This document shows positions 1 through 64,000 of a DNA stretch of 64,000 nt, piece by piece (position 1 is the stretch's first letter; every line of letters starts with the position of its first letter). The notes under the pieces are model-generated. The model did not search any database. It was not told the origin of the DNA and saw only the letters and a program-made list of their open reading frames with translations. Source of the DNA: Streptomyces albidoflavus. GTDB lineage: Bacteria > Actinomycetota > Actinomycetes > Streptomycetales > Streptomycetaceae. The stretch lies in NCBI RefSeq assembly GCF_000719955.1, contig NZ_JOII01000013.1:1-64000 (forward strand), in the 5' to 3' direction. The position numbers and the translations under genes are program-made.

Positions 1-1
1 G

Positions 2-250
2 CCGGCGATGCTGGCCGAGCTGAAGCGTGCGTACGCCAAGAAGGAGCCGATCGCGGTCACCCTGTGGTCGCCGCACTGGGCGTACAACGAGTTCGACCTC
101 ACCAAGCTGAAGGACCCCGAGGGTGCCTGGGGCGAGGGCGATGAGATCCACACGCTGGCGCGCAAGGGGTTCTCGAAGGAGTTCCCCGAGGTGGGCAAGT
201 GGCTCAAGGACTTCAAGATGTCCGAGGAGCAGCTGACCAGCCTGGTTCCC
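2..250 (+). pseudogene. C-terminal part of a glycine betaine-binding (OpuAC) domain, broken at its end
   Basis: Left-edge fragment, readable in frame to about base 250. It encodes the second lobe of an OpuAC/ProX-type substrate-binding domain for glycine betaine or related quaternary amines: the stretch LAELKRAYAKKEPIAV, the aromatic ligand-cage neighbourhood around HWAYNEF, then SEEQLTSL. It is a near copy of the corresponding part of the next feature, which has MLAELKRAYAKKEPIAV and HWAYNEY. A normal domain would run about 30 residues further (compare ENEIQKLGTG in the second copy), but here the text jumps near base 245 into the beginning of a second OpuAC domain in another frame. Some Streptomyces betaine transporters carry two OpuAC domains on one permease polypeptide, so both copies may belong to one gene. 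The true 5' end lies outside the window. Confidence 0.7.
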
Positions 251-251
251 G

Positions 252-1010
252 TGGGAGGAGGACATCGCCGCCACGTACCTGTGGAAGCACGTCCTCGAGG
301 ACCGCGGCTACAAGATGAACCTGCACCAGTTCGAGGTCGGCCCGATGTACGCGGCGATGTCGCGCGGCCAGATCGACGTGCAGTTCGACGCCTGGCTGCC
401 GAACACGCAGAAGAAGTACTGGGACAAGTACCAGAACGAACTGGTCGACCTCGGTGACTGGTACGGCCCCACCTCGCTGGAGCTGGCCGTCCCCGACTAC
501 GTGAAGGACGTCAAGTCCCTCGCCGACCTCAAGGGCAAGGGCGAGCAGTTCGACGGGCGCATCGTCGGTATCGAGGCCGGTACCGAGACGATGGACATCC
601 TGAAGAACAAGGTCGTCCCCGGCTACGGCCTGAGCGGCGAGTACAAGGTCGTCGACAGCTCCACCCCGGGCATGCTCGCCGAGCTGAAGCGGGCGTACGC
701 CAAGAAGGAGCCGATCGCGGTCATGCTCTGGACGCCCCACTGGGCGTACAACGAGTACAAGCTGAACAAGCTCGAGGACCCGAAGAAGCTCTTCGGCGAG
801 GGTGACCAGCTGCGGACCGTGGCGCACAAGTCGTTCACCGAGAACTACCCGGTCGCCTCGGACTGGTTCCGCGACTTCGAGCTCAGCGAGGACCAGCTCG
901 CCGGGCTGGAGAACGAGATCCAGAAGCTCGGCACCGGCAAGGAGGAGCAGGCCGTCGACGCCTGGCTCAAGGAGAACCCGGAGATGGTCGACAAGCTCGC
1001 ACCCATGTGA
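252..1010 (+). CDS. Glycine betaine ABC transporter substrate-binding (OpuAC) domain, 5' end damaged
   Basis: Almost complete OpuAC domain of about 252 residues. Extracytoplasmic binding of glycine betaine or similar osmoprotectants for an ABC importer is the family role. It starts with WEEDIAATYLWK, the usual beginning of the mature domain, continues through QIDVQFDAWLP, GTETMDILKNKVVPGY and HWAYNEYKL, and ends KENPEMVDKLAPM. No start codon, signal peptide or lipobox precedes it: the frame has a stop at 234-236, and the preceding DNA is the other copy's C-terminal lobe. The first in-frame ATG is at 315, inside the domain, so it is unlikely to be a true start. Removing one base near 251 would join the two copies in frame as TSLVPWEED, but about 40 residues of linker would still be missing. 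This suggests a recombination or assembly join between two copies. Confidence 0.8.
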   Translation, partial: WEEDIAATYLWKHVLEDRGYKMNLHQFEVGPMYAAMSRGQIDVQFDAWLPNTQKKYWDKYQNELVDLGDWYGPTSLELAVPDYVKDVKSLADLKGKGEQFDGRIVGIEAGTETMDILKNKVVPGYGLSGEYKVVDSSTPGMLAELKRAYAKKEPIAVMLWTPHWAYNEYKLNKLEDPKKLFGEGDQLRTVAHKSFTENYPVASDWFRDFELSEDQLAGLENEIQKLGTGKEEQAVDAWLKENPEMVDKLAPM

Positions 1011-1108
1011 GCCTGGAGCACCCCGCGTGAGGGTTCCGGTGCCCCGGCACCGGACCACTCCACGTGACCGGAGCGTCACCTGACGGCGCGCCCCCGGCGC
1101 GCCCGGCC

Positions 1109-1146
1109 AAGGGGCGGACCCCACCGCGAGGCGGGGTCCGCCCCTT
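1109..1146. terminator. Strong hairpin terminator after the betaine transporter gene
   Basis: A perfect 14-bp inverted repeat (AAGGGGCGGACCCC, 1109-1122, with its complement at 1133-1146) encloses a 10-base loop. It sits about 100 bases after the OpuAC stop codon. There is no long T tract, as is common for Streptomyces hairpin terminators. The remainder of 1011-1338 shows no convincing gene. It holds the promoter region and Shine-Dalgarno (SD) sequence of the XRE-cupin regulator. Confidence 0.75.
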
Positions 1147-1338
1147 CGGCATGCGCCCCCGTGCGCCCGGCGATCCCGCCGGTCATGGCTTTCCACTCGC
1201 CAGGGGGCGGGTCCTTCGGGCAGGGTTACCAGGAGGGGGTGCTTCCGGACGCCGTCCGGGAGGCCCGCCGTCCGCCGGACCTGCGTAGGGTGCCGGAACA
1301 CCCACGGGAGCCGAGGAACACGAGGGGGCGCCGCAGCG

Positions 1339-1896
1339 ATGGACGAGAAAGTGACCCTGCGGGTCGGACCAGCCGTACGGCGGCGCCGCCGTGCCCTGGA
1401 GCTGACGCTCGCCGCCGTCGCGGAGCGCAGCGGGCTCTCCGTGCCCTTCCTCAGCCAGGTGGAGAACCAGCGGGCCCGCCCCAGCCTGCGTTCGCTGGAG
1501 GCCGTCGCCGACGCGCTGGAGACCACCGCCGTCGAGCTGATGGACTCCGTCGACCCCGCCCACACCGTGGAAGTGGTCCGCGCCGGACCCGAGAGCCCGG
1601 GCGCCAAGGAGGTCCGCACCCTCATCCCCGGACACCACCAGCTGGAGGCGCTGGAATTCACCGGGGACCACGACGAGGGCCGCGAACAGGTCCACCGCAA
1701 CGACGAACTGCTCTACGTCGTCGAGGGCTCGGCCGAGGTCGAGGCCGAGGGGCGGGCCCACCGCCTGGGCAAGGGGGACACGCTCTACCTCACCGGCGGG
1801 GTCCGCCACCGCTGGCGCGCCACCGGGCCCGACACTCGCATCCTCGTCATCACCGTCGCCGACCACGTCGCCACCGACGAGGACACCCGCGACTGA
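1339..1896 (+). CDS. XRE-family regulator with C-terminal cupin domain
   Basis: A 185-residue protein with an XRE-type helix-turn-helix (about residues 13-67; core AAVAERSGLSVPFLSQVENQ) followed by a small beta-barrel cupin domain (about 95-175, with DELLYVVEGSAEVEAEG and GDTLYLTGGVRHRW). Proteins of this architecture are cytoplasmic one-component regulators whose cupin senses a small metabolite. The ligand cannot be told from sequence. A purine-rich SD (GAGGGGG) lies about 10 bases before the ATG. It stands alone between the betaine transporter on the left and a convergent transporter on the right, so a link to betaine or amine metabolism is possible but only positional. Confidence 0.88.
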   Translation: MDEKVTLRVGPAVRRRRRALELTLAAVAERSGLSVPFLSQVENQRARPSLRSLEAVADALETTAVELMDSVDPAHTVEVVRAGPESPGAKEVRTLIPGHHQLEALEFTGDHDEGREQVHRNDELLYVVEGSAEVEAEGRAHRLGKGDTLYLTGGVRHRWRATGPDTRILVITVADHVATDEDTRD

Positions 1897-1917
1897 CCGG
1901 CGACCGGCCCGTCTCGC

Positions 1918-3051
1918 TCAGGCGGGCGGCGCCGGCAGCCGGCCCGTGACCAGGCGGCGCGCGGTGCCGGCGCACGCCACCAGCCAGGCCGCCACCAGCA
2001 GCGCGTACAGGCCCGTCGCGGCCAGGTCGAAGAGGCCCAGGCCGGTCCGGCTGCCGAGCCCCGCCAGGCCCGTGACACAGGTGCCGACCGGGAAGGTGAA
2101 CCCCCACCAGGTCAGCGAGAAGCCCAGGCCGCGCCGCAGCGCCCGCACCACCAGTGCCCCGGCCAGCCCCAGCCAGAGCGCGGCGAACCCCATCACCGGC
2201 ACCCCGTACAGCACGGCGAGGGTGGCGAAGCCCCCGGCGTAGGGTCCGGGGACGACGCCCTGCGCCGCCTCGGCGAGCTGGTGGACGGCGGTGGTGGACT
2301 GGCCGAGCGGTCCCAGCACCAGGAAAAGCGTGGGCGTCAGCGCCAGGGCGGGCGGGCCGCCGGTCAGCAGCCGCCCCAAGACCAGCGGCAGCATCAGCAG
2401 CGCGCCGAGCAGGCTCAGCCCGAAGAGGCCGTAACAGCAGTACAGGAGGGTCTGGCGGAGCTGGCCCGCGGGCAGGTGCGGCACCAGCAGCGGACCGAGC
2501 GCCGCCGAGACCATCGGGGCGACCACCGGCAGCAGCCACACCGGGGAGGCGTCCGCGAGCGGCGGCCGGTGCCGCGTCACCATCAGGTACGGCACGGCGA
2601 CGGCCGCCAGGACGCCGGTCACCGTTCCGGCCGTGAACAGCACCAGGTCGACGGCGACCGCCGCCCGTACCCCGATCCAGTCGGAGCCCACCACCAGCGT
2701 CGCCCCGCCGACCGCCAGCAGCGCCATCGCCAGGCAGCCGTAGAACGGGGCCATGGAGGCGTCCAGGAGGTGGGCGCGCGCCTGGTCCCGGTGGTGCGCC
2801 CAGTGCAGCGCGCGGGCGGCGAGCAGCACCCCCAGCAGGAGCGCGGAGAGCGCCCACACCACGGTCAGCGCCGTCCGCATCCCCGGCGGCTGCCACGGCA
2901 GGCCCGCCCCCGCGGTCGCCACGATCGCGGTCCCCATCACCGAGGCGTACCAGTTGGGGCCCAGGTGGCGCAGGGCGGGCAGGCGGCGCACCGGCGCGCC
3001 GGCCGGCGAGGAGGCGGGCGGGACGGCGGGACGCGTGGTGAGGGCAACCAT
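1918..3051 (-). CDS. TDT-family (TehA/SLAC1-like) membrane transporter
   Basis: About 377 residues with roughly ten hydrophobic segments, starting LRHLGPNWYASVMGTAIVA and ending with the hallmark FTFPVGTCVTGLAGLG. This is the tellurite-resistance/dicarboxylate transporter fold, which includes malate permeases, sulfite exporters and anion channels; the substrate here cannot be assigned. I chose the ATG at 3049-3051. An in-frame ATG 20 codons upstream (3109-3111) would almost reach the divergent LysR gene and add atypical sequence. GGAGGG directly abuts the chosen ATG, an unusually short spacing, so the start is not certain. The divergent LysR-type gene at 3123 is the likely regulator. Confidence 0.82.
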   Translation of the reverse strand: MVALTTRPAVPPASSPAGAPVRRLPALRHLGPNWYASVMGTAIVATAGAGLPWQPPGMRTALTVVWALSALLLGVLLAARALHWAHHRDQARAHLLDASMAPFYGCLAMALLAVGGATLVVGSDWIGVRAAVAVDLVLFTAGTVTGVLAAVAVPYLMVTRHRPPLADASPVWLLPVVAPMVSAALGPLLVPHLPAGQLRQTLLYCCYGLFGLSLLGALLMLPLVLGRLLTGGPPALALTPTLFLVLGPLGQSTTAVHQLAEAAQGVVPGPYAGGFATLAVLYGVPVMGFAALWLGLAGALVVRALRRGLGFSLTWWGFTFPVGTCVTGLAGLGSRTGLGLFDLAATGLYALLVAAWLVACAGTARRLVTGRLPAPPA

Positions 3052-3122
3052 CCCTCCACTCTGCCTTTCCCCAGGTCGGGCCCACCAGCCACCGGCGAGC
3101 CATGGCCTCATAACCTGGTCCT

Positions 3123-4076
3123 ATGAGCACCGACGAGCCGTACGCCCCGGAGCCGGCCGGCCCCGCCCCCGCCGACCCGTCTCTCGCCCACCGGATGCCC
3201 GCGCTCGGCTCGCTCCAGCTGCTCCTGGCCGTCGCCCGCCTCGGCAGCCTCGGCCGGGCCGCCGAGGAACTGGGCATCAGCCAGCCCGCCGCCAGCGGCC
3301 GGGTCCGGGCGATGGAGCGCGACCTTGGCCTCGCGCTGGTCGACCGCTCACCGCGCGGCTCGCGGCTCACCCCGGCCGGGGCCCTGGTCACCGACTGGGC
3401 GGGCCGGGTCGTCGAGGCGTCGGCCGCCTTCGACGCCGGGGTGCAGGCGCTGCGCGACCGGCGCGACGCCCGGCTCCGGGTCGCCGCCAGCCTCACCATC
3501 GCCGAGTACCTGCTGCCCGGCTGGCTCATCGCCCTGCGCCCGCTGCGCCCGGCCACCGCCGTCTCGCTGCGCGCGGGCAACTCCGAGGCGGTCGCCGCCC
3601 TGCTGCTGGACGGCGAGGCCGACCTCGGGTTCGTCGAGGGGCCCGCCGTGCCGGCCGGGCTCGACGCGGTGACCGTGGCCCGGGACCGCCTGGTGGTCGT
3701 CACCGCGCCCGGCCACCCCTGGACGCGCCGCACCGCCCCGCTGGACGCCGCGGAACTTTCCGGTCGCCCGCTGATCCTCCGGGAGGAGGGCTCCGGGACG
3801 CGCCAGGTGCTCGCCGAGGCGGTCGGCGGGCTGGCCGCGCCCCTGCTGGAACTCGCCTCGACCACCGCCCTCAAGGCCGCCGTCGCCAGCGGCGCGGGCC
3901 CGGCCGTCCTCAGCGAACTCGCCGTGAGCGACGAACTGGCCGCCGGGCGGCTGGTGAAGATTCCCGTGGAGGGCGTCCGGCTCACCCGTGAACTGCGCGC
4001 CGTCTGGCCGGCCGGCCACCCGCCCGTCGGCCCGGCCCGGGACCTGCTGGCGCTGACCCGTGGCGGGCGGGGCTGA
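3123..4076 (+). CDS. LysR-family transcriptional regulator
   Basis: 317 residues. An N-terminal winged helix-turn-helix (about 28-85; LGRAAEELGISQPAASGRV) is followed by a periplasmic-binding-protein-like effector domain (about 110-300). It is transcribed divergently from the TDT transporter with only 71 bases between start codons, the usual arrangement for a LysR regulator and its target, so it probably controls that transporter in response to a transported anion (inference). The TAACCT hexamer at 3111-3116 ends exactly six bases before the ATG and no SD is visible, which points to a leaderless transcript starting at or near the ATG. Confidence 0.88.
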   Translation: MSTDEPYAPEPAGPAPADPSLAHRMPALGSLQLLLAVARLGSLGRAAEELGISQPAASGRVRAMERDLGLALVDRSPRGSRLTPAGALVTDWAGRVVEASAAFDAGVQALRDRRDARLRVAASLTIAEYLLPGWLIALRPLRPATAVSLRAGNSEAVAALLLDGEADLGFVEGPAVPAGLDAVTVARDRLVVVTAPGHPWTRRTAPLDAAELSGRPLILREEGSGTRQVLAEAVGGLAAPLLELASTTALKAAVASGAGPAVLSELAVSDELAAGRLVKIPVEGVRLTRELRAVWPAGHPPVGPARDLLALTRGGRG

Positions 4077-4084
4077 CCTGGGCG

Positions 4085-4792
4085 TCAGCCGGCGCGCCGC
4101 CCGCCCCAGGCGGCCGCCGCCTCCACCAGCCCCCGCATCACCCGGGTGTCCTCGCCCATCTCCGGGTGCCACTGGACGCCCAGCACCCACTGCTCCCCGG
4201 CCGGCTCGATCGCCTCCACCGTGCCGTCGTCGGCCTGGGCGGAGACGGCGAGGCCCCGCCCCAGTTCGGCGACGCACTGGTGGTGGTAGGCGGGGACCGC
4301 GGACTCCTCCGGCACCACCGCCGCGTACCGGCTGCCCGGGACCGGCTTGACCAGGTGGGAGCCGAAGACCCCGGTGGCGCCCGTGTGGCCGTCCAGGTGC
4401 TGGACGAGGGTGCCGCCGAGCGCCACGTTGAGCAGCTGCATGCCCCGGCAGATCCCCAGCAGCGGCGTGCCGAGCGCCAGCGCCGCGTCGATCAGCGCCA
4501 GCTCCCAGGCGTCCCGCGCCCGCGCCGGGGGACCGGTACGCGGGTCGCGCTCGGCCCCGTAGCGGACCGGCTCGACGTCGGGGCCGCCCGCGATGACCAG
4601 GCCGTCCAGGCGGGCGACCGCGGCCGTGGCCCGCTCGGGCGCGTCGGGCGGGAGCAGCGCGGCGAGGCCGCCGGCCGCCTGGACCAGGCCGGGGTAGCCG
4701 ACGGGCAGCAGCGCCGCCGGCATCGTCCACACCCCCCAGCTGACCTCGTCCTCCAGGTAGGTGCTGACGCCGATCAGCGGCGGGACGTGCAT
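4085..4792 (-). CDS. Class I glutamine amidotransferase-like gamma-glutamyl hydrolase (peptidase C26, PuuD-like)
   Basis: 235 residues with the triad of gamma-glutamyl hydrolases: nucleophile Cys115 in GICRGMQLLN, and His209/Glu211 in GVQWHPE. Relatives such as PuuD hydrolyse the gamma-glutamyl bond of gamma-glutamyl intermediates, releasing glutamate. It lies 47 bases downstream of the amine permease on the same strand and probably shares its transcript. In this cluster the expected role is to remove the gamma-glutamyl group added by the ligase encoded at 7284, after oxidation of the amine part. That pathway position is inferred from neighbours; the hydrolase assignment rests on motifs. Confidence 0.88.
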   Translation of the reverse strand: MHVPPLIGVSTYLEDEVSWGVWTMPAALLPVGYPGLVQAAGGLAALLPPDAPERATAAVARLDGLVIAGGPDVEPVRYGAERDPRTGPPARARDAWELALIDAALALGTPLLGICRGMQLLNVALGGTLVQHLDGHTGATGVFGSHLVKPVPGSRYAAVVPEESAVPAYHHQCVAELGRGLAVSAQADDGTVEAIEPAGEQWVLGVQWHPEMGEDTRVMRGLVEAAAAWGGRRAG

Positions 4793-4839
4793 GGGTCGTA
4801 CTCCTCGTGGTGCGTGACGGTGCGGGGGCGGCGGTGGGC

Positions 4840-6315
4840 TCAGCCCCGGTCGAGTTCCGCCTCGGCGGCGGCCAGGGCGGCGAACTCCTCCTCGGGAGCC
4901 TTCGCCACCAGATGGTGGCGGCTGTAGAAGCCGAAGTACGCGACCGCCACTCCGTAGACCACCAGGGCGATCACCGCGGCCACCACGTCGACCAGGAAGG
5001 TCGCCACCAGCGCCGCGCAGGCCAGCGTCAGCGCCACCGAGGAGGTCGCCACCCCGCCGGGCGTGCGGTACGGCCGGTGCAGCTCCGGCTCGCGGCGGCG
5101 CAGCACGATGTGGGAGAGCGACATCAGGGCGTAGCTGATGGTGGCGCCGAAGACGGCGACGTTGAGCATCCGTGCCCCGTCGCCGGTGGCGGCGGCCAGG
5201 CCGAAGCCGATGGCGCCCGGGACCAGCAGCCCGAGGTAAGGGGCCTTGCGGCGGCTGGTCAGGGAGAGGAAGCGGGGCAGGTAGCCGGCCCGGGAGAGGG
5301 CGAAGAGCTGGCGCGAGCCCGCGTAGATCAGGGAGAAGAAGGAGGCGACGAGGCCGGCCAGGCCCGCGTAGTTGATGATCCGGCTCAGGGTGGTCGGCTC
5401 GCCGTCCGGCTGGAGCGCCTCCACCAGCGGGTTGCCCGCGTCCTGGATGGCGGCGGCGCCGCGCGACCCGGCCGAGGCGAAGAAGGTGAGCAGCGCCAGC
5501 ACCACCAGGATCGCCATCGACCAGCGGATCGCCTTCGGCAGGGTGCGGGCCGGCTCGCGGGTCTCCTCGGCGGCCAGCGGGACGCCCTCCACGCCGAGGA
5601 AGAACCACATGCCGAACGGGAACGCCGCCCAGATGCCCAGCAGGCCCATCGGCAGCCAGGAGTTGGAGCCGAAGGCGCTCGCGTCGACCGGGATGTCGTT
5701 GAGGTTGGCGGCGTCGAAGCGGGTGAAGGCGCCGACCGCGAAGATGAGCAGGGCGGTCACGGCGATGCCGGTGACGACGAAGCTGAACCGCAGCGCCTCG
5801 CCGACGCCCCAGAGGTGGATGCCGATGAAGACGACGAAGCAGAACAGGTAGACCGGCCAGCCGGAGGTGAGGCCGAACAGCCCGAGGGACTCCACGTAGT
5901 CGCCGATGAAGATGGAGATGGCGGCGGGGGCCAGCACGTACTCGATGAGGATGGCGGTGCCGGTGAGGAAGCCGCCCCAGGGGCCCAGCGCCCGCCGGGC
6001 GAAGCCGTAGCCGCCGCCCGCCGTCGGCAGCACCGAGGAGAGCTCGGCCAGCGAGAAGACCATGCAGCCGTACATGATCCCCATCAGCACCATGGCGATG
6101 GCGAGCCCGCCGAAACCGCCTTCGGCCAGGCCGAAGTTCCAGCCGGAGAAGTCCCCGGAGACGACGTAGGCGACGCCGAGCCCGGTCAGCAGCAGCCATC
6201 CCGCGCTGCCCCGGCGCAGTGCCCGCCGTTCCAGGTAGTCGTCGGGGGCCCCGCCGGCCTCCGGCGGGGTGCCGGGGGAGTCCCCGGGGGCGGGACGGGC
6301 GGGGTTCACGGTCAT
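4840..6315 (-). CDS. APC-superfamily amino acid/amine permease, probably ethanolamine
   Basis: About 491 residues with around 12 membrane segments. It begins WLLLTGLGVAYVVSGDFSGW and includes SVLPTAGGGYGFARRALG, the pattern of the ethanolamine-permease branch of the APC family. Start chosen at 6313-6315 because GGGAG lies seven bases upstream; an in-frame ATG 11 codons earlier lacks this. A motif GCAATGG-N7-CCATACCTT lies 30-52 bases upstream of the start and recurs in front of the glutamine-synthetase-like gene, so both arms of the cluster are probably controlled together. Cytoplasmic-membrane uptake of ethanolamine or a related primary amine is the most likely job; the exact substrate is inferred. 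Confidence 0.85.
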   Translation of the reverse strand: MTVNPARPAPGDSPGTPPEAGGAPDDYLERRALRRGSAGWLLLTGLGVAYVVSGDFSGWNFGLAEGGFGGLAIAMVLMGIMYGCMVFSLAELSSVLPTAGGGYGFARRALGPWGGFLTGTAILIEYVLAPAAISIFIGDYVESLGLFGLTSGWPVYLFCFVVFIGIHLWGVGEALRFSFVVTGIAVTALLIFAVGAFTRFDAANLNDIPVDASAFGSNSWLPMGLLGIWAAFPFGMWFFLGVEGVPLAAEETREPARTLPKAIRWSMAILVVLALLTFFASAGSRGAAAIQDAGNPLVEALQPDGEPTTLSRIINYAGLAGLVASFFSLIYAGSRQLFALSRAGYLPRFLSLTSRRKAPYLGLLVPGAIGFGLAAATGDGARMLNVAVFGATISYALMSLSHIVLRRREPELHRPYRTPGGVATSSVALTLACAALVATFLVDVVAAVIALVVYGVAVAYFGFYSRHHLVAKAPEEEFAALAAAEAELDRG

Positions 6316-6344
6316 GTCACGACTCCCACGGAGGCGGTGGAGGT

Positions 6345-6367
6345 GCAATGGAATGAGGCCATACCTT
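6345..6367. promoter_or_regulatory. Candidate operator in front of the amine permease
   Basis: Sequence GCAATGG, seven bases, CCATACCTT. The inner arms ATGG and CCAT are inverted repeats. The same two half-sites with the same 7-base spacing occur at 7231-7253 between the GntR gene and the ligase operon. Their distance from the start codon (about 30 bases) is also the same. The GntR/FCD regulator encoded at 6448-7209 is the obvious candidate binder. Confidence 0.6.
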
Positions 6368-6447
6368 TGCGCTCCCTGGGTGCGCCGCGCAAGACCCGTG
6401 CGTTACGCGGTGGTTAATCCGGCGGCGGGCCCAGAGGTACCCGTCGC

Positions 6448-7209
6448 TCAGGTGAGGAAACCCCGCAGCAGGGCCGCCGTGCCCGCGCAGTGCTCGCGCA
6501 TGATCTCCCGGGCCGCGTCCGCCTGGCCGTCCAGGACCGCCTCCACCAGCGCCGCGTGCTGCCGCTGGGAGTGCTCCAGGTTCCGCACCAGGAGCGGGAT
6601 GCCGTCGAGCAGGCCGTTGACCTCGGCGCGGACCGCCGCGTACCGGGCGGTCAGGGAGGGGGAGCCGGCGAGTTCGGCGAGGGTGAGGTGGAAGAGGGTG
6701 TCCTGGCGGCGGTACTCCTCGGACGGGGCGTCGCCGGTGCGCTCCAGCGCCTCGCGCAGCCGCCCGGCCCCGGCCGCGCCGAGGCCGTGCGCCGCGCAGA
6801 GTCCGGCCGCGCCCACCTCCAGGACCTCGCGGAACCGCAGGGTGTCCTCCAGCGCCGCCGCGTCGGTCCGCCCGGGCGCCGGGTGCGGGCCGGCGCCGGG
6901 CGCGCGGACGAACGTACCGCCGTACCTGCCGCGCCGCGGCTCCACCAGCCCCTGGTCCTGAAGGGCCTTCAGGACCTCGCGCAGCGTCACGCGGCTCACC
7001 CCGATCCGCTCGGCCAGCTCCCGCTCCGCGGGCAGCCGCTCGCCCGCCGGGACCAGGCCCAGGCGGATCACCTGGAGGATCTGTTCCATCGCCTCCTCGA
7101 AGCCGTTGCCCGCCCGCACCGGCCGGAGCACCGGGGTGAGGCGGTCGTCGCGCGCCCCCGGCGCGCGGTCCCGGTCCGCGCCCCGCGGCGACGCGCTCGC
7201 GTCAGTCAT
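6448..7209 (-). CDS. GntR-family (FadR/FCD subfamily) regulator of the amine cluster
   Basis: 253 residues. The winged helix-turn-helix occupies about residues 35-105 (GERLPAERELAERIGVSRVTLREVL), followed by a helical FCD ligand-binding domain (about 120-245, with FREVLEVGAAGLCA and FHLTLAELAGSPSL). FCD domains often bind carboxylic acids with a metal. The start at 7207-7209 is preferred over an upstream ATG at 7248 that lies inside the shared operator. It is divergent from the ligase operon and co-directional with, but 133 bases from, the permease. In S. coelicolor a GntR-type regulator also accompanies glnA4; equivalence is likely but not proven here. Confidence 0.87.
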   Translation of the reverse strand: MTDASASPRGADRDRAPGARDDRLTPVLRPVRAGNGFEEAMEQILQVIRLGLVPAGERLPAERELAERIGVSRVTLREVLKALQDQGLVEPRRGRYGGTFVRAPGAGPHPAPGRTDAAALEDTLRFREVLEVGAAGLCAAHGLGAAGAGRLREALERTGDAPSEEYRRQDTLFHLTLAELAGSPSLTARYAAVRAEVNGLLDGIPLLVRNLEHSQRQHAALVEAVLDGQADAAREIMREHCAGTAALLRGFLT

Positions 7210-7230
7210 CCGGCGGTACCCCCTTCCCAA

Positions 7231-7253
7231 GCAATGGTCGTTCCCCATACCTT
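7231..7253. promoter_or_regulatory. Candidate operator between the GntR gene and the glutamine-synthetase-like operon
   Basis: GCAATGG-N7-CCATACCTT, matching 16 fixed positions of the copy at 6345-6367. The right end also forms a second small palindrome, CCATA-cct-TATGG (7245-7257). It lies 31-53 bases before the GTG of the ligase and 22-44 bases before the ATG of the divergent regulator, where a bound repressor would cover both promoters. Confidence 0.6.
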
Positions 7254-7283
7254 ATGGCCCTCGGTGACGAAGGAGGAATTCCC

Positions 7284-8648
7284 GTGGCACACCGCACACC
7301 CCCGCTCTCCGTCGAGGAGTTGCGCAGCCTGGTCCGCGCCGGAGAGATCGACACGGTGGTCCTGGCCTTCCCCGACATGCAGGGACGCCTCCAGGGCAAG
7401 CGGTTCGCCGCCCCCTTCTTCCTCGACGAGGTCCTCGACCACGGCACCGAGGGGTGCAACTACCTCCTCGCCGTGGACGTCGAGATGAACACCGTCGACG
7501 GCTACGCGATGGCCTCCTGGGACCGCGGCTACGGCGACTTCGCCCTCCACGCCGACCCCGCCACCCTGCGCCGAGTCCCCTGGAACGACGGCACCGCCCT
7601 GCTCATGGCCGACCTCGCCTGGGGCGACGGCTCACCCGTGGTCGCCGCGCCCCGCCAGATCCTCCGCCGCCAGCTCGACCGGCTCGCCGACCGCGGCCTC
7701 ACCGCCCAGGTCGGCACCGAGCTGGAGTTCATCGTCTTCCAGGACAGCTACGAACGCGCCTGGGACCGCGGCTACCAGGACCTGACCCCCGCCAACCGCT
7801 ACAACATCGACTACTCCGTCCTCGGCACCGGCCGCATCGAGCCGCTGCTGCGCCGCATCCGCAACGAGATGGCCGCCGCCGGCCTCACCGTCGAGTCGGC
7901 CAAGGGCGAGTGCAATCCCGGCCAGCACGAGATCGTCTTCCGCTACGACGACGCCCTCACCACCTGCGACCAGCACTCCGTCTACAAGACCGGCGCCAAG
8001 GAGATCGCCTCCCAGGAGGGCGTCTCCCTCACCTTCATGGCCAAGTACGACGCCCGCGAAGGCAACTCCTGCCACATCCACCTCTCCCTCACCGAGGAGG
8101 ACGGCACCCCCGCCATGCCGGGCGACGGGCCCGACGGCATGTCGGAGCTGATGCGCCACTTCCTCGCCGGACAGCTCGCCGCCCTCAGCGACTTCACCCT
8201 CCTGTACGCCCCCAACATCAATTCCTACAAGCGGTTCCAGCCCGGCTCCTTCGCCCCCACCGCCGTCGCCTGGGGCCACGACAACCGCACCTGCGCACTG
8301 CGCGTCGTCGGCCACGGCCCCGCCACCCGCTTCGAGAACCGCCTGCCCGGCGGCGACGTCAACCCCTACCTCGCCGTCGCCGGCATGGTCGCCGCCGGCC
8401 TGTACGGCGTAGAGCACCGCCTCGAACTCCCCGACGCCTGTACCGGCAACGCCTACACCGCCGGGCACGACAGCGTCCCCACCACCCTCCGCGAGGCCGC
8501 CGACCGCTGGGAGAACAGCCCCATCGCCCGCGCCGCCTTCGGCGACGAGGTGGTCGCGCACTACCTGAACATGGCGCGCGTCGAACTCGACGCCTTCGAC
8601 GCCGCCGTCACCGACTGGGAGCTGCGCCGCTCCTTCGAACGCATGTGA
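7284..8648 (+). CDS. glnA4: Glutamine-synthetase-family gamma-glutamylamide synthetase (GlnA4-like)
   Basis: About 454 residues with the glutamine-synthetase signatures: GTELEFIVF, CNPGQHEIVF, GNSCHIHLSL, NSYKRFQPGSFAP and GPATRFENRLPGGDVNPYL. It ligates glutamate to a primary amine using ATP. In S. coelicolor the enzyme at this position (GlnA4) is reported to make gamma-glutamylethanolamide rather than glutamine. The start is the GTG at 7284: AAGGAGGAA lies just upstream, while an in-frame ATG at 7254 lies within the operator and has no SD. It is the first gene of a three-gene operon with an aldehyde dehydrogenase 8 bases downstream and an SDR overlapping that. The substrate assignment rests on context and known orthologues. 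Confidence 0.85.
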   Translation: MAHRTPPLSVEELRSLVRAGEIDTVVLAFPDMQGRLQGKRFAAPFFLDEVLDHGTEGCNYLLAVDVEMNTVDGYAMASWDRGYGDFALHADPATLRRVPWNDGTALLMADLAWGDGSPVVAAPRQILRRQLDRLADRGLTAQVGTELEFIVFQDSYERAWDRGYQDLTPANRYNIDYSVLGTGRIEPLLRRIRNEMAAAGLTVESAKGECNPGQHEIVFRYDDALTTCDQHSVYKTGAKEIASQEGVSLTFMAKYDAREGNSCHIHLSLTEEDGTPAMPGDGPDGMSELMRHFLAGQLAALSDFTLLYAPNINSYKRFQPGSFAPTAVAWGHDNRTCALRVVGHGPATRFENRLPGGDVNPYLAVAGMVAAGLYGVEHRLELPDACTGNAYTAGHDSVPTTLREAADRWENSPIARAAFGDEVVAHYLNMARVELDAFDAAVTDWELRRSFERM

Positions 8649-8656
8649 GGCACCGC

Positions 8657-10054
8657 ATGTCCGACCCCGCACCCGCCCACGGCCAGGCCGAACTCCCCGT
8701 CCTCAACCCGGCCACCGGCGAACTCCTCACCACCGTCCCCGCCGCCACCCCCGCCGACGTGGACGCCGCCGTCCGCCGCGCCACCGCCGCCCAGCGCGGC
8801 TGGGCCGCCCTCGCCCCCGCCGACCGGGCCCGGCTGCTGCGCCGGTTCGCCGCCGCCGTCGACGGCCACGCCGAGGAACTGGCCCTCCTGGAGGTACGCG
8901 AGGCCGGCCACCCGATCGGCAACGCCCGCTGGGAGGCGTCCAACGTCCGCGACGTCCTCGACTACGCGGCCGGCGGCGTCGAACGCCTCAACGGCCGCCA
9001 GATCCCCGTCGCGGGCGGGGTGGACGTCACCTTCCTCGAACCGCTCGGCGTGGTCGGCGTCATCGCCCCCTGGAACTTCCCCATGCCGGTCGCCGCCTGG
9101 GGCACCGCACCGGCGCTCGCCGCGGGCAACGCGGTGATCCTCAAACCGGCCGAGACGACCCCGCTGACCGCGCTGCGGCTCGCCGAGATCGCCCTCGACG
9201 CCGGCCTGCCCGAGCACCTCTTCCAGGTCCTGCCCGGCACCGGACCCGTCGCCGGGGAGGCCCTGGTCGACCACCCCGGCGTCGCCAAGATCGTCTTCAC
9301 CGGCTCCACCCGCACCGGCAAGCGCCTCATGGCCCGCTGCGCCGGCCAGGTCAAACGGCTCACCCTGGAACTCGGCGGCAAGAGCCCCAACATCGTCTTC
9401 GCCGACGCCGACCTCGAACAGGCCGCCGCCGGCGCCCCCATGTCCTTCCTCGACAACTCCGGCCAGGACTGCTGCGCCCGCACCCGCATCCTCGTCCAGG
9501 ACTCCGTCCTCGACCGCTTCCTCGACCTGCTCGCACCCGCCCTGTCCGCCGTCACCGTCGGCGACCCGGCCGACGAGGCCACCGACATGGGCCCGCTGAT
9601 CTCCCGCGTCCAGCTGGACCGGGTCCGCGGCTACGTCCCCGAGGGCGCCCCCGGCCTGCGCGGCACCGCCCCCGAGGGCCCCGGCTTCTGGTTCCCGCCG
9701 ACCGTGCTGACCCAGGCCGCCGAGCGCGACCCGGTCGCCGTCGAGGAGGTCTTCGGGCCCGTCGCCGTCGTCCTGCCCTTCCGCGACGAGGAGGACGCCG
9801 TCCGCCTCGCCAACGACACCGAGTACGGCCTCGCCGCCTCCCTGTGGACCCGCGACGTCGGCCGCGCCCTGCGCGTCTCCCGCGCCGTGCGGGCCGGCAA
9901 CCTCTCCGTCAACTCGCACTCCGCCGTCCGCTACGCCACCCCCTTCGGCGGCTACGGCCGCTCCGGGCTCGGCCGGGAACTCGGCCCCGACGCCCTCACC
10001 GCCTTCACCGAGACCAAGAACGTCTTCCTCAGCACGGAAGGTCCCGCCCAGTGA
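8657..10054 (+). CDS. NAD(P)-dependent aldehyde dehydrogenase
   Basis: 465 residues, typical of the family. Visible residues: Asn140 in APWNFP, Lys163 in LKPAE, GSTRTGKR for cofactor binding, general base Glu238 in LELGGKSP and catalytic Cys272 in GQDCCARTR. It oxidises an aldehyde to a carboxylate. Between the gamma-glutamylamide ligase and an SDR, it most likely oxidises a gamma-glutamylated aldehyde formed from the captured amine. The 8-base gap after the ligase stop and the overlap with the next gene indicate translational coupling. The true ATG is at 8657; the frame stays open far upstream only because of high GC. Confidence 0.9.
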   Translation: MSDPAPAHGQAELPVLNPATGELLTTVPAATPADVDAAVRRATAAQRGWAALAPADRARLLRRFAAAVDGHAEELALLEVREAGHPIGNARWEASNVRDVLDYAAGGVERLNGRQIPVAGGVDVTFLEPLGVVGVIAPWNFPMPVAAWGTAPALAAGNAVILKPAETTPLTALRLAEIALDAGLPEHLFQVLPGTGPVAGEALVDHPGVAKIVFTGSTRTGKRLMARCAGQVKRLTLELGGKSPNIVFADADLEQAAAGAPMSFLDNSGQDCCARTRILVQDSVLDRFLDLLAPALSAVTVGDPADEATDMGPLISRVQLDRVRGYVPEGAPGLRGTAPEGPGFWFPPTVLTQAAERDPVAVEEVFGPVAVVLPFRDEEDAVRLANDTEYGLAASLWTRDVGRALRVSRAVRAGNLSVNSHSAVRYATPFGGYGRSGLGRELGPDALTAFTETKNVFLSTEGPAQ

Positions 10055-10863
10055 CCCAGCCCAGCACCCCGCGCCCCGACGCCGCCGAACAGCCCGTCTG
10101 CCGCCGTCTCGTCGGCCGTACCGCCGTCGTCACCGGCGCGGGCAGCGGCATCGGCCTCGCCACCGCCCGCCGCCTCGCCGCCGAGGGGGCCCACGTGGTC
10201 TGCGGCGACATCGACGAGACCGCGGGCAAGGCCGCGGCGGAGGCCACCGGCGGCCTCTTCGTCCGGGTCGACGTCACCGACCCCGACCAGGTCGACGCCC
10301 TCTTCCGGGCCGCCCACGACACGTACGGCTCGGTCGACATCGCCTTCAACAACGCCGGGATCTCCCCGCCCGAGGACGACTCGATCCTGGAGACCGGTCT
10401 GGAGGCGTGGAAGCGCGTCCAGGAGGTCAACCTCACCTCCGTCTACCTCTGCTGCAAGGCCGCCCTGCCGTACATGCGGCGCCAGGGCCGGGGCTCGATC
10501 ATCAACACCGCCTCCTTCGTCGCCGTGATGGGCGCCGCCACCTCGCAGATCTCCTACACCGCCTCCAAGGGCGGCGTCCTCGCCATGTCCCGCGAACTCG
10601 GCGTCCAGTTCGCCCGCGAGGGCATCCGCGTCAACGCCCTGTGCCCCGGCCCGGTCAACACCCCGCTCCTCCAGGAGCTGTTCGCCAAGGACCCGGAGCG
10701 CGCCGCCCGCCGCCTCGTCCACATCCCCGCCGGGCGGTTCGCCGACGCCGACGAGATCGCCGCCGCCGTCGCCTTCCTCGCCAGCGACGACGCCTCCTTC
10801 GTCAACGCCACCGACTTCCTCGTCGACGGCGGCATCGCGGGAGCGTACGTCACGCCGCTCTAG
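10051..10863 (+). CDS. Short-chain dehydrogenase/reductase
   Basis: 270 residues. The cofactor site TGAGSGIG is at 28-35, NNAG at 100-103, Ser155, and the catalytic Tyr169-x3-Lys173 in YTASKGG. The GTG start overlaps the aldehyde dehydrogenase stop in a GTGA sequence, so the two are translated together. Classical SDRs oxidise alcohols with NAD(P). In a pathway starting from ethanolamine, the gamma-glutamylated product carries a free hydroxyl, so an SDR is a sensible enzyme to form the aldehyde for the neighbouring dehydrogenase. That takes the place of the amine oxidase used by the polyamine (Puu) pathway. This role is inference. Confidence 0.88.
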   Translation: MTQPSTPRPDAAEQPVCRRLVGRTAVVTGAGSGIGLATARRLAAEGAHVVCGDIDETAGKAAAEATGGLFVRVDVTDPDQVDALFRAAHDTYGSVDIAFNNAGISPPEDDSILETGLEAWKRVQEVNLTSVYLCCKAALPYMRRQGRGSIINTASFVAVMGAATSQISYTASKGGVLAMSRELGVQFAREGIRVNALCPGPVNTPLLQELFAKDPERAARRLVHIPAGRFADADEIAAAVAFLASDDASFVNATDFLVDGGIAGAYVTPL

Positions 10864-10874
10864 TCCGTCGCCGG

Positions 10875-10904
10875 TTCCGGCGGGCCTGACGGGGCCCGCC
10901 GGAA
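10875..10904. terminator. Hairpin terminator of the ligase-aldehyde dehydrogenase-SDR operon
   Basis: Perfect 12-bp stem (TTCCGGCGGGCC, 10875-10886, pairing with 10893-10904) with a 6-base loop, starting 11 bases after the SDR stop. It ends a few bases before the -10 box TAGGGT (10911-10916) of the next gene. Confidence 0.7.
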
Positions 10905-10922
10905 ACGCTCTAGGGTGACCGC

Positions 10923-11969
10923 ATGAACACGCCGCTCCCCCCACCCGGTTGGTACGTGGACCCGGCCGCGCCCCCGCCCGCCGTCGAACGCTGGTGGGAC
11001 GGGACCGGCTGGACCGCGCACACCCGCGCCCCCGCCCCCCGGACCGCCCCGGGCCCGGCCGCCCCGCCGCCCGGCTCGCCCGTGGCCCCCGACGGCGGCT
11101 TCGGCCCGCCGCCCGCCCACGGCTCCCAGGGAGTCTTCGGCCCCGGCGGTTTCGGGCCGCCCACCCCCGCCCCCGCGCCCGGCCCCTCCCGCCCGCGCGG
11201 CACCACCGCCGCGCTGATCGCCGGGGCCGTCGTGGTGGCCGCCTGCGTCGTCGGCGGCGTCGTGCTGCTGGGCGGCGGGGACACCCCGGACGACGCCCGG
11301 CCCACGGCCGCGCCGACCAGCGCCGTCTCCGAGGCGGCCGGCACCCCCACGCCGACCCCGACCCAGGGGCCCACCGGCGAGGCCGACCCCCGGGTCCTCA
11401 CCGACGACCTCAACGGCATCACCCTGCCGGTGCCCGAGGGCTGGACGACCGCCAACACCCGGAGCGTCGGCGACGTCGCCATGGTGACCGACCCGTCCTA
11501 CGACTGCCCCGGCGGCGGCAACTCCGGCTTCTGCTACCGCGGCCGGATCACCTCGGCCACCCTCACCGGCAGCGACGAGACCGACCCGAAGGCCGTGGCC
11601 GAGGCCGACATCTCCGAGGCCGCGGACGACCTCTACGACCGCGACACCCTCGACCGCCGCCCCTACGACGGCGTCACCGCCAAGGAGAAGGCGGCCGCCG
11701 GGCAGGTCGCGGTGGCCGGCCGGGCCGGCTACTACGTCCGCTGGCGGGTCACCACCGGCGCGGGCGAGGGCGGCTGGGTGCAGTCGCTCGCCTTCCGCTC
11801 CTCGGCCGGCAGCGAGGCGATGGTGGTCGTCCGCTTCGCCTTCGACGCCGGCTCCGAGGGGCCGCCGCTCAGCCTGATGGACACCGTCGTCAAGGGGATC
11901 GAGCCGGTCGGCGGCTCGGGCGGCACCGGCGGCGTCGGCGAAGGGCTCACCCCCGCGCCGGGCGGCTGA
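10923..11969 (+). CDS. DUF2510 membrane-anchored protein of unknown function
   Basis: 348 residues. The N-terminus PPPGWYVDPAAPP...RWWDGTGWTAHT is a DUF2510 domain. A proline/glycine-rich linker, one membrane segment (about residues 95-117, ALIAGAVVVAACVVGGVVLL) and a Pro/Thr-rich stretch follow. The rest is a probable extracellular domain (about 155-330) with two cysteines close together near YDCPGGGNSGFCYRG, likely a disulfide pair. No enzymatic motif is seen. The TAGGGT box at 10911-10916 ends six bases before the ATG, so the transcript is probably leaderless. The function is unknown; the topology suggests a cell-envelope protein. Confidence 0.8.
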   Translation: MNTPLPPPGWYVDPAAPPPAVERWWDGTGWTAHTRAPAPRTAPGPAAPPPGSPVAPDGGFGPPPAHGSQGVFGPGGFGPPTPAPAPGPSRPRGTTAALIAGAVVVAACVVGGVVLLGGGDTPDDARPTAAPTSAVSEAAGTPTPTPTQGPTGEADPRVLTDDLNGITLPVPEGWTTANTRSVGDVAMVTDPSYDCPGGGNSGFCYRGRITSATLTGSDETDPKAVAEADISEAADDLYDRDTLDRRPYDGVTAKEKAAAGQVAVAGRAGYYVRWRVTTGAGEGGWVQSLAFRSSAGSEAMVVVRFAFDAGSEGPPLSLMDTVVKGIEPVGGSGGTGGVGEGLTPAPGG

Positions 11970-11984
11970 CCGGCGCCGCGGGGG

Positions 11985-13187
11985 TCAGAGGAAGGTCCGC
12001 CCCTCGCCCCGGTACGTCGGCACCGTGTCCACCACCGCGTCCCCGGAGACCAGGTGGAGCGCGGCGAACCGCTCGCACAGCTCGCCCGCCTTCGCGTGCC
12101 GGAACCACACCTTGTCGCCGATCAGCAGATCGTCGGCGGGCGGCCCGAGCAGCGGCGTCTGCACCTCGCCCGCCCCCTCCTGCGGGTCGTACCGCAGCCC
12201 CTCGGGCAGGTACGGCACCGGCGAGCGGTCCGGCCCGGCCACCCCGGAGGCCGGGTAGCCGCCGCCCAGCACCGTCACCACGCCCACCCCGGGCCGGCGC
12301 ACCACCGGCTGGGCGAAGAGCGCCGCCGGACGCCCGGTGAACGACGTGTAGTTGTCGAAGAGCCGGGGCACGAAGAGGCCCGACCCCGCCGCCACCTCCG
12401 TCACCGCCGGTTCGGCCACGGTGTGCTGCACACTGCCCGTGCCACCGCCGTTGACGAACTCCAGCTCCGGCACCACCGCGCGCACCGCCCGCACCACCGC
12501 GTCCCGGCGCGCCGCCAGCTCCCGCCGCGCCGCCCGCTGCATCAGCCGGATCGCCCGCGACCGCAGCGGACTGCCCGCCACATCGTCCCCGACACCCGCC
12601 ACATGACCCTCGTAGGCCATCAGCCCCACCACCCGGAAACCGGGCCGGCGGTCCACCAGCCGGGCCAGCTCGGCCACGTCGGCGGGGGAGTGCAGGGGCG
12701 AGCGGCGCGCGCCCACCCGTACCCGACCGCCCAGCAGGAGCAGCGAGGTGTCCAGCTCCAGGCAGACCCGGATCTCCTCCGCGCCCGGACCGCGCGCCTC
12801 CTCGATCAGCCGGAGCTGCGCCGGGTCGTCGATTATGACCGTGACCGAGGCCGCCAGCTTCGGGTCGGCCGCCAGCTCCGCGTACCCGTCCCGGTCCGCC
12901 GAGGGATAGGCCAGCAGCACGTCCTCGACGCCGGAGCGGGCCAGCCACAAGGACTCCGCCAGCGTGTACGACATCACCCCGGCGAACCCGTCGCGGGCCA
13001 GCACCCGCTCCAGCAGCGCGCGGCAGCGCACCGACTTGCTCGCCACACGGACCGGCTTGCCCGCGGCCCGGCGTACGAGGTCGTCGGCGTTGGCGTCGAA
13101 GGCGTCCAGGTCCACCAGGGCCAGCGGGGCGTCGAGATGCGCCGTCGCCCGGTCGTACCGGGCACGGGCGTTGGCGAGGGGCGTCAT
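11985..13187 (-). CDS. PLP-dependent amino acid deaminase/aldolase, alanine-racemase N-terminal fold
   Basis: About 400 residues. The N-terminal PLP TIM barrel includes PLALVDLDAFDANADDLVRRAAGKPVRVASKS, where the lysine after the conserved valine stretch (VASKS) is in the PLP-binding position of this family. The C-terminal part resembles D-threonine aldolase or D-serine dehydratase-like proteins (IGDKVWFRHAKAGELCERF). The reaction is probably deamination or retro-aldol cleavage of a D- or hydroxy-amino acid; the substrate is not predictable. The ATG is at 13185-13187. It is convergent with the DUF2510 gene, 15 bases away, and apparently monocistronic. Confidence 0.82.
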   Translation of the reverse strand: MTPLANARARYDRATAHLDAPLALVDLDAFDANADDLVRRAAGKPVRVASKSVRCRALLERVLARDGFAGVMSYTLAESLWLARSGVEDVLLAYPSADRDGYAELAADPKLAASVTVIIDDPAQLRLIEEARGPGAEEIRVCLELDTSLLLLGGRVRVGARRSPLHSPADVAELARLVDRRPGFRVVGLMAYEGHVAGVGDDVAGSPLRSRAIRLMQRAARRELAARRDAVVRAVRAVVPELEFVNGGGTGSVQHTVAEPAVTEVAAGSGLFVPRLFDNYTSFTGRPAALFAQPVVRRPGVGVVTVLGGGYPASGVAGPDRSPVPYLPEGLRYDPQEGAGEVQTPLLGPPADDLLIGDKVWFRHAKAGELCERFAALHLVSGDAVVDTVPTYRGEGRTFL

Positions 13188-13331
13188 GCCCGCAGCCTGC
13201 CAGAGAGCCCTACCCGGGGGTAGGGGGTGACCAGGGATCTCCCCGCCCGGTCTGCGCCCGCCGGGGATCATCCGGGCAGAACAGGCCCGACGGCCGCGGC
13301 CGTTCCCGCCGAGGCCGCGCCAACCCGTAGA

Positions 13332-14456
13332 GTGACGCGCACGGAGGGCGCGCGAGATGCCCCTGCCGGGCCGCGTGAGGGAAAACGGGGGGCGCATGAG
13401 TACGCAGGCACGCCGCCCGGACGTACCACCGCCCCCGGCCCGCCGCCCGGAGGAGCCCGCGCCGCGCGCCACCGCCCCCACCCCGCCGCGCCGCCCGCGC
13501 GGCCCGAGGCCGACGACGCCGCCCCGCCGAAGAGCCCCCGCACCTTCCCGGCCTTCCCCACGCCCCGTCCCGCCGAGCCCCGGCCCCGCGACCGGCGGCA
13601 CACCGGCGCCGTCGACCTCACCGACCGGCCCGGCGCCGGAGCCCCGTTCGCCGCCGCCCCCAGGGGACCCGGACACGACGAGGCCACCACGCGGCTGCGC
13701 CCCGTGCCCCGCTCCCCGCGCCGTACCGCGGCCGCCGCCGTCTGCCTCGTGCTCGGCCTCGGCCTGGTCGCGGGCGGCGCGGCCGGCACCTGGCTCGCCG
13801 GCGGGGACTCCGCGGGCGCCGCCGACCGCTTCGCGGCGGGCGCCGCCCTGTGGCACGACGCCCCCGTCGACCGCCTCTTCCCGCCGACGGTCGAGGGGAA
13901 GAAGGCCGGACCCGGCGGCGCCGACCGCACCTGGACCCGGATCGCCGTCGCCCCCGACAGCGGCTGCGCCAAGGCCCTCGACCCGCTCCTCGCCTCCGTC
14001 CTCGCACCGGCCGGCTGCGCCCGCCTGCTCCGCGCCACCTACACCGACGCCACCCGCAGCGAGGTCGTCACCGTCGGCCTCCTCTTCACCCGCGCCGGCG
14101 AACAGACCATGACCGACCTGCGGACCCGCTTCCGCACCGAGAAGCTCGACCAGCGCCGCGACCTGATGCCCCGCCCCTACGCCGCCGAGGGCACCCCCGC
14201 CGAAGGCTTCGGCGACGACCAGCGCGCCTCCTGGTCCCTGACGGTCCTGGACGACCTGCCCGCCGTCGTCTACGCGGTCAGCGGCTTCGCCGACGGGCGG
14301 GTGATCACCGAACCCCAGTCGGCCGCCTCCGCCACCGCCGACGGCGCCACCACCGCCCCGGCCCAGGCGGGCCTCGGCCACACCGCGCTCGCCCACACCG
14401 AGCGCGCCACCGCCCGCCTGCGCTCCCTCGCCCGCCCCGACACCGAGGAACGGTGA
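13332..14456 (+). CDS. Single-pass membrane protein next to a mycosin protease; 5' end uncertain
   Basis: The C-terminal two thirds are clear: a membrane segment near 13725-13800 (AAAAVCLVLGLGLVAGGAAG), then an extracellular domain with paired cysteines (SGCAKAL and AGCARLL). The N-terminus is a proline/arginine-rich cytoplasmic stretch readable in two frames. The most attractive start is ATG 13396, just after GGGGGGCGC (MSTQARRPDVPPPP...), but it is in a different frame from the membrane segment. The main frame can only start from GTG codons such as 13332 or 13227, which lack good SD sequences. Either an upstream GTG is used, or a single-base error or frameshift lies between 13396 and about 13530. 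The stop overlaps the GTG of the next gene, suggesting coupling. Function is unknown. Confidence 0.6.
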   Translation: MTRTEGARDAPAGPREGKRGAHEYAGTPPGRTTAPGPPPGGARAARHRPHPAAPPARPEADDAAPPKSPRTFPAFPTPRPAEPRPRDRRHTGAVDLTDRPGAGAPFAAAPRGPGHDEATTRLRPVPRSPRRTAAAAVCLVLGLGLVAGGAAGTWLAGGDSAGAADRFAAGAALWHDAPVDRLFPPTVEGKKAGPGGADRTWTRIAVAPDSGCAKALDPLLASVLAPAGCARLLRATYTDATRSEVVTVGLLFTRAGEQTMTDLRTRFRTEKLDQRRDLMPRPYAAEGTPAEGFGDDQRASWSLTVLDDLPAVVYAVSGFADGRVITEPQSAASATADGATTAPAQAGLGHTALAHTERATARLRSLARPDTEER

Positions 14457-14458
14457 CC

Positions 14459-15622
14459 GTGCCCCGACCCCGCCGCGCCTTCCGCGCCCTCGGCGTACCG
14501 GCCGTCGCCACCTGCCTCGCCCTGCTGCCCACCGTCGCCCACGCCGACGGCATCCGCGCCCAGCAGTGGGGCCTGGAGGCGCTCCACGCCGAGGACGCCT
14601 GGCGCACCACCCAGGGCAAGGGCGTCACCGTCGCCGTCCTGGACACCGGCGTCGACGCCGACCACCCCGACCTGGAGCGCAACGTCCTGGACGGCAAGGA
14701 CCTCATAGGGTTCGGCGCCGGTCCCGGTGACCGGCCCTGGGCCCGCCACGGCACCGCCATGGCCTCGGTCATCGCCGGTCACGGCCACGGGCCCGAGGAC
14801 GGCGACGGCGTGATGGGTGTCGCCCCCGAGGCCAAGATCCTCCCGGTCCGGGTGATCCTGGAGGACGGCGACCCCGCCCGCAAGAAGGCCCGCTCCACCC
14901 GGGGCGGCGCGCTGGCCGAGGGCATCCGCTGGGCCGCCGACCAGGGCGCCGACGTCATCAACCTCTCCCTCGGCGACGACAGCGAGTCCGCCCACCCCGA
15001 GGCCGCCGAGGACGCCGCCGTCCAGTACGCCCTGAAGAAGGGCGCCGTGGTTGTCGCCTCCGCCGGGAACGGCGGCGAGAAGGGCGACCACGTCTCCTAC
15101 CCGGCGGCCTACCCGGGCGTCATCGCCGTCACCGCCGTCGACCGCTTCGGCGAACGTGCCGCCTTCTCCACCCGCCGCTGGTACGCCACGGTCAGCGCCC
15201 CCGGCGACGACATCGTCCTCGCCGACCCCGACCGCCGCTACTACGAGGGGTGGGGCACCAGCGCCGCCGCGGCCGCCGTCTCCGGCACCGTCGCCCTGGT
15301 CCGGGCCGCCCACCCGGAGCTGACCCCCGTCCAGATCAAACGCCTCCTGGAGGACACCGCCCGGGACAGCCCCGGCGGCGGCCGTGACGACTCCCGGGGG
15401 CGCGGACTGGTCGACGCCGCCGCCGCCGTCGAGGCCGGGGGACGGCTCGACCCCGAGAAGCTGAAGCCCGCCGCCCACTCCTCCACCCACTTCGGCCCCG
15501 GCCCCGGCCCGCACGACACCGGCTCCGGCGCCGACTGGGCCGGGCCCGCCGCGGGCGGCCTCGGGGTGCTGCTGCTGGCCGCCGCCGTCCTCCTCTGGCG
15601 CGGCCGCGCACCGCTGCGCTGA
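14459..15622 (+). CDS. Subtilisin-like serine protease, type VII secretion mycosin type (S8 family)
   Basis: About 387 residues: signal peptide (LGVPAVATCLALLPTVAHAD), catalytic Asp62 (VLDTGVDADHPD), His97 (RHGTAMASVIAG), oxyanion Asn204 (SAGNGG), Ser268 (GWGTSAAAAAVSG), and a C-terminal membrane anchor (GGLGVLLLAAAVLLW) before a basic tail. This is the architecture of mycosins, membrane-tethered proteases outside the cytoplasmic membrane often linked to ESX/type VII secretion, although no ESX core gene is present here. GAGGA lies nine bases before the GTG at 14459. Another GTG at 14453 overlaps the upstream stop and is an alternative. Coupling to the preceding membrane protein suggests a functional pair. 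Confidence 0.88.
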   Translation: MPRPRRAFRALGVPAVATCLALLPTVAHADGIRAQQWGLEALHAEDAWRTTQGKGVTVAVLDTGVDADHPDLERNVLDGKDLIGFGAGPGDRPWARHGTAMASVIAGHGHGPEDGDGVMGVAPEAKILPVRVILEDGDPARKKARSTRGGALAEGIRWAADQGADVINLSLGDDSESAHPEAAEDAAVQYALKKGAVVVASAGNGGEKGDHVSYPAAYPGVIAVTAVDRFGERAAFSTRRWYATVSAPGDDIVLADPDRRYYEGWGTSAAAAAVSGTVALVRAAHPELTPVQIKRLLEDTARDSPGGGRDDSRGRGLVDAAAAVEAGGRLDPEKLKPAAHSSTHFGPGPGPHDTGSGADWAGPAAGGLGVLLLAAAVLLWRGRAPLR

Positions 15623-15683
15623 GCCGCCCGGCACCGGCCCGCCCCGGGCCCCTCCGCCGAGGCCGCCTCGATAGGCTCACGGC

Positions 15684-16421
15684 GTGGCGAACAAGAACAT
15701 TCCCGACTCCCCCTTCTCCGACGACGACGGCACCGCCGACCCCGCGCTGGGCGCCGCGCTCGCCGCCTGGGCCGAGGACCGCACCCGGCACCGGCCGGTG
15801 CTGGAGGCGCTGCGCACCGCCCGGCTGCTCGTTCCGGTCGTCGCCGTCCTCGGCGAGAGCGAGGTGGACGAGAACGGGCTGCGCCGCGAGAAGACCAGCG
15901 ACATGGCGGTCCCCACCCTCAAGGCCGGCGAGCGCACCGCCCTGCCCGCCTTCACCTCCACGGAGTCCCTCGCCCGCTGGGACCCCGGCGCGCGCCCCGT
16001 CGCCGTCGCCCTCCACCAGGCCCTGGAGGCCGCCGCGCACGAGCGGGCCGACACCCTCGTCCTCGACCTGGCCGGACCGGTGCCCTACGAGCTGACGGGC
16101 GCGGCCCTGCGCGCCCTCGCCGAGGGGCGCACCGACCCCGACCCGCTGGCCGACCCGGCCGTCACCGGGGCGGTCCGTGAGGCGCTGGCGGCCGAGCCCG
16201 AGGTGGTCCGCGCCCACCTGGCCCGCTCCACCGGCGCCACCGACGGCGTGCTCGCCGTGGTGCTGGCCCCCGGCGCCGACCCGGCCGTCACCCTGAACCG
16301 GGTCGCCCGGGCGCTGGCCGCCGCCGAGCCGCTCCGTGCCCGCCTGGTCCGCGGCCTCGACCTGGCGGTGCTGCCCGCCTCGGCCGACGGGCCGGCCGAG
16401 GAGCCCGTCTACCAGCGCTGA
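15684..16421 (+). CDS. SseB-family protein
   Basis: 245 residues resembling the SseB N-terminal domain family of actinobacteria (ALAAWAEDRTRHRPVLEALRTARLLVPVVAVLGE followed by LPAFTSTESLARWDPGARPVAV). It appears soluble and cytoplasmic, with no signal peptide or membrane segment. The family is widespread but has no established biochemical activity. The GTG start is exactly six bases after the TAGGCT box at 15672-15677 and there is no SD, so translation from a leaderless mRNA is likely. It is placed between the mycosin gene and the aquaporin on the same strand. Confidence 0.82.
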   Translation: MANKNIPDSPFSDDDGTADPALGAALAAWAEDRTRHRPVLEALRTARLLVPVVAVLGESEVDENGLRREKTSDMAVPTLKAGERTALPAFTSTESLARWDPGARPVAVALHQALEAAAHERADTLVLDLAGPVPYELTGAALRALAEGRTDPDPLADPAVTGAVREALAAEPEVVRAHLARSTGATDGVLAVVLAPGADPAVTLNRVARALAAAEPLRARLVRGLDLAVLPASADGPAEEPVYQR

Positions 16422-16538
16422 CGGGGCCGCCGGGGGAACGCTTCCGCGCCGACAGGCAGGGCGGGGGAACCAGGGGCACAATCGGCGAAGAAACCGGAAC
16501 GAACCATCCCGAACCGGAAGTAATCGCGAGGTGTGTCC

Positions 16539-17249
16539 ATGTCTACGCGTGCGCTCATATCGGAGTTCACCGGCACCGCGCTGCTGGTGTTCTTCGCCGT
16601 CGGGGCGGCGGTCCTCGCCGGGGACTTCATCGGCACCGTCGGTATCGCCCTGGCCTTCGGCTTCGTCCTGCTCGCCCTCTGCTACGCGCTCGGCCCCGTC
16701 TCCGGCTGCCACGTCAACCCGGCGGTCACCCTCGGCATGTACACGGCCGGCCGCATCGACCTGCGCTCGGCCGTCGGCTACTGGGTGGCGCAGGTGCTCG
16801 GCTGCATCGTCGGCTCGGCCGTGCTCTTCCTGCTGGCCAAGCAGGTACCGGGGCTGGAGACCCACGCCCAGTTCGGCACCAACGGCTTCGCCGACCGCTC
16901 GGCGGTGGAGCTGGGGATGGGCGGCGCCTTCCTCGCCGAGGTGGTGCTGACCTTCCTGCTGGTCTTCATCGTCCTCGCGGTCACCAACCGGCTCGCGGTG
17001 GTCGGCTTCGACGGCCTGCCCATCGGCCTCGCCCTCGCCGCGATCCACATCGTCGGCATCCCGCTGACCGGCACCTCGGTCAACCCGGCCCGCAGCCTCG
17101 GCCCCGCCCTCTTCGCGGGCGGCGCGGCCATCACCCAGCTCTGGCTCTTCATCCTGGCGCCGCTGATCGGCGGCGGCCTCGCCGCCCTGGCCCACCGCTT
17201 CACCCATCCGCCGGGCGGGCTTCCGGTGGAGGCCGACAGGGTCGAGTGA
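16539..17249 (+). CDS. MIP-family aquaporin (AqpZ-like)
   Basis: 236 residues and six membrane segments with the two NPA half-helix motifs: HVNPAVTLG and SVNPARSLG. The residues around the second motif (GTSVNPARSLGPALF) and the absence of the glycerol-facilitator insertions favour a water channel. It sits in the cytoplasmic membrane. GAGG lies seven bases before the ATG at 16539, preferred over a GTG two codons upstream. The gene ends just before the damaged G/C-rich stretch and converges with the DUF1844 gene. Confidence 0.9.
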   Translation: MSTRALISEFTGTALLVFFAVGAAVLAGDFIGTVGIALAFGFVLLALCYALGPVSGCHVNPAVTLGMYTAGRIDLRSAVGYWVAQVLGCIVGSAVLFLLAKQVPGLETHAQFGTNGFADRSAVELGMGGAFLAEVVLTFLLVFIVLAVTNRLAVVGFDGLPIGLALAAIHIVGIPLTGTSVNPARSLGPALFAGGAAITQLWLFILAPLIGGGLAALAHRFTHPPGGLPVEADRVE

Positions 17250-17274
17250 CCGTACCGGCCCACGGACGGCGAGG

Positions 17275-17335
17275 AGGGGGGGGGGCCCCCCGGCCCCCCC
17301 CCCCCCCCCCCCGCCCCCGGCCCCCCCCCGGTGGC
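17275..17335. other. G/C homopolymer stretch, probably unresolved sequence
   Basis: Runs of 11 G, then six C, then 19 C (17294-17312), five C and ten C, interrupted only by one or two G. This is unlike any other part of the window, and it replaces the expected 3' end of the DUF1844 gene. It is more likely a sequencing or assembly artefact than a biological repeat. Confidence 0.75.
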
Positions 17336-17554
17336 CCCCGCGTCCAGCAGCCCGGCCAGGGAGTGGATGAGCTTGCGGGCCTCGTCGAGGTCCTTGTGGT
17401 CCTCGCCGCCCTCGGCCAGCCCCAGGTTGACGGCGGCGGCACTCATCAGGTGCACGCCGACCGTGGTGATCACCTCGACCGCGGGGACGTCGGCGATGTC
17501 GCGGGTCATCTCGTCGAAGCCGGGGGCCTCGCCCGCGGGGGTGGCGTCGCTCAT
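17330..17554 (-). pseudogene. DUF1844 protein, 3' end lost in the homopolymer stretch
   Basis: The first 75 residues are a good DUF1844 protein, ending SLAGLLDAGAT, a small cytoplasmic family with a regularly conserved position next to infC in actinobacteria. After residue 75 the reading frame enters the G/C homopolymer, becomes Gly/Pro-only and then continues antisense through the aquaporin gene without a stop. About 45 C-terminal residues are missing. The start is the ATG at 17552-17554. I believe the gene is intact in the organism and damaged in this sequence, but a real truncation cannot be excluded. The biochemical function of the family is not established. Confidence 0.7.
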
Positions 17555-17756
17555 GGCAGCTGGTCTTCTTCCCTTGTCACTGGGGTGTTCCTGGGGTGTT
17601 CCCGAGGGCGCCCGCCCGGCCCGTGGCCTGGGGGGAATCCTCTCCGGCGCGCCCTCGGGCGCGTCCGGCGCCGCCCAGCCTAATGGGGTGCTGCCCGCCC
17701 CTTCCGGCCTGCCCCGGACTCCGCGGCGGCCCGGGCGGCGGACGGTGCCGACGCTG

Positions 17757-18044
17757 GTATGCTTGGTAGTCGACCGGCCGGGCACCTGTGTCCGGCCACA
17801 AGTGGAGGCTCCGATCTCCCACCTGGCCGTCCCCTGGACGGCGGGTCACCGGTCAGGCCGCCACACCCCGAGTGTGGCAGGCCCGATGTGCGCCCCGCGT
17901 CCACGCGGCGGTGTTCCGGTAGTCCAGGAGCCCCGCGTGTGATCGTCCGGGGCATTTTTCGCGTTCCGGCTCGGTTGGTCTGATTGACACAGACGTAACG
18001 CGGCAGCCCGCCAGGCTGTCGTGTGGTGCTACCGAGGAGGATCC
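17757..18044 (+). promoter_or_regulatory. Structured leader of the infC-rpmI-rplT operon
   Basis: The 490 bases between the DUF1844 start and infC hold no gene. A possible -10 box TATGCT is at 17758-17763. After it come hairpins with perfect stems: GGCCGG (17776-17781 with 17792-17797), CCGTC (17827-17831 with 17837-17841) and CCACAC (17861-17866 with 17872-17877). A hairpin followed by five T residues comes next (separate entry). This looks like a regulated ribosomal-protein leader, comparable in logic to L20/IF3 leaders of other bacteria, although I cannot match it to a named RNA family by eye. Confidence 0.55.
17930..17959 (+). terminator. Intrinsic terminator/attenuator in the infC leader
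   Basis: GCCCCG (17930-17935) pairs with CGGGGC (17948-17953) and is followed by ATTTTT. It is the only hairpin with a clear T tract in the window, and it lies 85 bases upstream of infC in the same orientation. Sitting between the likely promoter and the operon, it would act as an attenuator rather than an end-of-gene terminator. Confidence 0.6.
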
Positions 18045-18689
18045 ATCAGCGCCGAGCCCCGCATCAACGACCGGATTCGCGTTCCCGAGGTCCGACTTGT
18101 CGGTCCCAGCGGCGAGCAGGTCGGCATTGTGCCGCTTGCCAAGGCCCTGGAGCTTGCGCAGGAGTACGACCTCGACCTCGTCGAGGTCGCGGCGACCGCC
18201 CGTCCGCCCGTGTGCAAGCTCATGGACTACGGAAAGTTCAAGTACGAGTCGGCCATGAAGGCCCGTGAGGCGCGCAAGAACCAGGCGCACACGGTCATCA
18301 AGGAGATGAAGCTCCGGCCGAAGATCGACCCGCACGACTATGACACCAAGAAGGGTCATGTCGTCCGGTTCCTCAAGCAGGGCGACAAGGTCAAGATCAC
18401 GATCATGTTCCGCGGTCGTGAGCAGTCGCGGCCGGAGCTCGGCTTCCGGCTGCTCCAGCGGCTGGCGGAGGACGTCCAGGACCTCGGGTTCATCGAGTCG
18501 AACCCGAAGCAGGACGGCCGCAACATGATCATGGTTCTCGGTCCGCACAAGAAGAAGACCGAGGCAATGGCCGAGGCACGCGAGGCGCAGGCCGCCCGCA
18601 AGGCCGAGCGTCAGGGTCGTACGGCCCAGGACGACGAGGCGGCCGAAGCTGACGCCGACGGCGCCGAGCAGGCCCCTGCCGAGGCATGA
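18045..18689 (+). CDS. infC: Translation initiation factor IF-3, probable AUC start
   Basis: IF-3 binds the 30S subunit and proofreads start codon and initiator tRNA. The protein has the N-terminal domain ([21 protein letters not shown]), the lysine-rich linker ([19 protein letters not shown]) and the C-terminal domain ([31 protein letters not shown]). It ends in an acidic Ala/Glu-rich tail of about 35 residues typical of actinobacteria. A perfect SD (GAGGAGG, 18034-18040) sits four bases before ATC at 18045. Starting at the upstream GTG (18021) would translate the SD itself as Arg-Gly-Gly. IF-3 genes commonly start at AUU or AUC for autoregulation, so I call the ATC. Confidence 0.9.
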
Positions 18690-18795
18690 TCCGGAACGCG
18701 AGTTCCGTGATCGTCAACCGACACATATGACGTTCCGGGCCGCCCGTTCGTGAGGACGGGCCCCAGGACGCCACTGACGAGGAGAGAACGGCGCT

Positions 18796-18990
18796 ATGCC
18801 GAAGAACAAGTCGCACAGCGGTGCCAGCAAGCGCTTCAAGATCACCGGCTCCGGCAAGGTGCTCCGTGAGCGCGCCGGCAAGCGCCACCTGCTCGAGCAC
18901 AAGTCGTCCCGTCTGACGCGTCGCCTCACCGGCAACGCCGAGATGGCCCCGGGCGACGCCAAGAAGATCAAGAAGCTTCTCGGCAAGTGA
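18796..18990 (+). CDS. rpmI: 50S ribosomal protein L35
   Basis: 64 residues, highly basic: [20 protein letters not shown], and the conserved ending [15 protein letters not shown]. It is a component of the large ribosomal subunit. GAGGAGAG precedes the ATG by a few bases. It is the middle gene of the universally common infC-rpmI-rplT operon, 106 bases after infC. Confidence 0.97.
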
Positions 18991-18995
18991 CGTCG

Positions 18996-19019
18996 CGGCC
19001 TCCGCCACCACGGAGGCCG
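18996..19019. other. Perfect hairpin between rpmI and rplT
   Basis: CGGCCTCCG (18996-19004) pairs with CGGAGGCCG (19011-19019) around a 6-base loop, in the 102-base gap between the two ribosomal protein genes. There is no T tract. It could be a processing or partial termination site that sets relative gene expression. Confidence 0.5.
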
Positions 19020-19092
19020 GACGCCGGGACCGGGACCAATTCGAACCGGGCCGTGTGAACACCACCACGGCCCCGCTACAAGGAGTCAACAA

Positions 19093-19479
19093 GTGGCACG
19101 CGTCAAGCGGGCAGTCAACGCCCACAAGAAGCGCCGGGCGATCCTCGAGCAGGCCAGCGGCTACCGCGGCCAGCGGTCGCGCCTGTACCGCAAGGCGAAG
19201 GAGCAGGTCACCCACTCCCTCGTCTACAACTACAACGACCGCAAGAAGCGCAAGGGCGACTTCCGTCAGCTGTGGATCCAGCGCATCAACGCCGCTGCCC
19301 GCGCCAACGGCGTCACCTACAACCGCTTCATCCAGGGTCTGAAGGCCGCCAACATCGAGGTCGACCGCAAGATCCTCGCGGACCTCGCCGTCAACGACGC
19401 CCCGGCCTTCGCCGCGCTCGTCGAGGCCGCCCAGAAGGCGCTGCCGAGCGACGTCAACGCCCCGAAGACCGCCGCCTGA
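19093..19479 (+). CDS. rplT: 50S ribosomal protein L20
   Basis: 128 residues with the conserved rRNA-binding N-terminus ([25 protein letters not shown]) and the C-terminal globular domain ([20 protein letters not shown]). It is needed for early 50S assembly. In other bacteria L20 also represses its own operon by binding the leader, which may apply here given the structured leader, but no L20-binding fold was verified. GTG start at 19093, with AAGGAG upstream. Confidence 0.97.
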
Positions 19480-19513
19480 TCTCCTTCCCAGGAACAGGCA
19501 CACCCGTCTTCAC

Positions 19514-19548
19514 CCGGACCCGCAGGCGCCCGCCGCCTGCGGGTCCGG
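19514..19548. terminator. Terminator of the infC-rpmI-rplT operon
   Basis: A perfect 15-bp stem (CCGGACCCGCAGGCG, 19514-19528, with 19534-19548) and 5-base loop, 35 bases after the rplT stop. Confidence 0.8.
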
Positions 19549-19594
19549 TGCGTCTCCCGTCCTGACCGCACCCACAGAAGCTGGACCCCGATCC

Positions 19595-20422
19595 ATGGGC
19601 ACCCCCGAGCTGATCTCCCCGCGCTCCACGCGGGTCACGGCCGCCAAGCGGCTGGCCCGCCGCAACGTCCGCGGCAAGGAGCGCAGATTCCTCGCCGAGG
19701 GGCCCCAGGCGGTCCGGGAGGCGCTCGGCCACCGCAGCGGCGACGAGCCGACCCTGGTCGAGCTCTTCACCACGGTCGAGGCCGCCGAGCGGTACGCGGA
19801 GATCATCGGCGCCGCCCGCGACGAGGGCGCCCGCGTCCACCTCGCCGACGAGGCCACCATCGCGGAGATCGCCACCACCGTCACCCCGCAGGGGCTGGTC
19901 GGGGTCTGCCGCTTCCTCGACACCCCCTTCGACCGCATCACCGCCGCCCGGCCCCGGCTCGTCGCGGTCCTCTCCAACGTCCGCGACCCCGGCAACGCCG
20001 GCACGGTGCTGCGCTGCGCCGACGCCGCGGGCGCCGACGCCGTGGTGCTCACCGACGCCTCGGTCGACGTCTACAACCCGAAGGCCGTCCGCGCCTCCGT
20101 CGGCTCCCTCTTCCACCTGCCGGTCGCGGTCGGCGTCCCCGTCGAGACCGCCGTCACCGGCCTGCGCGAGGCGGGGGTACGCATCCTCGCCGCCGACGGC
20201 GCGGGCGAGGACGACCTCGACACCGAACTGGACCGCGGCACCATGGGCGGCCCCACCGCCTGGATCTTCGGCAACGAGGCGTGGGGCCTGCCCGAGGAGA
20301 CCAGGGCACTGGCCGACGCCGTCGTCCGCGTCCCCATCCACGGCCGCGCCGAGTCGCTCAACCTCGCGACCGCCGCCGCCGTCTGCCTCTACGGCTCGGC
20401 GCGCGCCCAGCGCCACGGCTGA
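19595..20422 (+). CDS. TrmH/SpoU-family RNA 2'-O-methyltransferase
   Basis: 275 residues. A small N-terminal RNA-binding substrate domain (about 1-100; ARRNVRGKERRFLAEGPQAVREAL) is followed by the SPOUT knot domain. Its three motifs are visible: LSNVRDPGNAGTVLRCADAAG, WIFGNEAWGLPEE and VPIHGRAESLNLATAAAVCLY. The family methylates the 2'-OH of ribose in rRNA or tRNA using S-adenosylmethionine in a knotted site. Which nucleotide is modified cannot be read here. It lies just after rplT in the translation-related block, but beyond a terminator, so it is probably transcribed separately. Confidence 0.9.
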   Translation: MGTPELISPRSTRVTAAKRLARRNVRGKERRFLAEGPQAVREALGHRSGDEPTLVELFTTVEAAERYAEIIGAARDEGARVHLADEATIAEIATTVTPQGLVGVCRFLDTPFDRITAARPRLVAVLSNVRDPGNAGTVLRCADAAGADAVVLTDASVDVYNPKAVRASVGSLFHLPVAVGVPVETAVTGLREAGVRILAADGAGEDDLDTELDRGTMGGPTAWIFGNEAWGLPEETRALADAVVRVPIHGRAESLNLATAAAVCLYGSARAQRHG

Positions 20423-20457
20423 CCGGAATCTGGCGGGCACCCAGGGGGGAGCGGCCC

Positions 20458-20823
20458 ATGCGGGACGCGCTGGCGGAAGGCGGCTTCGCCCTGGTGGCCG
20501 GAGCGCTGGTGCTCCTGCTCGCCCTGCTGCTGCGCGGCCGGCCCACCCGCCCCTGGTGGCGGGCGCGCGCCGAACGCTCCGCCCGGGCCCGCCGCCCCCG
20601 GGAGCTGCGGCGCGCCGCCGACATGGCCATCGCCGCCGCCCGCCGGGCCGCGGGCCCCGGCGAGCCCGCGGTGGTGCGGGTCGCCGCCGTGCGGGAGCTG
20701 GCCGCCGGCCACTTCGGGCACCCGTCTGTGAGCCACCAGGAGGCCGCTGCCGCGCTCCGTGAACGGTACGAGCGGGCCGGGTGCAACCGGGACTGCGTGA
20801 CCGACGCCCACCACCGGCCCTGA
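20458..20823 (+). CDS. Small membrane-anchored protein, unknown function
   Basis: 121 residues starting at an ATG preceded by AGGGGGGAG. An N-terminal membrane helix (FALVAGALVLLLALLLRG) is followed by a very Arg/Ala-rich helical cytoplasmic region and two cysteines in the tail (GCNRDCVTD). I recognise no family. It lies 35 bases after the methyltransferase on the same strand, so it may be co-transcribed. Confidence 0.6.
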   Translation: MRDALAEGGFALVAGALVLLLALLLRGRPTRPWWRARAERSARARRPRELRRAADMAIAAARRAAGPGEPAVVRVAAVRELAAGHFGHPSVSHQEAAAALRERYERAGCNRDCVTDAHHRP

Positions 20824-20932
20824 GCGGGGCACCTGTACCGCCCACCATGCGCCCCCGGTGTGCGCCGATCTGCGCCCCTGGTGCGCCCCTGCGCGGAGTG
20901 GATGTCACGGGCGGGAACAGTAGAGTGGCCAA

Positions 20933-20968
20933 CTCGGGGGCCCACAGCACGGGTTCGACTCCCCCGAG
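20933..20968. other. Inverted repeat upstream of the PAS sensor kinase
   Basis: CTCGGGGG (20933-20940) and CCCCCGAG (20961-20968) are perfect 8-bp arms around a 20-base loop, 48 bases before the kinase start. It could be a terminator for the preceding small gene or a leader structure for the kinase. The loop contains a GGTTCGA sequence like a tRNA T-loop, but the rest of a tRNA is absent. Confidence 0.45.
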
Positions 20969-21015
20969 CGGTTCGGTCCGGCAGGCTCGAGCGGCCTGAG
21001 AGGTGGGATACGGGG

Positions 21016-22131
21016 ATGGCAGCCGGTTCGAGTGAACCGCCCGCGCCGCGCGGCACGACGCGCGACCACGGCACCGGCGGACCGGCGCTCGTGCCCGACG
21101 ACCTGCCCGACGGCCTGGTCGTGGCCGACCACCGTGGCCGCGTCGTCTGCTTCAACCGCGCCGCCGCCCGGATCTGCGCCGTCCGCGCCGGCGACGTCCT
21201 CGGCCTTCCGCTGGCGAAGGCCCTGCCGCTGGAGGACCTCAAGGGCCGCCGCTGGTGGGAGCTGACCGACCCCTTCGGCGGCCTCGCCATCCGCGCCGGC
21301 CAGCCCGAGCGGAACCTCCTGCTCCCCGGCGGCCGCGAGGTCCTGGTCAGCGCCCGCTACGTGCGCGAGGAGCCGCTCGGCCCGGTCCGCCAGGTCGTCG
21401 TCAGCCTCCGCGACACCGAGGCCCGCAGGCGTACCGAGCGCAGCCACGCCGAGCTGATCGCCACCGTCGCCCATGAGCTGCGCTCGCCGCTGACCAGCGT
21501 CAAGGGGTTCACCGCCACCCTGCTGGCCAAGTGGGACCGGTTCACCGACGACCAGAAGCGGCTCATGCTGGAGACCGTCGACGCCGACGCGGGACGGGTG
21601 ACCCGGCTCATCGCCGAGCTCCTCGACATCTCCCGCATCGACTCCGGGCGCCTGGAGGTCCGCCGCCAGCCCGTCGACCTCGCCGCCGCCGTCGGCCGCC
21701 ACGTCCACGCCCTGGTCGCCGCGGGACAGCCGCCGGAGCGTTTCCTCGTCCGGCTGCACCGGCCGCTGCCCGCCCTGTGGGCCGACCCCGACAAGATCGA
21801 CCAGATCCTCAGCAACCTCCTGGAAAACGCGGTGCGCCACGGGGAAGGTACTGTCACCATCGACGTGGCACCCGCGCCCCTGAAGAACGACACCGAAGGA
21901 ACAGCTGTCACCGTGAGCGACGAAGGACCCGGCATCCCCGAGGAATCGGTGAACCGTGTCTTCACCCGCTTCTGGCGCGGCAGCAAGCGCGGCGGCACCG
22001 GCCTCGGCCTGTACATCGTCAAGGGCATCGTCGAGGCCCACGGCGGAACCATCAGCGTGGAGCGCGCCCGCGGCGGCGGCGCCCGGTTCCGATTTACGTT
22101 GCCCGAGGCGGCCCCGGCCTATCTGGCCTGA
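21016..22131 (+). CDS. PAS-domain sensor histidine kinase without adjacent response regulator
   Basis: 371 residues. There is a PAS domain (about 28-130; LPDGLVVADHRGRVVCFNRAAARICA), then the dimerisation/phosphoacceptor helix with His153 (VAHELRSPLTSVKGF). The ATPase domain has an N box (NLLENAVRHG), G1 (DEGPGIPEE) and G2 (GGTGLGLYIVKG). There are no membrane segments, so it is cytoplasmic and the PAS domain must sense an internal signal. The ATG at 21016 fits GGTGGG upstream. Neither neighbour is a response regulator, making this an orphan kinase. It occupies the same place upstream of pheS in related Streptomyces. Confidence 0.88.
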   Translation: MAAGSSEPPAPRGTTRDHGTGGPALVPDDLPDGLVVADHRGRVVCFNRAAARICAVRAGDVLGLPLAKALPLEDLKGRRWWELTDPFGGLAIRAGQPERNLLLPGGREVLVSARYVREEPLGPVRQVVVSLRDTEARRRTERSHAELIATVAHELRSPLTSVKGFTATLLAKWDRFTDDQKRLMLETVDADAGRVTRLIAELLDISRIDSGRLEVRRQPVDLAAAVGRHVHALVAAGQPPERFLVRLHRPLPALWADPDKIDQILSNLLENAVRHGEGTVTIDVAPAPLKNDTEGTAVTVSDEGPGIPEESVNRVFTRFWRGSKRGGTGLGLYIVKGIVEAHGGTISVERARGGGARFRFTLPEAAPAYLA

Positions 22132-22225
22132 CCCCGCCCCGGGCGCCCCGCGGTCCGCCCCCGCACCGGCCGCGCCCCGCGCGGACGCCCCGGGTCCGGG
22201 GGAAGGACCTCCAGCTCACCCCCGT

Positions 22226-22331
22226 TAGACTCGGTCTCCGGCACATTTTTGCGCCCTTGGCCTCTGCGGGGACCCACAGCCAGGCCCCACCATCCGGTAC
22301 CCCGCGCCCGCGACACGTACCGGGCGCGGGG
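22226..22331 (+). promoter_or_regulatory. Possible promoter and leader hairpin of pheST
   Basis: A TAGACT -10 box is at 22226-22231; the -35 is weak. The leader it would give is about 120 bases. It contains a perfect 11-bp stem (CCCCGCGCCCG, 22300-22310, with 22321-22331, 10-base loop) ending 26 bases before the pheS ATG. There is no T tract and no leader-peptide ORF with clustered Phe codons. The hairpin may affect pheS expression or be a weak terminator. Confidence 0.4.
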
Positions 22332-22357
22332 CGGAGCAATCGGAAGCACGGGAAGAG

Positions 22358-23494
22358 ATGTCGGCACCGAACAAGTCGTACGACCCAGTAGAGGTCGAGG
22401 CACTGAAACCGGAAAACATCGAGCGCATGCGGGACGAGGCGCTCGCCGCCTTCGACGCCGCGGCGGACCTCGACGCCCTCGCGCAGGCCAAGACCGCGCA
22501 CGCCGGCGGGACCTCGCCGCTGTCGCTGGCCAACCGGGAGATCGGCGCCCTGCCCCCGCAGGCCAAGGCTGAGGCGGGCAAGCGCGTCGGCATGGCCCGC
22601 GGCCAGGTCAACAAGGCCCTCGCCGCCCGGCAGGCCGTCCTGGAGGCCGAGCGCGACGAGCGGGTCCTGGTCGAGGAGGCGGTGGACGTCACCCTGCCGT
22701 ACGACCGCGTCCCGTCCGGCGCCCGCCACCCGCTGACCACCATGATGGAGCGGGTCGCCGACGTCTTCGTCGGCATGGGGTACGAGATCGCCGAAGGGCC
22801 CGAGGCCGAGGCCGAGTGGTTCAACTTCGACGCGCTCAACTTCACCCCGGACCACCCGGCCCGGCAGATGCAGGACACCTTCTTCGTCCGCGGCGAGGGC
22901 CAGGAGCCCGGTTCCCGCGAGGACGAGTCCGGCATCGTGCTGCGCACCCACACCTCGCCCGTGCAGGCCCGCACCCTGCTCGACCGCGAGCCGCCCGTGT
23001 ACGTCGTCTGCCCCGGCCGGGTCTACCGGACCGACGAGCTGGACGCCACGCACACCCCGGTCTTCCACCAGATCGAGCTGCTCGCCGTCGACGAGGGCCT
23101 GACCATGGCCGACCTCAAGGGCACCCTCGACCACATGGTCCAGGCGCTCTTCGGCCCGGACATGAAGACCCGGCTGCGCCCCAACTTCTTCCCCTTCACC
23201 GAGCCGTCCGCCGAGATGGACATGGTCTGCTACGTCTGCCGTGGCGCCTCCGTCGGCAACCCGGAGCGGCCCTGCCGCACCTGCGGCAGCGAGGGCTGGA
23301 TCGAGCTGGGCGGCTGCGGCATGGTCAACCCGAAGGTCCTGGTGGCCTGCGGCGTCGACCCCGAGAAGTACAGCGGATTCGCCTTCGGGTTCGGCATCGA
23401 ACGGATGCTGATGTTCCGCCACAACGTCGAAGACATGCGAGACATGGTCGAGGGTGACATCCGGTTCACCCGGCCGTTCGGGATGGAGATCTGA
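22358..23494 (+). CDS. pheS: Phenylalanyl-tRNA synthetase alpha subunit
   Basis: 378 residues, the catalytic subunit of the alpha2-beta2 enzyme that charges tRNA-Phe in the cytoplasm. An N-terminal coiled-coil region (about 1-110) is followed by a class II catalytic core with motif 2 ([20 protein letters not shown]) and motif 3 ([20 protein letters not shown]). The family sequence [13 protein letters not shown] is at about 275. There are four cysteines (CYVC and CRTC) as in other actinobacterial PheS. The stop codon overlaps the pheT start (TGATG). Confidence 0.97.
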
Positions 23495-26019
23495 TGCGGG
23501 TCCCGCTTTCCTGGCTGCGGGAGTACGTCGACCTCCCCGCCACCGAGACCGGCCGCGACGTGCAGGCCAAGCTGGTCGCCGCCGGCCTGGAGGTCGAGAC
23601 GGTCGAGCAGCTCGGCGCCGGCCTCACCGGCCCCCTCGTCGTCGGCGAGGTGCTGACCATCGAGGAGCTGGAGGGGTTCAAGAAGCCCATCCGCTTCTGC
23701 ACCGTCGACGTCGGCACCGCCAACGGCACCGGCCTGCCGCAGGAGATCGTCTGCGGCGCCCGGAACTTCGCGGTCGGCGACAAGGTCGTCGTCGTGCTGC
23801 CCGGCGCCGTCCTCCCCGGCGACTTCGCCATCGCCGCCCGCAAGACCTACGGCAAGGTCTCGCACGGCATGATCTGCTCCAGCGACGAGCTGGGCATGGG
23901 CTCCGACGGCGACGGCATCATCGTGCTCCCCCCGGAGTACGAGCCCGGCACCGACGCCATCGAGCTGCTGGAGCTGGCCGACGAGGTCCTCGACATCGCC
24001 GTCACCCCCGACCGGGGCTACTGCCTGTCGATGCGCGGCGTCGCCCGCGAGACCGCCACCGCCTACGGCCTGCCGCTGCGCGACCCGGCCCTCCTCGACG
24101 TCCCCGGCCCCAACGCCGAGGGCCACCCCGTCGAGGTCGCCGACCCCTTCGGCTGCGACCGCTTCACCGCCCGCACCGTCAGCGGCCTCAACCCCGAGGC
24201 CCGCTCGCCGATCTGGCTGCGCCGCCGCCTCCAGAAGGCAGGCATGCGGCCGATCTCGCTCGCCGTCGACATCACCAACTACGTGATGCTCGAAGTGGGC
24301 CAGCCGCTGCACGCCTACGACCGCTCCCGCGTCCAGGGCGCCCTCGGCGTCCGCCGCGCCGAGCCCGGCGAGAAGCTCACCACCCTCGACGGCGTCCGCC
24401 GCACCCTCGACCCCGAGGACCTCGTCATCACCGACGAGCGCGGCGTCATCGGCCTCGCCGGGGTCATGGGCGGCGCCGACACGGAGATCGCCGACGCGGC
24501 CCCGGACCCGCAGACCGGCCGGGTCTCGGGCACCACCGAGGTGGTGATCGAGGCCGCGCACTTCGACCCGATCGCCATCGCGCGTGCCGCCCGCCGCCAC
24601 AAGCTGCCCTCCGAGGCGTCCAAGCGCTTCGAGCGCGGCGTCGACCCGCTGGCCGCCCCCGCCGCCGCCCAGCGCACCGTCGACCTGCTGGTGCTGCTCG
24701 CGGACGGCACCGCGGGCGCCGGGGTCACCGAGGTCATCTCGCCCTCGGCCCCGCACACCGTCGCGATGCCCGCCGACCACCCCGCCAAGGTGGCCGGGGT
24801 CGCCTACGACCGGGAGACCGTCGTCCGCCGCCTCCAGCAGGTCGGCTGCGACGTCTACGGCCAGGACGACCTGGTCGTCACCGTCCCGTCCTGGCGCCCC
24901 GACCTGCGCGCCCCCAACGACCTCGCCGAGGAGGTCATCCGGCTGGAGGGGTACGAGAACCTCCCGTCCACCCTGCCGAAGCCGCCCGCCGGGCGGGGCC
25001 TCACCGACCACCAGCGGCTGCACCGCCGCATCGGCCGCGCGCTGGCCGCAGCGGGGTACACCGAGGCGCTGAACTACCCGTTCATCTCCGAGCAGGTCCT
25101 CGACCAGCTCGGCCTCGCCGCCGACGACCCGGCCCGCCGCGTCGTCACCCTGGTCAACCCGCTCTCCGACGAGGAGCCGGCGCTGCGCACCACGCTGCTG
25201 CCCGGCCTCCTCGGCGCGCTCCGCCGCAACGACGGCCGGGGCAGCCACGACCTGGCCCTCTTCGAGACCGGCCTGGTCTTCCACCCGAGCGGGCACCCGC
25301 CCGTCGCCGAGCGGCTGCCGGTCGACCACCGGCCCACCGACGAGCAGCTCGCCGCCATCAACAAGGCCCTGCCCGTCCAGCCCCGGCACGCCGCCGTCGT
25401 CCTCGCGGGCGCCCGCGAGCAGGCCGGCTGGTGGGGCAAGGGGCACCCGGCCGACTGGGCCGACGCCGTCGAGGCGGCCCGGCTGATCGCCCGCGAGTCC
25501 GGCACCGAGCTGCTGATCCGCGCCGGTCAGTACGGCCCGTGGCACCCCGGCCGCTGCGCCGAACTGGCCGTCGTGATCGACGGTGACGAGCGCGTCGTGG
25601 GCCACGCCGGTGAGCTGCACCCGCGTGTCCTGAAGGCGCTGGGCCTGCCCGCGCGCACCTGCGCGATGGAGATCGACCTGGACGCCGTCGAGGCGGCGGG
25701 CACCGGCACCGTCGAGGCGCCGCGCATCGCCACCTTCCCGGTCGCCACCCAGGACGTCGCGCTCGTCGTCGACGCCGGGGTCCCGGCCGCCGAGGTGGAG
25801 GCCGTGCTGCGCGAGGGCGCGGGTGAACTCCTGGAGTCCATCCGCCTGTTCGACGTCTTCACCGGCGAACAGCTCGGCGAGGGCCGCAAGTCGCTCGCCT
25901 ACGCGCTGCGCTTCCGCGCCGCCGACCGGACGCTGACCGTCGAGGAGGCCAGCGCCGCCCGCGACGCCGCCGTCGCCCTCGCGGCCGAGCGGACCGGCGC
26001 CGTGCTGCGCGGAGCCTGA
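23494..26019 (+). CDS. pheT: Phenylalanyl-tRNA synthetase beta subunit
   Basis: 841 residues. The tRNA-binding EMAP-type domain is at about 40-155 ([24 protein letters not shown]), followed by the B3/B4 editing domain that hydrolyses Tyr-tRNA-Phe, the B5 domain, a catalytic-like core ([15 protein letters not shown]...[11 protein letters not shown]) and the C-terminal anticodon-binding FDX-ACB domain (about 745-841; [30 protein letters not shown]). The ATG overlaps the pheS stop by one base, giving tight translational coupling for equal subunit production. Confidence 0.97.
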
Positions 26020-26025
26020 CACAGG

Positions 26026-26052
26026 GGGTGCCCCGGCCGGTCCGGGGCACCC
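26026..26052. terminator. First terminator hairpin after pheT
   Basis: Perfect 11-bp stem GGGTGCCCCGG (26026-26036) with 26042-26052, 5-base loop, immediately after the pheT stop. Confidence 0.75.
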
Positions 26053-26099
26053 ACCCGGCGTACCACCCGCCCCCCAGGGGGCACGGAACGCCACGAGAA

Positions 26100-26129
26100 G
26101 GGGCCCACCCGGCACTCCGGGCGGGCCCC
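26100..26129. terminator. Second terminator hairpin after pheT
   Basis: A 13-bp stem with one mismatch (26100-26112 with 26117-26129), 4-base loop. Together with the preceding hairpin it makes a tandem terminator in the 261-base gap before the phosphatase gene. No gene is seen in that gap. Confidence 0.65.
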
Positions 26130-26280
26130 TCACTCGTTCGGGTGGGAACCCGGTCCACCCCGGCCGCGTCGCCGCCACCGCCGGACACAATCAGTCCGGC
26201 CGAAGGGGTGGGCCCCACCGGGTACGGTGCGCGGTGCACCGGCTCTCCGACCCCCGGCCACCCCTCAGGGAGGCCGTCGG

Positions 26281-27381
26281 ATGTTCCGTACCAAGCCTGG
26301 CAGCCGCGAAGCGCGGCCCCGAGCGGCCGGCGCCGCCCGGCCTGCCCGGCACCACCCCCTCACCTCCCTCGCCCCCGCCCTGCTCTGGGGCGCCGCCGTC
26401 CTCGGCTACAAGTACGCCTGCCCCTTCGCCCAGCGCGACGACCTGCCGAGCCGGATCGCCACCAGCGCCGTCCTCTTCGTGGTCGGCGCGGTGCTCATCA
26501 TCCGCATCCACCGCAGCCTGCTGCGGGACCTGCGGCGGATCGACGAGGTGGCCGGAGCCGCCCAGGGCGTCCTGCTCCGCCCCCTCCCCGCCCGCCTGGA
26601 CGGCCTCACCCTCGCCGCCCGCCGCTTCTCGGCCCACCCCGCCGCGACCGTCGGCGGCGACCTCTACGAGGCGGTCGCCAGCGACCACGGCGTCCGCGTC
26701 GTCATCGGCGACGTGCGGGGCTCGGGACTGACCGCCATAGGTACCGTCGCCACCGTCCTCGGCAGTTTCCGCGAGGCCGCCCACGACGAACCGGCCCTCG
26801 GCGGAGTCCTGCGCCGCCTCGACCGGGCCCTCGACCGCGAACTGCGCCGCCGCGCCCGCCTGGAACATCCCTCAGGAGGCCCGGCCGAAGCGGGACACCC
26901 GCTCGCCGAGGAGTTCGTGACCCTGCTCCTGCTGGAGATCCGCCCCGACGGCACCCTCCTCACCGTCAACTGCGGCCACCCCTGGCCCCACCTGCTCTCG
27001 GCCGGCGCCGAACCCCTCAGCCACGCCGACCCGCTCCCGCCGCTGGGCCCCTTCCCGCTCCCCACCGACCTGCCGGTACGCCACTGCGGCCGCCTCCTGC
27101 CCGGCCAGGCCTTGGTCCTGCACACCGACGGGGTCGAGGACGCCCGCGACCCCTCCGGCCGCTTCTTCCCTCTCGTGGACACCCTCTGCTCCATCGCGAA
27201 CGGCCCGTTCACCGCCCGGACGGCGGCCTCCGACATCCAGGCGGCCCTCCTCGCCCACAGCCAGGGCCCACCCACCGACGACGCCGCCGTCCTGGTCCTG
27301 TGCTCCGAACCCTCCCGAACGGTCCCGCCCCAGTCCACCGGCCACGAACCCTGCTCGGCGGCAGAGCCGTCGGTGCAGTGA
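26281..27381 (+). CDS. Membrane-anchored PP2C-type (SpoIIE) serine phosphatase
   Basis: 366 residues. Two membrane helices near the N-terminus (about 28-50 and 60-80) anchor a cytoplasmic SpoIIE/RsbU-type phosphatase domain (about 95-345). Its metal-binding and structural motifs are visible: ATVGGDLYEA, VIGDVRGSG, LHTDGVEDARD and DDAAVLVL. Enzymes of this type dephosphorylate anti-anti-sigma factors and so activate alternative sigma factors; Streptomyces has many. There is no sensor domain beyond the helices and no sigma or anti-sigma partner nearby, so its target is unknown. GGGAGG lies seven bases before the ATG. Confidence 0.88.
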   Translation: MFRTKPGSREARPRAAGAARPARHHPLTSLAPALLWGAAVLGYKYACPFAQRDDLPSRIATSAVLFVVGAVLIIRIHRSLLRDLRRIDEVAGAAQGVLLRPLPARLDGLTLAARRFSAHPAATVGGDLYEAVASDHGVRVVIGDVRGSGLTAIGTVATVLGSFREAAHDEPALGGVLRRLDRALDRELRRRARLEHPSGGPAEAGHPLAEEFVTLLLLEIRPDGTLLTVNCGHPWPHLLSAGAEPLSHADPLPPLGPFPLPTDLPVRHCGRLLPGQALVLHTDGVEDARDPSGRFFPLVDTLCSIANGPFTARTAASDIQAALLAHSQGPPTDDAAVLVLCSEPSRTVPPQSTGHEPCSAAEPSVQ

Positions 27382-27391
27382 GACGACCCCA

Positions 27392-27411
27392 CCGGTTTCA
27401 CCGGAAACCGG
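27392..27411. terminator. Terminator after the SpoIIE-type phosphatase
   Basis: CCGGTTTC (27392-27399) pairs with GAAACCGG (27404-27411) around a 4-base loop, 10 bases after the stop. Outer GACCC and GGGTC can extend the stem with a small bulge. Confidence 0.6.
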
Positions 27412-27422
27412 GTCGGTGCGGC

Positions 27423-27761
27423 CTCGGCCTACTGGAGAGCCGTCACTCTCCGGGCCGCTCCGGCACCATCACCAAGGGCGCCGAGCGCACCGGGCAGCAC
27501 TGGGGGAGGCAGGTGGTCGTCCAGGTGCCGACCGCGACGCTGCGGCAGATCAACAAGGTGCTCGGCAGGAACTTCGTCACGGAGTACGGGACCAGGCAGG
27601 GCATCGTCGTCCTGGGCCGGGTCGCGCCGTTCGGTATCGGCGCGGTGATCGGCGGCGGCGCCAACGCGGCCCTCGCCTCCCTGGCGGTCAGGGCGGGACG
27701 CCGCGCCTTCGGCCCGGCACCGGAGCAGTGGCCGGCGTCCTGGGACGAGCCGCTGGACTGA
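27423..27761 (+). pseudogene. C-terminal remnant of an EcsC-like protein
   Basis: About 110 residues, open to a proper stop: WGRQVVVQVPTATLRQINKVLG, then NFVTEYGTRQGIVVLGRVAPFGIGAVIGGGAN, ending WDEPLD. This resembles the C-terminal end of actinobacterial EcsC-family proteins, from memory of that family. Upstream sequence in the same frame is not related to it and no proper start or SD is seen. It looks like the decayed tail of a deleted gene, left between the phosphatase and the TetR gene. The codon bias over the last 80 codons is still strong, so the loss may be recent or a short product may still be made. Confidence 0.5.
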
Positions 27762-27806
27762 CCTGGCGTCATGCGGCCCGGGCGAATGGGCCCGAGCGGT
27801 GGGTGG

Positions 27807-28454
27807 TCAGCCGGCCTGACGCCGCCGGGAGCCCGCCTCGGCGGCGTCGAGTGCCGGGGCGAGAGGGGCGAGGGCGGCGCGGAGCAGGTCGGGCAGGGAG
27901 CCCGACGGGATGACGAGCCGGTCCGGCGCGGTCGACGGCGCGGGGGCGGTGCCGAGCCACTGGTGCAGGGCGATGCGCACGGCGGCGGCCACCGCGGCCG
28001 CCAGCACCGGGGCGGTGGGCGTCGTGGTGTCGTCGAGGCGCCGGCCGATCGCGTCGGCGAGGGGGCCCTCCAGCTCCGTCGCGGCCTCCAGGAAGGCCTC
28101 GCGCAGGGGCGGCGTCGCGGTGACCAGGAAGCGCTCGGTGTCGCCCGGCTCGGTGTACCGCGCCAGGATCGCGCCGGTCAGGGCGTCGGCGAGGGAGGTG
28201 TGGGCGGGTGCCGCCGTGACCTCCTCGGCGATCCGTGCCTCCCGCTCGGCGGTGATGGCGGCGACGATCGCCTGCTCGCGGCTGGAGAAGTAGTTGTTGT
28301 ACGTCCTCGGGGAGACCCCGGCGGCGTCCGCGATGTCGTCCACCCGGACGTTCTCGGGTCCGTGCTCCAGGGCCAGCCTCAGCGCCGCCTCGCGCAGCGC
28401 CGCCCTGGTCGCCTGCTTCTTCTGCTCACGCAGTCCGGTCCGCCTCGTCGTCAC
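27807..28454 (-). CDS. TetR-family regulator
   Basis: 215 residues. The N-terminal helix-turn-helix is at about 10-60 (REAALRLALEHGPENVRVDDIADAAGVSPRTYNNYFSSRE); the helical C-terminal ligand domain follows. The start is the GTG at 28452-28454 (VTTRRTGLREQKK). GAGAAT ends six bases upstream, again a leaderless pattern. It is divergent from the TIM-barrel gene at 28574. A perfect palindrome over that gene's -35 region is its probable operator, implying repression of the neighbour and perhaps autoregulation. Confidence 0.87.
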   Translation of the reverse strand: MTTRRTGLREQKKQATRAALREAALRLALEHGPENVRVDDIADAAGVSPRTYNNYFSSREQAIVAAITAEREARIAEEVTAAPAHTSLADALTGAILARYTEPGDTERFLVTATPPLREAFLEAATELEGPLADAIGRRLDDTTTPTAPVLAAAVAAAVRIALHQWLGTAPAPSTAPDRLVIPSGSLPDLLRAALAPLAPALDAAEAGSRRRQAG

Positions 28455-28499
28455 GCCCGCATTCTCCCAGCTCCGCCACGCATCCGTGAAAATGCGCGC

Positions 28500-28537
28500 A
28501 CGCAAACTTGCGTACACGCAATCTTTGCCTCTATGCT
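28500..28537 (+). promoter_or_regulatory. Promoter of the TIM-barrel gene with overlapping TetR operator
   Basis: ACGCAA-AC-TTGCGT (28500-28513) is a perfect 6-2-6 palindrome. Its right arm TTGCGT is also a plausible -35 element, 18 bases before TATGCT (28532-28537). A second partial repeat GCAA-tct-TTGC follows at 28518-28528. A repressor bound here would block the promoter directly. Confidence 0.6.
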
Positions 28538-28573
28538 CGTATTCCGGCAGAGGCGACAGATGGGGACAGATTC

Positions 28574-29602
28574 GTGCGCGCCAAAGGCATTTGCTATGAC
28601 ACCGGCTTCCTCCGCCCTGGAAGCAACTCGCGGACGCGGTTCGATTCCGGCCTGGTCAGGAGAGAGCTGACCGTCATCCGGGACGACCTCCACTGCGACG
28701 CCGTCCACCTCACCGGCGGTGATCCGGAGCGCCTGGAGCTGGCGGCCCGTCACGCCGCCGACCTGGGGCTGGAGATCTGGTTCTCGCCCTATCCGCTGGA
28801 GCTGGGCACCGAGGAGATACTGCGGCTCCTCGCCGACTGCGCCGAACGGGCCGAGCGCATCCGGCGGCGGGGCGCCGAGGTCGTGTTCGTCACCGGCGTC
28901 GAGCTGAGCGTCATGAACCAGGGGTTCCTCGACGGTGCCGACACGGAGGAGCGCCTCACCTGGCTGCTGGCCGATCCGGAGCTGCGGGCCGACCGCATGG
29001 CGACGGCGAGTACCCGCGTCAACGCCTTCCTGCGTGATGCCGTGACCGTCGTCCGCGAACGCTTCCACGGCAGCATCACCTACGCCGCCATCCCGTTCGA
29101 AGGCGTCGACTGGAGCCCGTTCGACTTCGTGACCTACGAACTCATCCGCTCGGCCGAGGTCGCCGACCGCTTCCGCGAAGGCGTGCGCGGCCTCACCGCC
29201 CAGCGGAAGCCGGTCGCCGTCACAGGCTTCGGCACCGCTACCTGGCGAGGGGCGGGGGAGGTGGCGCCGCGCAGCATGGAGGTGCTCGAGAACGACCCGG
29301 TGACCGGCGCCCCCCTCCGGCTGACCCGCGCCTGCGAGCGCGACGAGGAGGGCCAGGCGGCCTACCTCCGCGAGCTGCTGGAGATATTCGACAGCGAGGG
29401 CGTCGACAGCGCCTTCGTCTTCCTCTTCGCCCTCGACAACCTGCCGCACCGCCCGGACGGAGACCCACGCGACGACCTCGACCTGGCCAGCCTCGGCATC
29501 GTCAAGGTTCTCGAAGGCGGCTGCGGCGAGACCTATCCCGACATGCCCTGGGAGCCGAAGGCGGCCTTCGCGGCGGTCGCGGAGTGCTACGGAGGTGGAT
29601 GA
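28574..29602 (+). CDS. TIM-barrel protein of the group labelled abortive infection protein
   Basis: About 342 residues beginning VRAKGICYDTGF. It has barrel-like segments: DAVHLTGGDPERLELAARHAADLGLEIWFSPYP, GAEVVFVTGVELSV with a conserved Glu, ITYAAIPFEGVDWSPFDFV, and AFVFLFALDNLPHR. The layout resembles glycoside hydrolase TIM barrels with acidic residues at strand ends. Streptomyces homologues are often named abortive infection protein, but I know of no experiment establishing phage defence, and no Abi domain motif is visible. No signal peptide is seen, so it is cytoplasmic. It is controlled from a promoter overlapped by a TetR operator. The function is unknown; a sugar-related or defence role are both possible. 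Confidence 0.75.
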   Translation: MRAKGICYDTGFLRPGSNSRTRFDSGLVRRELTVIRDDLHCDAVHLTGGDPERLELAARHAADLGLEIWFSPYPLELGTEEILRLLADCAERAERIRRRGAEVVFVTGVELSVMNQGFLDGADTEERLTWLLADPELRADRMATASTRVNAFLRDAVTVVRERFHGSITYAAIPFEGVDWSPFDFVTYELIRSAEVADRFREGVRGLTAQRKPVAVTGFGTATWRGAGEVAPRSMEVLENDPVTGAPLRLTRACERDEEGQAAYLRELLEIFDSEGVDSAFVFLFALDNLPHRPDGDPRDDLDLASLGIVKVLEGGCGETYPDMPWEPKAAFAAVAECYGGG

Positions 29603-29637
29603 GCGGGGAGCCGGCGCGACCGGCGGTGGTACGCGCG

Positions 29638-29671
29638 AAGGCCGCCCCTTCGCGGCGGAAAAGGCGGCCTT
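29638..29671. terminator. Bidirectional terminator between convergent genes
   Basis: AAGGCCGCC (29638-29646) pairs with GGCGGCCTT (29663-29671). A smaller nested hairpin (CCGC/GCGG) fills the loop. It lies between the TIM-barrel gene and the convergent dehydrogenase. Confidence 0.65.
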
Positions 29672-29731
29672 GATGTCGCGCGGGCTACCGGGCCCGTGGT
29701 GGCCGGGGCTCGTGCGGCCCTCGGCGCCGGC

Positions 29732-30592
29732 TCACTGGTAGGCGTAGAACCCGGAGCCCGTCTTCCGGCCCAGCCGGCCCGCGTCGACCATGCGCTGGAG
29801 GAGCGGGGGAGCGGCGTACAGGGGCTCCTTGTACTCGGCGTACATGGAGTCGGCGACCGAGGCGACCGTGTCGAGGCCGATCAGGTCGGAGAGCTTGAGG
29901 GGGCCCATGGGGTGGGCGCAGCCGAGTTCCATGCCGTTGTCGATGTCCTCGCGGCTGGCGATGCCGGACTCGAACATGCGGATGGCGGAGAGGAGATAGG
30001 GGATGAGCAGCGCGTTGACGACGAAGCCGGAGCGGTCCTGGGCGCGGATCGCGTGCTTGCCGAGGAGCTTCTCCACGACGGCCTGGGCGCGGCTGATGGT
30101 GCCCTCGGAGGTGGTCAGTGCCGGGATCAGCTCCACCAGGCTCTGGATGGGAGCCGGGTTGAAGAAGTGGATGCCGATGACCTGGTCCGGGCGGCTGGTC
30201 GCCACGGCCAGCTTGACCAGCGGAATGGAGGAGGTGTTGGAGGCCAGGATGGCGTCCTCGCGGGTCACGACCTGGTCGAGGACCTGGAAGATCTCCGTCT
30301 TGACCTGCTCGTTCTCCACCACGGCCTCGATCACGAGGTCGCGGTCGGCGAACTCGCCTAGGTCGGTGGTGAAGGTCAGCCGCTCCAGGGTCTCGTTCAG
30401 CTCGTCCTCGGTGATCTTCCCGCGCGCCGCAGCCTTGGTCAGGGAGTTCTGCAGGCGGGTGCGGCCGATCTCCAGGGCCTCGCCGGTGGTCTCGGCGACC
30501 ATCACGTCGAGCCCGGACCGGGCGAACACCTCGGCGATGCCCGCTCCCATCTGGCCGCAGCCGACTACGCCGACGCGTGCGATATCCGCCAT
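29732..30592 (-). CDS. 3-hydroxybutyryl-CoA dehydrogenase
   Basis: 286 residues. The Rossmann site VGVVGCGQMGAGIAEVFA is at about 7-24, catalytic His is in VIGIHFFNPAP, LASNTSSI is near 120, and the C-terminal helical domain has HPMGPLKLSDLIGLDTV. It oxidises (S)-3-hydroxybutyryl-CoA to acetoacetyl-CoA or the reverse, in fatty-acid breakdown or butyryl-CoA supply for ethylmalonyl-CoA and polyketide precursors. It stands alone with a 397-base upstream region. The start at 30590-30592 has GAGGGACGG upstream. Confidence 0.92.
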   Translation of the reverse strand: MADIARVGVVGCGQMGAGIAEVFARSGLDVMVAETTGEALEIGRTRLQNSLTKAAARGKITEDELNETLERLTFTTDLGEFADRDLVIEAVVENEQVKTEIFQVLDQVVTREDAILASNTSSIPLVKLAVATSRPDQVIGIHFFNPAPIQSLVELIPALTTSEGTISRAQAVVEKLLGKHAIRAQDRSGFVVNALLIPYLLSAIRMFESGIASREDIDNGMELGCAHPMGPLKLSDLIGLDTVASVADSMYAEYKEPLYAAPPLLQRMVDAGRLGRKTGSGFYAYQ

Positions 30593-30989
30593 CGAGTCCG
30601 TCCCTCGTGTCTCTCGCTGATCTTCGGACCGGCTACGTCCAGGGTGCGGACGTGCGCCTGAACGCTGAACGTTACTCCGGATGAGTGCTCCCGTGGCGAG
30701 GCGGGGCGTTCGCTCCGGCTCACAGAAAGCCCTATAGCAAGACAAGGGCCTTAAGAGTGATGAAAGGTGCGAAACGGATAAAAAGGGTGCATGGAGTCCG
30801 GGGTGCGCCGGTCTCGTGCGGGAAGGGCGGACGGGGTGATCGGCGGAGGCGGGGCGGTTCGGCTGTGAGTATCCGCACGCCTCGGTGCGGGATGGCGGGG
30901 GCTTCCGCGTGGCCGGGAGCAGTGGCGGTGCGTGACCGGGGCGCCGCACGGGGTGCCGGGTGATGGTTCCGTGCGGCGGGCCGGGGTGG
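30593..30989. other. 397-base intergenic region with an AT-rich core
   Basis: No gene with convincing codon bias. Near the dehydrogenase is an inverted repeat AACG-ctgaa-CGTT (30661-30673), a possible operator. Bases 30720-30792 are unusually AT-rich for the window (for example CTATAGCAAGACAAGGGCC and GGATAAAAAGGG) and probably hold the dehydrogenase promoter on the minus strand. Confidence 0.5.
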
Positions 30990-31940
30990 TCAGCCGCGGG
31001 CGCGCTGGGTGACGGCGATGCAGACCAGCACGCCCGTCGCCGCCAGCGGGGCCGCCCAGGTCAGCTCCTCGCCGAGCAGCCAGAACGACCAGACCAGCGT
31101 CATCAGTGGCTGGGCCAGCTGGAGCTGGCTGGCCCGGGCCACCCCGATCCCGGCCATGCCCCGGTACCAGACGTACAGCCCGAGGAAGGTCGACCCCGCG
31201 GCGACCCAGGCGAGGCCCACCGCGCCGTGCGGGCTCCAGTGGACCGGTTCCAGGCTGAGGGCGACCACCGATCCGGCGACCGTGACGGGCAGGCAGAGGA
31301 CCAAGGCCCAGCCGACCACCTGCCATCCGGGCATCAGGGCGGCGAGCCGGCCGCCCTCCGTGTAGCCGGCGGCGCAGACCAGCAGTGCGCCGAAGAGGTA
31401 CAGGTCGCCGGCGGACAGGGCGCCGCCGCTCTGCTGCCAGGTGAAGGCGGCCACCACCGCCGCCCCGGCCACGGCGGCCGCCCAGAAGACGCGCGAGGGG
31501 CGGTGGCCGGTCCGCAGTGCCGCGAGCGTCGCCGTGGTGAGCGGCAGCAGGCCCACCACGACGGCCGCGTGGGCGGTGGAGGAGGTGCCCAGCGCCAGCG
31601 TGGTCAGCAGGGGGAAGCCGATCACCACACCGCCGCCGACCACCGCGAGCCCGGCCCAGTGGCGCCGCTCCGGCAGCGGGACCCGCTGCGCCAGCAGGAA
31701 CACCGCGGCGACGGCGGCGGCCAGGACGCCGCGTACGGCCACCAGCGACCACGGGCCGAAGCTCTCCAGGCCCCACACGGTGGAGGGGAAGGTCAGGGAG
31801 AAGCAGAAGACGCCGAGCAGGGCGAGGGCGGTGCCGGAGCGGGGCCGGGTGCCCGGGCCCGACGACCGGGCGGCCGTGGGGGCGTGCGGGGGAGTGACCG
31901 CTTTCGCGGTGCGGGCGGTAGCGCTACTCTGTGCTCTCAT
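30990..31940 (-). CDS. EamA/RhaT (DMT) family transporter
   Basis: 316 residues with about ten membrane helices and two EamA repeats (about 37-165 and 185-312). Each begins with the typical pattern, for example GVFCFSLTFPSTVWGLESFGPWSLVAVRG. It is a cytoplasmic-membrane exporter or importer of metabolites or amino acids; the substrate is unknown. Its ATG (31938-31940) overlaps the ATG of the divergent MocR regulator (31939-31941) on the opposite strand. A TACGCT box on its strand ends five bases before the start, suggesting a leaderless mRNA. The MocR gene is its probable regulator. Confidence 0.85.
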   Translation of the reverse strand: MRAQSSATARTAKAVTPPHAPTAARSSGPGTRPRSGTALALLGVFCFSLTFPSTVWGLESFGPWSLVAVRGVLAAAVAAVFLLAQRVPLPERRHWAGLAVVGGGVVIGFPLLTTLALGTSSTAHAAVVVGLLPLTTATLAALRTGHRPSRVFWAAAVAGAAVVAAFTWQQSGGALSAGDLYLFGALLVCAAGYTEGGRLAALMPGWQVVGWALVLCLPVTVAGSVVALSLEPVHWSPHGAVGLAWVAAGSTFLGLYVWYRGMAGIGVARASQLQLAQPLMTLVWSFWLLGEELTWAAPLAATGVLVCIAVTQRARG

Positions 31941-33426
31941 GACCGAGCGTAGCAGTGTGGCGGATCTGGCGAAAACTCTGCGAGAAGAGGTGGACCGCTA
32001 CTCTCCGGGGGAGCGTCTGCCGTCGAGCAGGGCGCTGGTCGAGCGGTACCGGGTCAGTCCGGTCACCGTCTCCGGGGCGCTCGCGCAGCTCGCCGCCGAA
32101 GGGGTCGTGGTCACCCGGCCCGGCGCCGGCGCGTACCGGGCCGAGCCGAGCGGCCCGGCCAAGCCCGCGCCCGGGGACACCTCCTGGCAGGAGGTGGCGC
32201 TGTCGGCGCAGACCGCCGCCGGGCCCGTGCCCCGCTCGGTGGACGCCTCCGGCGTGCTCGACACGCTCGCCGAACCGCCGCCCGGCGTCATCGAGTTCAA
32301 CGGCGGCTACCTGCACCCCTCGCTCCAGCCCGAACGCGCGCTGGCCGCCGCGCTGGCCCGGGCCGGACGCAGGCCGGGGGCGTGGAACCGGCCGCCCACC
32401 GACGGGCTTTTCGAGCTGCGGGCCTGGTTCGCCCGCCAGATCGCGGGGCCCGGCGGCGAGGGCGGGCCGACCGGCGCCGACGTGCTGATCACGGCGGGCG
32501 GACAGTCCGCGCTGACCACGGCCCTGCGGGCGCTGGCGCCGCCGGGTGCGCCGGTCCTCGTCGAGTCGCCGACCTACCCCGGGATGCTCGCGGTCGCCCG
32601 CGCGGCGGGGCAGCGGCCCGTCCCCGTACCGGTCGACGCGGACGGCCTCAGGCCCGAGCTGTTGGCGGCGGCGCTGCGGGCCACCGGTGCCCGGGTCCTC
32701 GTCTGCCAGCCGCTCTTCCAGAACCCGACCGGTGCCGTGCTCGCCCGTGAGCGGCGTCGCGAGGTGGTGCGGATCGCCCGCGACGCCGGGGCGTTCGTCG
32801 TGGAGGACGACTTCGCGCGCAGCCTCGCCCACGAGGACGCGGGCGCGCTGCCGCCCCCGCTCGCCGCCGACGACCCGGACGGCGTCGTCGTCCATCTCCG
32901 CTCCCTCACCAAGATCACCTCGCCGAGCCTGCGGGTCGGTGCGCTGGCCGCGCGAGGGCCGGTGCTGGAACGGCTGCGGGCGATCCATGTGGTCGACCAG
33001 TTCTTCGTCCCGCGCCCGCTCCAGGAGGCCGCCCTCGAACTGGTCGGCTCCCCGGCCTGGCCCCGCCACCTGCGGGCCGTCGCCGCCGCGCTCCGCCCGC
33101 GCCGCGACCACCTCGCCGCCGAACTGCGCCGCCAGGTGCCCGCCCTGGTCCAGGCCGCCGCTCCACGCGGCGGATTCCACCTGTGGGTCCGCGCCCCGGA
33201 GGGCACCGATGAAGCGGCGCTCACCGGGGCCGCCCTGCGCGCCGGCGTCGCGGTCACCCCGGGCAGGCCGTACTTCTGTGCCGAGCCGCCCGCCGTCCAC
33301 CTGCGTCTCGGTTTCGCCGCCACCGCCGGTACGGCCGAGATCACCGAAGGGGTGCGCCGCCTCCGTACCGCCTGTGCGCAGGCGCTGCCCCACGGCGCCG
33401 GGGGAGAGGAGCAGGCTCCCGCGTAA
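31939..33426 (+). CDS. MocR-type GntR/aminotransferase-fusion regulator
   Basis: 495 residues. The N-terminal GntR winged helix is at about 5-70 (PSSRALVERYRVSPVTVSGALAQL), followed by a fold-type I aminotransferase domain (about 105-480) with PLP lysine 325 in SLTKITSPSLRVG and Asn/Pro in QPLFQNPTGA. MocR proteins use PLP or a PLP-amino-acid adduct as effector. PdxR and GabR are the known examples, so the transporter beside it may move a vitamin B6 vitamer or an amino acid (inference). TACTCT (31925-31930) lies eight bases before the ATG and there is no SD. Confidence 0.88.
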   Translation: MTERSSVADLAKTLREEVDRYSPGERLPSSRALVERYRVSPVTVSGALAQLAAEGVVVTRPGAGAYRAEPSGPAKPAPGDTSWQEVALSAQTAAGPVPRSVDASGVLDTLAEPPPGVIEFNGGYLHPSLQPERALAAALARAGRRPGAWNRPPTDGLFELRAWFARQIAGPGGEGGPTGADVLITAGGQSALTTALRALAPPGAPVLVESPTYPGMLAVARAAGQRPVPVPVDADGLRPELLAAALRATGARVLVCQPLFQNPTGAVLARERRREVVRIARDAGAFVVEDDFARSLAHEDAGALPPPLAADDPDGVVVHLRSLTKITSPSLRVGALAARGPVLERLRAIHVVDQFFVPRPLQEAALELVGSPAWPRHLRAVAAALRPRRDHLAAELRRQVPALVQAAAPRGGFHLWVRAPEGTDEAALTGAALRAGVAVTPGRPYFCAEPPAVHLRLGFAATAGTAEITEGVRRLRTACAQALPHGAGGEEQAPA

Positions 33427-33467
33427 TCCGGCTGCACGCGCCCCCTCCCGCCTGCGAACCTCGCCCT

Positions 33468-33941
33468 GTGATCGATACTCAGGAACTCCTCGACGCCGCT
33501 GTCCGCCACCCGCTGCCCGCGGGATACGTCTGCTCCGCCGACCCCGGGCGCTTCGACGCGGACCTCGTCCACCGCTGGCTCTCCACCGACGCCTACTGGG
33601 CGATGGGCCGCAGCCGCGAGGCCCAGGCCCAGATGCTCGCCGGCTCGCTCGTCTACGGGGTGTACGAGGAGGGGTCCGGCGCGCAGGCGGGATGCGCGCG
33701 GGTCGTCACCGACCTGGCCGCCTTCGCCTACCTCTGCGACGTCTACATCGCGCCGGACGCCCGGGGGCGCGGGCTCGGCACCTCCTTCGTGGCCGCCGTA
33801 CTCGCCGACGTGGTCCAGCGGGCGCCGCACGGAATGCACCACGTCCTGCTCGCCACCCACAACGCCCACGGCGTCTACGCCAAGCTGGGCTTCACCCCGC
33901 TGCCGCGCCCCGAGCAGTGGATGGTCCTCGGCGGCTCCTGA
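33468..33941 (+). CDS. GNAT-family N-acetyltransferase
   Basis: 157 residues with the acetyl-CoA pyrophosphate loop (PDARGRGLGTSFVAAVL) and the C-terminal strand (HNAHGVYAKLGFTPLPRPEQWM), a pattern close to small histone-acetyltransferase-like proteins of the YjgM type. The substrate is unknown. It lies 41 bases after the MocR gene on the same strand and may be transcribed with it. Confidence 0.85.
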   Translation: MIDTQELLDAAVRHPLPAGYVCSADPGRFDADLVHRWLSTDAYWAMGRSREAQAQMLAGSLVYGVYEEGSGAQAGCARVVTDLAAFAYLCDVYIAPDARGRGLGTSFVAAVLADVVQRAPHGMHHVLLATHNAHGVYAKLGFTPLPRPEQWMVLGGS

Positions 33942-34040
33942 CCCGGCGCGCGACGGTGGCCCCAGAGACGGCGTTGAGCCTCAACTCCCCCTGGGGGAGG
34001 CCCTCTTGACCCGAGGCGCGATTGCCCCGACGATCGCCGC

Positions 34041-34616
34041 ATGCACGTTCGGGTGACGCTCGTCACAGCACCGCTCGGCACCTCGCGACTCGCCGAGCGG
34101 TTCGCCGACGACCGCCCGCTGGACCAGGCCGCCTGGCACGCCGTGCAACTCGCCTCGCACGCCCTGGTCCCGCTCAGCGCCGCCGACCTGCGCTACTGCT
34201 CCCCGACCCACCGCAGCCGGGCCACCGGCGACGCCCTCGGCTTCGCCCCGCTCGTCCAGCCCGCCCTCAGCGACTGGGACATGGGCGGCTGGCGGGGGCT
34301 GACCCTCGGCGAGGTCGCGGCGCACGACCCGCGCGCCGTCGACGCCTGGCTCCGGGACCCGCGTGCCGCACCACACGGCGGGGAGAGCCTGCTCGACCTC
34401 GTCACCCGCGTCGGCGGCTGGCTCGACACCCGCCCCTTCGAGGACGGCGGCGCCCTGGTCGCCGTCGCCGAACCCGCCGTCGTCCGCGCCCTGTTGGTCT
34501 ACGCACTCAAGGCGCCCCCGGCCACCTACTGGAACGTCGACCCCGGCCCCCTCTCCGCCGCCACCGTCACCGGCCACCCGGGCCGGTGGAGCCTGCGGAT
34601 GGAGGCCCCGCGCTGA
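34041..34616 (+). CDS. Histidine-phosphatase-fold protein lacking the catalytic histidines
   Basis: 191 residues. The fold of the phosphoglycerate-mutase/histidine phosphatase family is recognisable: CSPTHRSRATGDALG matches the SPLxRAxQTA region, DMGGWRGLTLGEV matches the GxWEG loop, and HGGESLLDLVTRV is conserved. The RHG motif that carries the phosphorylated histidine is replaced by LVTAPLGTSRLA. The second catalytic histidine near the end (normally in a VSHGG-like segment) is replaced by AVAEPAVVRAL. It is therefore probably a pseudo-enzyme with binding or regulatory function. The next gene is a nucleotide-binding kinase-like protein 25 bases away. Confidence 0.75.
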   Translation: MHVRVTLVTAPLGTSRLAERFADDRPLDQAAWHAVQLASHALVPLSAADLRYCSPTHRSRATGDALGFAPLVQPALSDWDMGGWRGLTLGEVAAHDPRAVDAWLRDPRAAPHGGESLLDLVTRVGGWLDTRPFEDGGALVAVAEPAVVRALLVYALKAPPATYWNVDPGPLSAATVTGHPGRWSLRMEAPR

Positions 34617-34641
34617 GCGGCCGACGGCTACCCTCGCCGGG

Positions 34642-35163
34642 GTGATCATCTGGCTGAACGGCACCTACGGCGCGGGAAAGACCACCACCCGCGAACTGGC
34701 CGCCCTCCTGCCCGGCTCCCGGGTCTTCGACGCCGAGACGGTGGGCGCCCTGCTCGGCCCGATCCTCGCCTCCGAGCCGGTCGGCAACTTCCAGGACTGG
34801 CCGCCGTGGCGCGGCGTGGTCGTCGCCACCGCCACCCAGGTCCTGCGGTACACCGGCGGCACTCTGCTCATCCCGCAGACCGTGCTCAGCGAGGAGTGCT
34901 GGGCGGAGCTGTCGGCGGGCTTCGCGGAGCAGGACGTACCGGTCCGGCACGTCCTGCTCCACTGCGACCCCGACACCCTCACCCACCGCATCCGCACCGA
35001 CACCGCGCCCGAGAGCGCCACCGCCGGACCCTGGCGCCTGCGCCACCGCGCGCCGTACCGCGAGGCCCTGCCGTGGCTGCGCCGCAGCGCCGAGGTGGTC
35101 GACACCACGCACCTGACACCGGCTCAGGCGGCGGCGGTGATCGCGGCGGGCCGGGAAGCCTGA
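34642..35163 (+). CDS. P-loop ATPase, adenylylsulfate-kinase/Zeta-like small kinase
   Basis: 173 residues. Walker A GTYGAGKTT is at the very N-terminus (WLNGTYGAGKTTTREL), followed by FDAETVGALLG, a lid region with RLRHRAPYREALPWL, and VVDTTHLTPAQAA typical of small nucleotide or small-molecule kinases that are often annotated only as ATP-binding protein. The substrate is unknown. The GTG start lies exactly seven bases after TACCCT (34629-34634) with no SD, so it is likely leaderless, with its promoter inside the 25-base gap and the end of the preceding gene. Confidence 0.8.
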   Translation: MIIWLNGTYGAGKTTTRELAALLPGSRVFDAETVGALLGPILASEPVGNFQDWPPWRGVVVATATQVLRYTGGTLLIPQTVLSEECWAELSAGFAEQDVPVRHVLLHCDPDTLTHRIRTDTAPESATAGPWRLRHRAPYREALPWLRRSAEVVDTTHLTPAQAAAVIAAGREA

Positions 35164-35173
35164 CAGGCGCCGC

Positions 35174-36625
35174 CTACTCCCGGGGCGCCCGCCCCGGCAG
35201 GTACCGGCAGGCCGCCACCGTCAGCAGGGAGAGGCCCGCGATCCCCGCGCTCCAGTCGAAGGCGGCCGGGACGGCGGCACCCGGTTCCCCGCCCGCCCGG
35301 TTGTACGGGACGAGCAGGAGGGCCAGCCCCAGCGTGCCGCCGACGGTCAGCGCGGCCTGGAGGATGCCCGCCGTGACGCCGGTGTCCTCGGGCCGGGTGG
35401 TGGCGAGGATCGTCAGGTTGAGCGGGACGAGGGCCAGGCCCACCCCGATGCCGAGCAGGGTCGTCGGACCCAGCATCCCGGTGATGTAACCGCTGTCCTC
35501 GTGCAGGCGGGTCAGCCAGAGAACTGCCAGCAGGACGACGGCGAGCCCGGTGACGGCGCGGGGGCGGTGGCCGAGGCCCGCCAGGAAGCGGTCCAGGAGT
35601 TGGGTGGTGACCAGCAGGCTCAGGCCGAACGGCAGGATCGCGAGCCCGGTGCCGAGCGGACCGAGGCCGAGGACGGCGTCGAGGTACTGGACCATGAGGA
35701 AGAGGAACGAGGTCAGCACGGCGGCCAGGGTGACGAGTCCGAGGAACCCGCCTGCCCGGCGCCGGTCGGCCAGCACGTGCGGCGGTACGAGGGGCTCGGC
35801 GGAACGGCGGTCCACCGTGACCCAGGCGGCGCCGAGCAGCAGCGCCCCGCCGAGGCACAGCAGCGCGGCGGTGTCGTTCCAGCCGTGGTCGGCGGCGCGG
35901 ACCAGGCCGTACACCAGCGCGGTCAGCGCGCCGACGACCAGGGCGGCGCCGGGCAGGCCGGCCGGGCGGCGGTCCGGGCGCGGGGGAGCGGGGCTGAGGG
36001 TGCGGGCGCCGAGGAGGACGACGGTCAGCGCCACCGGCACGTTGACCAGTAAGGTCCAGCGCCAGTCGCCGAGCCAGGTGAGGAGCGCCCCGAGCAGCAT
36101 GCCCGAGACCGCGCCGAGGCCGGTGACGACCGCGTAGAGGCTGAACGCGCGTTCGCGCCGGGGGCCTGTGAACTCCCGGGTCAGCAGGGCGAGTCCGGCC
36201 GGCCCGGCCACGGCGGCGCCCGCGCCCTGGAGCGCGCGGCCGGCGACGAGGACCGGCAGGTTCGGGGCGAGCCCGGCGAGGAGCGAGGCGGCGCCGACCA
36301 GGCCCACGCCCCAGAGGAAGAGGCGGCGGTGGCCCAGCAGATCGCCGAGGCGCCCGGCGGGCAGCAGCAGTCCGGCGAAGGCCAGGAAGAAGCCGTTGAC
36401 CACCCAGGACGCCTCGCTGATCCCCAGGTCGAGATCGCTCCGCAGGCCGGGCAGGGCGACGTTCACGATGGTGCCGTCGAGCTGAAGCATGAACTCGGCG
36501 CCGACGACGGCGAGCAGGACCAGGAGCCGGCCGCGCGGGGGGCCGTCGGGCGGGCCGGTCCCGGAGGGTGTCGTGGTCTCGGCGGGTGTCGTGGTTTCGG
36601 TGGGCGGGGGTGTCTCAGCGGACAC
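35174..36625 (-). CDS. MFS multidrug-type efflux transporter
   Basis: 483 residues and 12-14 membrane segments. Motif A-like GRLGDLLGHRRLF follows helix 2, LDGTIVNVALPGLRSDL is in helix 1, and RALQGAGAAVAGP is in helix 4, as in DHA2-type drug exporters. The N-terminus carries a threonine-rich duplicated segment (ETTTPAETTTP). The GTG start at 36623-36625 is preceded by AAGGAG at nine bases. The divergent TetR gene and the twin palindromes between them indicate drug-inducible regulation. It is convergent with the P-loop kinase gene, ten bases away. Confidence 0.88.
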   Translation of the reverse strand: MSAETPPPTETTTPAETTTPSGTGPPDGPPRGRLLVLLAVVGAEFMLQLDGTIVNVALPGLRSDLDLGISEASWVVNGFFLAFAGLLLPAGRLGDLLGHRRLFLWGVGLVGAASLLAGLAPNLPVLVAGRALQGAGAAVAGPAGLALLTREFTGPRRERAFSLYAVVTGLGAVSGMLLGALLTWLGDWRWTLLVNVPVALTVVLLGARTLSPAPPRPDRRPAGLPGAALVVGALTALVYGLVRAADHGWNDTAALLCLGGALLLGAAWVTVDRRSAEPLVPPHVLADRRRAGGFLGLVTLAAVLTSFLFLMVQYLDAVLGLGPLGTGLAILPFGLSLLVTTQLLDRFLAGLGHRPRAVTGLAVVLLAVLWLTRLHEDSGYITGMLGPTTLLGIGVGLALVPLNLTILATTRPEDTGVTAGILQAALTVGGTLGLALLLVPYNRAGGEPGAAVPAAFDWSAGIAGLSLLTVAACRYLPGRAPRE

Positions 36626-36670
36626 GCGAGGGCTCCTTCGGGAGGGGCGGAGGGCAGCCGGAACGGCAAA

Positions 36671-36716
36671 CTGAGGCCGCCTCAGGTTGCGAACAGTTAA
36701 GCTGAGGCGGCCTCAG
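36671..36716. promoter_or_regulatory. Twin palindromic operators between the MFS and TetR genes
   Basis: CTGAGGC-C-GCCTCAG (36671-36685) and CTGAGGC-G-GCCTCAG (36702-36716) are two perfect 7-1-7 palindromes, 31 bases centre to centre, about three helical turns. They lie between the divergent starts and probably bind the TetR protein to repress both genes. Confidence 0.78.
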
Positions 36717-36743
36717 GTGGTCAACAGCGGGAGGAAACCGTCC

Positions 36744-37340
36744 ATGGAACCGGCGCCCTACATCGCCCGGCGCCCCAAGCGGGCCGACGGGCGGCGCAAC
36801 TACGACGCGATCCTCACGGCGGCCCGGGCCGCCTTCGACGCGCACGGCTCCGGCGCCTCGCTGGAGGAGATCGCCGCCGAGGCCCAGGTTGCGATCGGCA
36901 CCCTCTACCGGCACTTCCCGACCCGCGCCGCCCTGGTCGAGGCCGCCACCCGGGACGGCCTCGACGCCCTGATCGCCGAGGCGGCCGAGCTGTCCGGACA
37001 TGCCGACCCGCTCGCCGCCCTCACCCGGTGGACGCGCAGCGCCGTCCGGCACATCAGCACCTTCCGCGGCCTGGTCGGCATCCTCAGTGAGGCGATGTAC
37101 GACGAGGGCACCCCCTCGCACGCCGCCTGCGCGGCCATGCACCAGGGCGCCGCCGAACTGCTCACGGCCGCCCAGGAGGCGGGCCGGGTCCGCCCCGACC
37201 TCACCCCCGATGAACTGTTCGACCTGCTCACAGCCGCCGCCTGGATCCGCGAGCACGCCACCTCCCGGCCGGAGGCGGGCCCGCGCGTCCTGGAACTGAT
37301 GCTGGAGGGGATCACGGCGGGACCCGCCGCCCGCCCCTGA
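36744..37340 (+). CDS. TetR-family regulator of the divergent MFS exporter
   Basis: 198 residues. The helix-turn-helix is at about 20-65 (FDAHGSGASLEEIAAEAQVAIGTLYRHFPTRAALVEA), followed by a helical ligand domain. GGGAGGAAA precedes the ATG at 36744. The neighbouring exporter and the two identical half-site palindromes upstream make it a probable local repressor that is released by the exported compound. Confidence 0.9.
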   Translation: MEPAPYIARRPKRADGRRNYDAILTAARAAFDAHGSGASLEEIAAEAQVAIGTLYRHFPTRAALVEAATRDGLDALIAEAAELSGHADPLAALTRWTRSAVRHISTFRGLVGILSEAMYDEGTPSHAACAAMHQGAAELLTAAQEAGRVRPDLTPDELFDLLTAAAWIREHATSRPEAGPRVLELMLEGITAGPAARP

Positions 37341-37404
37341 ACCCCGGGCACCCGCACCGGAAAACGGCTTGGCTCCCGCCATCCGCCGGTGGTGGAGTCC
37401 CGCC

Positions 37405-38259
37405 ATGGACACCCCGCCGCGTACCGCCGCCCCCGCCGCCCCGAGCCCCGACGAACTCCGGGCCCACTACGACCTCCGCATGCGCCGGGAAGCGCGTCCG
37501 GACGGTCCCGGTGCCGTGGTCGAGCGGGTCGGCGAGAGCCTGCGCCAGACCGGTGGGGCCGAGGGGTGGGACGGGGTGGTCTGGTCCGGGCTCGACGTCG
37601 GTGAGGCCGATGCCGTCATCGCCGCGCACGTGGCCCACTTCGCGGCGCTGGGCCGGTCCTTCGAGTGGAAGCTGTACGGACACGACCGGCTGCGGCCCGC
37701 CGGGCGCCGGCCCGGCGAGGACGCCGAGGGGCTGGCGGCCCGGCTGCGCGCGGCGGGTTTCGTCGCCGAGCCGGCGGAGAGCCTGATGGTGGCCGAGGCC
37801 GGCCGGCTGGAGCACCGGGTCCCGCTGCCCGGGGGGACACGGCTGCACCGCCTGACCCGGCCCGAGGAGGCGGACCTGGTCGCCGAGGTCCACCAGGCCG
37901 CCTTCGGCGACGACCGGGCCCGGACCCGCGCCTGGGTCCGCGACCTGCTCACCGACCGCGCCCGCAGCAGCGCCGTCCTGGTCGTTCTCGACGGCGACCG
38001 GCCGCTGAGCGCGGGCCGGCTGGAGTGGGAGGAGGGCGGGGAGTTCGCCGGGCTCTGGGGCGGTGGCACCGTCCCGGCCGCCCGTGGCCTCGGCCTGTAC
38101 CGCGCCCTGGTCGCCGAACGGGCCCGGATCGCCGCCGCGCAGGGTGTGCGCTGGGTCCAGGTCGACGCGACCGACCGCAGCAGGCCCATCCTGGACCGCC
38201 TCGGCTTCCGCACGCTCACCACCACGACCCCGTACGTGTGGACGCCGCCCGCCGGCTGA
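37405..38259 (+). CDS. GNAT-family N-acetyltransferase, two-domain
   Basis: About 284 residues from ATG 37405, which has GGAG upstream; an ATG 12 codons earlier lacks one. The C-terminal GNAT domain contains GGGTVPAARGLGLYRALVAERARIAAAQG for acetyl-CoA and IPxLxRLGF-like SRPILDRLGFRTL. The N-terminal half is helical and less conserved (RRMR-type region, EWKLYGHDR). The acceptor is unknown. It lies on the same strand as the TetR gene but has its own SD and a 64-base gap. Confidence 0.82.
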   Translation: MDTPPRTAAPAAPSPDELRAHYDLRMRREARPDGPGAVVERVGESLRQTGGAEGWDGVVWSGLDVGEADAVIAAHVAHFAALGRSFEWKLYGHDRLRPAGRRPGEDAEGLAARLRAAGFVAEPAESLMVAEAGRLEHRVPLPGGTRLHRLTRPEEADLVAEVHQAAFGDDRARTRAWVRDLLTDRARSSAVLVVLDGDRPLSAGRLEWEEGGEFAGLWGGGTVPAARGLGLYRALVAERARIAAAQGVRWVQVDATDRSRPILDRLGFRTLTTTTPYVWTPPAG

Positions 38260-38380
38260 CCACCGGCCGCCCGCGCGGTGGCGGGCGGGCGGGGCCGCGC
38301 CTAGCGTGAGGCTGCGGCGGACCGCACCGGGCCCGCGCGGCCGCCGGGCAAGCAGCCGCCGCCCCGGGAAAGGACACCCG

Positions 38381-38431
38381 ATGAGCCCAGTCGCCGCCGA
38401 GCGCCGTGCGCCCGGGCGGAGCGTCCGGTGA
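38381..38431 (+). CDS. 16-residue upstream ORF overlapping the NmrA-like gene
   Basis: ATG at 38381 with AAAGGA upstream, encoding MSPVAAERRAPGRSVR. Its TGA overlaps the GTG of the next gene (GTGA). Translation of this small ORF would deliver ribosomes to that start, which itself lacks an SD. It may be a real leader peptide or a remnant of a longer gene. Confidence 0.4.
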   Translation: MSPVAAERRAPGRSVR

Positions 38432-39048
38432 ACCTCACCGTCTTCGGCGCCACCGGCCGCACCGGCCGCGCCCTGCTCACCGCGGCCGCCGCCGCGGGCC
38501 TGCCCACCACCGCCCACGTCCGCGACCCGGCCCGCCTCGCCGGGGCCCCCGCCGGGCGGATCGTCACCGGGTCGGTCTTCGAACGCGACACCGTCCTGGA
38601 GGCCCTCGACGGCGCCACGGCGGTGGTCGTCGCCTTCGGCCTGCGCCGCCGCGAGCGCCGCGTCCCGCTCTACGCCCAGGGCACCCGCAACATCGTCGAC
38701 GCCATGCACCTGCTCGGCGTCCACCGCCTGCTGGTCGTCTCCGAGGCCGCTTACGGCGACCACGTGCACGGCGCCGTCCAGCGCGGGCTGGCCAAGCTGT
38801 ACGGCACCGTCGCCGCCCCCGCCGTACGCGGGCGCCGGGAACAGGACGCCGTGGTCACCGCCAGCGGCCTCGACTGGACCGTGGTGCGCCCCGCCGCCCT
38901 CACCGAGGGGCCCGCGCGGGGGTACCGCCCGCCCGCGACCGCCCCGCGCCGGGCCGACGCCCACCGCCTCACCTACGCCGACCTGGCCGAGCTGATCCTC
39001 CAGGCGCTGCCCGACCCCGCCACGTACCGGCGCAGCCTCTACCCCTGA
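38428..39048 (+). CDS. NAD(P)-binding NmrA-like/SDR a5-type protein
   Basis: 206 residues. The Rossmann motif VFGATGRTGRALL is at the N-terminus, with RDPARLAG for cofactor specificity. HRLLVVSEAAYGDH and SGLDWTVVRPAALTEGPA match atypical short-chain dehydrogenases that often sense or reduce with NADPH; the active-site Tyr-x3-Lys is not present in classical form. The GTG start overlaps the small ORF upstream. The substrate is unknown. Confidence 0.82.
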   Translation: MNLTVFGATGRTGRALLTAAAAAGLPTTAHVRDPARLAGAPAGRIVTGSVFERDTVLEALDGATAVVVAFGLRRRERRVPLYAQGTRNIVDAMHLLGVHRLLVVSEAAYGDHVHGAVQRGLAKLYGTVAAPAVRGRREQDAVVTASGLDWTVVRPAALTEGPARGYRPPATAPRRADAHRLTYADLAELILQALPDPATYRRSLYP

Positions 39049-39088
39049 GCGGGCGGAGGGCCCTTTCGAACAGAGGGGCCGGACGAGA

Positions 39089-41355
<2,267 letters not shown>

Positions 41356-41383
41356 CCTCGTACGGTCCCCGGACCGCACAGGA

Positions 41384-41426
41384 ACGCCGCCCCGCCCCGG
41401 ACCTCGTGTCCGGGGCGGGGCGGCGT
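41384..41426. terminator. Very strong terminator after icd
   Basis: A perfect 19-bp stem (41384-41402 with 41408-41426) and a 5-base loop, 29 bases after the icd stop. It is the longest perfect hairpin in the window. Confidence 0.85.
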
Positions 41427-41492
41427 CGTCGTGCGGCCAGGGCCAGAGCCAGGGCCAGGGCCGGTCCGGCGGCTCCGTACGCGGTGTCATGC

Positions 41493-41524
41493 CGAAGGCG
41501 CGGCCCGTCCGGACCGCGCCTTCG
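41493..41524. terminator. Terminator of the convergent DUF5997 gene
   Basis: CGAAGGCGCGG (41493-41503) pairs with 41514-41524. It lies 20 bases downstream of the minus-strand DUF5997 stop. Between the two terminators, 41437-41460 contains short CCAGGG-type direct repeats of no evident function. Confidence 0.65.
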
Positions 41525-41543
41525 CGCCTCGCGTGCGTGCCGC

Positions 41544-41948
41544 TCAGTCCTCCGCGCGGGCCGCCTTCTCCGCCCGGGCCGCGTCGCGCTCCGCGATGCG
41601 GGCCGTCTCCTTGCGGACGTCGGCCTGGGTGGCGCGCTCCTTCTCCAGCCACTCGGGCCGCTCGTCCTTCAGCGCCTCGATCTGCCCGGTGGTGAGCGCC
41701 TCGGTGACGCCGCCGCGGGCCAGCCCGGCGATGGAGACGCCCAGCTTGGCGGCGACCACCGGACGCGGGTGCGGGCCGTCGCGCCGCAGGTCGCGCAGCC
41801 ACTGGGGCGGGTCGGCCTGGAGGGCGTTGAGCTCGGCCCGCGAGACGGGCCCCTCCTGGAACTCACTGGGGGTGGCCGGGAGGTACACACCCAGTTTCTT
41901 CGCCGCGGTCGCGGGCTTCATGGTCTGGGTGTTCTGGTGCGAGGTCAT
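41544..41948 (-). CDS. DUF5997-family small protein
   Basis: About 134 residues from MTSHQNTQTMKP. It contains MKPATAAKKLGVYLPATPSEFQ, RAELNALQADPPQWLRDLRRDGPHPRPVVAAKLGVSIAGLAR and a highly charged C-terminal helix (EKERATQADVRKETARIAERDAARAEKAARAED). The central part resembles a small DNA-binding-like helical unit, but no activity is known for the family. The ATG is at 41946-41948; one seven codons upstream is possible. Confidence 0.75.
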   Translation of the reverse strand: MTSHQNTQTMKPATAAKKLGVYLPATPSEFQEGPVSRAELNALQADPPQWLRDLRRDGPHPRPVVAAKLGVSIAGLARGGVTEALTTGQIEALKDERPEWLEKERATQADVRKETARIAERDAARAEKAARAED

Positions 41949-42004
41949 GCCGACCAGGGTATCGAGCACCGGTGGCTGCTCCGAACCACCCGCTCGCGGG
42001 ACCG

Positions 42005-42886
42005 TCAGCCCCCGAGGTTCTCCAGGTCGGCGAGGAGCCCCGGCCGGACCGGCGTCCAGCCCAGCCCGGCCCGGGTACGGGCGCCGGAGGCGGGCTGGTC
42101 GGTGGCGAAGACCGGCCCCAGTGGCCCGAAGGCCTCCTCGGGCACCGACTCGACGGGGAGTCCGAGCCGGCGTCCGATCACCGAGGCGATGGCGCGGACC
42201 GCGACGCCCTCGTCGGCCACGGCGTGCCAGGAGCTGCCGCCCGGCGCCTCCTCCAGCGCCAGCCGGAACAGCACGGCGGCGTCGAGGGCGTGGACCGCCG
42301 GCCAGCGCTGCGCCCCGTCGCCCGGATATCCGGCGACGCCGGTACGGCGGGCGTGCTCCGTGAGCAGGCCGGCGAAGCCGCCCCGGCCGTCGTGGTGGAC
42401 GGTGCGCGGCAGCCGGACGGCGGCGGCGCGCACCCCGCGCGGGGCGAGGGCGAGGACGCGGGCCACCGATTCGCTGCGACCGCCGACCGGGCCCTCGGTG
42501 GGCAACGGGTCCTCCTCGGTGGAGGCCCGGCCCGGCGCCACCGGCGTGCCCGCGACGGTGACGAGCGGCCGGCCGGTGCCGATCAGCGGGCCGGCCAGGG
42601 CGGCGAGGGCCTCGGCCTCCTCGGTGACGTCCCGGGCGATGGCCTCGGGTGAGCTGAAGTCGTTGCCGAAGGCGAGGTGGATGACGCCGTCGGCCCGCTC
42701 CGCGCCGGCCCGCAGGACCTCCAGGTCGGTGAGGCTGCCGCGCAGGGGCGTGGCTCCGGCGGCCTCGGCGCGCTCCGCAGAGGAGGCGGAACGGCTGAGC
42801 GCGGTGACGGTGTGCCCGGCCGCGACGAGTTCCGCGACGACGGCGGAACCGACGAGCCCGGTCCCGCCGGTGATGAAGACCTTCAT
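42005..42886 (-). CDS. NAD-dependent epimerase/dehydratase family protein
   Basis: 293 residues starting MKVFITGGTGLVGSAVVAEL with the TGxxGxxG nucleotide-binding motif. LSRSASSAERAEAAG is at the cofactor-specificity position. The C-terminal half (WPAVHALDAAVLFRLALEEAPGG) matches extended SDRs that act on NAD(P)-linked substrates without sugar nucleotides. GGGGAG lies just before the ATG at 42884-42886. It is divergent from the TetR gene at 42972 and is the probable target of that repressor. Confidence 0.87.
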   Translation of the reverse strand: MKVFITGGTGLVGSAVVAELVAAGHTVTALSRSASSAERAEAAGATPLRGSLTDLEVLRAGAERADGVIHLAFGNDFSSPEAIARDVTEEAEALAALAGPLIGTGRPLVTVAGTPVAPGRASTEEDPLPTEGPVGGRSESVARVLALAPRGVRAAAVRLPRTVHHDGRGGFAGLLTEHARRTGVAGYPGDGAQRWPAVHALDAAVLFRLALEEAPGGSSWHAVADEGVAVRAIASVIGRRLGLPVESVPEEAFGPLGPVFATDQPASGARTRAGLGWTPVRPGLLADLENLGG

Positions 42887-42905
42887 GGGTGCTCCCCGAC
42901 GTGAT

Positions 42906-42956
42906 GCGACAGGTGTCGCGTCATGGTAGCGCGAGTGATGCGACACCTGTCGCATC
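42906..42956. promoter_or_regulatory. Two palindromic operators between the epimerase and TetR genes
   Basis: GCGACA-GG-TGTCGC (42906-42919) and a perfect 20-bp palindrome GATGCGACA-CC-TGTCGCATC (42937-42956), 34 bases centre to centre. The second ends just before the TAGGAT -10 box (42960-42965) of the TetR gene, so binding would block its own promoter. Confidence 0.8.
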
Positions 42957-42971
42957 CCCTAGGATGGCGAC

Positions 42972-43553
42972 ATGCCGAGATGGAAGCCCGACGCCGGACA
43001 GCGGCTGGTCATGGCCGCGTTCGAGCTCTTCGCCGAGCAGGGCTACGACGGCACGACCGTCAGCCAGATCGCCACGCGGGCGGGGCTCACCCGTAGCACC
43101 TTCCACCGGCACTTCTCCGACAAGCGGGACATTCTCACGGCGGGTCAGGCGACGCTCAGCCGTCTGCTGACCGACGGCATCGCGGCGGCCCCCGCCACCG
43201 CGACCCCCGTGGAGGCCGTCGCCCGTGGTCTGGAACGGGCCTCGGCCGGGATGACCACGTTCAACCGCGAGCTGAGCCCGCTGATGCGCGCGGCGCTCGA
43301 CGCCGACGAGGAGCTGCGGGAGCGCGAGGCGCTCAAGAGCGTCGGCATGGCCCGGGCGATGGCCGAAGCCCTCCGCGCCCGGGACGTTCCCGACCCGGCG
43401 GCCCAGGTGACGGCCGAACTCGGGGTGCTCGCCTTCAAGACCGGTTACGGCCGGTGGGCCGGGGCCGCGCAGGACGAGGCCCCCGGCGGACTGCCGGCCC
43501 TCACCGTCGCCGCCCTGCGCGAACTCCACGCGGCCGCCGCCGGGCTCACCTGA
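42972..43553 (+). CDS. TetR-family regulator
   Basis: 193 residues. The helix-turn-helix is at about 12-58 (FELFAEQGYDGTTVSQIATRAGLTRSTFHRHFSDKRDIL). The C-terminal domain is helical with no recognisable ligand signature. The ATG follows TAGGAT by six bases with no SD, which indicates a leaderless mRNA. The divergent oxidoreductase and twin palindromes mark it as a local repressor. Confidence 0.9.
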   Translation: MPRWKPDAGQRLVMAAFELFAEQGYDGTTVSQIATRAGLTRSTFHRHFSDKRDILTAGQATLSRLLTDGIAAAPATATPVEAVARGLERASAGMTTFNRELSPLMRAALDADEELREREALKSVGMARAMAEALRARDVPDPAAQVTAELGVLAFKTGYGRWAGAAQDEAPGGLPALTVAALRELHAAAAGLT

Positions 43554-43609
43554 CGTACCGCCCGCCCACGGGGGAGCGGCCGCACGGAACCGGCCGGTAG
43601 CCTGGCCGG

Positions 43610-44446
43610 GTGACAAGCACCGAAGACCGGCCCGCCGCCGACGCGTCCCCCTCCTTCCGGCTCGCGTTCGTCCCCGGCGTGACGCCCGGCAAGTGGGTGC
43701 GGATCTGGCAGGAGCGGTTCCCCGCCGTCCCCCTCACCCTGGTGCAGGTCCCGGCCCCCGAGGCCACCGCCCTGCTGCGCGCGGGCGGGGCGGACGCGGC
43801 ACTGCTCCGGATGCCGGTCGACGGCGAGGACCTCAGCGCGATCCCGCTCTACACCGAGACGACCGTGGTCGTCGTCCCCCGGGACCACCTGCTCACCGCG
43901 GTGGACGAGGTGCCGGTCGAGGAACTGGCCGAGGAACTCGTCCTCCACCCGCTCGACGACCCCCTGGAGTGGGAGCACCCGCCGGGGCTGCCCGCGATCG
44001 AACGCCCCGCCACCACGGCCGACGCGATCGAGCTGGTGGCGGCCGGGGTCGGCCTGGTGGCCGTGCCGCAGTCGCTGGCCCGTCTGCACCACCGCCGCGA
44101 CCTCACCTTCCGGCCGCTGCTGGACGTCCCCGCCTCCCGGGTCGCCCTCTCCTGGCCCGAGGAACACACCACCGACCTCGTCGACGCCTTCATCGGCATC
44201 GTCCGCGGCCGCACGGCCAACAGCACCCGGGGCCGCCTGGCCGCCACCCCCGGCCCGGCCAAGCCGAAGGGCAAGGGCGCCGACGCCAAGTCCGCCCCGC
44301 ACAAGGCCGCCGCGAAGTCCGGCTCCGGCGGGAAGGGGGCGCGCGGCACCACGGGCGGGCCGAAGGGGACCAAGGGCGGCAAGGCGTCCGGGGGAGCCAA
44401 GGGAGCCAAGGGCGCCAAGCGGGGGAAGCCGCGCCGCAGGTCGTAG
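43610..44446 (+). CDS. LysR-type effector domain without HTH, fused to a lysine-rich histone-like tail
   Basis: 278 residues. Residues about 17-205 are a LysR substrate-binding domain (FRLAFVPGVTPGKWVRIWQERFPAVPLTLVQV; ATTADAIELVAAGVGLVAVPQSLARLHH). The usual N-terminal winged helix-turn-helix is absent. In its place a C-terminal tail of about 65 residues consists mostly of Lys, Gly, Ala, Pro and Ser (for example KPKGKGADAKSAPHKAAAKS and GAKGAKGAKRGKPRRRS), like histone-H1-type tails of actinobacterial HU. DNA binding through the tail is plausible but unproven. The TAGCCT box at 43598-43603 ends six bases before the GTG, so the transcript is probably leaderless. Confidence 0.82.
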   Translation: MTSTEDRPAADASPSFRLAFVPGVTPGKWVRIWQERFPAVPLTLVQVPAPEATALLRAGGADAALLRMPVDGEDLSAIPLYTETTVVVVPRDHLLTAVDEVPVEELAEELVLHPLDDPLEWEHPPGLPAIERPATTADAIELVAAGVGLVAVPQSLARLHHRRDLTFRPLLDVPASRVALSWPEEHTTDLVDAFIGIVRGRTANSTRGRLAATPGPAKPKGKGADAKSAPHKAAAKSGSGGKGARGTTGGPKGTKGGKASGGAKGAKGAKRGKPRRRS

Positions 44447-44499
44447 GCGCTGCCGCTCCTCGTGAGGGGGGGCGTGCGGGGCGCTTCCCGGCGTGACCG

Positions 44500-45051
44500 C
44501 TACGGGGCGGGCGCGAGGTCGAGGCGCCAGACGACCTCGACGCCGTTCTCCCCGGGCGTCACCGGCCCGCCCTCCGCCGGGTTCCGGCTGATCTCGGTGA
44601 AGCCGAGCCGCCGGGGGACGGCGGCGCTGGCGGTGTTGGCCTCGTCGTGGTGGACGGCCACGTGGTCCACGCCGGGCAGCGCCCGTGCCGCCGTGATCAG
44701 CGCGCCGACGGAGCGGGTGACGAGCCCTCGGCCCGTCCACCCCGGATGGATCCAGTAGCCGATCTCCAGCCCGCCCGGCCCGATCCGCCGCATCAGCCCG
44801 CAGCTGCCGAGCACCGCCCCGCCGGCCGTCAGCGCGTACATGTACGCCTCGCCGCTCGCCCACTCCTCGTCGCAGCGCGCCAGGTACTCGTCCGTCTCGC
44901 GCGGGCCCTGCCCGGCCGCCCACGGCATCCAGGGCACCAGGTGCTCCCGTGACTCCGAGATCACCCGGTGCAGCGCCTCGGCGTCCTCGCGGCGCCAGCG
45001 GCGCAGCTCGGCGGGGTGGGCGGGGAGGAGTTCGGGGGGCGCGATGTCCAT
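44500..45051 (-). CDS. GNAT acetyltransferase, RimJ/RimL type
   Basis: 183 residues. RRWRREDAEALHRVISESREHLVPWMPWA is at the N-terminus, followed by GLEIGYWIHPGWTGRGLVTRSVGALI for acetyl-CoA binding and NTASAAVPRRLGFTEI near the end, the signature of RimJ/RimL-like N-terminal or small-molecule acetyltransferases. The substrate is unknown. Start at 45049-45051. It is divergent from the folD riboswitch/promoter, with 76 bases between its start codon and the folD -10 box. Confidence 0.87.
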   Translation of the reverse strand: MDIAPPELLPAHPAELRRWRREDAEALHRVISESREHLVPWMPWAAGQGPRETDEYLARCDEEWASGEAYMYALTAGGAVLGSCGLMRRIGPGGLEIGYWIHPGWTGRGLVTRSVGALITAARALPGVDHVAVHHDEANTASAAVPRRLGFTEISRNPAEGGPVTPGENGVEVVWRLDLAPAP

Positions 45052-45127
45052 GCCGGGGATGCTGTCGCAGCGGGCCGCAGGCGGGCAAGCGGCTTTCGCC
45101 GGGCGCCTCGCGCCCGCCCCCGTCCAG

Positions 45128-45133
45128 TAGGGT
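45128..45133 (+). promoter_or_regulatory. -10 box of the folD transcript
   Basis: TAGGGT, seven bases upstream of the first bases of the ZTP riboswitch. Placing the transcript start at about 45140 gives a leader of about 105 bases consisting mainly of the riboswitch. Confidence 0.6.
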
Positions 45134-45140
45134 GACGGCG

Positions 45141-45218
45141 GGCCGTGACTGGCGCTGAGGTGGAGAACCACCGGGGAGCGGCCCGGCGACCCGCCTTCCG
45201 TGCCGCGCGCCTGGGCGA
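45141..45218 (+). promoter_or_regulatory. ZTP (pfl) riboswitch upstream of folD
   Basis: The leader contains the conserved ZTP/pfl core: GTGACTGGCG, then GGTGG-agaa-CCACCGGGGAGCG, and after a variable loop CCGCGCGCCTGGGC. This RNA binds ZTP/ZMP, which accumulate when 10-formyl-tetrahydrofolate is short, and activates folate and purine genes such as folD and purH. The riboswitch ends about 27 bases before the ATG. The SD (CCGGGAG) follows immediately and no T-rich terminator is visible, so control is probably at translation initiation. Identification is by motif from memory; a covariance-model search would settle it. Confidence 0.85.
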
Positions 45219-45244
45219 CTCACCGCGAGCCCCGGGAGCGCCCC

Positions 45245-46105
45245 ATGACCCAGTCACCGACCGCCCGCCTGATGGACGGCACCGCACTCGCCCGCCGGAT
45301 CACCGAGGAGAGTGCCGAGGCGGCGGCGGAGCTGCGCCGGCGTACCGGCACCGCCCCGTGCCTCGCCACCGTGCTGGTCGGGGAGGACCCGGCCTCGGTC
45401 ACCTACGTGCGGATGAAGCGCGCCCGCTGCCGCCAGGCCGGCATCGCGTCACGGCACGTCGCCCTGCCCGCCTCGGTCACCACCGCCGAACTGGTCGGGA
45501 CCGTCACCGCGCTCTCCCAGGACCCGTCCGTGCACGGCATCCTGCTCCAGCACCCGGTGGGGCCGCACCTCGACGAGCGCGCCGCGTTCGAGGCCATCGC
45601 GCCCGAGAAGGACGTGGACGGCGTCACCACGCACTCCTTCGCCGCCATGAGCTTCGGCCTCCCCGGCTTCGTCTCCTGCACCCCCGGCGGCATCATGCGG
45701 CTGCTGGACGCGTACGGGGTGGAGCCCGCCGGCAAGCGCGCGGTCGTCGTCGGACGCAGCGCCATCCTCGGCAAGCCCGCCGGGATGCTGCTCCTCGCCC
45801 GCGACGCCACCGTGACGTACTGCCACTCCCGCACCGCCGACCTGGCGGCGGCCGTCCGCGAGGCCGACATCCTGATCGCCGCGGTCGGCCGCCCGCGCTT
45901 CCTCACCGGTAGTGACCTCAAGCCGGGCGCGGTGGTCGTCGACGCCGGCTACAACGAGGGCAACGTCGGCGATGTCGACTTCGACTCGGCCGCCACCCGC
46001 GCCTCGCTGATCACCCCCGTCCCCGGCGGCGTCGGCCCCATGACCATCGCCGTCCTCCTCGCGCAGACGGTGGAGGCGGCGGGCCGGCAGCTCGGTACCG
46101 CCTGA
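45245..46105 (+). CDS. folD: Bifunctional methylenetetrahydrofolate dehydrogenase/cyclohydrolase
   Basis: 286 residues. Tyr54-x3-Lys58 (YVRMK) is in the cyclohydrolase active site, with ILLQHPVG, EKDVDGVT, VVGRSAILGKPAG for NADP binding, and PVPGGVGPMTIAVLL at the C-terminus. It interconverts 5,10-methylene- and 10-formyl-tetrahydrofolate, supplying one-carbon units for purines and formyl-Met-tRNA. The ATG at 45245 follows GGGAG by seven bases. The ZTP riboswitch upstream fits this function exactly. It is convergent with a TetR gene 7 bases away. Confidence 0.95.
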   Translation: MTQSPTARLMDGTALARRITEESAEAAAELRRRTGTAPCLATVLVGEDPASVTYVRMKRARCRQAGIASRHVALPASVTTAELVGTVTALSQDPSVHGILLQHPVGPHLDERAAFEAIAPEKDVDGVTTHSFAAMSFGLPGFVSCTPGGIMRLLDAYGVEPAGKRAVVVGRSAILGKPAGMLLLARDATVTYCHSRTADLAAAVREADILIAAVGRPRFLTGSDLKPGAVVVDAGYNEGNVGDVDFDSAATRASLITPVPGGVGPMTIAVLLAQTVEAAGRQLGTA

Positions 46106-46112
46106 CGCCGGG

Positions 46113-46808
46113 TCAGTCAGGAGTCCCGGCCGCGAGCAGCGCGCCCAGGACCCGGCGCACCGTCCGCCCGAACAGCGCCTCCGGGTCCTCGGCCGGGTCG
46201 CCTCCCGGCGCGCCGGCCAGGGCTGCCGCCAGGTGCGGATACGCGCCGGCTGCGGCCGTCTCGCCCAGGTAGGCGGCCTGTGCCGCCCGCCGGTCCGCCC
46301 CCGCCGCGCCCTGCTGCCGCTGAGCCCGGGCGAACTGCGCCACCAGCGCGTCGACGACGGCGACGACCTCCAGCCGGGCCGGGCCCGGCAGCCGCGCGGG
46401 CGCCATGGCCCGCAGGGCGAACTCCAGGTACGCCAGCCCGTGCGGCCCCAGCCGCAGCGGCTCCGGCGGCAGCTCCGCCAGCCACGGGTGCCGCAGGTGG
46501 ACCGCCTTGGCCCGGACGGCCAGGGCGAGCAGGTCCTCCACGGGGTCGCCGCCGAGCGGCACACCGAGGTCGATCTCCCCCGCCACCGCGTCCGCCATCA
46601 GGTCGAGGAGGTCGTTCCGTCCGCCGAGGTAGCGGTAGAGGGAGGACGGGCCCGTGCCCAGCTCCGCGGCGACCTGCCGCATGGAGACGGCGGCCAGTCC
46701 GCTCCGGTCGGCCAGCGTGACGGCCACCGCCGCCAGTTCGGCCCTGCTGTGCCCGGCGGCAGGCCCACGGTTGCCCCGCTCGGGCCGCGTCCAGATCAGT
46801 CGCTCCAT
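46113..46808 (-). CDS. TetR-family regulator
   Basis: 231 residues. The helix-turn-helix is at about 25-65 (ALADRSGLAAVSMRQVAAELGTGPSSLYRYLGGRNDLLDLM). The large C-terminal domain resembles the tetracycline-repressor-like C-terminal group. It is divergent from an alpha/beta hydrolase with 72 bases between starts, and a 6-9-6 palindrome lies in that gap. The start at 46806-46808 has GGAAGAGG upstream. Confidence 0.88.
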   Translation of the reverse strand: MERLIWTRPERGNRGPAAGHSRAELAAVAVTLADRSGLAAVSMRQVAAELGTGPSSLYRYLGGRNDLLDLMADAVAGEIDLGVPLGGDPVEDLLALAVRAKAVHLRHPWLAELPPEPLRLGPHGLAYLEFALRAMAPARLPGPARLEVVAVVDALVAQFARAQRQQGAAGADRRAAQAAYLGETAAAGAYPHLAAALAGAPGGDPAEDPEALFGRTVRRVLGALLAAGTPD

Positions 46809-46847
46809 GAGCCTCTTCCGTTTGTGCGATGCGGCCTCTACTCTAAA

Positions 46848-46868
46848 ACTGCGAACACTGATCGCAGT
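46848..46868. promoter_or_regulatory. Palindromic operator between the TetR gene and the hydrolase
   Basis: ACTGCG-N9-CGCAGT, perfect arms, in the 72-base divergent region. It ends a few bases before the AAGGAG of the hydrolase, so a bound repressor would block its transcription. Confidence 0.65.
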
Positions 46869-46880
46869 AAAGGAGAAGCC

Positions 46881-47798
46881 GTGTCCCCGACCTTCCGTGA
46901 ACGGTGGAGTCCCGTGCGGTACGCCGGGAACGGCCCGGTGCGACTCGCCTTCGACCGGCTCGTCGAAGGGGGCGACGGCCAACCGCTCCTGCTCGTCACC
47001 GGACTGGGCGTCAACCGTCACTGGGTCCCCGACGGGTTCTGTCGCGCGCTCGCCGCCGAGGGCTTCGCCGTGGCCCGCTACGATCAGCGGGACGGCGGCG
47101 AGTCGACACACCTGCCGCACACCTCCGCCCGCACCCCGGTCTCCGCCCTACTCGCCCGGGGCGCCCCGGCCTACACGGCGGAGGACGTGGCGGACGACGC
47201 GGTCGCCGTCATGGACGCCCTGGGCTGGCCGTCGGCGCACCTCGTCGGCGTCTCCCTCGGTGGCGCCGTCGCCCAGCGCGTGGCGCTGCGCCACCCCGGC
47301 CGCGTCCGGACGCTCACCACCGTCGCGGCGGTCCCGGGGGACCTCGGCGGCCTGCGCACACTGCGGTACGTCCGCCTTGGGACCCTCGCGAAGTTCGCCC
47401 GGCTGAACGTCCCCGACACCCACGGGGGCGCCGTCGCGGCGGGCGTCGCCGTCTCCCGCCTCCTCGCCTCCCCGCACCGTGCTTTCGACGAGGCCGCAGC
47501 GCGCGCCGCCGCCGAGCGCAACGCCGACCGGGGAGTGGGCGACCAGCGCGCGCAGAGCCGCCAGATCGCCGCCCGCTGGCACGGCCCGCCCGTCGAGGCG
47601 GTCACCCGGCCCACCCTCGTCGTCCACGGTGAGGACGACCCCCTCATCAAGGTCCGCGCCGCCCACGCGCTCGCCTCCCGGATTCCCGGGGCACGGCTGC
47701 TGCTCCTCCCGGGAACCGGCCACGAACTCCCCGAACCCGCCTGGGAACCCCTCGTCACCGCGATCGGCCGGCTCGCCGCGGACGCGGCCGCCAGGTGA
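46881..47798 (+). CDS. Alpha/beta-hydrolase fold protein
   Basis: 305 residues. The nucleophile serine is in GVSLGGAVAQ (GxSxG), the acid in HGEDDPLIKV and the histidine in GTGHELPEPAW, so the catalytic triad is complete. The oxyanion-hole region is LLLVTGLGVNRHW. The family includes esterases, haloperoxidase-like enzymes and epoxide hydrolases; the substrate is unknown. AAGGAG lies five bases before the GTG at 46881. Regulation by the divergent TetR suggests induction by its substrate or a toxic ester. Confidence 0.88.
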   Translation: MSPTFRERWSPVRYAGNGPVRLAFDRLVEGGDGQPLLLVTGLGVNRHWVPDGFCRALAAEGFAVARYDQRDGGESTHLPHTSARTPVSALLARGAPAYTAEDVADDAVAVMDALGWPSAHLVGVSLGGAVAQRVALRHPGRVRTLTTVAAVPGDLGGLRTLRYVRLGTLAKFARLNVPDTHGGAVAAGVAVSRLLASPHRAFDEAAARAAAERNADRGVGDQRAQSRQIAARWHGPPVEAVTRPTLVVHGEDDPLIKVRAAHALASRIPGARLLLLPGTGHELPEPAWEPLVTAIGRLAADAAAR

Positions 47799-47831
47799 AC
47801 ACCAGCGGCCGGACGCGCCCCTGAGCACCCC

Positions 47832-48839
47832 TCAGCCGGTGCCCTTCCGCAGGCGGAGGAGGTACGCGGCGGTCAGGGCGACAGCCCGGTCCTCGTCCTG
47901 CGACAGCTCCGTGAGGGCCCGGGTGGCCACCGACCCCGGGATATCGGCCAGCGCCTGGGTCAGCCGCCCCCGCGCGGCGGCCCGGGTGGTGGTGTCCGCG
48001 AGGCGGGCGGTCATCGCCCGGGCCACGCGGTCCGCCGTCGCCCCGTCGGAGGCCAGGACGCCCAGCGTGTCGGCCGCGTCCGTGTCGCGGTGCCCCGACA
48101 CGACCATGTCGAGCAGCGCCGGCACCGCCCCGTCCTCGCCGCGCGCCCCGAGCGCCAGCGCCGCGCGCCCCCGCACCACGGCGTCCGGATGCCCGAGCGC
48201 CTCCCGGAGCCGCCCGGCCGGCCCTTCCCCGGGCAGCTCGGCGAGGGTCTCGACGGCCCGTTCCCGCACCGCGGCCTCCGGTGATCCGAGAGCCTCGGCC
48301 AGCAACTCGGCGGCGCTCCCCTCCGACCGCGCCAGAGCCCAGCTCAGGGCACCGGCGACATTCGGCTCCGGCTCGCTCAGTACCGCCTCGACCAGGGCCT
48401 CCACCGGCACCGGCACCGCGTCGCCCGAGGAGAGGGCCGCCCGCTGGCGCGCGTCGGCGCTGGCCGACGCCAGAGCCTGGAGCAGGGCGACGACCCGCAG
48501 GGCGTCCTCCCAGCCGGCCGGGTCCGCCGCGTCGAGCCGCCGCAGCCGCGTCAGCAGCTCCGTCTCCGCCGCGATACGCGCCCGGGTCTGCCGGATGAGG
48601 TCGCCGACCAGCGCCGAGGGCGTGAAGCCGGGATCGTCCAGGGCCCGCCCGATCTCCCGCAGCGACAACCCGAGCGACCGCAGGCTCTCGATGTGCAGGA
48701 TGCGGCGGATGTCGGCGCCGGAGTACTCCCGGTAGCCCGAGCCGGTGCGGCCCGAAGGCCGGACCAGGCCCAGCGACTCGTAGTGCCGGAGCATGCGGGC
48801 GCTGACCCCGGAGCGCCTGGCCACCTCACCGATCAGCAC
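47832..48839 (-). CDS. MerR-family regulator with C-terminal HEAT-like repeats
   Basis: 335 residues. The N-terminal MerR winged helix is at 1-70 (MLIGEVARRSGVSARMLRHYESLGLVRPSGRTGSGYREY), then the dimerisation helix (about 75-115). The remainder is alpha-helical repeats in place of a metal-binding domain: AELLAEALGSPEAAVRERAVETLAELPGEGP, RLREALGHPDAVVRGRAALALGARGEDGAV. HEAT repeats usually bind proteins or, in some families, DNA bases. The gene begins seven bases after the stop of the HEAT-repeat gene and is certainly co-transcribed with it. The start is the GTG at 48837-48839. Confidence 0.85.
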   Translation of the reverse strand: MLIGEVARRSGVSARMLRHYESLGLVRPSGRTGSGYREYSGADIRRILHIESLRSLGLSLREIGRALDDPGFTPSALVGDLIRQTRARIAAETELLTRLRRLDAADPAGWEDALRVVALLQALASASADARQRAALSSGDAVPVPVEALVEAVLSEPEPNVAGALSWALARSEGSAAELLAEALGSPEAAVRERAVETLAELPGEGPAGRLREALGHPDAVVRGRAALALGARGEDGAVPALLDMVVSGHRDTDAADTLGVLASDGATADRVARAMTARLADTTTRAAARGRLTQALADIPGSVATRALTELSQDEDRAVALTAAYLLRLRKGTG

Positions 48840-48846
48840 CGGCCCA

Positions 48847-49521
48847 TCATCCCTCCCGGCCGGACCCGCCGAGCGCCACGACCCGCTTGGCCTCCTCCAC
48901 GGCGCCCTCGAACCCCGAGTCGGGGTCGCGCAGCAGCCGCTCGGTGGCGAGCGCGTGTGCCCGTACCTCCGGGTCCGCCGCCTCGGCCGTCGCCCGCAGC
49001 GCGGGCACGATCACCTCGCCCAGTCCGGCCAGCGCCCGGCTGAGGCTGCGCCGCGTCTCCAGCGGGCCGCGCCCGAACTGCGTCACCAGCACCGCGACCA
49101 GCGCGGCCTCCCCGCCCTCGGGTACGAGCACCACCGCCGCCCGCCAGGCGCTCCGGGCCACCTCGTCGTCGGCGTCGGTCAGCAGCGCCCTGGTGATCGC
49201 CGGGTACGCCCGCGCGTCCCTGATCTTGGAGAGCGTGTGCAGTGCCTGGCTACGGGCCGGCGGCCGCTGCGAGCCCAGCTCGCGCAGGAGCGCGGGAAGC
49301 GTCAGCGGGACCGGGTGACGGGTAAGCGCCCAGGTCAGCATGTCCCTTACGGAGAACTCCGGTTCGACGGCGCACCGCTCCACGAGCGCCCCCACGAAGC
49401 CCGGCCGGGGCGCCGAACCGATCGCCAGAGCCGCCCGCAACCGGACCGACGCCCGCTCGTCCGCCAGCCCTCCGAGCAGCCGCGCCTCGTCCCCGTCCTG
49501 CTTCCGTCCCGTGACCGTCAT
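48847..49521 (-). CDS. HEAT-repeat protein, partner of the MerR regulator
   Basis: About 224 residues made almost entirely of helical HEAT-like repeats: EARLLGGLADERASVRLRAALAIGSAPRP, LPALLRELGSQRPPARSQALHTLSKIRDARAYPAITRAL, DDEVARSAWRAAVVLVPEGGE, ADPEVRAHALATERLLRDPD. No catalytic signature for the DNA-glycosylase AlkD type is evident by eye. It is the first gene of the operon with the MerR-HEAT gene. ATG at 49519-49521 (an in-frame GTG three codons upstream is possible). A perfect 7-9-7 palindrome 28 bases upstream is the presumed MerR site. Confidence 0.75.
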   Translation of the reverse strand: MTVTGRKQDGDEARLLGGLADERASVRLRAALAIGSAPRPGFVGALVERCAVEPEFSVRDMLTWALTRHPVPLTLPALLRELGSQRPPARSQALHTLSKIRDARAYPAITRALLTDADDEVARSAWRAAVVLVPEGGEAALVAVLVTQFGRGPLETRRSLSRALAGLGEVIVPALRATAEAADPEVRAHALATERLLRDPDSGFEGAVEEAKRVVALGGSGREG

Positions 49522-49548
49522 CGAGACCACCTCCTCGCCCGCAGTGAA

Positions 49549-49571
49549 GACCTTGTCACCGTGTCAAGGTC
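49549..49571 (-). promoter_or_regulatory. MerR-type operator of the HEAT-MerR operon
   Basis: GACCTTG-N9-CAAGGTC, perfect arms. On the minus strand it overlaps a TTGACC/TTGACA-type -35. The long operator placed within an over-long spacer is the arrangement MerR activators use to untwist a promoter. Confidence 0.7.
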
Positions 49572-49602
49572 AACCACGGGCGGGGCGACGCCGGCCGCAC
49601 CG

Positions 49603-50295
49603 TCACGCCGGCGGCCGGTCCAGCCTGGCCGCCACCGCGTCCAGGACCCACTCCAGGCCGGTCGCGAAAGACGTCGCGGCGTCCACCTCGGAGCCCTCGT
49701 GCACCGCCCTGGCCAGCGCGGGGAATCGGCCCGTGGCCAGCTCCCGCGTCACGTGCGGACCCCGGGCGCGCTGCCATTCGCGGTCCGAGAGGCCCGAGGC
49801 GCGCTCGGCCCGCAGAGCGGCGACCTCGCGCCGGATCGCGCCGATGAAGTAGGAACTGACGGTCTCCACCGCCCGCAGAGCGGTGTCGACGTCGGTGACG
49901 CCGTCCAGGGCGGCCAAGGTGGACTCGGTCAGGGCGAGACCGTTCGGCCCCAGCGCCGGGCGGCCACCCAGAAGTTCGGCCAGCCACTCGTGGCGCAGAG
50001 CCGCCTCCCGCGTGCGCCGGGCGAGGCCGCCCAGCGCCTCCCGCCAGTCCTCCGCTCGCTCCCCGGGGAGAATCTCCGCCTGGACCTCGTCCAGCATGAG
50101 GTCGAACAGGTCGTCCTTGGTGGAGATGAACCCGTACAGCCGCATCGGGCCCGCGTTCAGCCGGGCGGCGACCTTGCGCAGCGACACCGCTTCCAGTCCG
50201 CCTTCGTCGGCCAGCGCGACGGCGGCCGCGACGATCCGCTCCCGGTCGAGCGGTACGGGTCGAGTCGGCGGCTCCGGCCGCTCCCACACAGTCAT
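49603..50295 (-). CDS. TetR-family regulator
   Basis: About 230 residues. Helix-turn-helix AAVALADEGGLEAVSLRKVAARLNAGPMRLYGFISTKDDLFDLML; C-terminal domain of the tetracycline-repressor type. It is divergent from an FAD monooxygenase of the TetX-like group with 166 bases between starts. The likely start is ATG 50293-50295; a GTG three codons upstream is an alternative. Local repression of the monooxygenase is probable. Confidence 0.88.
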   Translation of the reverse strand: MTVWERPEPPTRPVPLDRERIVAAAVALADEGGLEAVSLRKVAARLNAGPMRLYGFISTKDDLFDLMLDEVQAEILPGERAEDWREALGGLARRTREAALRHEWLAELLGGRPALGPNGLALTESTLAALDGVTDVDTALRAVETVSSYFIGAIRREVAALRAERASGLSDREWQRARGPHVTRELATGRFPALARAVHEGSEVDAATSFATGLEWVLDAVAARLDRPPA

Positions 50296-50334
50296 GGGTC
50301 CCACCGTACTGTTGCGATACGCCGCCTCGGGTCA

Positions 50335-50345
50335 ATACAGTGTAT
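50335..50345. promoter_or_regulatory. Short palindrome near the monooxygenase promoter
   Basis: ATACA-G-TGTAT, perfect 5-1-5, overlapping a TACAGT hexamer. It lies in the 166-base region between the TetR and monooxygenase genes and is a candidate operator. Confidence 0.5.
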
Positions 50346-50461
50346 CGACGCGAGACGCCGCATGGATACGTGGCGGCGAAGCAGAGACACGGCGCCGTAC
50401 GGAGGAGACGCGGCAGCGCACGGACGTGCGGCGCCGCATCGAGGTGAGACGGGGCAGGCAG

Positions 50462-51580
50462 ATGAGACACCGTATTGCTGTGGTCGGGGCCGGTCCTGGA
50501 GGCCTCACCCTGGCCCGCATCCTGCACCGCCACGGCCTTTCCGTCACCGTCCTCGAACGCGACGCCGGTCCGGACGCCCGCCCGCCCGGCGGCTCCCTGG
50601 ACCTCCACGAGGGGATGGGGCAGCGGGCGCTGGAAAAGGCGGGGCTGCTGGCGGAGTTCGGGGCGCTGTCCCGTCCCGAGGGCCAGGCCATGCGCATCCT
50701 CGACCCCCACGGAACGGTCCTGCGTGACTGGCGTCCCCGCCCGGACGACCGGGCCAACCCGGAGATCGACCGGGGCCACCTCCGCGACCTGCTCCTCGGT
50801 TCCCTCGACGTCCGGTGGGGCAGCGGCGTGAGGGGGGTGACCGCAGAAGCCGGGGGAGCCGCGCGGGTCCGTCTCGCCGACGGGCGGCAGGAGCGGTACG
50901 ACCTCGTGGTCGGCGCGGACGGCGCTTGGTCGCGGGTCCGCCCCGCGCTCTCGCCGGCGACCCCGCAGTACACCGGCGTCACCGCGGTCGAGACTTCCCT
51001 GGACGAGGTCGACCGCCGCCACCCCGGCCTCGCCCGGCTGATCGGCGACGGCTCCTTCGCGGTGTACGGAGTCCGGCGCTCCCTCGTCGCGCAGCGCGGC
51101 AGCGGCGGCCACGTCAAGGTGTACGCGCAGTTCCGGGTACCCCTGGACCGGGGCGCGGAACCAGGTCCGGCCGATGCCGAGACGGTGCGCGCACGGCTGC
51201 TGGAGCGGTACGAGGGCTGGGCGCCGCCCGTGCTGGACCTCCTCCGCCACGGCACCGCCTTCGTCCACCGCCCCCTGTACGCGCTGCCCGTCGACCACGC
51301 CTGGCCGCACGTCCCCGGAGTGACGCTCCTCGGCGACGCCGCGCACCTGATGCCCCCGCTCGGCGCGGGCGCCAACCTCGCGATGCTGGAAGGCGCCGAA
51401 CTCGGCGACGCCCTCGCCGCCGCCCCCGCCGGCCTGGACGAGGCCGTCCGGGCCCACGAGCAACGGATGTGGCCCCGGGCACGCCGGTGGGCGGAGCTGA
51501 CCGCGGCCGGCCTGAACCGCCTCGTCGGCCCGGACCCCGCCGAGGCCATCGCCCTCTTCGACGAGGTCCAGCCGGAGTGA
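50462..51580 (+). CDS. FAD-dependent monooxygenase (PHBH fold, TetX-like)
   Basis: 372 residues. The FAD-binding GxGxxG is in VVGAGPGGLTLARILHRHG at the N-terminus, RGHLRDLLL in the middle, DLVVGADGAWSRVRPAL (DG motif) and GDAAHLMPPLGAGANLAMLEGAEL (GD motif) near 300. Relatives hydroxylate aromatic or polyketide compounds, and some inactivate tetracyclines or rifamycins. The substrate here is unknown. The divergent TetR gene suggests induction by the substrate, which would fit a detoxification role. Confidence 0.88.
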   Translation: MRHRIAVVGAGPGGLTLARILHRHGLSVTVLERDAGPDARPPGGSLDLHEGMGQRALEKAGLLAEFGALSRPEGQAMRILDPHGTVLRDWRPRPDDRANPEIDRGHLRDLLLGSLDVRWGSGVRGVTAEAGGAARVRLADGRQERYDLVVGADGAWSRVRPALSPATPQYTGVTAVETSLDEVDRRHPGLARLIGDGSFAVYGVRRSLVAQRGSGGHVKVYAQFRVPLDRGAEPGPADAETVRARLLERYEGWAPPVLDLLRHGTAFVHRPLYALPVDHAWPHVPGVTLLGDAAHLMPPLGAGANLAMLEGAELGDALAAAPAGLDEAVRAHEQRMWPRARRWAELTAAGLNRLVGPDPAEAIALFDEVQPE

Positions 51581-51816
51581 GCGGTGGGGAGAGCGGCGGC
51601 CTCAGGCTCGACGGTTGACCACCGAGCCCCCTCCCGAAGCTGTCACGCGTCATCACGACGGATACGGACGGATGCGCGCCCATCTCCCGGCGTATTACGG
51701 CGTGTTCGGGTCATAGGAGCCGGTGACGGTCTTCCGCCTCCAGGGGGAGGGGGAGGGGGAGGGGGAGTGGATCCGCCCCCTTGTGGTCGAGGTGAGCGCC
51801 CGGGTGGGCTGAATCC
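51581..51816. other. Intergenic region with a four-tract G-quadruplex motif
   Basis: 51743-51765 reads as four runs of five G separated by single A, an ideal G-quadruplex-forming motif on the plus strand. No gene is seen in this stretch. On the minus strand it lies downstream of the small ORF at 51817-51966. Confidence 0.55.
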
Positions 51817-51966
51817 TTACGCCCGGACGCCCTCGTACGCGTGGTTCTCCAGGGCCTGGGGTGCGTCGAGGTCGGCCGCCTCGCCCCGGTGGAGGGCGAT
51901 GCCGGAGTGCTGTGTGACGGGGAGAGGGTGGTCGGACGTGCAGGTGAAACCAGGATCACGGGTCAT
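51817..51966 (-). CDS. Small ORF of 49 residues upstream of argC, opposite strand
   Basis: Starts MTRDPGFTCTSDHPLPVTQH and ends ALENHAYEGVRA. Codon choice is strongly GC-ending in the second half, as expected for a real gene, but no good SD is present. A CAAGCT hexamer lies eight bases before the ATG. I recognise no family. It is divergent from argC, so its promoter would lie next to the ARG boxes. Confidence 0.4.
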   Translation of the reverse strand: MTRDPGFTCTSDHPLPVTQHSGIALHRGEAADLDAPQALENHAYEGVRA

Positions 51967-52020
51967 GGCGCCGGAGCTTGAGCGGCGAGCGCGCGGTCAC
52001 CGCCCCGCCCACACCCCTCA

Positions 52021-52049
52021 TTGCATAAACGTGCACCTATGCGTATAGT
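52021..52049 (+). promoter_or_regulatory. argC promoter with overlapping ARG box
   Basis: TTGCAT (52021-52026), 17 bases, TATAGT (52044-52049): a near-consensus sigma-70/HrdB promoter. Inside it GCATA (52023-52027) and TATGC (52038-52042) form an inverted repeat like actinobacterial ARG boxes, the sites of ArgR. Arginine-loaded ArgR bound here would cover both promoter elements and repress argCJBDR. Confidence 0.78.
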
Positions 52050-52061
52050 CATGCCACCTAG

Positions 52062-53102
<1,041 letters not shown>

Positions 53103-53219
53103 GCGGGGCGCGGGCGGCGGACCCGGGCGCGCACCCCGTACGGGTGGCGCCCTGAACCACGCCCCGGGCCCACGCGGGCGCCGGGGTGGAAGAGGCCGGA
53201 AGGCCGGAAGGAGAAGACC

Positions 53220-54371
53220 GTGAGCGTCACGGCAGCACAGGGATTCACCGCGGCGGGCATCGCCGCGGGCATCAAGGCGAACGGCAACCCGGACCTGGCC
53301 CTCGTGGTCAACACCGGCCCCCGCCGATCCGCTGCGGGCGTCTTCACCGCCAACCGCGTCAAGGCCGCGCCGGTCCTCTGGTCCGAGCAGGTCGTCAAGG
53401 ACGGGCAGGTCGCCGCGGTCGTCCTCAACTCCGGCGGCGCCAACGCCTGCACCGGGCCGCAGGGTTTCCAGGACACTCACGCCACCGCCGAGAAGGTGGC
53501 CGAGATCCTCGGTGAGGGCGCGGGCGACATCGCGGTGGCCTCCACCGGCCTCATCGGCGAGCTGCTGCCGATGGACAAGCTGCTGCCCGGTGTCGAGACC
53601 GCGGCCGCCGCGCTCAGCGCGCACGGCGGCGAGAAGGCCGCCATCGCGATCAAGACCACCGACACCGTCCACAAGACGGCCGTCGTCACCGGCGACGGCT
53701 GGACCGTCGGCGGCATGGCCAAGGGCGCGGGCATGCTCGCCCCCTCCCTCGCCACCATGCTGGTCGTCCTCACCACCGACGCCGACCTCGACAGCGACAC
53801 CCTCGACCGGGTGCTGCGCGGCGCCACCCGCACCACCTTCGACCGCATCGACTCCGACGCCTGCATGTCGACCAACGACACCGTGCTGCTGCTCGCCTCC
53901 GGGGCCTCCGGCAAGGCCCCCGGCGAGGCGGAGTTCGCCGAGGCCGTCCGCACCGTCTGCGACGACCTGGCCCGCCAGCTCATCGGCGACGCCGAGGGCG
54001 CCAGCAAGGACATCCGGATCGAGGTGACCGGCGCCGCCAGCGAGGAGGACGCCGTCCAGGTGGGCCGCACCATCGCCCGGAACAACCTGCTCAAGTGCGC
54101 CGTGCACGGCGAGGACCCCAACTGGGGCCGGGTGCTCTCCGCCATCGGCACCACCGACGCCGTCTTCGAGCCCGACCGGCTCGACGTGGCCATCAACGGT
54201 GTCTGGGTCTGCAAGGACGGCGGCGTCGGCGAGGACCGCTCGCTGGTCGACATGCGCTACCGCGAGGTCACCATCACCGCCGACCTGCACGCGGGCGACG
54301 CCTCCGCGGTCATCTGGACCAACGACCTCACCGCCGACTACGTCCACGAGAACAGCGCGTACTCCTCCTGA
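53220..54371 (+). CDS. argJ: Ornithine acetyltransferase/N-acetylglutamate synthase
   Basis: 383 residues. [14 protein letters not shown] contains the self-cleavage site before Thr179, which becomes the nucleophile of the beta chain. [12 protein letters not shown] and [15 protein letters not shown] are conserved. It recycles the acetyl group from N-acetylornithine to glutamate, and may also make N-acetylglutamate from acetyl-CoA. GTG start with GGAAGGAG upstream, 117 bases after argC. Confidence 0.97.
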
Positions 54372-54426
54372 CCAGGAGAGCGCCCGGCCCGCCCGGCCGA
54401 CCCGGACCCGAAGGACGCCCGCACCC

Positions 54427-55322
54427 ATGAGCACCCGCAAGCACACCGCCCTGCCCAAGGCGCAGATCCTCGTGGAGGCGCTGCCCTGGCTCACCCGGCA
54501 CCACGGCAAGACCGTCGTCGTCAAGTTCGGCGGCAACGCCATGATCAACGAGGAGCTGAAGGCCGCCTTCGCCCAGGACGTCGTCTTCCTGCGCCACGCC
54601 GGCCTCAAGCCCGTCGTCGTGCACGGCGGCGGCCCGCAGATCAACGCCCAACTCGACCGGCAGGGCCTGGTCAGCGAGTTCAAGGCCGGACTGCGCGTCA
54701 CCACGCCCGAGGCGATGGACGTCGTCCGGATGGTCCTCGCCGGCCAGGTCCAGCGGGAGCTGGTCGGCCTGCTCAACCAGCACGGCCCGCTCGCCGTCGG
54801 CCTCACCGGTGAGGACGCGCACACCATCACCGCCACCAAGCACCAGCCGCGCATCGAGGGCGAGCTGGTCGACATCGGCCGGGTCGGCCAGATCACCGAG
54901 ATCGACACCGGCGCCATCGAGGCCCTGCTGGAGAACGGCCGCATCCCGGTCGTCTCCTCCATCGCCCGCAGCGCCGACGACGACCACGTCTACAACGTCA
55001 ACGCCGACACCGCAGCCGCCGCCCTGGCCGCCGCGCTCAACGCCGAGACGCTCATGGTCCTCACCGACGTCGAGGGGCTCTACGAGGACTGGCCCCACAG
55101 CGACGAGGTGATCAGCCGCATCACCGCCACCGAGCTGGAGAAGCTCCTGCCCGACCTGGCCAGCGGCATGGTCCCCAAGATGGAGGGGTGCCTGCACGCC
55201 GTGCGCAACGGCGTCACCACCGCCCGCGTCATCGACGGCCGGGTCCAGCACTCCATCCTGCTGGAGATCTTCACCGACGAAGGCATCGGCACCATGGTCG
55301 TCCCGGACCCGGAGGAACTCAC

Positions 55323-55326
<4 letters not shown>
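54427..55326 (+). CDS. argB: Acetylglutamate kinase
   Basis: 299 residues. [16 protein letters not shown] at the N-terminus, [47 protein letters not shown] and [16 protein letters not shown] are hallmark sites for ATP and N-acetylglutamate. The N-terminal helix before the kinase core (about residues 1-25) is the feature of the hexameric, arginine-inhibited form, so feedback control by arginine is expected. Start ATG 54427; the stop overlaps argD (GTGA). Confidence 0.97.
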
Positions 55327-56563
<1,237 letters not shown>

Positions 56564-56567
<4 letters not shown>

Positions 56568-56593
56568 GCCGCAGAACGGGACGACGACGATGA
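56564..56593 (+). CDS. Arginine-rich 9-residue leader ORF between argD and argR
   Basis: ATG at 56564 inside the argD stop (ATGA), encoding MSRRTGRRR with codons CGC, AGA, CGA, CGA, CGA for its five arginines. Its TGA overlaps the argR start (ATGA at 56590). AGGGGGA precedes it by three bases. AGA and CGA are rare in high-GC Streptomyces genes. The overlap on both sides couples argD, this ORF and argR translation. A regulatory leader peptide is an inference. Confidence 0.5.
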
Positions 56594-57123
56594 GCCAGGC
56601 GCACGAGAACGAGAGCGCCCAGGCGGTGCCGCAGACCCGCACCGCCCGCCACCGCCGGATCGTGGACATCCTCAACCGGCAACCGGTGCGCTCCCAGAGC
56701 CAGCTGGCCAAGCTCCTGGCCGACGACGGACTGAGCGTCACCCAGGCCACCCTCTCCCGCGACCTCGACGAGCTGAACGCCGTCAAGATCCGCAACGCCG
56801 AGGGCGACCTGATCTACGCCGTGCCGAGCGAAGGCGGCTTCCGCACACCGCGCGCCCCGCTCGGGGAGTCCGCCAAGGAGGAGCGGATGCGGCGGCTCTC
56901 CGGCGAACTGCTGATCTCCGCCGAGGCCTCGGCCAACCTGGTGGTGCTGCGGACCCCGCCGGGCGCCGCCCAGTTCCTCGCCTCCGCCATCGACCAGGCC
57001 GAACTCCACGACGTGCTGGGCACCATCGCGGGCGACGACACGCTGATGCTCATCAGCCGCGCCCCCGAAGGCGGCCAGGCCCTCGCCGAGCACCTGCTGC
57101 GGCTCGCCCAGAACGACCACTGA
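56590..57123 (+). CDS. argR: Arginine repressor
   Basis: 177 residues. The winged helix-turn-helix is at about 17-85 ([44 protein letters not shown]). The C-terminal arginine-binding hexamerisation domain (about 105-175) contains the [12 protein letters not shown] signature with the arginine-contacting Asp pair. With arginine it represses the arg genes through ARG boxes such as those at argC and argH here. The start overlaps the arginine-rich small ORF. Confidence 0.96.
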
Positions 57124-57131
57124 GCCCCGCG

Positions 57132-57162
57132 CGCCCGCCCGCTCCCGCACCGGGGGCGGGCG
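57132..57162. terminator. Terminator of the argCJBDR operon
   Basis: CGCCCGCCC (57132-57140) pairs with GGGCGGGCG (57154-57162); the loop can extend the pairing. It begins nine bases after the argR stop. Confidence 0.65.
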
Positions 57163-57274
57163 GACGCGTACCCCAGCGGTCGACAGGGCCGTACCCCACC
57201 GGACGTAGCGGCGGCCCGTACGGTTCGCCCCCGGGGCCGAGGACGGGACGGGCCGCCCGTCCTACGCTGGCCGC

Positions 57275-58450
57275 ATGCCCTCCCCAGCCCGGAGCCGCCT
57301 CCGGCTCCCGCGAGGCCGCGCCGCCGACGCCGCCCTCGCCTCGGGGCTCTTCCTGGTGGTCGGCCTCGGGACGCTGCGCTCCCTGATCGGCGCCCGCGAG
57401 GAGCCCTGGGCGGTCACCGCCGCCAACTGGGTGCTGATCGCGGTGGCCTGCGGCGCCCTCTACTTCAGCTCCCGCCGCCCGGTGGCCGCCGCCTCGGTCG
57501 CCGCCCTCGCCACCGCCGTCTACTACGTCACCAGCGCCTACGACGGGCCGCTGCTGCTCGCCGTGGTGGTGGCCCTCTTCCTGGTGGCCGCCGCCGGACG
57601 GCTGCACGCCGCCGTGGTCATCGCCGCCCTCTGCCTCCTCGGCACCGCGCTGGGCACCATCCGGGGCAACGGCGACGTCAACCAGGTCGCGCTCTTCATG
57701 CTCACCGGCTGGTTCGTCGCCATGATCACCCTCGGCGGGCTCCGCCACAGCCACCTCGCCCGCGCCCGGGAGACCGAGGAACGGGCCGCTGCCCAGGAAC
57801 GGCTGCGGATCGCCCGCGAACTCCACGACGTGGTCGGCCACCACCTCTCCCTCATCAACGTCCAGTCCACCGCCGCCCTGCGCCGCCTCACCAAGGACCC
57901 CGCCGCCGGGGCGGACCAGGCCACCGAGGCGCTCGGCGCCGTCAAGGACGCCAGCCGCGAGGCCCTGCGGGAACTCCGCGCCACCCTCGGCGTGCTGCGC
58001 GAGGCCGGGGAGGCCGCGCCGACCGCGCCCGCCCCCGGCCTCGGCCGGCTCGGCGAACTCACCGACGCGGCCGGCGCCGCCGGCCTCGCCGTCACCGTCC
58101 ACCGCACCGGCGACACCGGGCCGCTCCCGGTCGAGGCGGACCTCGCCGCCTACCGCATCGTGCAGGAGTCGCTGACCAACGTCGCCCGGCACGCCCGCGC
58201 CACCCGCGCCGACATCCACCTCGACGGCGTCGGCTGCCGGCTGACCGTCACCGTCACCGACGACGGGCGCGGCCCGGCCGCCGACCCCGCGCGCACCGGC
58301 CCGCCCGGATCGGGCATCACGGGGATGCGCGAGCGCGCCCGCGCCCTCGGCGGCGACCTCACCGCCGGACCCGCCCCGGGCGGCGGCTTCAGCGTCCGCG
58401 CCACCCTGCCACTCGCCCGTACGACCGCCACGGAGGAACCCCGCCGATGA
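57275..58450 (+). CDS. NarL-type membrane sensor histidine kinase
   Basis: 391 residues. Five or six N-terminal membrane helices (about 18-155) with almost no periplasmic loop suggest sensing within or at the membrane. Phosphoacceptor His184 is in RIARELHDVVGHHLSL (HisKA_3 type). The ATPase domain has NVARHARA and DDGRGPA; G2 is GSGITGMRERARALGG. The TACGCT box at 57263-57268 ends six bases before the ATG, so a leaderless mRNA is likely. The stop overlaps the response regulator gene. Confidence 0.92.
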   Translation: MPSPARSRLRLPRGRAADAALASGLFLVVGLGTLRSLIGAREEPWAVTAANWVLIAVACGALYFSSRRPVAAASVAALATAVYYVTSAYDGPLLLAVVVALFLVAAAGRLHAAVVIAALCLLGTALGTIRGNGDVNQVALFMLTGWFVAMITLGGLRHSHLARARETEERAAAQERLRIARELHDVVGHHLSLINVQSTAALRRLTKDPAAGADQATEALGAVKDASREALRELRATLGVLREAGEAAPTAPAPGLGRLGELTDAAGAAGLAVTVHRTGDTGPLPVEADLAAYRIVQESLTNVARHARATRADIHLDGVGCRLTVTVTDDGRGPAADPARTGPPGSGITGMRERARALGGDLTAGPAPGGGFSVRATLPLARTTATEEPRR

Positions 58451-59115
58451 TCACGGTGCTGCTCGCCGACGACCAGCGGCTCGTCCGCGCCGGATTCCGG
58501 TCGATCCTGGAGGACGAGGAGGGCATCGAGGTGGTCGGCGAGGCCGCCGACGGGGAGGAGGCCGTCGCCGCCGCCCGGGCGCTGCGGCCCGACGTCGTCC
58601 TCATGGACATCCGGATGCCCGGCACCGACGGCCTGGAGGCGGCCCGCCGCATCACCGCCGACCCGCGCCTGGAGACGGTCCGCGTCGTCATTCTCACCAC
58701 CTTCGACCTGGACGAGTACGTCTACCGGGCGCTGCGCGAGGGCGTCACCGGCTTCCTCGTCAAGGACACCGAACCCGAGGAACTGGCCCACGCCATCCGC
58801 GTCGCCGCCCGGGGCGACGCCCTGATCAGCCCCTCGGTCACCCGGCGTCTCATCGCCGAGTTCGCCGGCCGTGTCGCCCCGCCCCCGCCCGACCCCCGGC
58901 TGAACGCCCTCACCGACCGCGAACGCGAGGTGCTGCGCCTGGTCGCCGGCGGTCTCACCAACGACCGGATCGCCGCCACCCTCGTCGTCAGCCCGGCCAC
59001 CGCCAAGACCCACGTCAGCCGCGTCATGACCAAACTCGGCGTCCGCGACCGCTCCCAGCTCGTCGTGCTCGCCTACGAGTCGGGGCTGGTGTCGCCGGGG
59101 TGGCTCGGCGGCTGA
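58447..59115 (+). CDS. NarL/LuxR-type response regulator
   Basis: 222 residues. The receiver domain has Asp54 as phosphorylation site (VVLMDIRMPG), acidic pocket DDQR at 8-11 and Lys in FLVKDTEPEEL. The LuxR helix-turn-helix is at about 155-215 (LTDREREVLRLVAGGLTNDRIAATLVVSPATAKTHVSRVM). ATGA overlap with the kinase makes the pair co-translated. Targets are unknown; the downstream MMPL transporter is the nearest candidate. Confidence 0.94.
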   Translation: MITVLLADDQRLVRAGFRSILEDEEGIEVVGEAADGEEAVAAARALRPDVVLMDIRMPGTDGLEAARRITADPRLETVRVVILTTFDLDEYVYRALREGVTGFLVKDTEPEELAHAIRVAARGDALISPSVTRRLIAEFAGRVAPPPPDPRLNALTDREREVLRLVAGGLTNDRIAATLVVSPATAKTHVSRVMTKLGVRDRSQLVVLAYESGLVSPGWLGG

Positions 59116-59227
59116 ACGCGAGCCCCACGGGCGTACGCCGCGCGCCGCCGGGGACGCCCGGGGGAGTACCCGGCCCGCAACCCGGGGCGGACGCGCGGCG
59201 GGTGACCCCCGGCCCAGGCTCGGTGGC

Positions 59228-59488
59228 ATGACACCACACACCTCCGCGCCGGGCAGGGCACCGGCCGCCGCGACGGGCCTTCTCGTCGGCGGCGCCGCCG
59301 GATTCCTGCTCACCGAAGCCGTCGCCGTCCTGGCCGGCCTGGCCCTCGGCGAACCCCTCGACGTGGGCGGCGGCGGTCCCCTGCGGGCCGTCCTCGTGGC
59401 CGCCGTGCTGCTCTGCGCCCTCGCCGGAGCCGTGACCGGACTCCGCCGCGCCGGCCGCCCCGGACCGCGCCCGGAAGGGGGCCGCTGA
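59228..59488 (+). CDS. Small two-helix membrane protein
   Basis: 86 residues with two hydrophobic helices (about 14-40 and 52-70), both rich in Ala/Leu/Gly. No family is recognised. It starts 112 bases after the response regulator and its stop is one base before the MMPL start, so it is probably co-expressed with, and perhaps an accessory of, that transporter. Confidence 0.65.
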   Translation: MTPHTSAPGRAPAAATGLLVGGAAGFLLTEAVAVLAGLALGEPLDVGGGGPLRAVLVAAVLLCALAGAVTGLRRAGRPGPRPEGGR

Positions 59489-59489
59489 G

Positions 59490-64000
<4,511 letters not shown>

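Follow-up and report, generated by a model that had tools for sequence, protein, structure and literature searches.

The window, the whole 64,000-nucleotide stretch of Streptomyces albidoflavus DNA that was analysed, carries an arginine operon in the order argC, argJ, argB, argD, argR, with all genes in the same direction. The names argC, argB, argD and argR are those given by NCBIfam; the remaining gene we take to be argJ, from the known gene order of the arg operon. A nine-codon mini-ORF sits between the fourth and fifth genes, not in the operon leader. The features of this junction are listed here, 'crown' denoting the Streptomyces clade described below.

55323..56567, + strand: argD, acetylornithine transaminase (NCBIfam NF002874 and TIGR00707, above curated cut-offs)
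56554..56560, + strand: AGGGGGA, a Shine–Dalgarno-like site for the mini-ORF ATG (sequence; anti-Shine–Dalgarno pairing)
56564..56593, + strand: mini-ORF MSRRTGRRR (sequence; homologues in 211 of 217 crown junctions)
56576..56578, + strand: ACG where the inner start ATG stands in most crown species (tree-ordered junctions)
56582..56590, + strand: three CGA codons abutting the TGA, the locked spacer of argR (sequence, conservation)
56590..57123, + strand: argR, arginine repressor (NCBIfam NF002880 and TIGR01529, above curated cut-offs)

The mini-ORF reads ATG AGC CGC AGA ACG GGA CGA CGA CGA TGA, with its ATG at 56564–56566 and its TGA at 56591–56593. Since the argD TGA occupies 56565–56567 and the argR ATG 56590–56592, there is an ATGA overlap at both ends of the mini-ORF. 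The coordinates and letters that the first-pass annotation had given for the mini-ORF, for both overlaps and for AGGGGGA were exact when the sequence was re-read. Pairing with the anti-Shine–Dalgarno sequence amounts to -9.4 kcal/mol for the outer ATG of the window, as against -4.6 kcal/mol for argR.

The same annotation had called AGA and CGA rare, and codon counts in the window and in a relative confirm this. Genes predicted in the window contain 20 CGA and 3 AGA among 1528 arginine codons, while in a 400-kb sample of the relative, G324, CGA makes up 3.2% and AGA 2.0% of arginine codons. The CGA/AGA share in the sampled genes is 1.5–5.2% overall, the genes having been predicted by an ad hoc caller with approximate start sites. 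No tRNA genes were found in the window.

The arrangement is unusual among the 380 predicted genes of the window and the 400 kb of G324 combined. Only the window argR has an ORF of at most 14 codons ending Arg-Arg-TGA on the gene start. A looser rule, asking for an overlapping mini-ORF with at least three arginines read from its nearest start, returned six of the 380 genes, argR and argC included. The argC candidate, MRIVMPPRRRVP at 52038–52076, ends on the argC ATG; we regard it as a coincidence, because its AGA-AGG-AGG is the argC Shine–Dalgarno site and the spacer is variable in 30 genomes. A short pattern unique to argR was also considered and rejected, since 120 of the 121 genomes searched contain TGNNNCGACGATGA, most of them at several places among the matches listed.

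A search for an attenuator hairpin revealed no unusual fold at the window junction (z +0.69), and no Rfam family was found in 51900–57300 at gathering thresholds. Indeed, there is no room for terminator or antiterminator hairpins, because the mini-ORF stop overlaps the argR start.

Two further observations concern other parts of the arginine genes. In many genomes the region before argJ (ACGATCGGAGTCGC; L452–L480) resembles the tract before argR (ACGATCCGGAGA). A second, more distant argC (73–81% identity to that of the window) and argB (59–73%) occur outside the main operon, often a few kilobases apart, in genomes G139, G122, G324, G218, G074, G015 and G012.

Distribution of the mini-ORF

Among the 392 genomes searched in the genus, 390 gave an argR match, and junctions were read from a subset of these. 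The two genomes with no match, G079 and G352, are likely to reflect assembly gaps, as one is 78% complete and the other, though 96% complete, is in 950 contigs. For Streptomyces, the junction survey comprised 310 loci, of which 276 are distinct over 85 nt; other genera contributed 90 loci, four of which (L307, L317, L318 and L319) have no usable start. The Streptomyces junctions come from 80 named loci and from further loci, and the same species may recur in both sets. In every junction, the in-frame ATG nearest to a conserved anchor, but no closer to it than 45 nt, served as the argR start.

The commonest junction, ATG-AGA-CGA-CGA-TGA, accounts for 138 of the 276 distinct Streptomyces junctions. 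It is followed by ATG-AGG-CGA-CGA-CGA (17), ATG-GGA-CGA-CGA-CGA (10), ATG-GGA-CGA-CGA (10), ATG-AGA-CGA-CGA-CGA (6) and ATG-AGA-CGT-CGA (4). On a tree of 331 loci, built from codons of the C-terminal part of argD and the core of argR, these forms group in a single crown clade (217 junctions), to which the window belongs and whose boundary was drawn after the motif had been noticed. An NTG stands at -11 or -14 before argR in 210 of the 217 (ATG 199, GTG 6, CTG 3, TTG 2).

Counting as a mini-ORF any frame that opens with ATG, GTG or TTG and ends on the argR ATGA, we found one in 216 of 222 distinct crown junctions, five of which were assigned by junction sequence and not by the tree; for tree-placed junctions only, the figure is 211 of 217. 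The exceptions, all tree-placed, are L072, L098, L108, L123, L326 and L383. At least two arginines are encoded in 212 of the 222 junctions and at least three in 208. The remaining Streptomyces have some mini-ORF in 18 of 70 junctions, 14 of them with at least two arginines and of scattered sequence. In the sister genus g11, for which 35 genomes were searched, a mini-ORF is present in 28 of 34 distinct junctions, with at least two arginines in 27 and MTRR as the commonest form (18). All other genera sampled have one in seven of 61 junctions, a single one of which has two arginines. Thus the question of conservation posed by the first-pass annotation has a positive answer: mini-ORF, arginine codons and argR overlap persist across the crown clade.

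Most crown species have a mini-ORF of four or five codons, read from an inner ATG. A second in-frame start lies further upstream in 54 of the 216 crown mini-ORFs, for example in MIRRMRRR (13). The window peptide MSRRTGRRR aligns codon by codon with M-I-R-R-M-G-R-R-R; ACG has replaced the inner ATG, and the outer one, which lies within the argD stop, is retained. The nine-codon mini-ORF of the window is a rare variant in which the usual inner ATG has been lost. L028 and L228 have an inner CTG, yet they too retain the in-frame outer ATG, which is absent from L383 and L098. The argD stop lies earlier in many crown species than in the window, and it overlaps the inner NTG in 127 of the 203 crown junctions measured. 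In L016 and L230–L232, argD itself extends to the argR ATGA, and its final codons are CGA-CGA(-CGA) before the shared stop.

Start codon, spacer and reading frame

Where the argD stop overlaps the start of the mini-ORF, an NTG could be kept for the sake of argD. However, in 84 crown junctions at least 13 nt separate the end of argD from argR, so that argD has no need of it; ATG serves as the inner start in 72 of these and another NTG in seven, leaving five with none.

The spacer behind this start is strongly conserved in the crown. Changes at the last eight spacer positions, taken relative to those at the fourfold sites of argR, gave ratios of 0.127 and 0.053 (n 173 and n 37) for the two crown length classes. 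For deeper Streptomyces with a GGAG-NTGA tract the values were 1.13 and 0.46 (n 18 and n 15). That tract is present in 42 of 59 deeper junctions, 34 of those with CTG, and the other 17 were left out; in the junctions compared, the start position holds CTG (32) or TTG (1). When length classes are ignored, the ratios are 0.15–0.22 for the crown, 1.54 for the deeper Streptomyces and 0.71 for g11. Five crown junctions (L001, L028, L098, L228 and L383) keep the spacer despite having no inner NTG, or CTG in its place.

In the crown, counted on condition of an NTG at -11 or -14, the spacer shifts between 11 and 14 nine times, always by a triplet, whereas the deeper lineages have 13 non-triplet changes and one triplet change. 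Fisher's test gives P = 0.00001, or 0.0013 if four of the seven excluded crown junctions are scored as non-triplet. Slippage in the CGA repeat alone would also favour triplet changes.

The ATGs within 40 nt upstream of argR can be sorted by where their frames lead. Those ending on the argR ATGA number 257 in the crown, 26 in g11 and 17 in other Streptomyces; those in frame with argR number 17, 3 and 12, those stopping before argR 4, 0 and 6, and those entering argR out of frame 2, 0 and 1, respectively. Of 256 junctions from the crown and g11, 238 keep the out-of-frame reading frame itself open beyond 30 nt. The distances from start to argR found in g11 (8, 11, 20, 23 and 26 nt) all result in the identical frame.

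None of these counts of start, spacer, length and ATG frame is phylogenetically independent. The start–spacer contrasts amount to few events, because the lock arose in few lineages (once in the crown, and in g11). What emerges is a mini-ORF whose start and frame are retained and whose spacer is locked together with the start, from few independent origins and with no synonymous excess. Four to six deeper lineages manage without it.

A candidate relay and the competing readings

Start retention, the locked spacer, the triplet length changes and the ATG frames are four indirect indications of translation. We infer that the mini-ORF is translated and that argR is reached by reinitiation. We think it probable, with a good deal of reserve, that the argD–argR junction is a translated relay cistron. 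Ribosomes leaving argD would begin again at the ATG within the argD stop, or at a nearby inner ATG, and read four to nine codons, nearly all of them rare arginine codons. They would then terminate at the TGA on the argR ATG and restart on argR. The mini-ORF would thereby convert the argD–argR gap into chained stop–start overlaps and set the amount of ArgR made per ArgD. The CGA and AGA codons would be expected to slow its translation, and a waiting ribosome would cover the argR start.

Reinitiation is reported to drop steeply as the intergenic distance grows (PMC10666635), and given such a dependence a relay ORF would preserve the coupling between argD and argR. In S. coelicolor an ARG box is reported to be located upstream of argR (PMC5839063), so that argR may also possess a promoter of its own; if it does, the mini-ORF would double as a leader.

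Because a ribosome held on CGA or AGA covers the argR start, dependence of the relay on charged arginine tRNA is physically easy to envisage. That the relay responds to arginyl-tRNA is nevertheless a conjecture, which we consider possible, if short of probable. The corresponding explanation of the locus, which goes back to the first-pass annotation, is that a shortage of arginyl-tRNA leads to stalling on the AGA/CGA run, covering of the argR start and less repressor, the codons having been selected for sensing. It is thus the relay with selection for its arginine codons added. We find sensing plausible as a property of the mini-ORF, and this full version of it somewhat doubtful.

The case for sensing begins with the position of end-product codons immediately before the repressor gene of the same pathway, and with their identity. 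Read from the nearest start of each crown mini-ORF, the 658 arginine codons comprise CGA 457, AGA 166, AGG 26, CGT 4, CGG 3 and CGC 2. CGA or AGA therefore make up 623, and with AGG 649, leaving five for CGC and CGG, the two common codons. There is also precedent: in Salmonella, speF responds to arginine through a pair of adjacent arginine codons in orf34 (PMC6386406), and a tandem CGG in E. coli argA has been modelled as a sensor (PMC10325894). On the other hand, orf34 is functional with frequent arginine codons too (PMC6386406), so sensing alone needs no rare codons. A bias towards CGA and AGA this remote from genomic usage (1.5–5.2% in the sampled genes) is, as far as the sequences go, consistent either with selection for slow codons or with selection on the letters themselves.

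The substitution pattern does not help the sensing explanation. Parsimony on the last two codons of the crown gave four arginine-to-arginine events against six from arginine to another amino acid; the synonymous excess sought at crown codons, as a sign of selection on the amino acid, is thus absent. Codon 2 alternates between AGA and GGA. Moreover, ACGACG precedes argR also where its letters do not serve as arginine codons in a mini-ORF of this kind, including sister genera in which no mini-ORF ends there, which implies that part of the sequence predates the mini-ORF. Without RNA structure, occlusion of the argR start would be the sole means of action. Our tentative proposal, made with more doubt than conviction, is that Streptomyces gate ArgR synthesis by a relay of four to nine codons, rich in rare arginine codons, that would stall on the argR start when arginyl-tRNA is low, so that no repressor would be produced while arginine is scarce.

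A translated mini-ORF might instead act as a constitutive throttle, in which rare codons merely reduce the expression of argR compared with that of argD, and arginine has no influence. Rare codons and a short length suit a slow step, and the two-codon axe-txe mini-ORF modulates its downstream gene in cis, where distance and frame matter (PMC8708949). We think this rather unlikely; it leaves unexplained why the codons before the arginine repressor should be those for arginine and not any rare codons.

The least probable of the explanations, in our judgement, is that the spacer is untranslated: GGAGAATGAGACGACG would be the argR ribosome-binding region, kept as letters of DNA or RNA, and the ORF a by-product of start context. 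Third codon positions are indeed conserved like the first and second, ACGACG stands before argR in genera with no mini-ORF, and the inner ATG has no well-placed Shine–Dalgarno site, as GGAG ends one or two bases upstream of it. However, the median Shine–Dalgarno energy of argR is -6.6 both in the crown and in deeper Streptomyces, and the spacer of the latter is free. A generic Streptomyces start context is rejected by the finding that ACGACG occurs before only one of the 380 predicted starts, that of argR itself, although part of it may be an old context peculiar to argR. Within one set of 30 genomes, the spacers of argC, argJ and argD are also far less conserved: modal frequencies at -8 to -1 average 0.946 for argR, compared with 0.70 for argC, 0.77 for argJ, 0.80 for argB and 0.60 for argD. 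These control values are rough, being based on 30 rows for argC, 60 for argJ and 55 for argB (one genome could supply two loci for these genes) and 29 for argD, of which a few look misplaced, and the letters upstream of argB lie mostly inside argJ. Finally, such a spacer would not account for an NTG that is retained even where argD does not require it.

Relation to known systems

Searches of one open-access library, supplements aside, listed no paper on a mini-ORF or leader before Streptomyces argR, and a search of an S. coelicolor ribosome-profiling paper (PMC4895711) for a few words yielded one passage and nothing on argR. The ArgR of S. coelicolor has been described as acting pleiotropically, its reach extending to genes for antibiotics and for differentiation (PMC5839063), which makes its dosage relevant outside arginine metabolism as well. 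If the arginine-responsive relay were true, a second, translational sensor would be layered on ArgR in the arginine control of Streptomyces. It would work without RNA structure, by chained ATGA overlaps alone, and its target would be a repressor that itself senses arginine. Such a hairpin-free design would be missed by attenuator and riboswitch searches and by gene annotation. Other regulators could then be searched for the same pattern, in which a mini-ORF made of end-product codons links two cistrons in a chain.

The closest parallels in Actinobacteria are the leader peptides and attenuators of trp, ilvB, leuS and cys (PMC1262725), which share with the argR mini-ORF a short ORF, a run of end-product codons and a following gene of the same pathway. 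The argR mini-ORF differs in being inside an operon, before a repressor gene whose start it overlaps, with no hairpin. It is therefore not classed as a trp-type attenuator: it has the codon run, but neither the hairpins nor the operon-leader position. The same 2005 survey of Actinobacteria, which scanned operon-upstream regions, reported no conserved regulatory RNA structure in front of arginine operons (PMC1262725).

In Salmonella, the orf34–speF system likewise has an upstream ORF with consecutive arginine codons, which there sense arginine (PMC6386406). However, orf34 encodes 34 amino acids in a long 5' leader, acts through Rho and through RNA structure, and is followed by a gene of catabolism (PMC6386406), whereas the argR mini-ORF has four to nine codons and overlaps the start of a repressor gene. 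The axe-txe mini-ORF (PMC8708949) and the leader genes found near starts (PMC4833913) are also tiny ORFs before an operon gene for which action in cis has been proposed. Unlike the argR mini-ORF, neither has an amino-acid theme, and the leader genes peak at 10–11 bp before the start instead of overlapping it as at argR (PMC4833913). The two ends of the window mini-ORF correspond to the ATGA pairs of termination–reinitiation (PMC10666635), with the same 4-nt overlap of stop and start. Those pairs couple two real genes, whereas between argD and argR the link is an ORF of four to nine codons.
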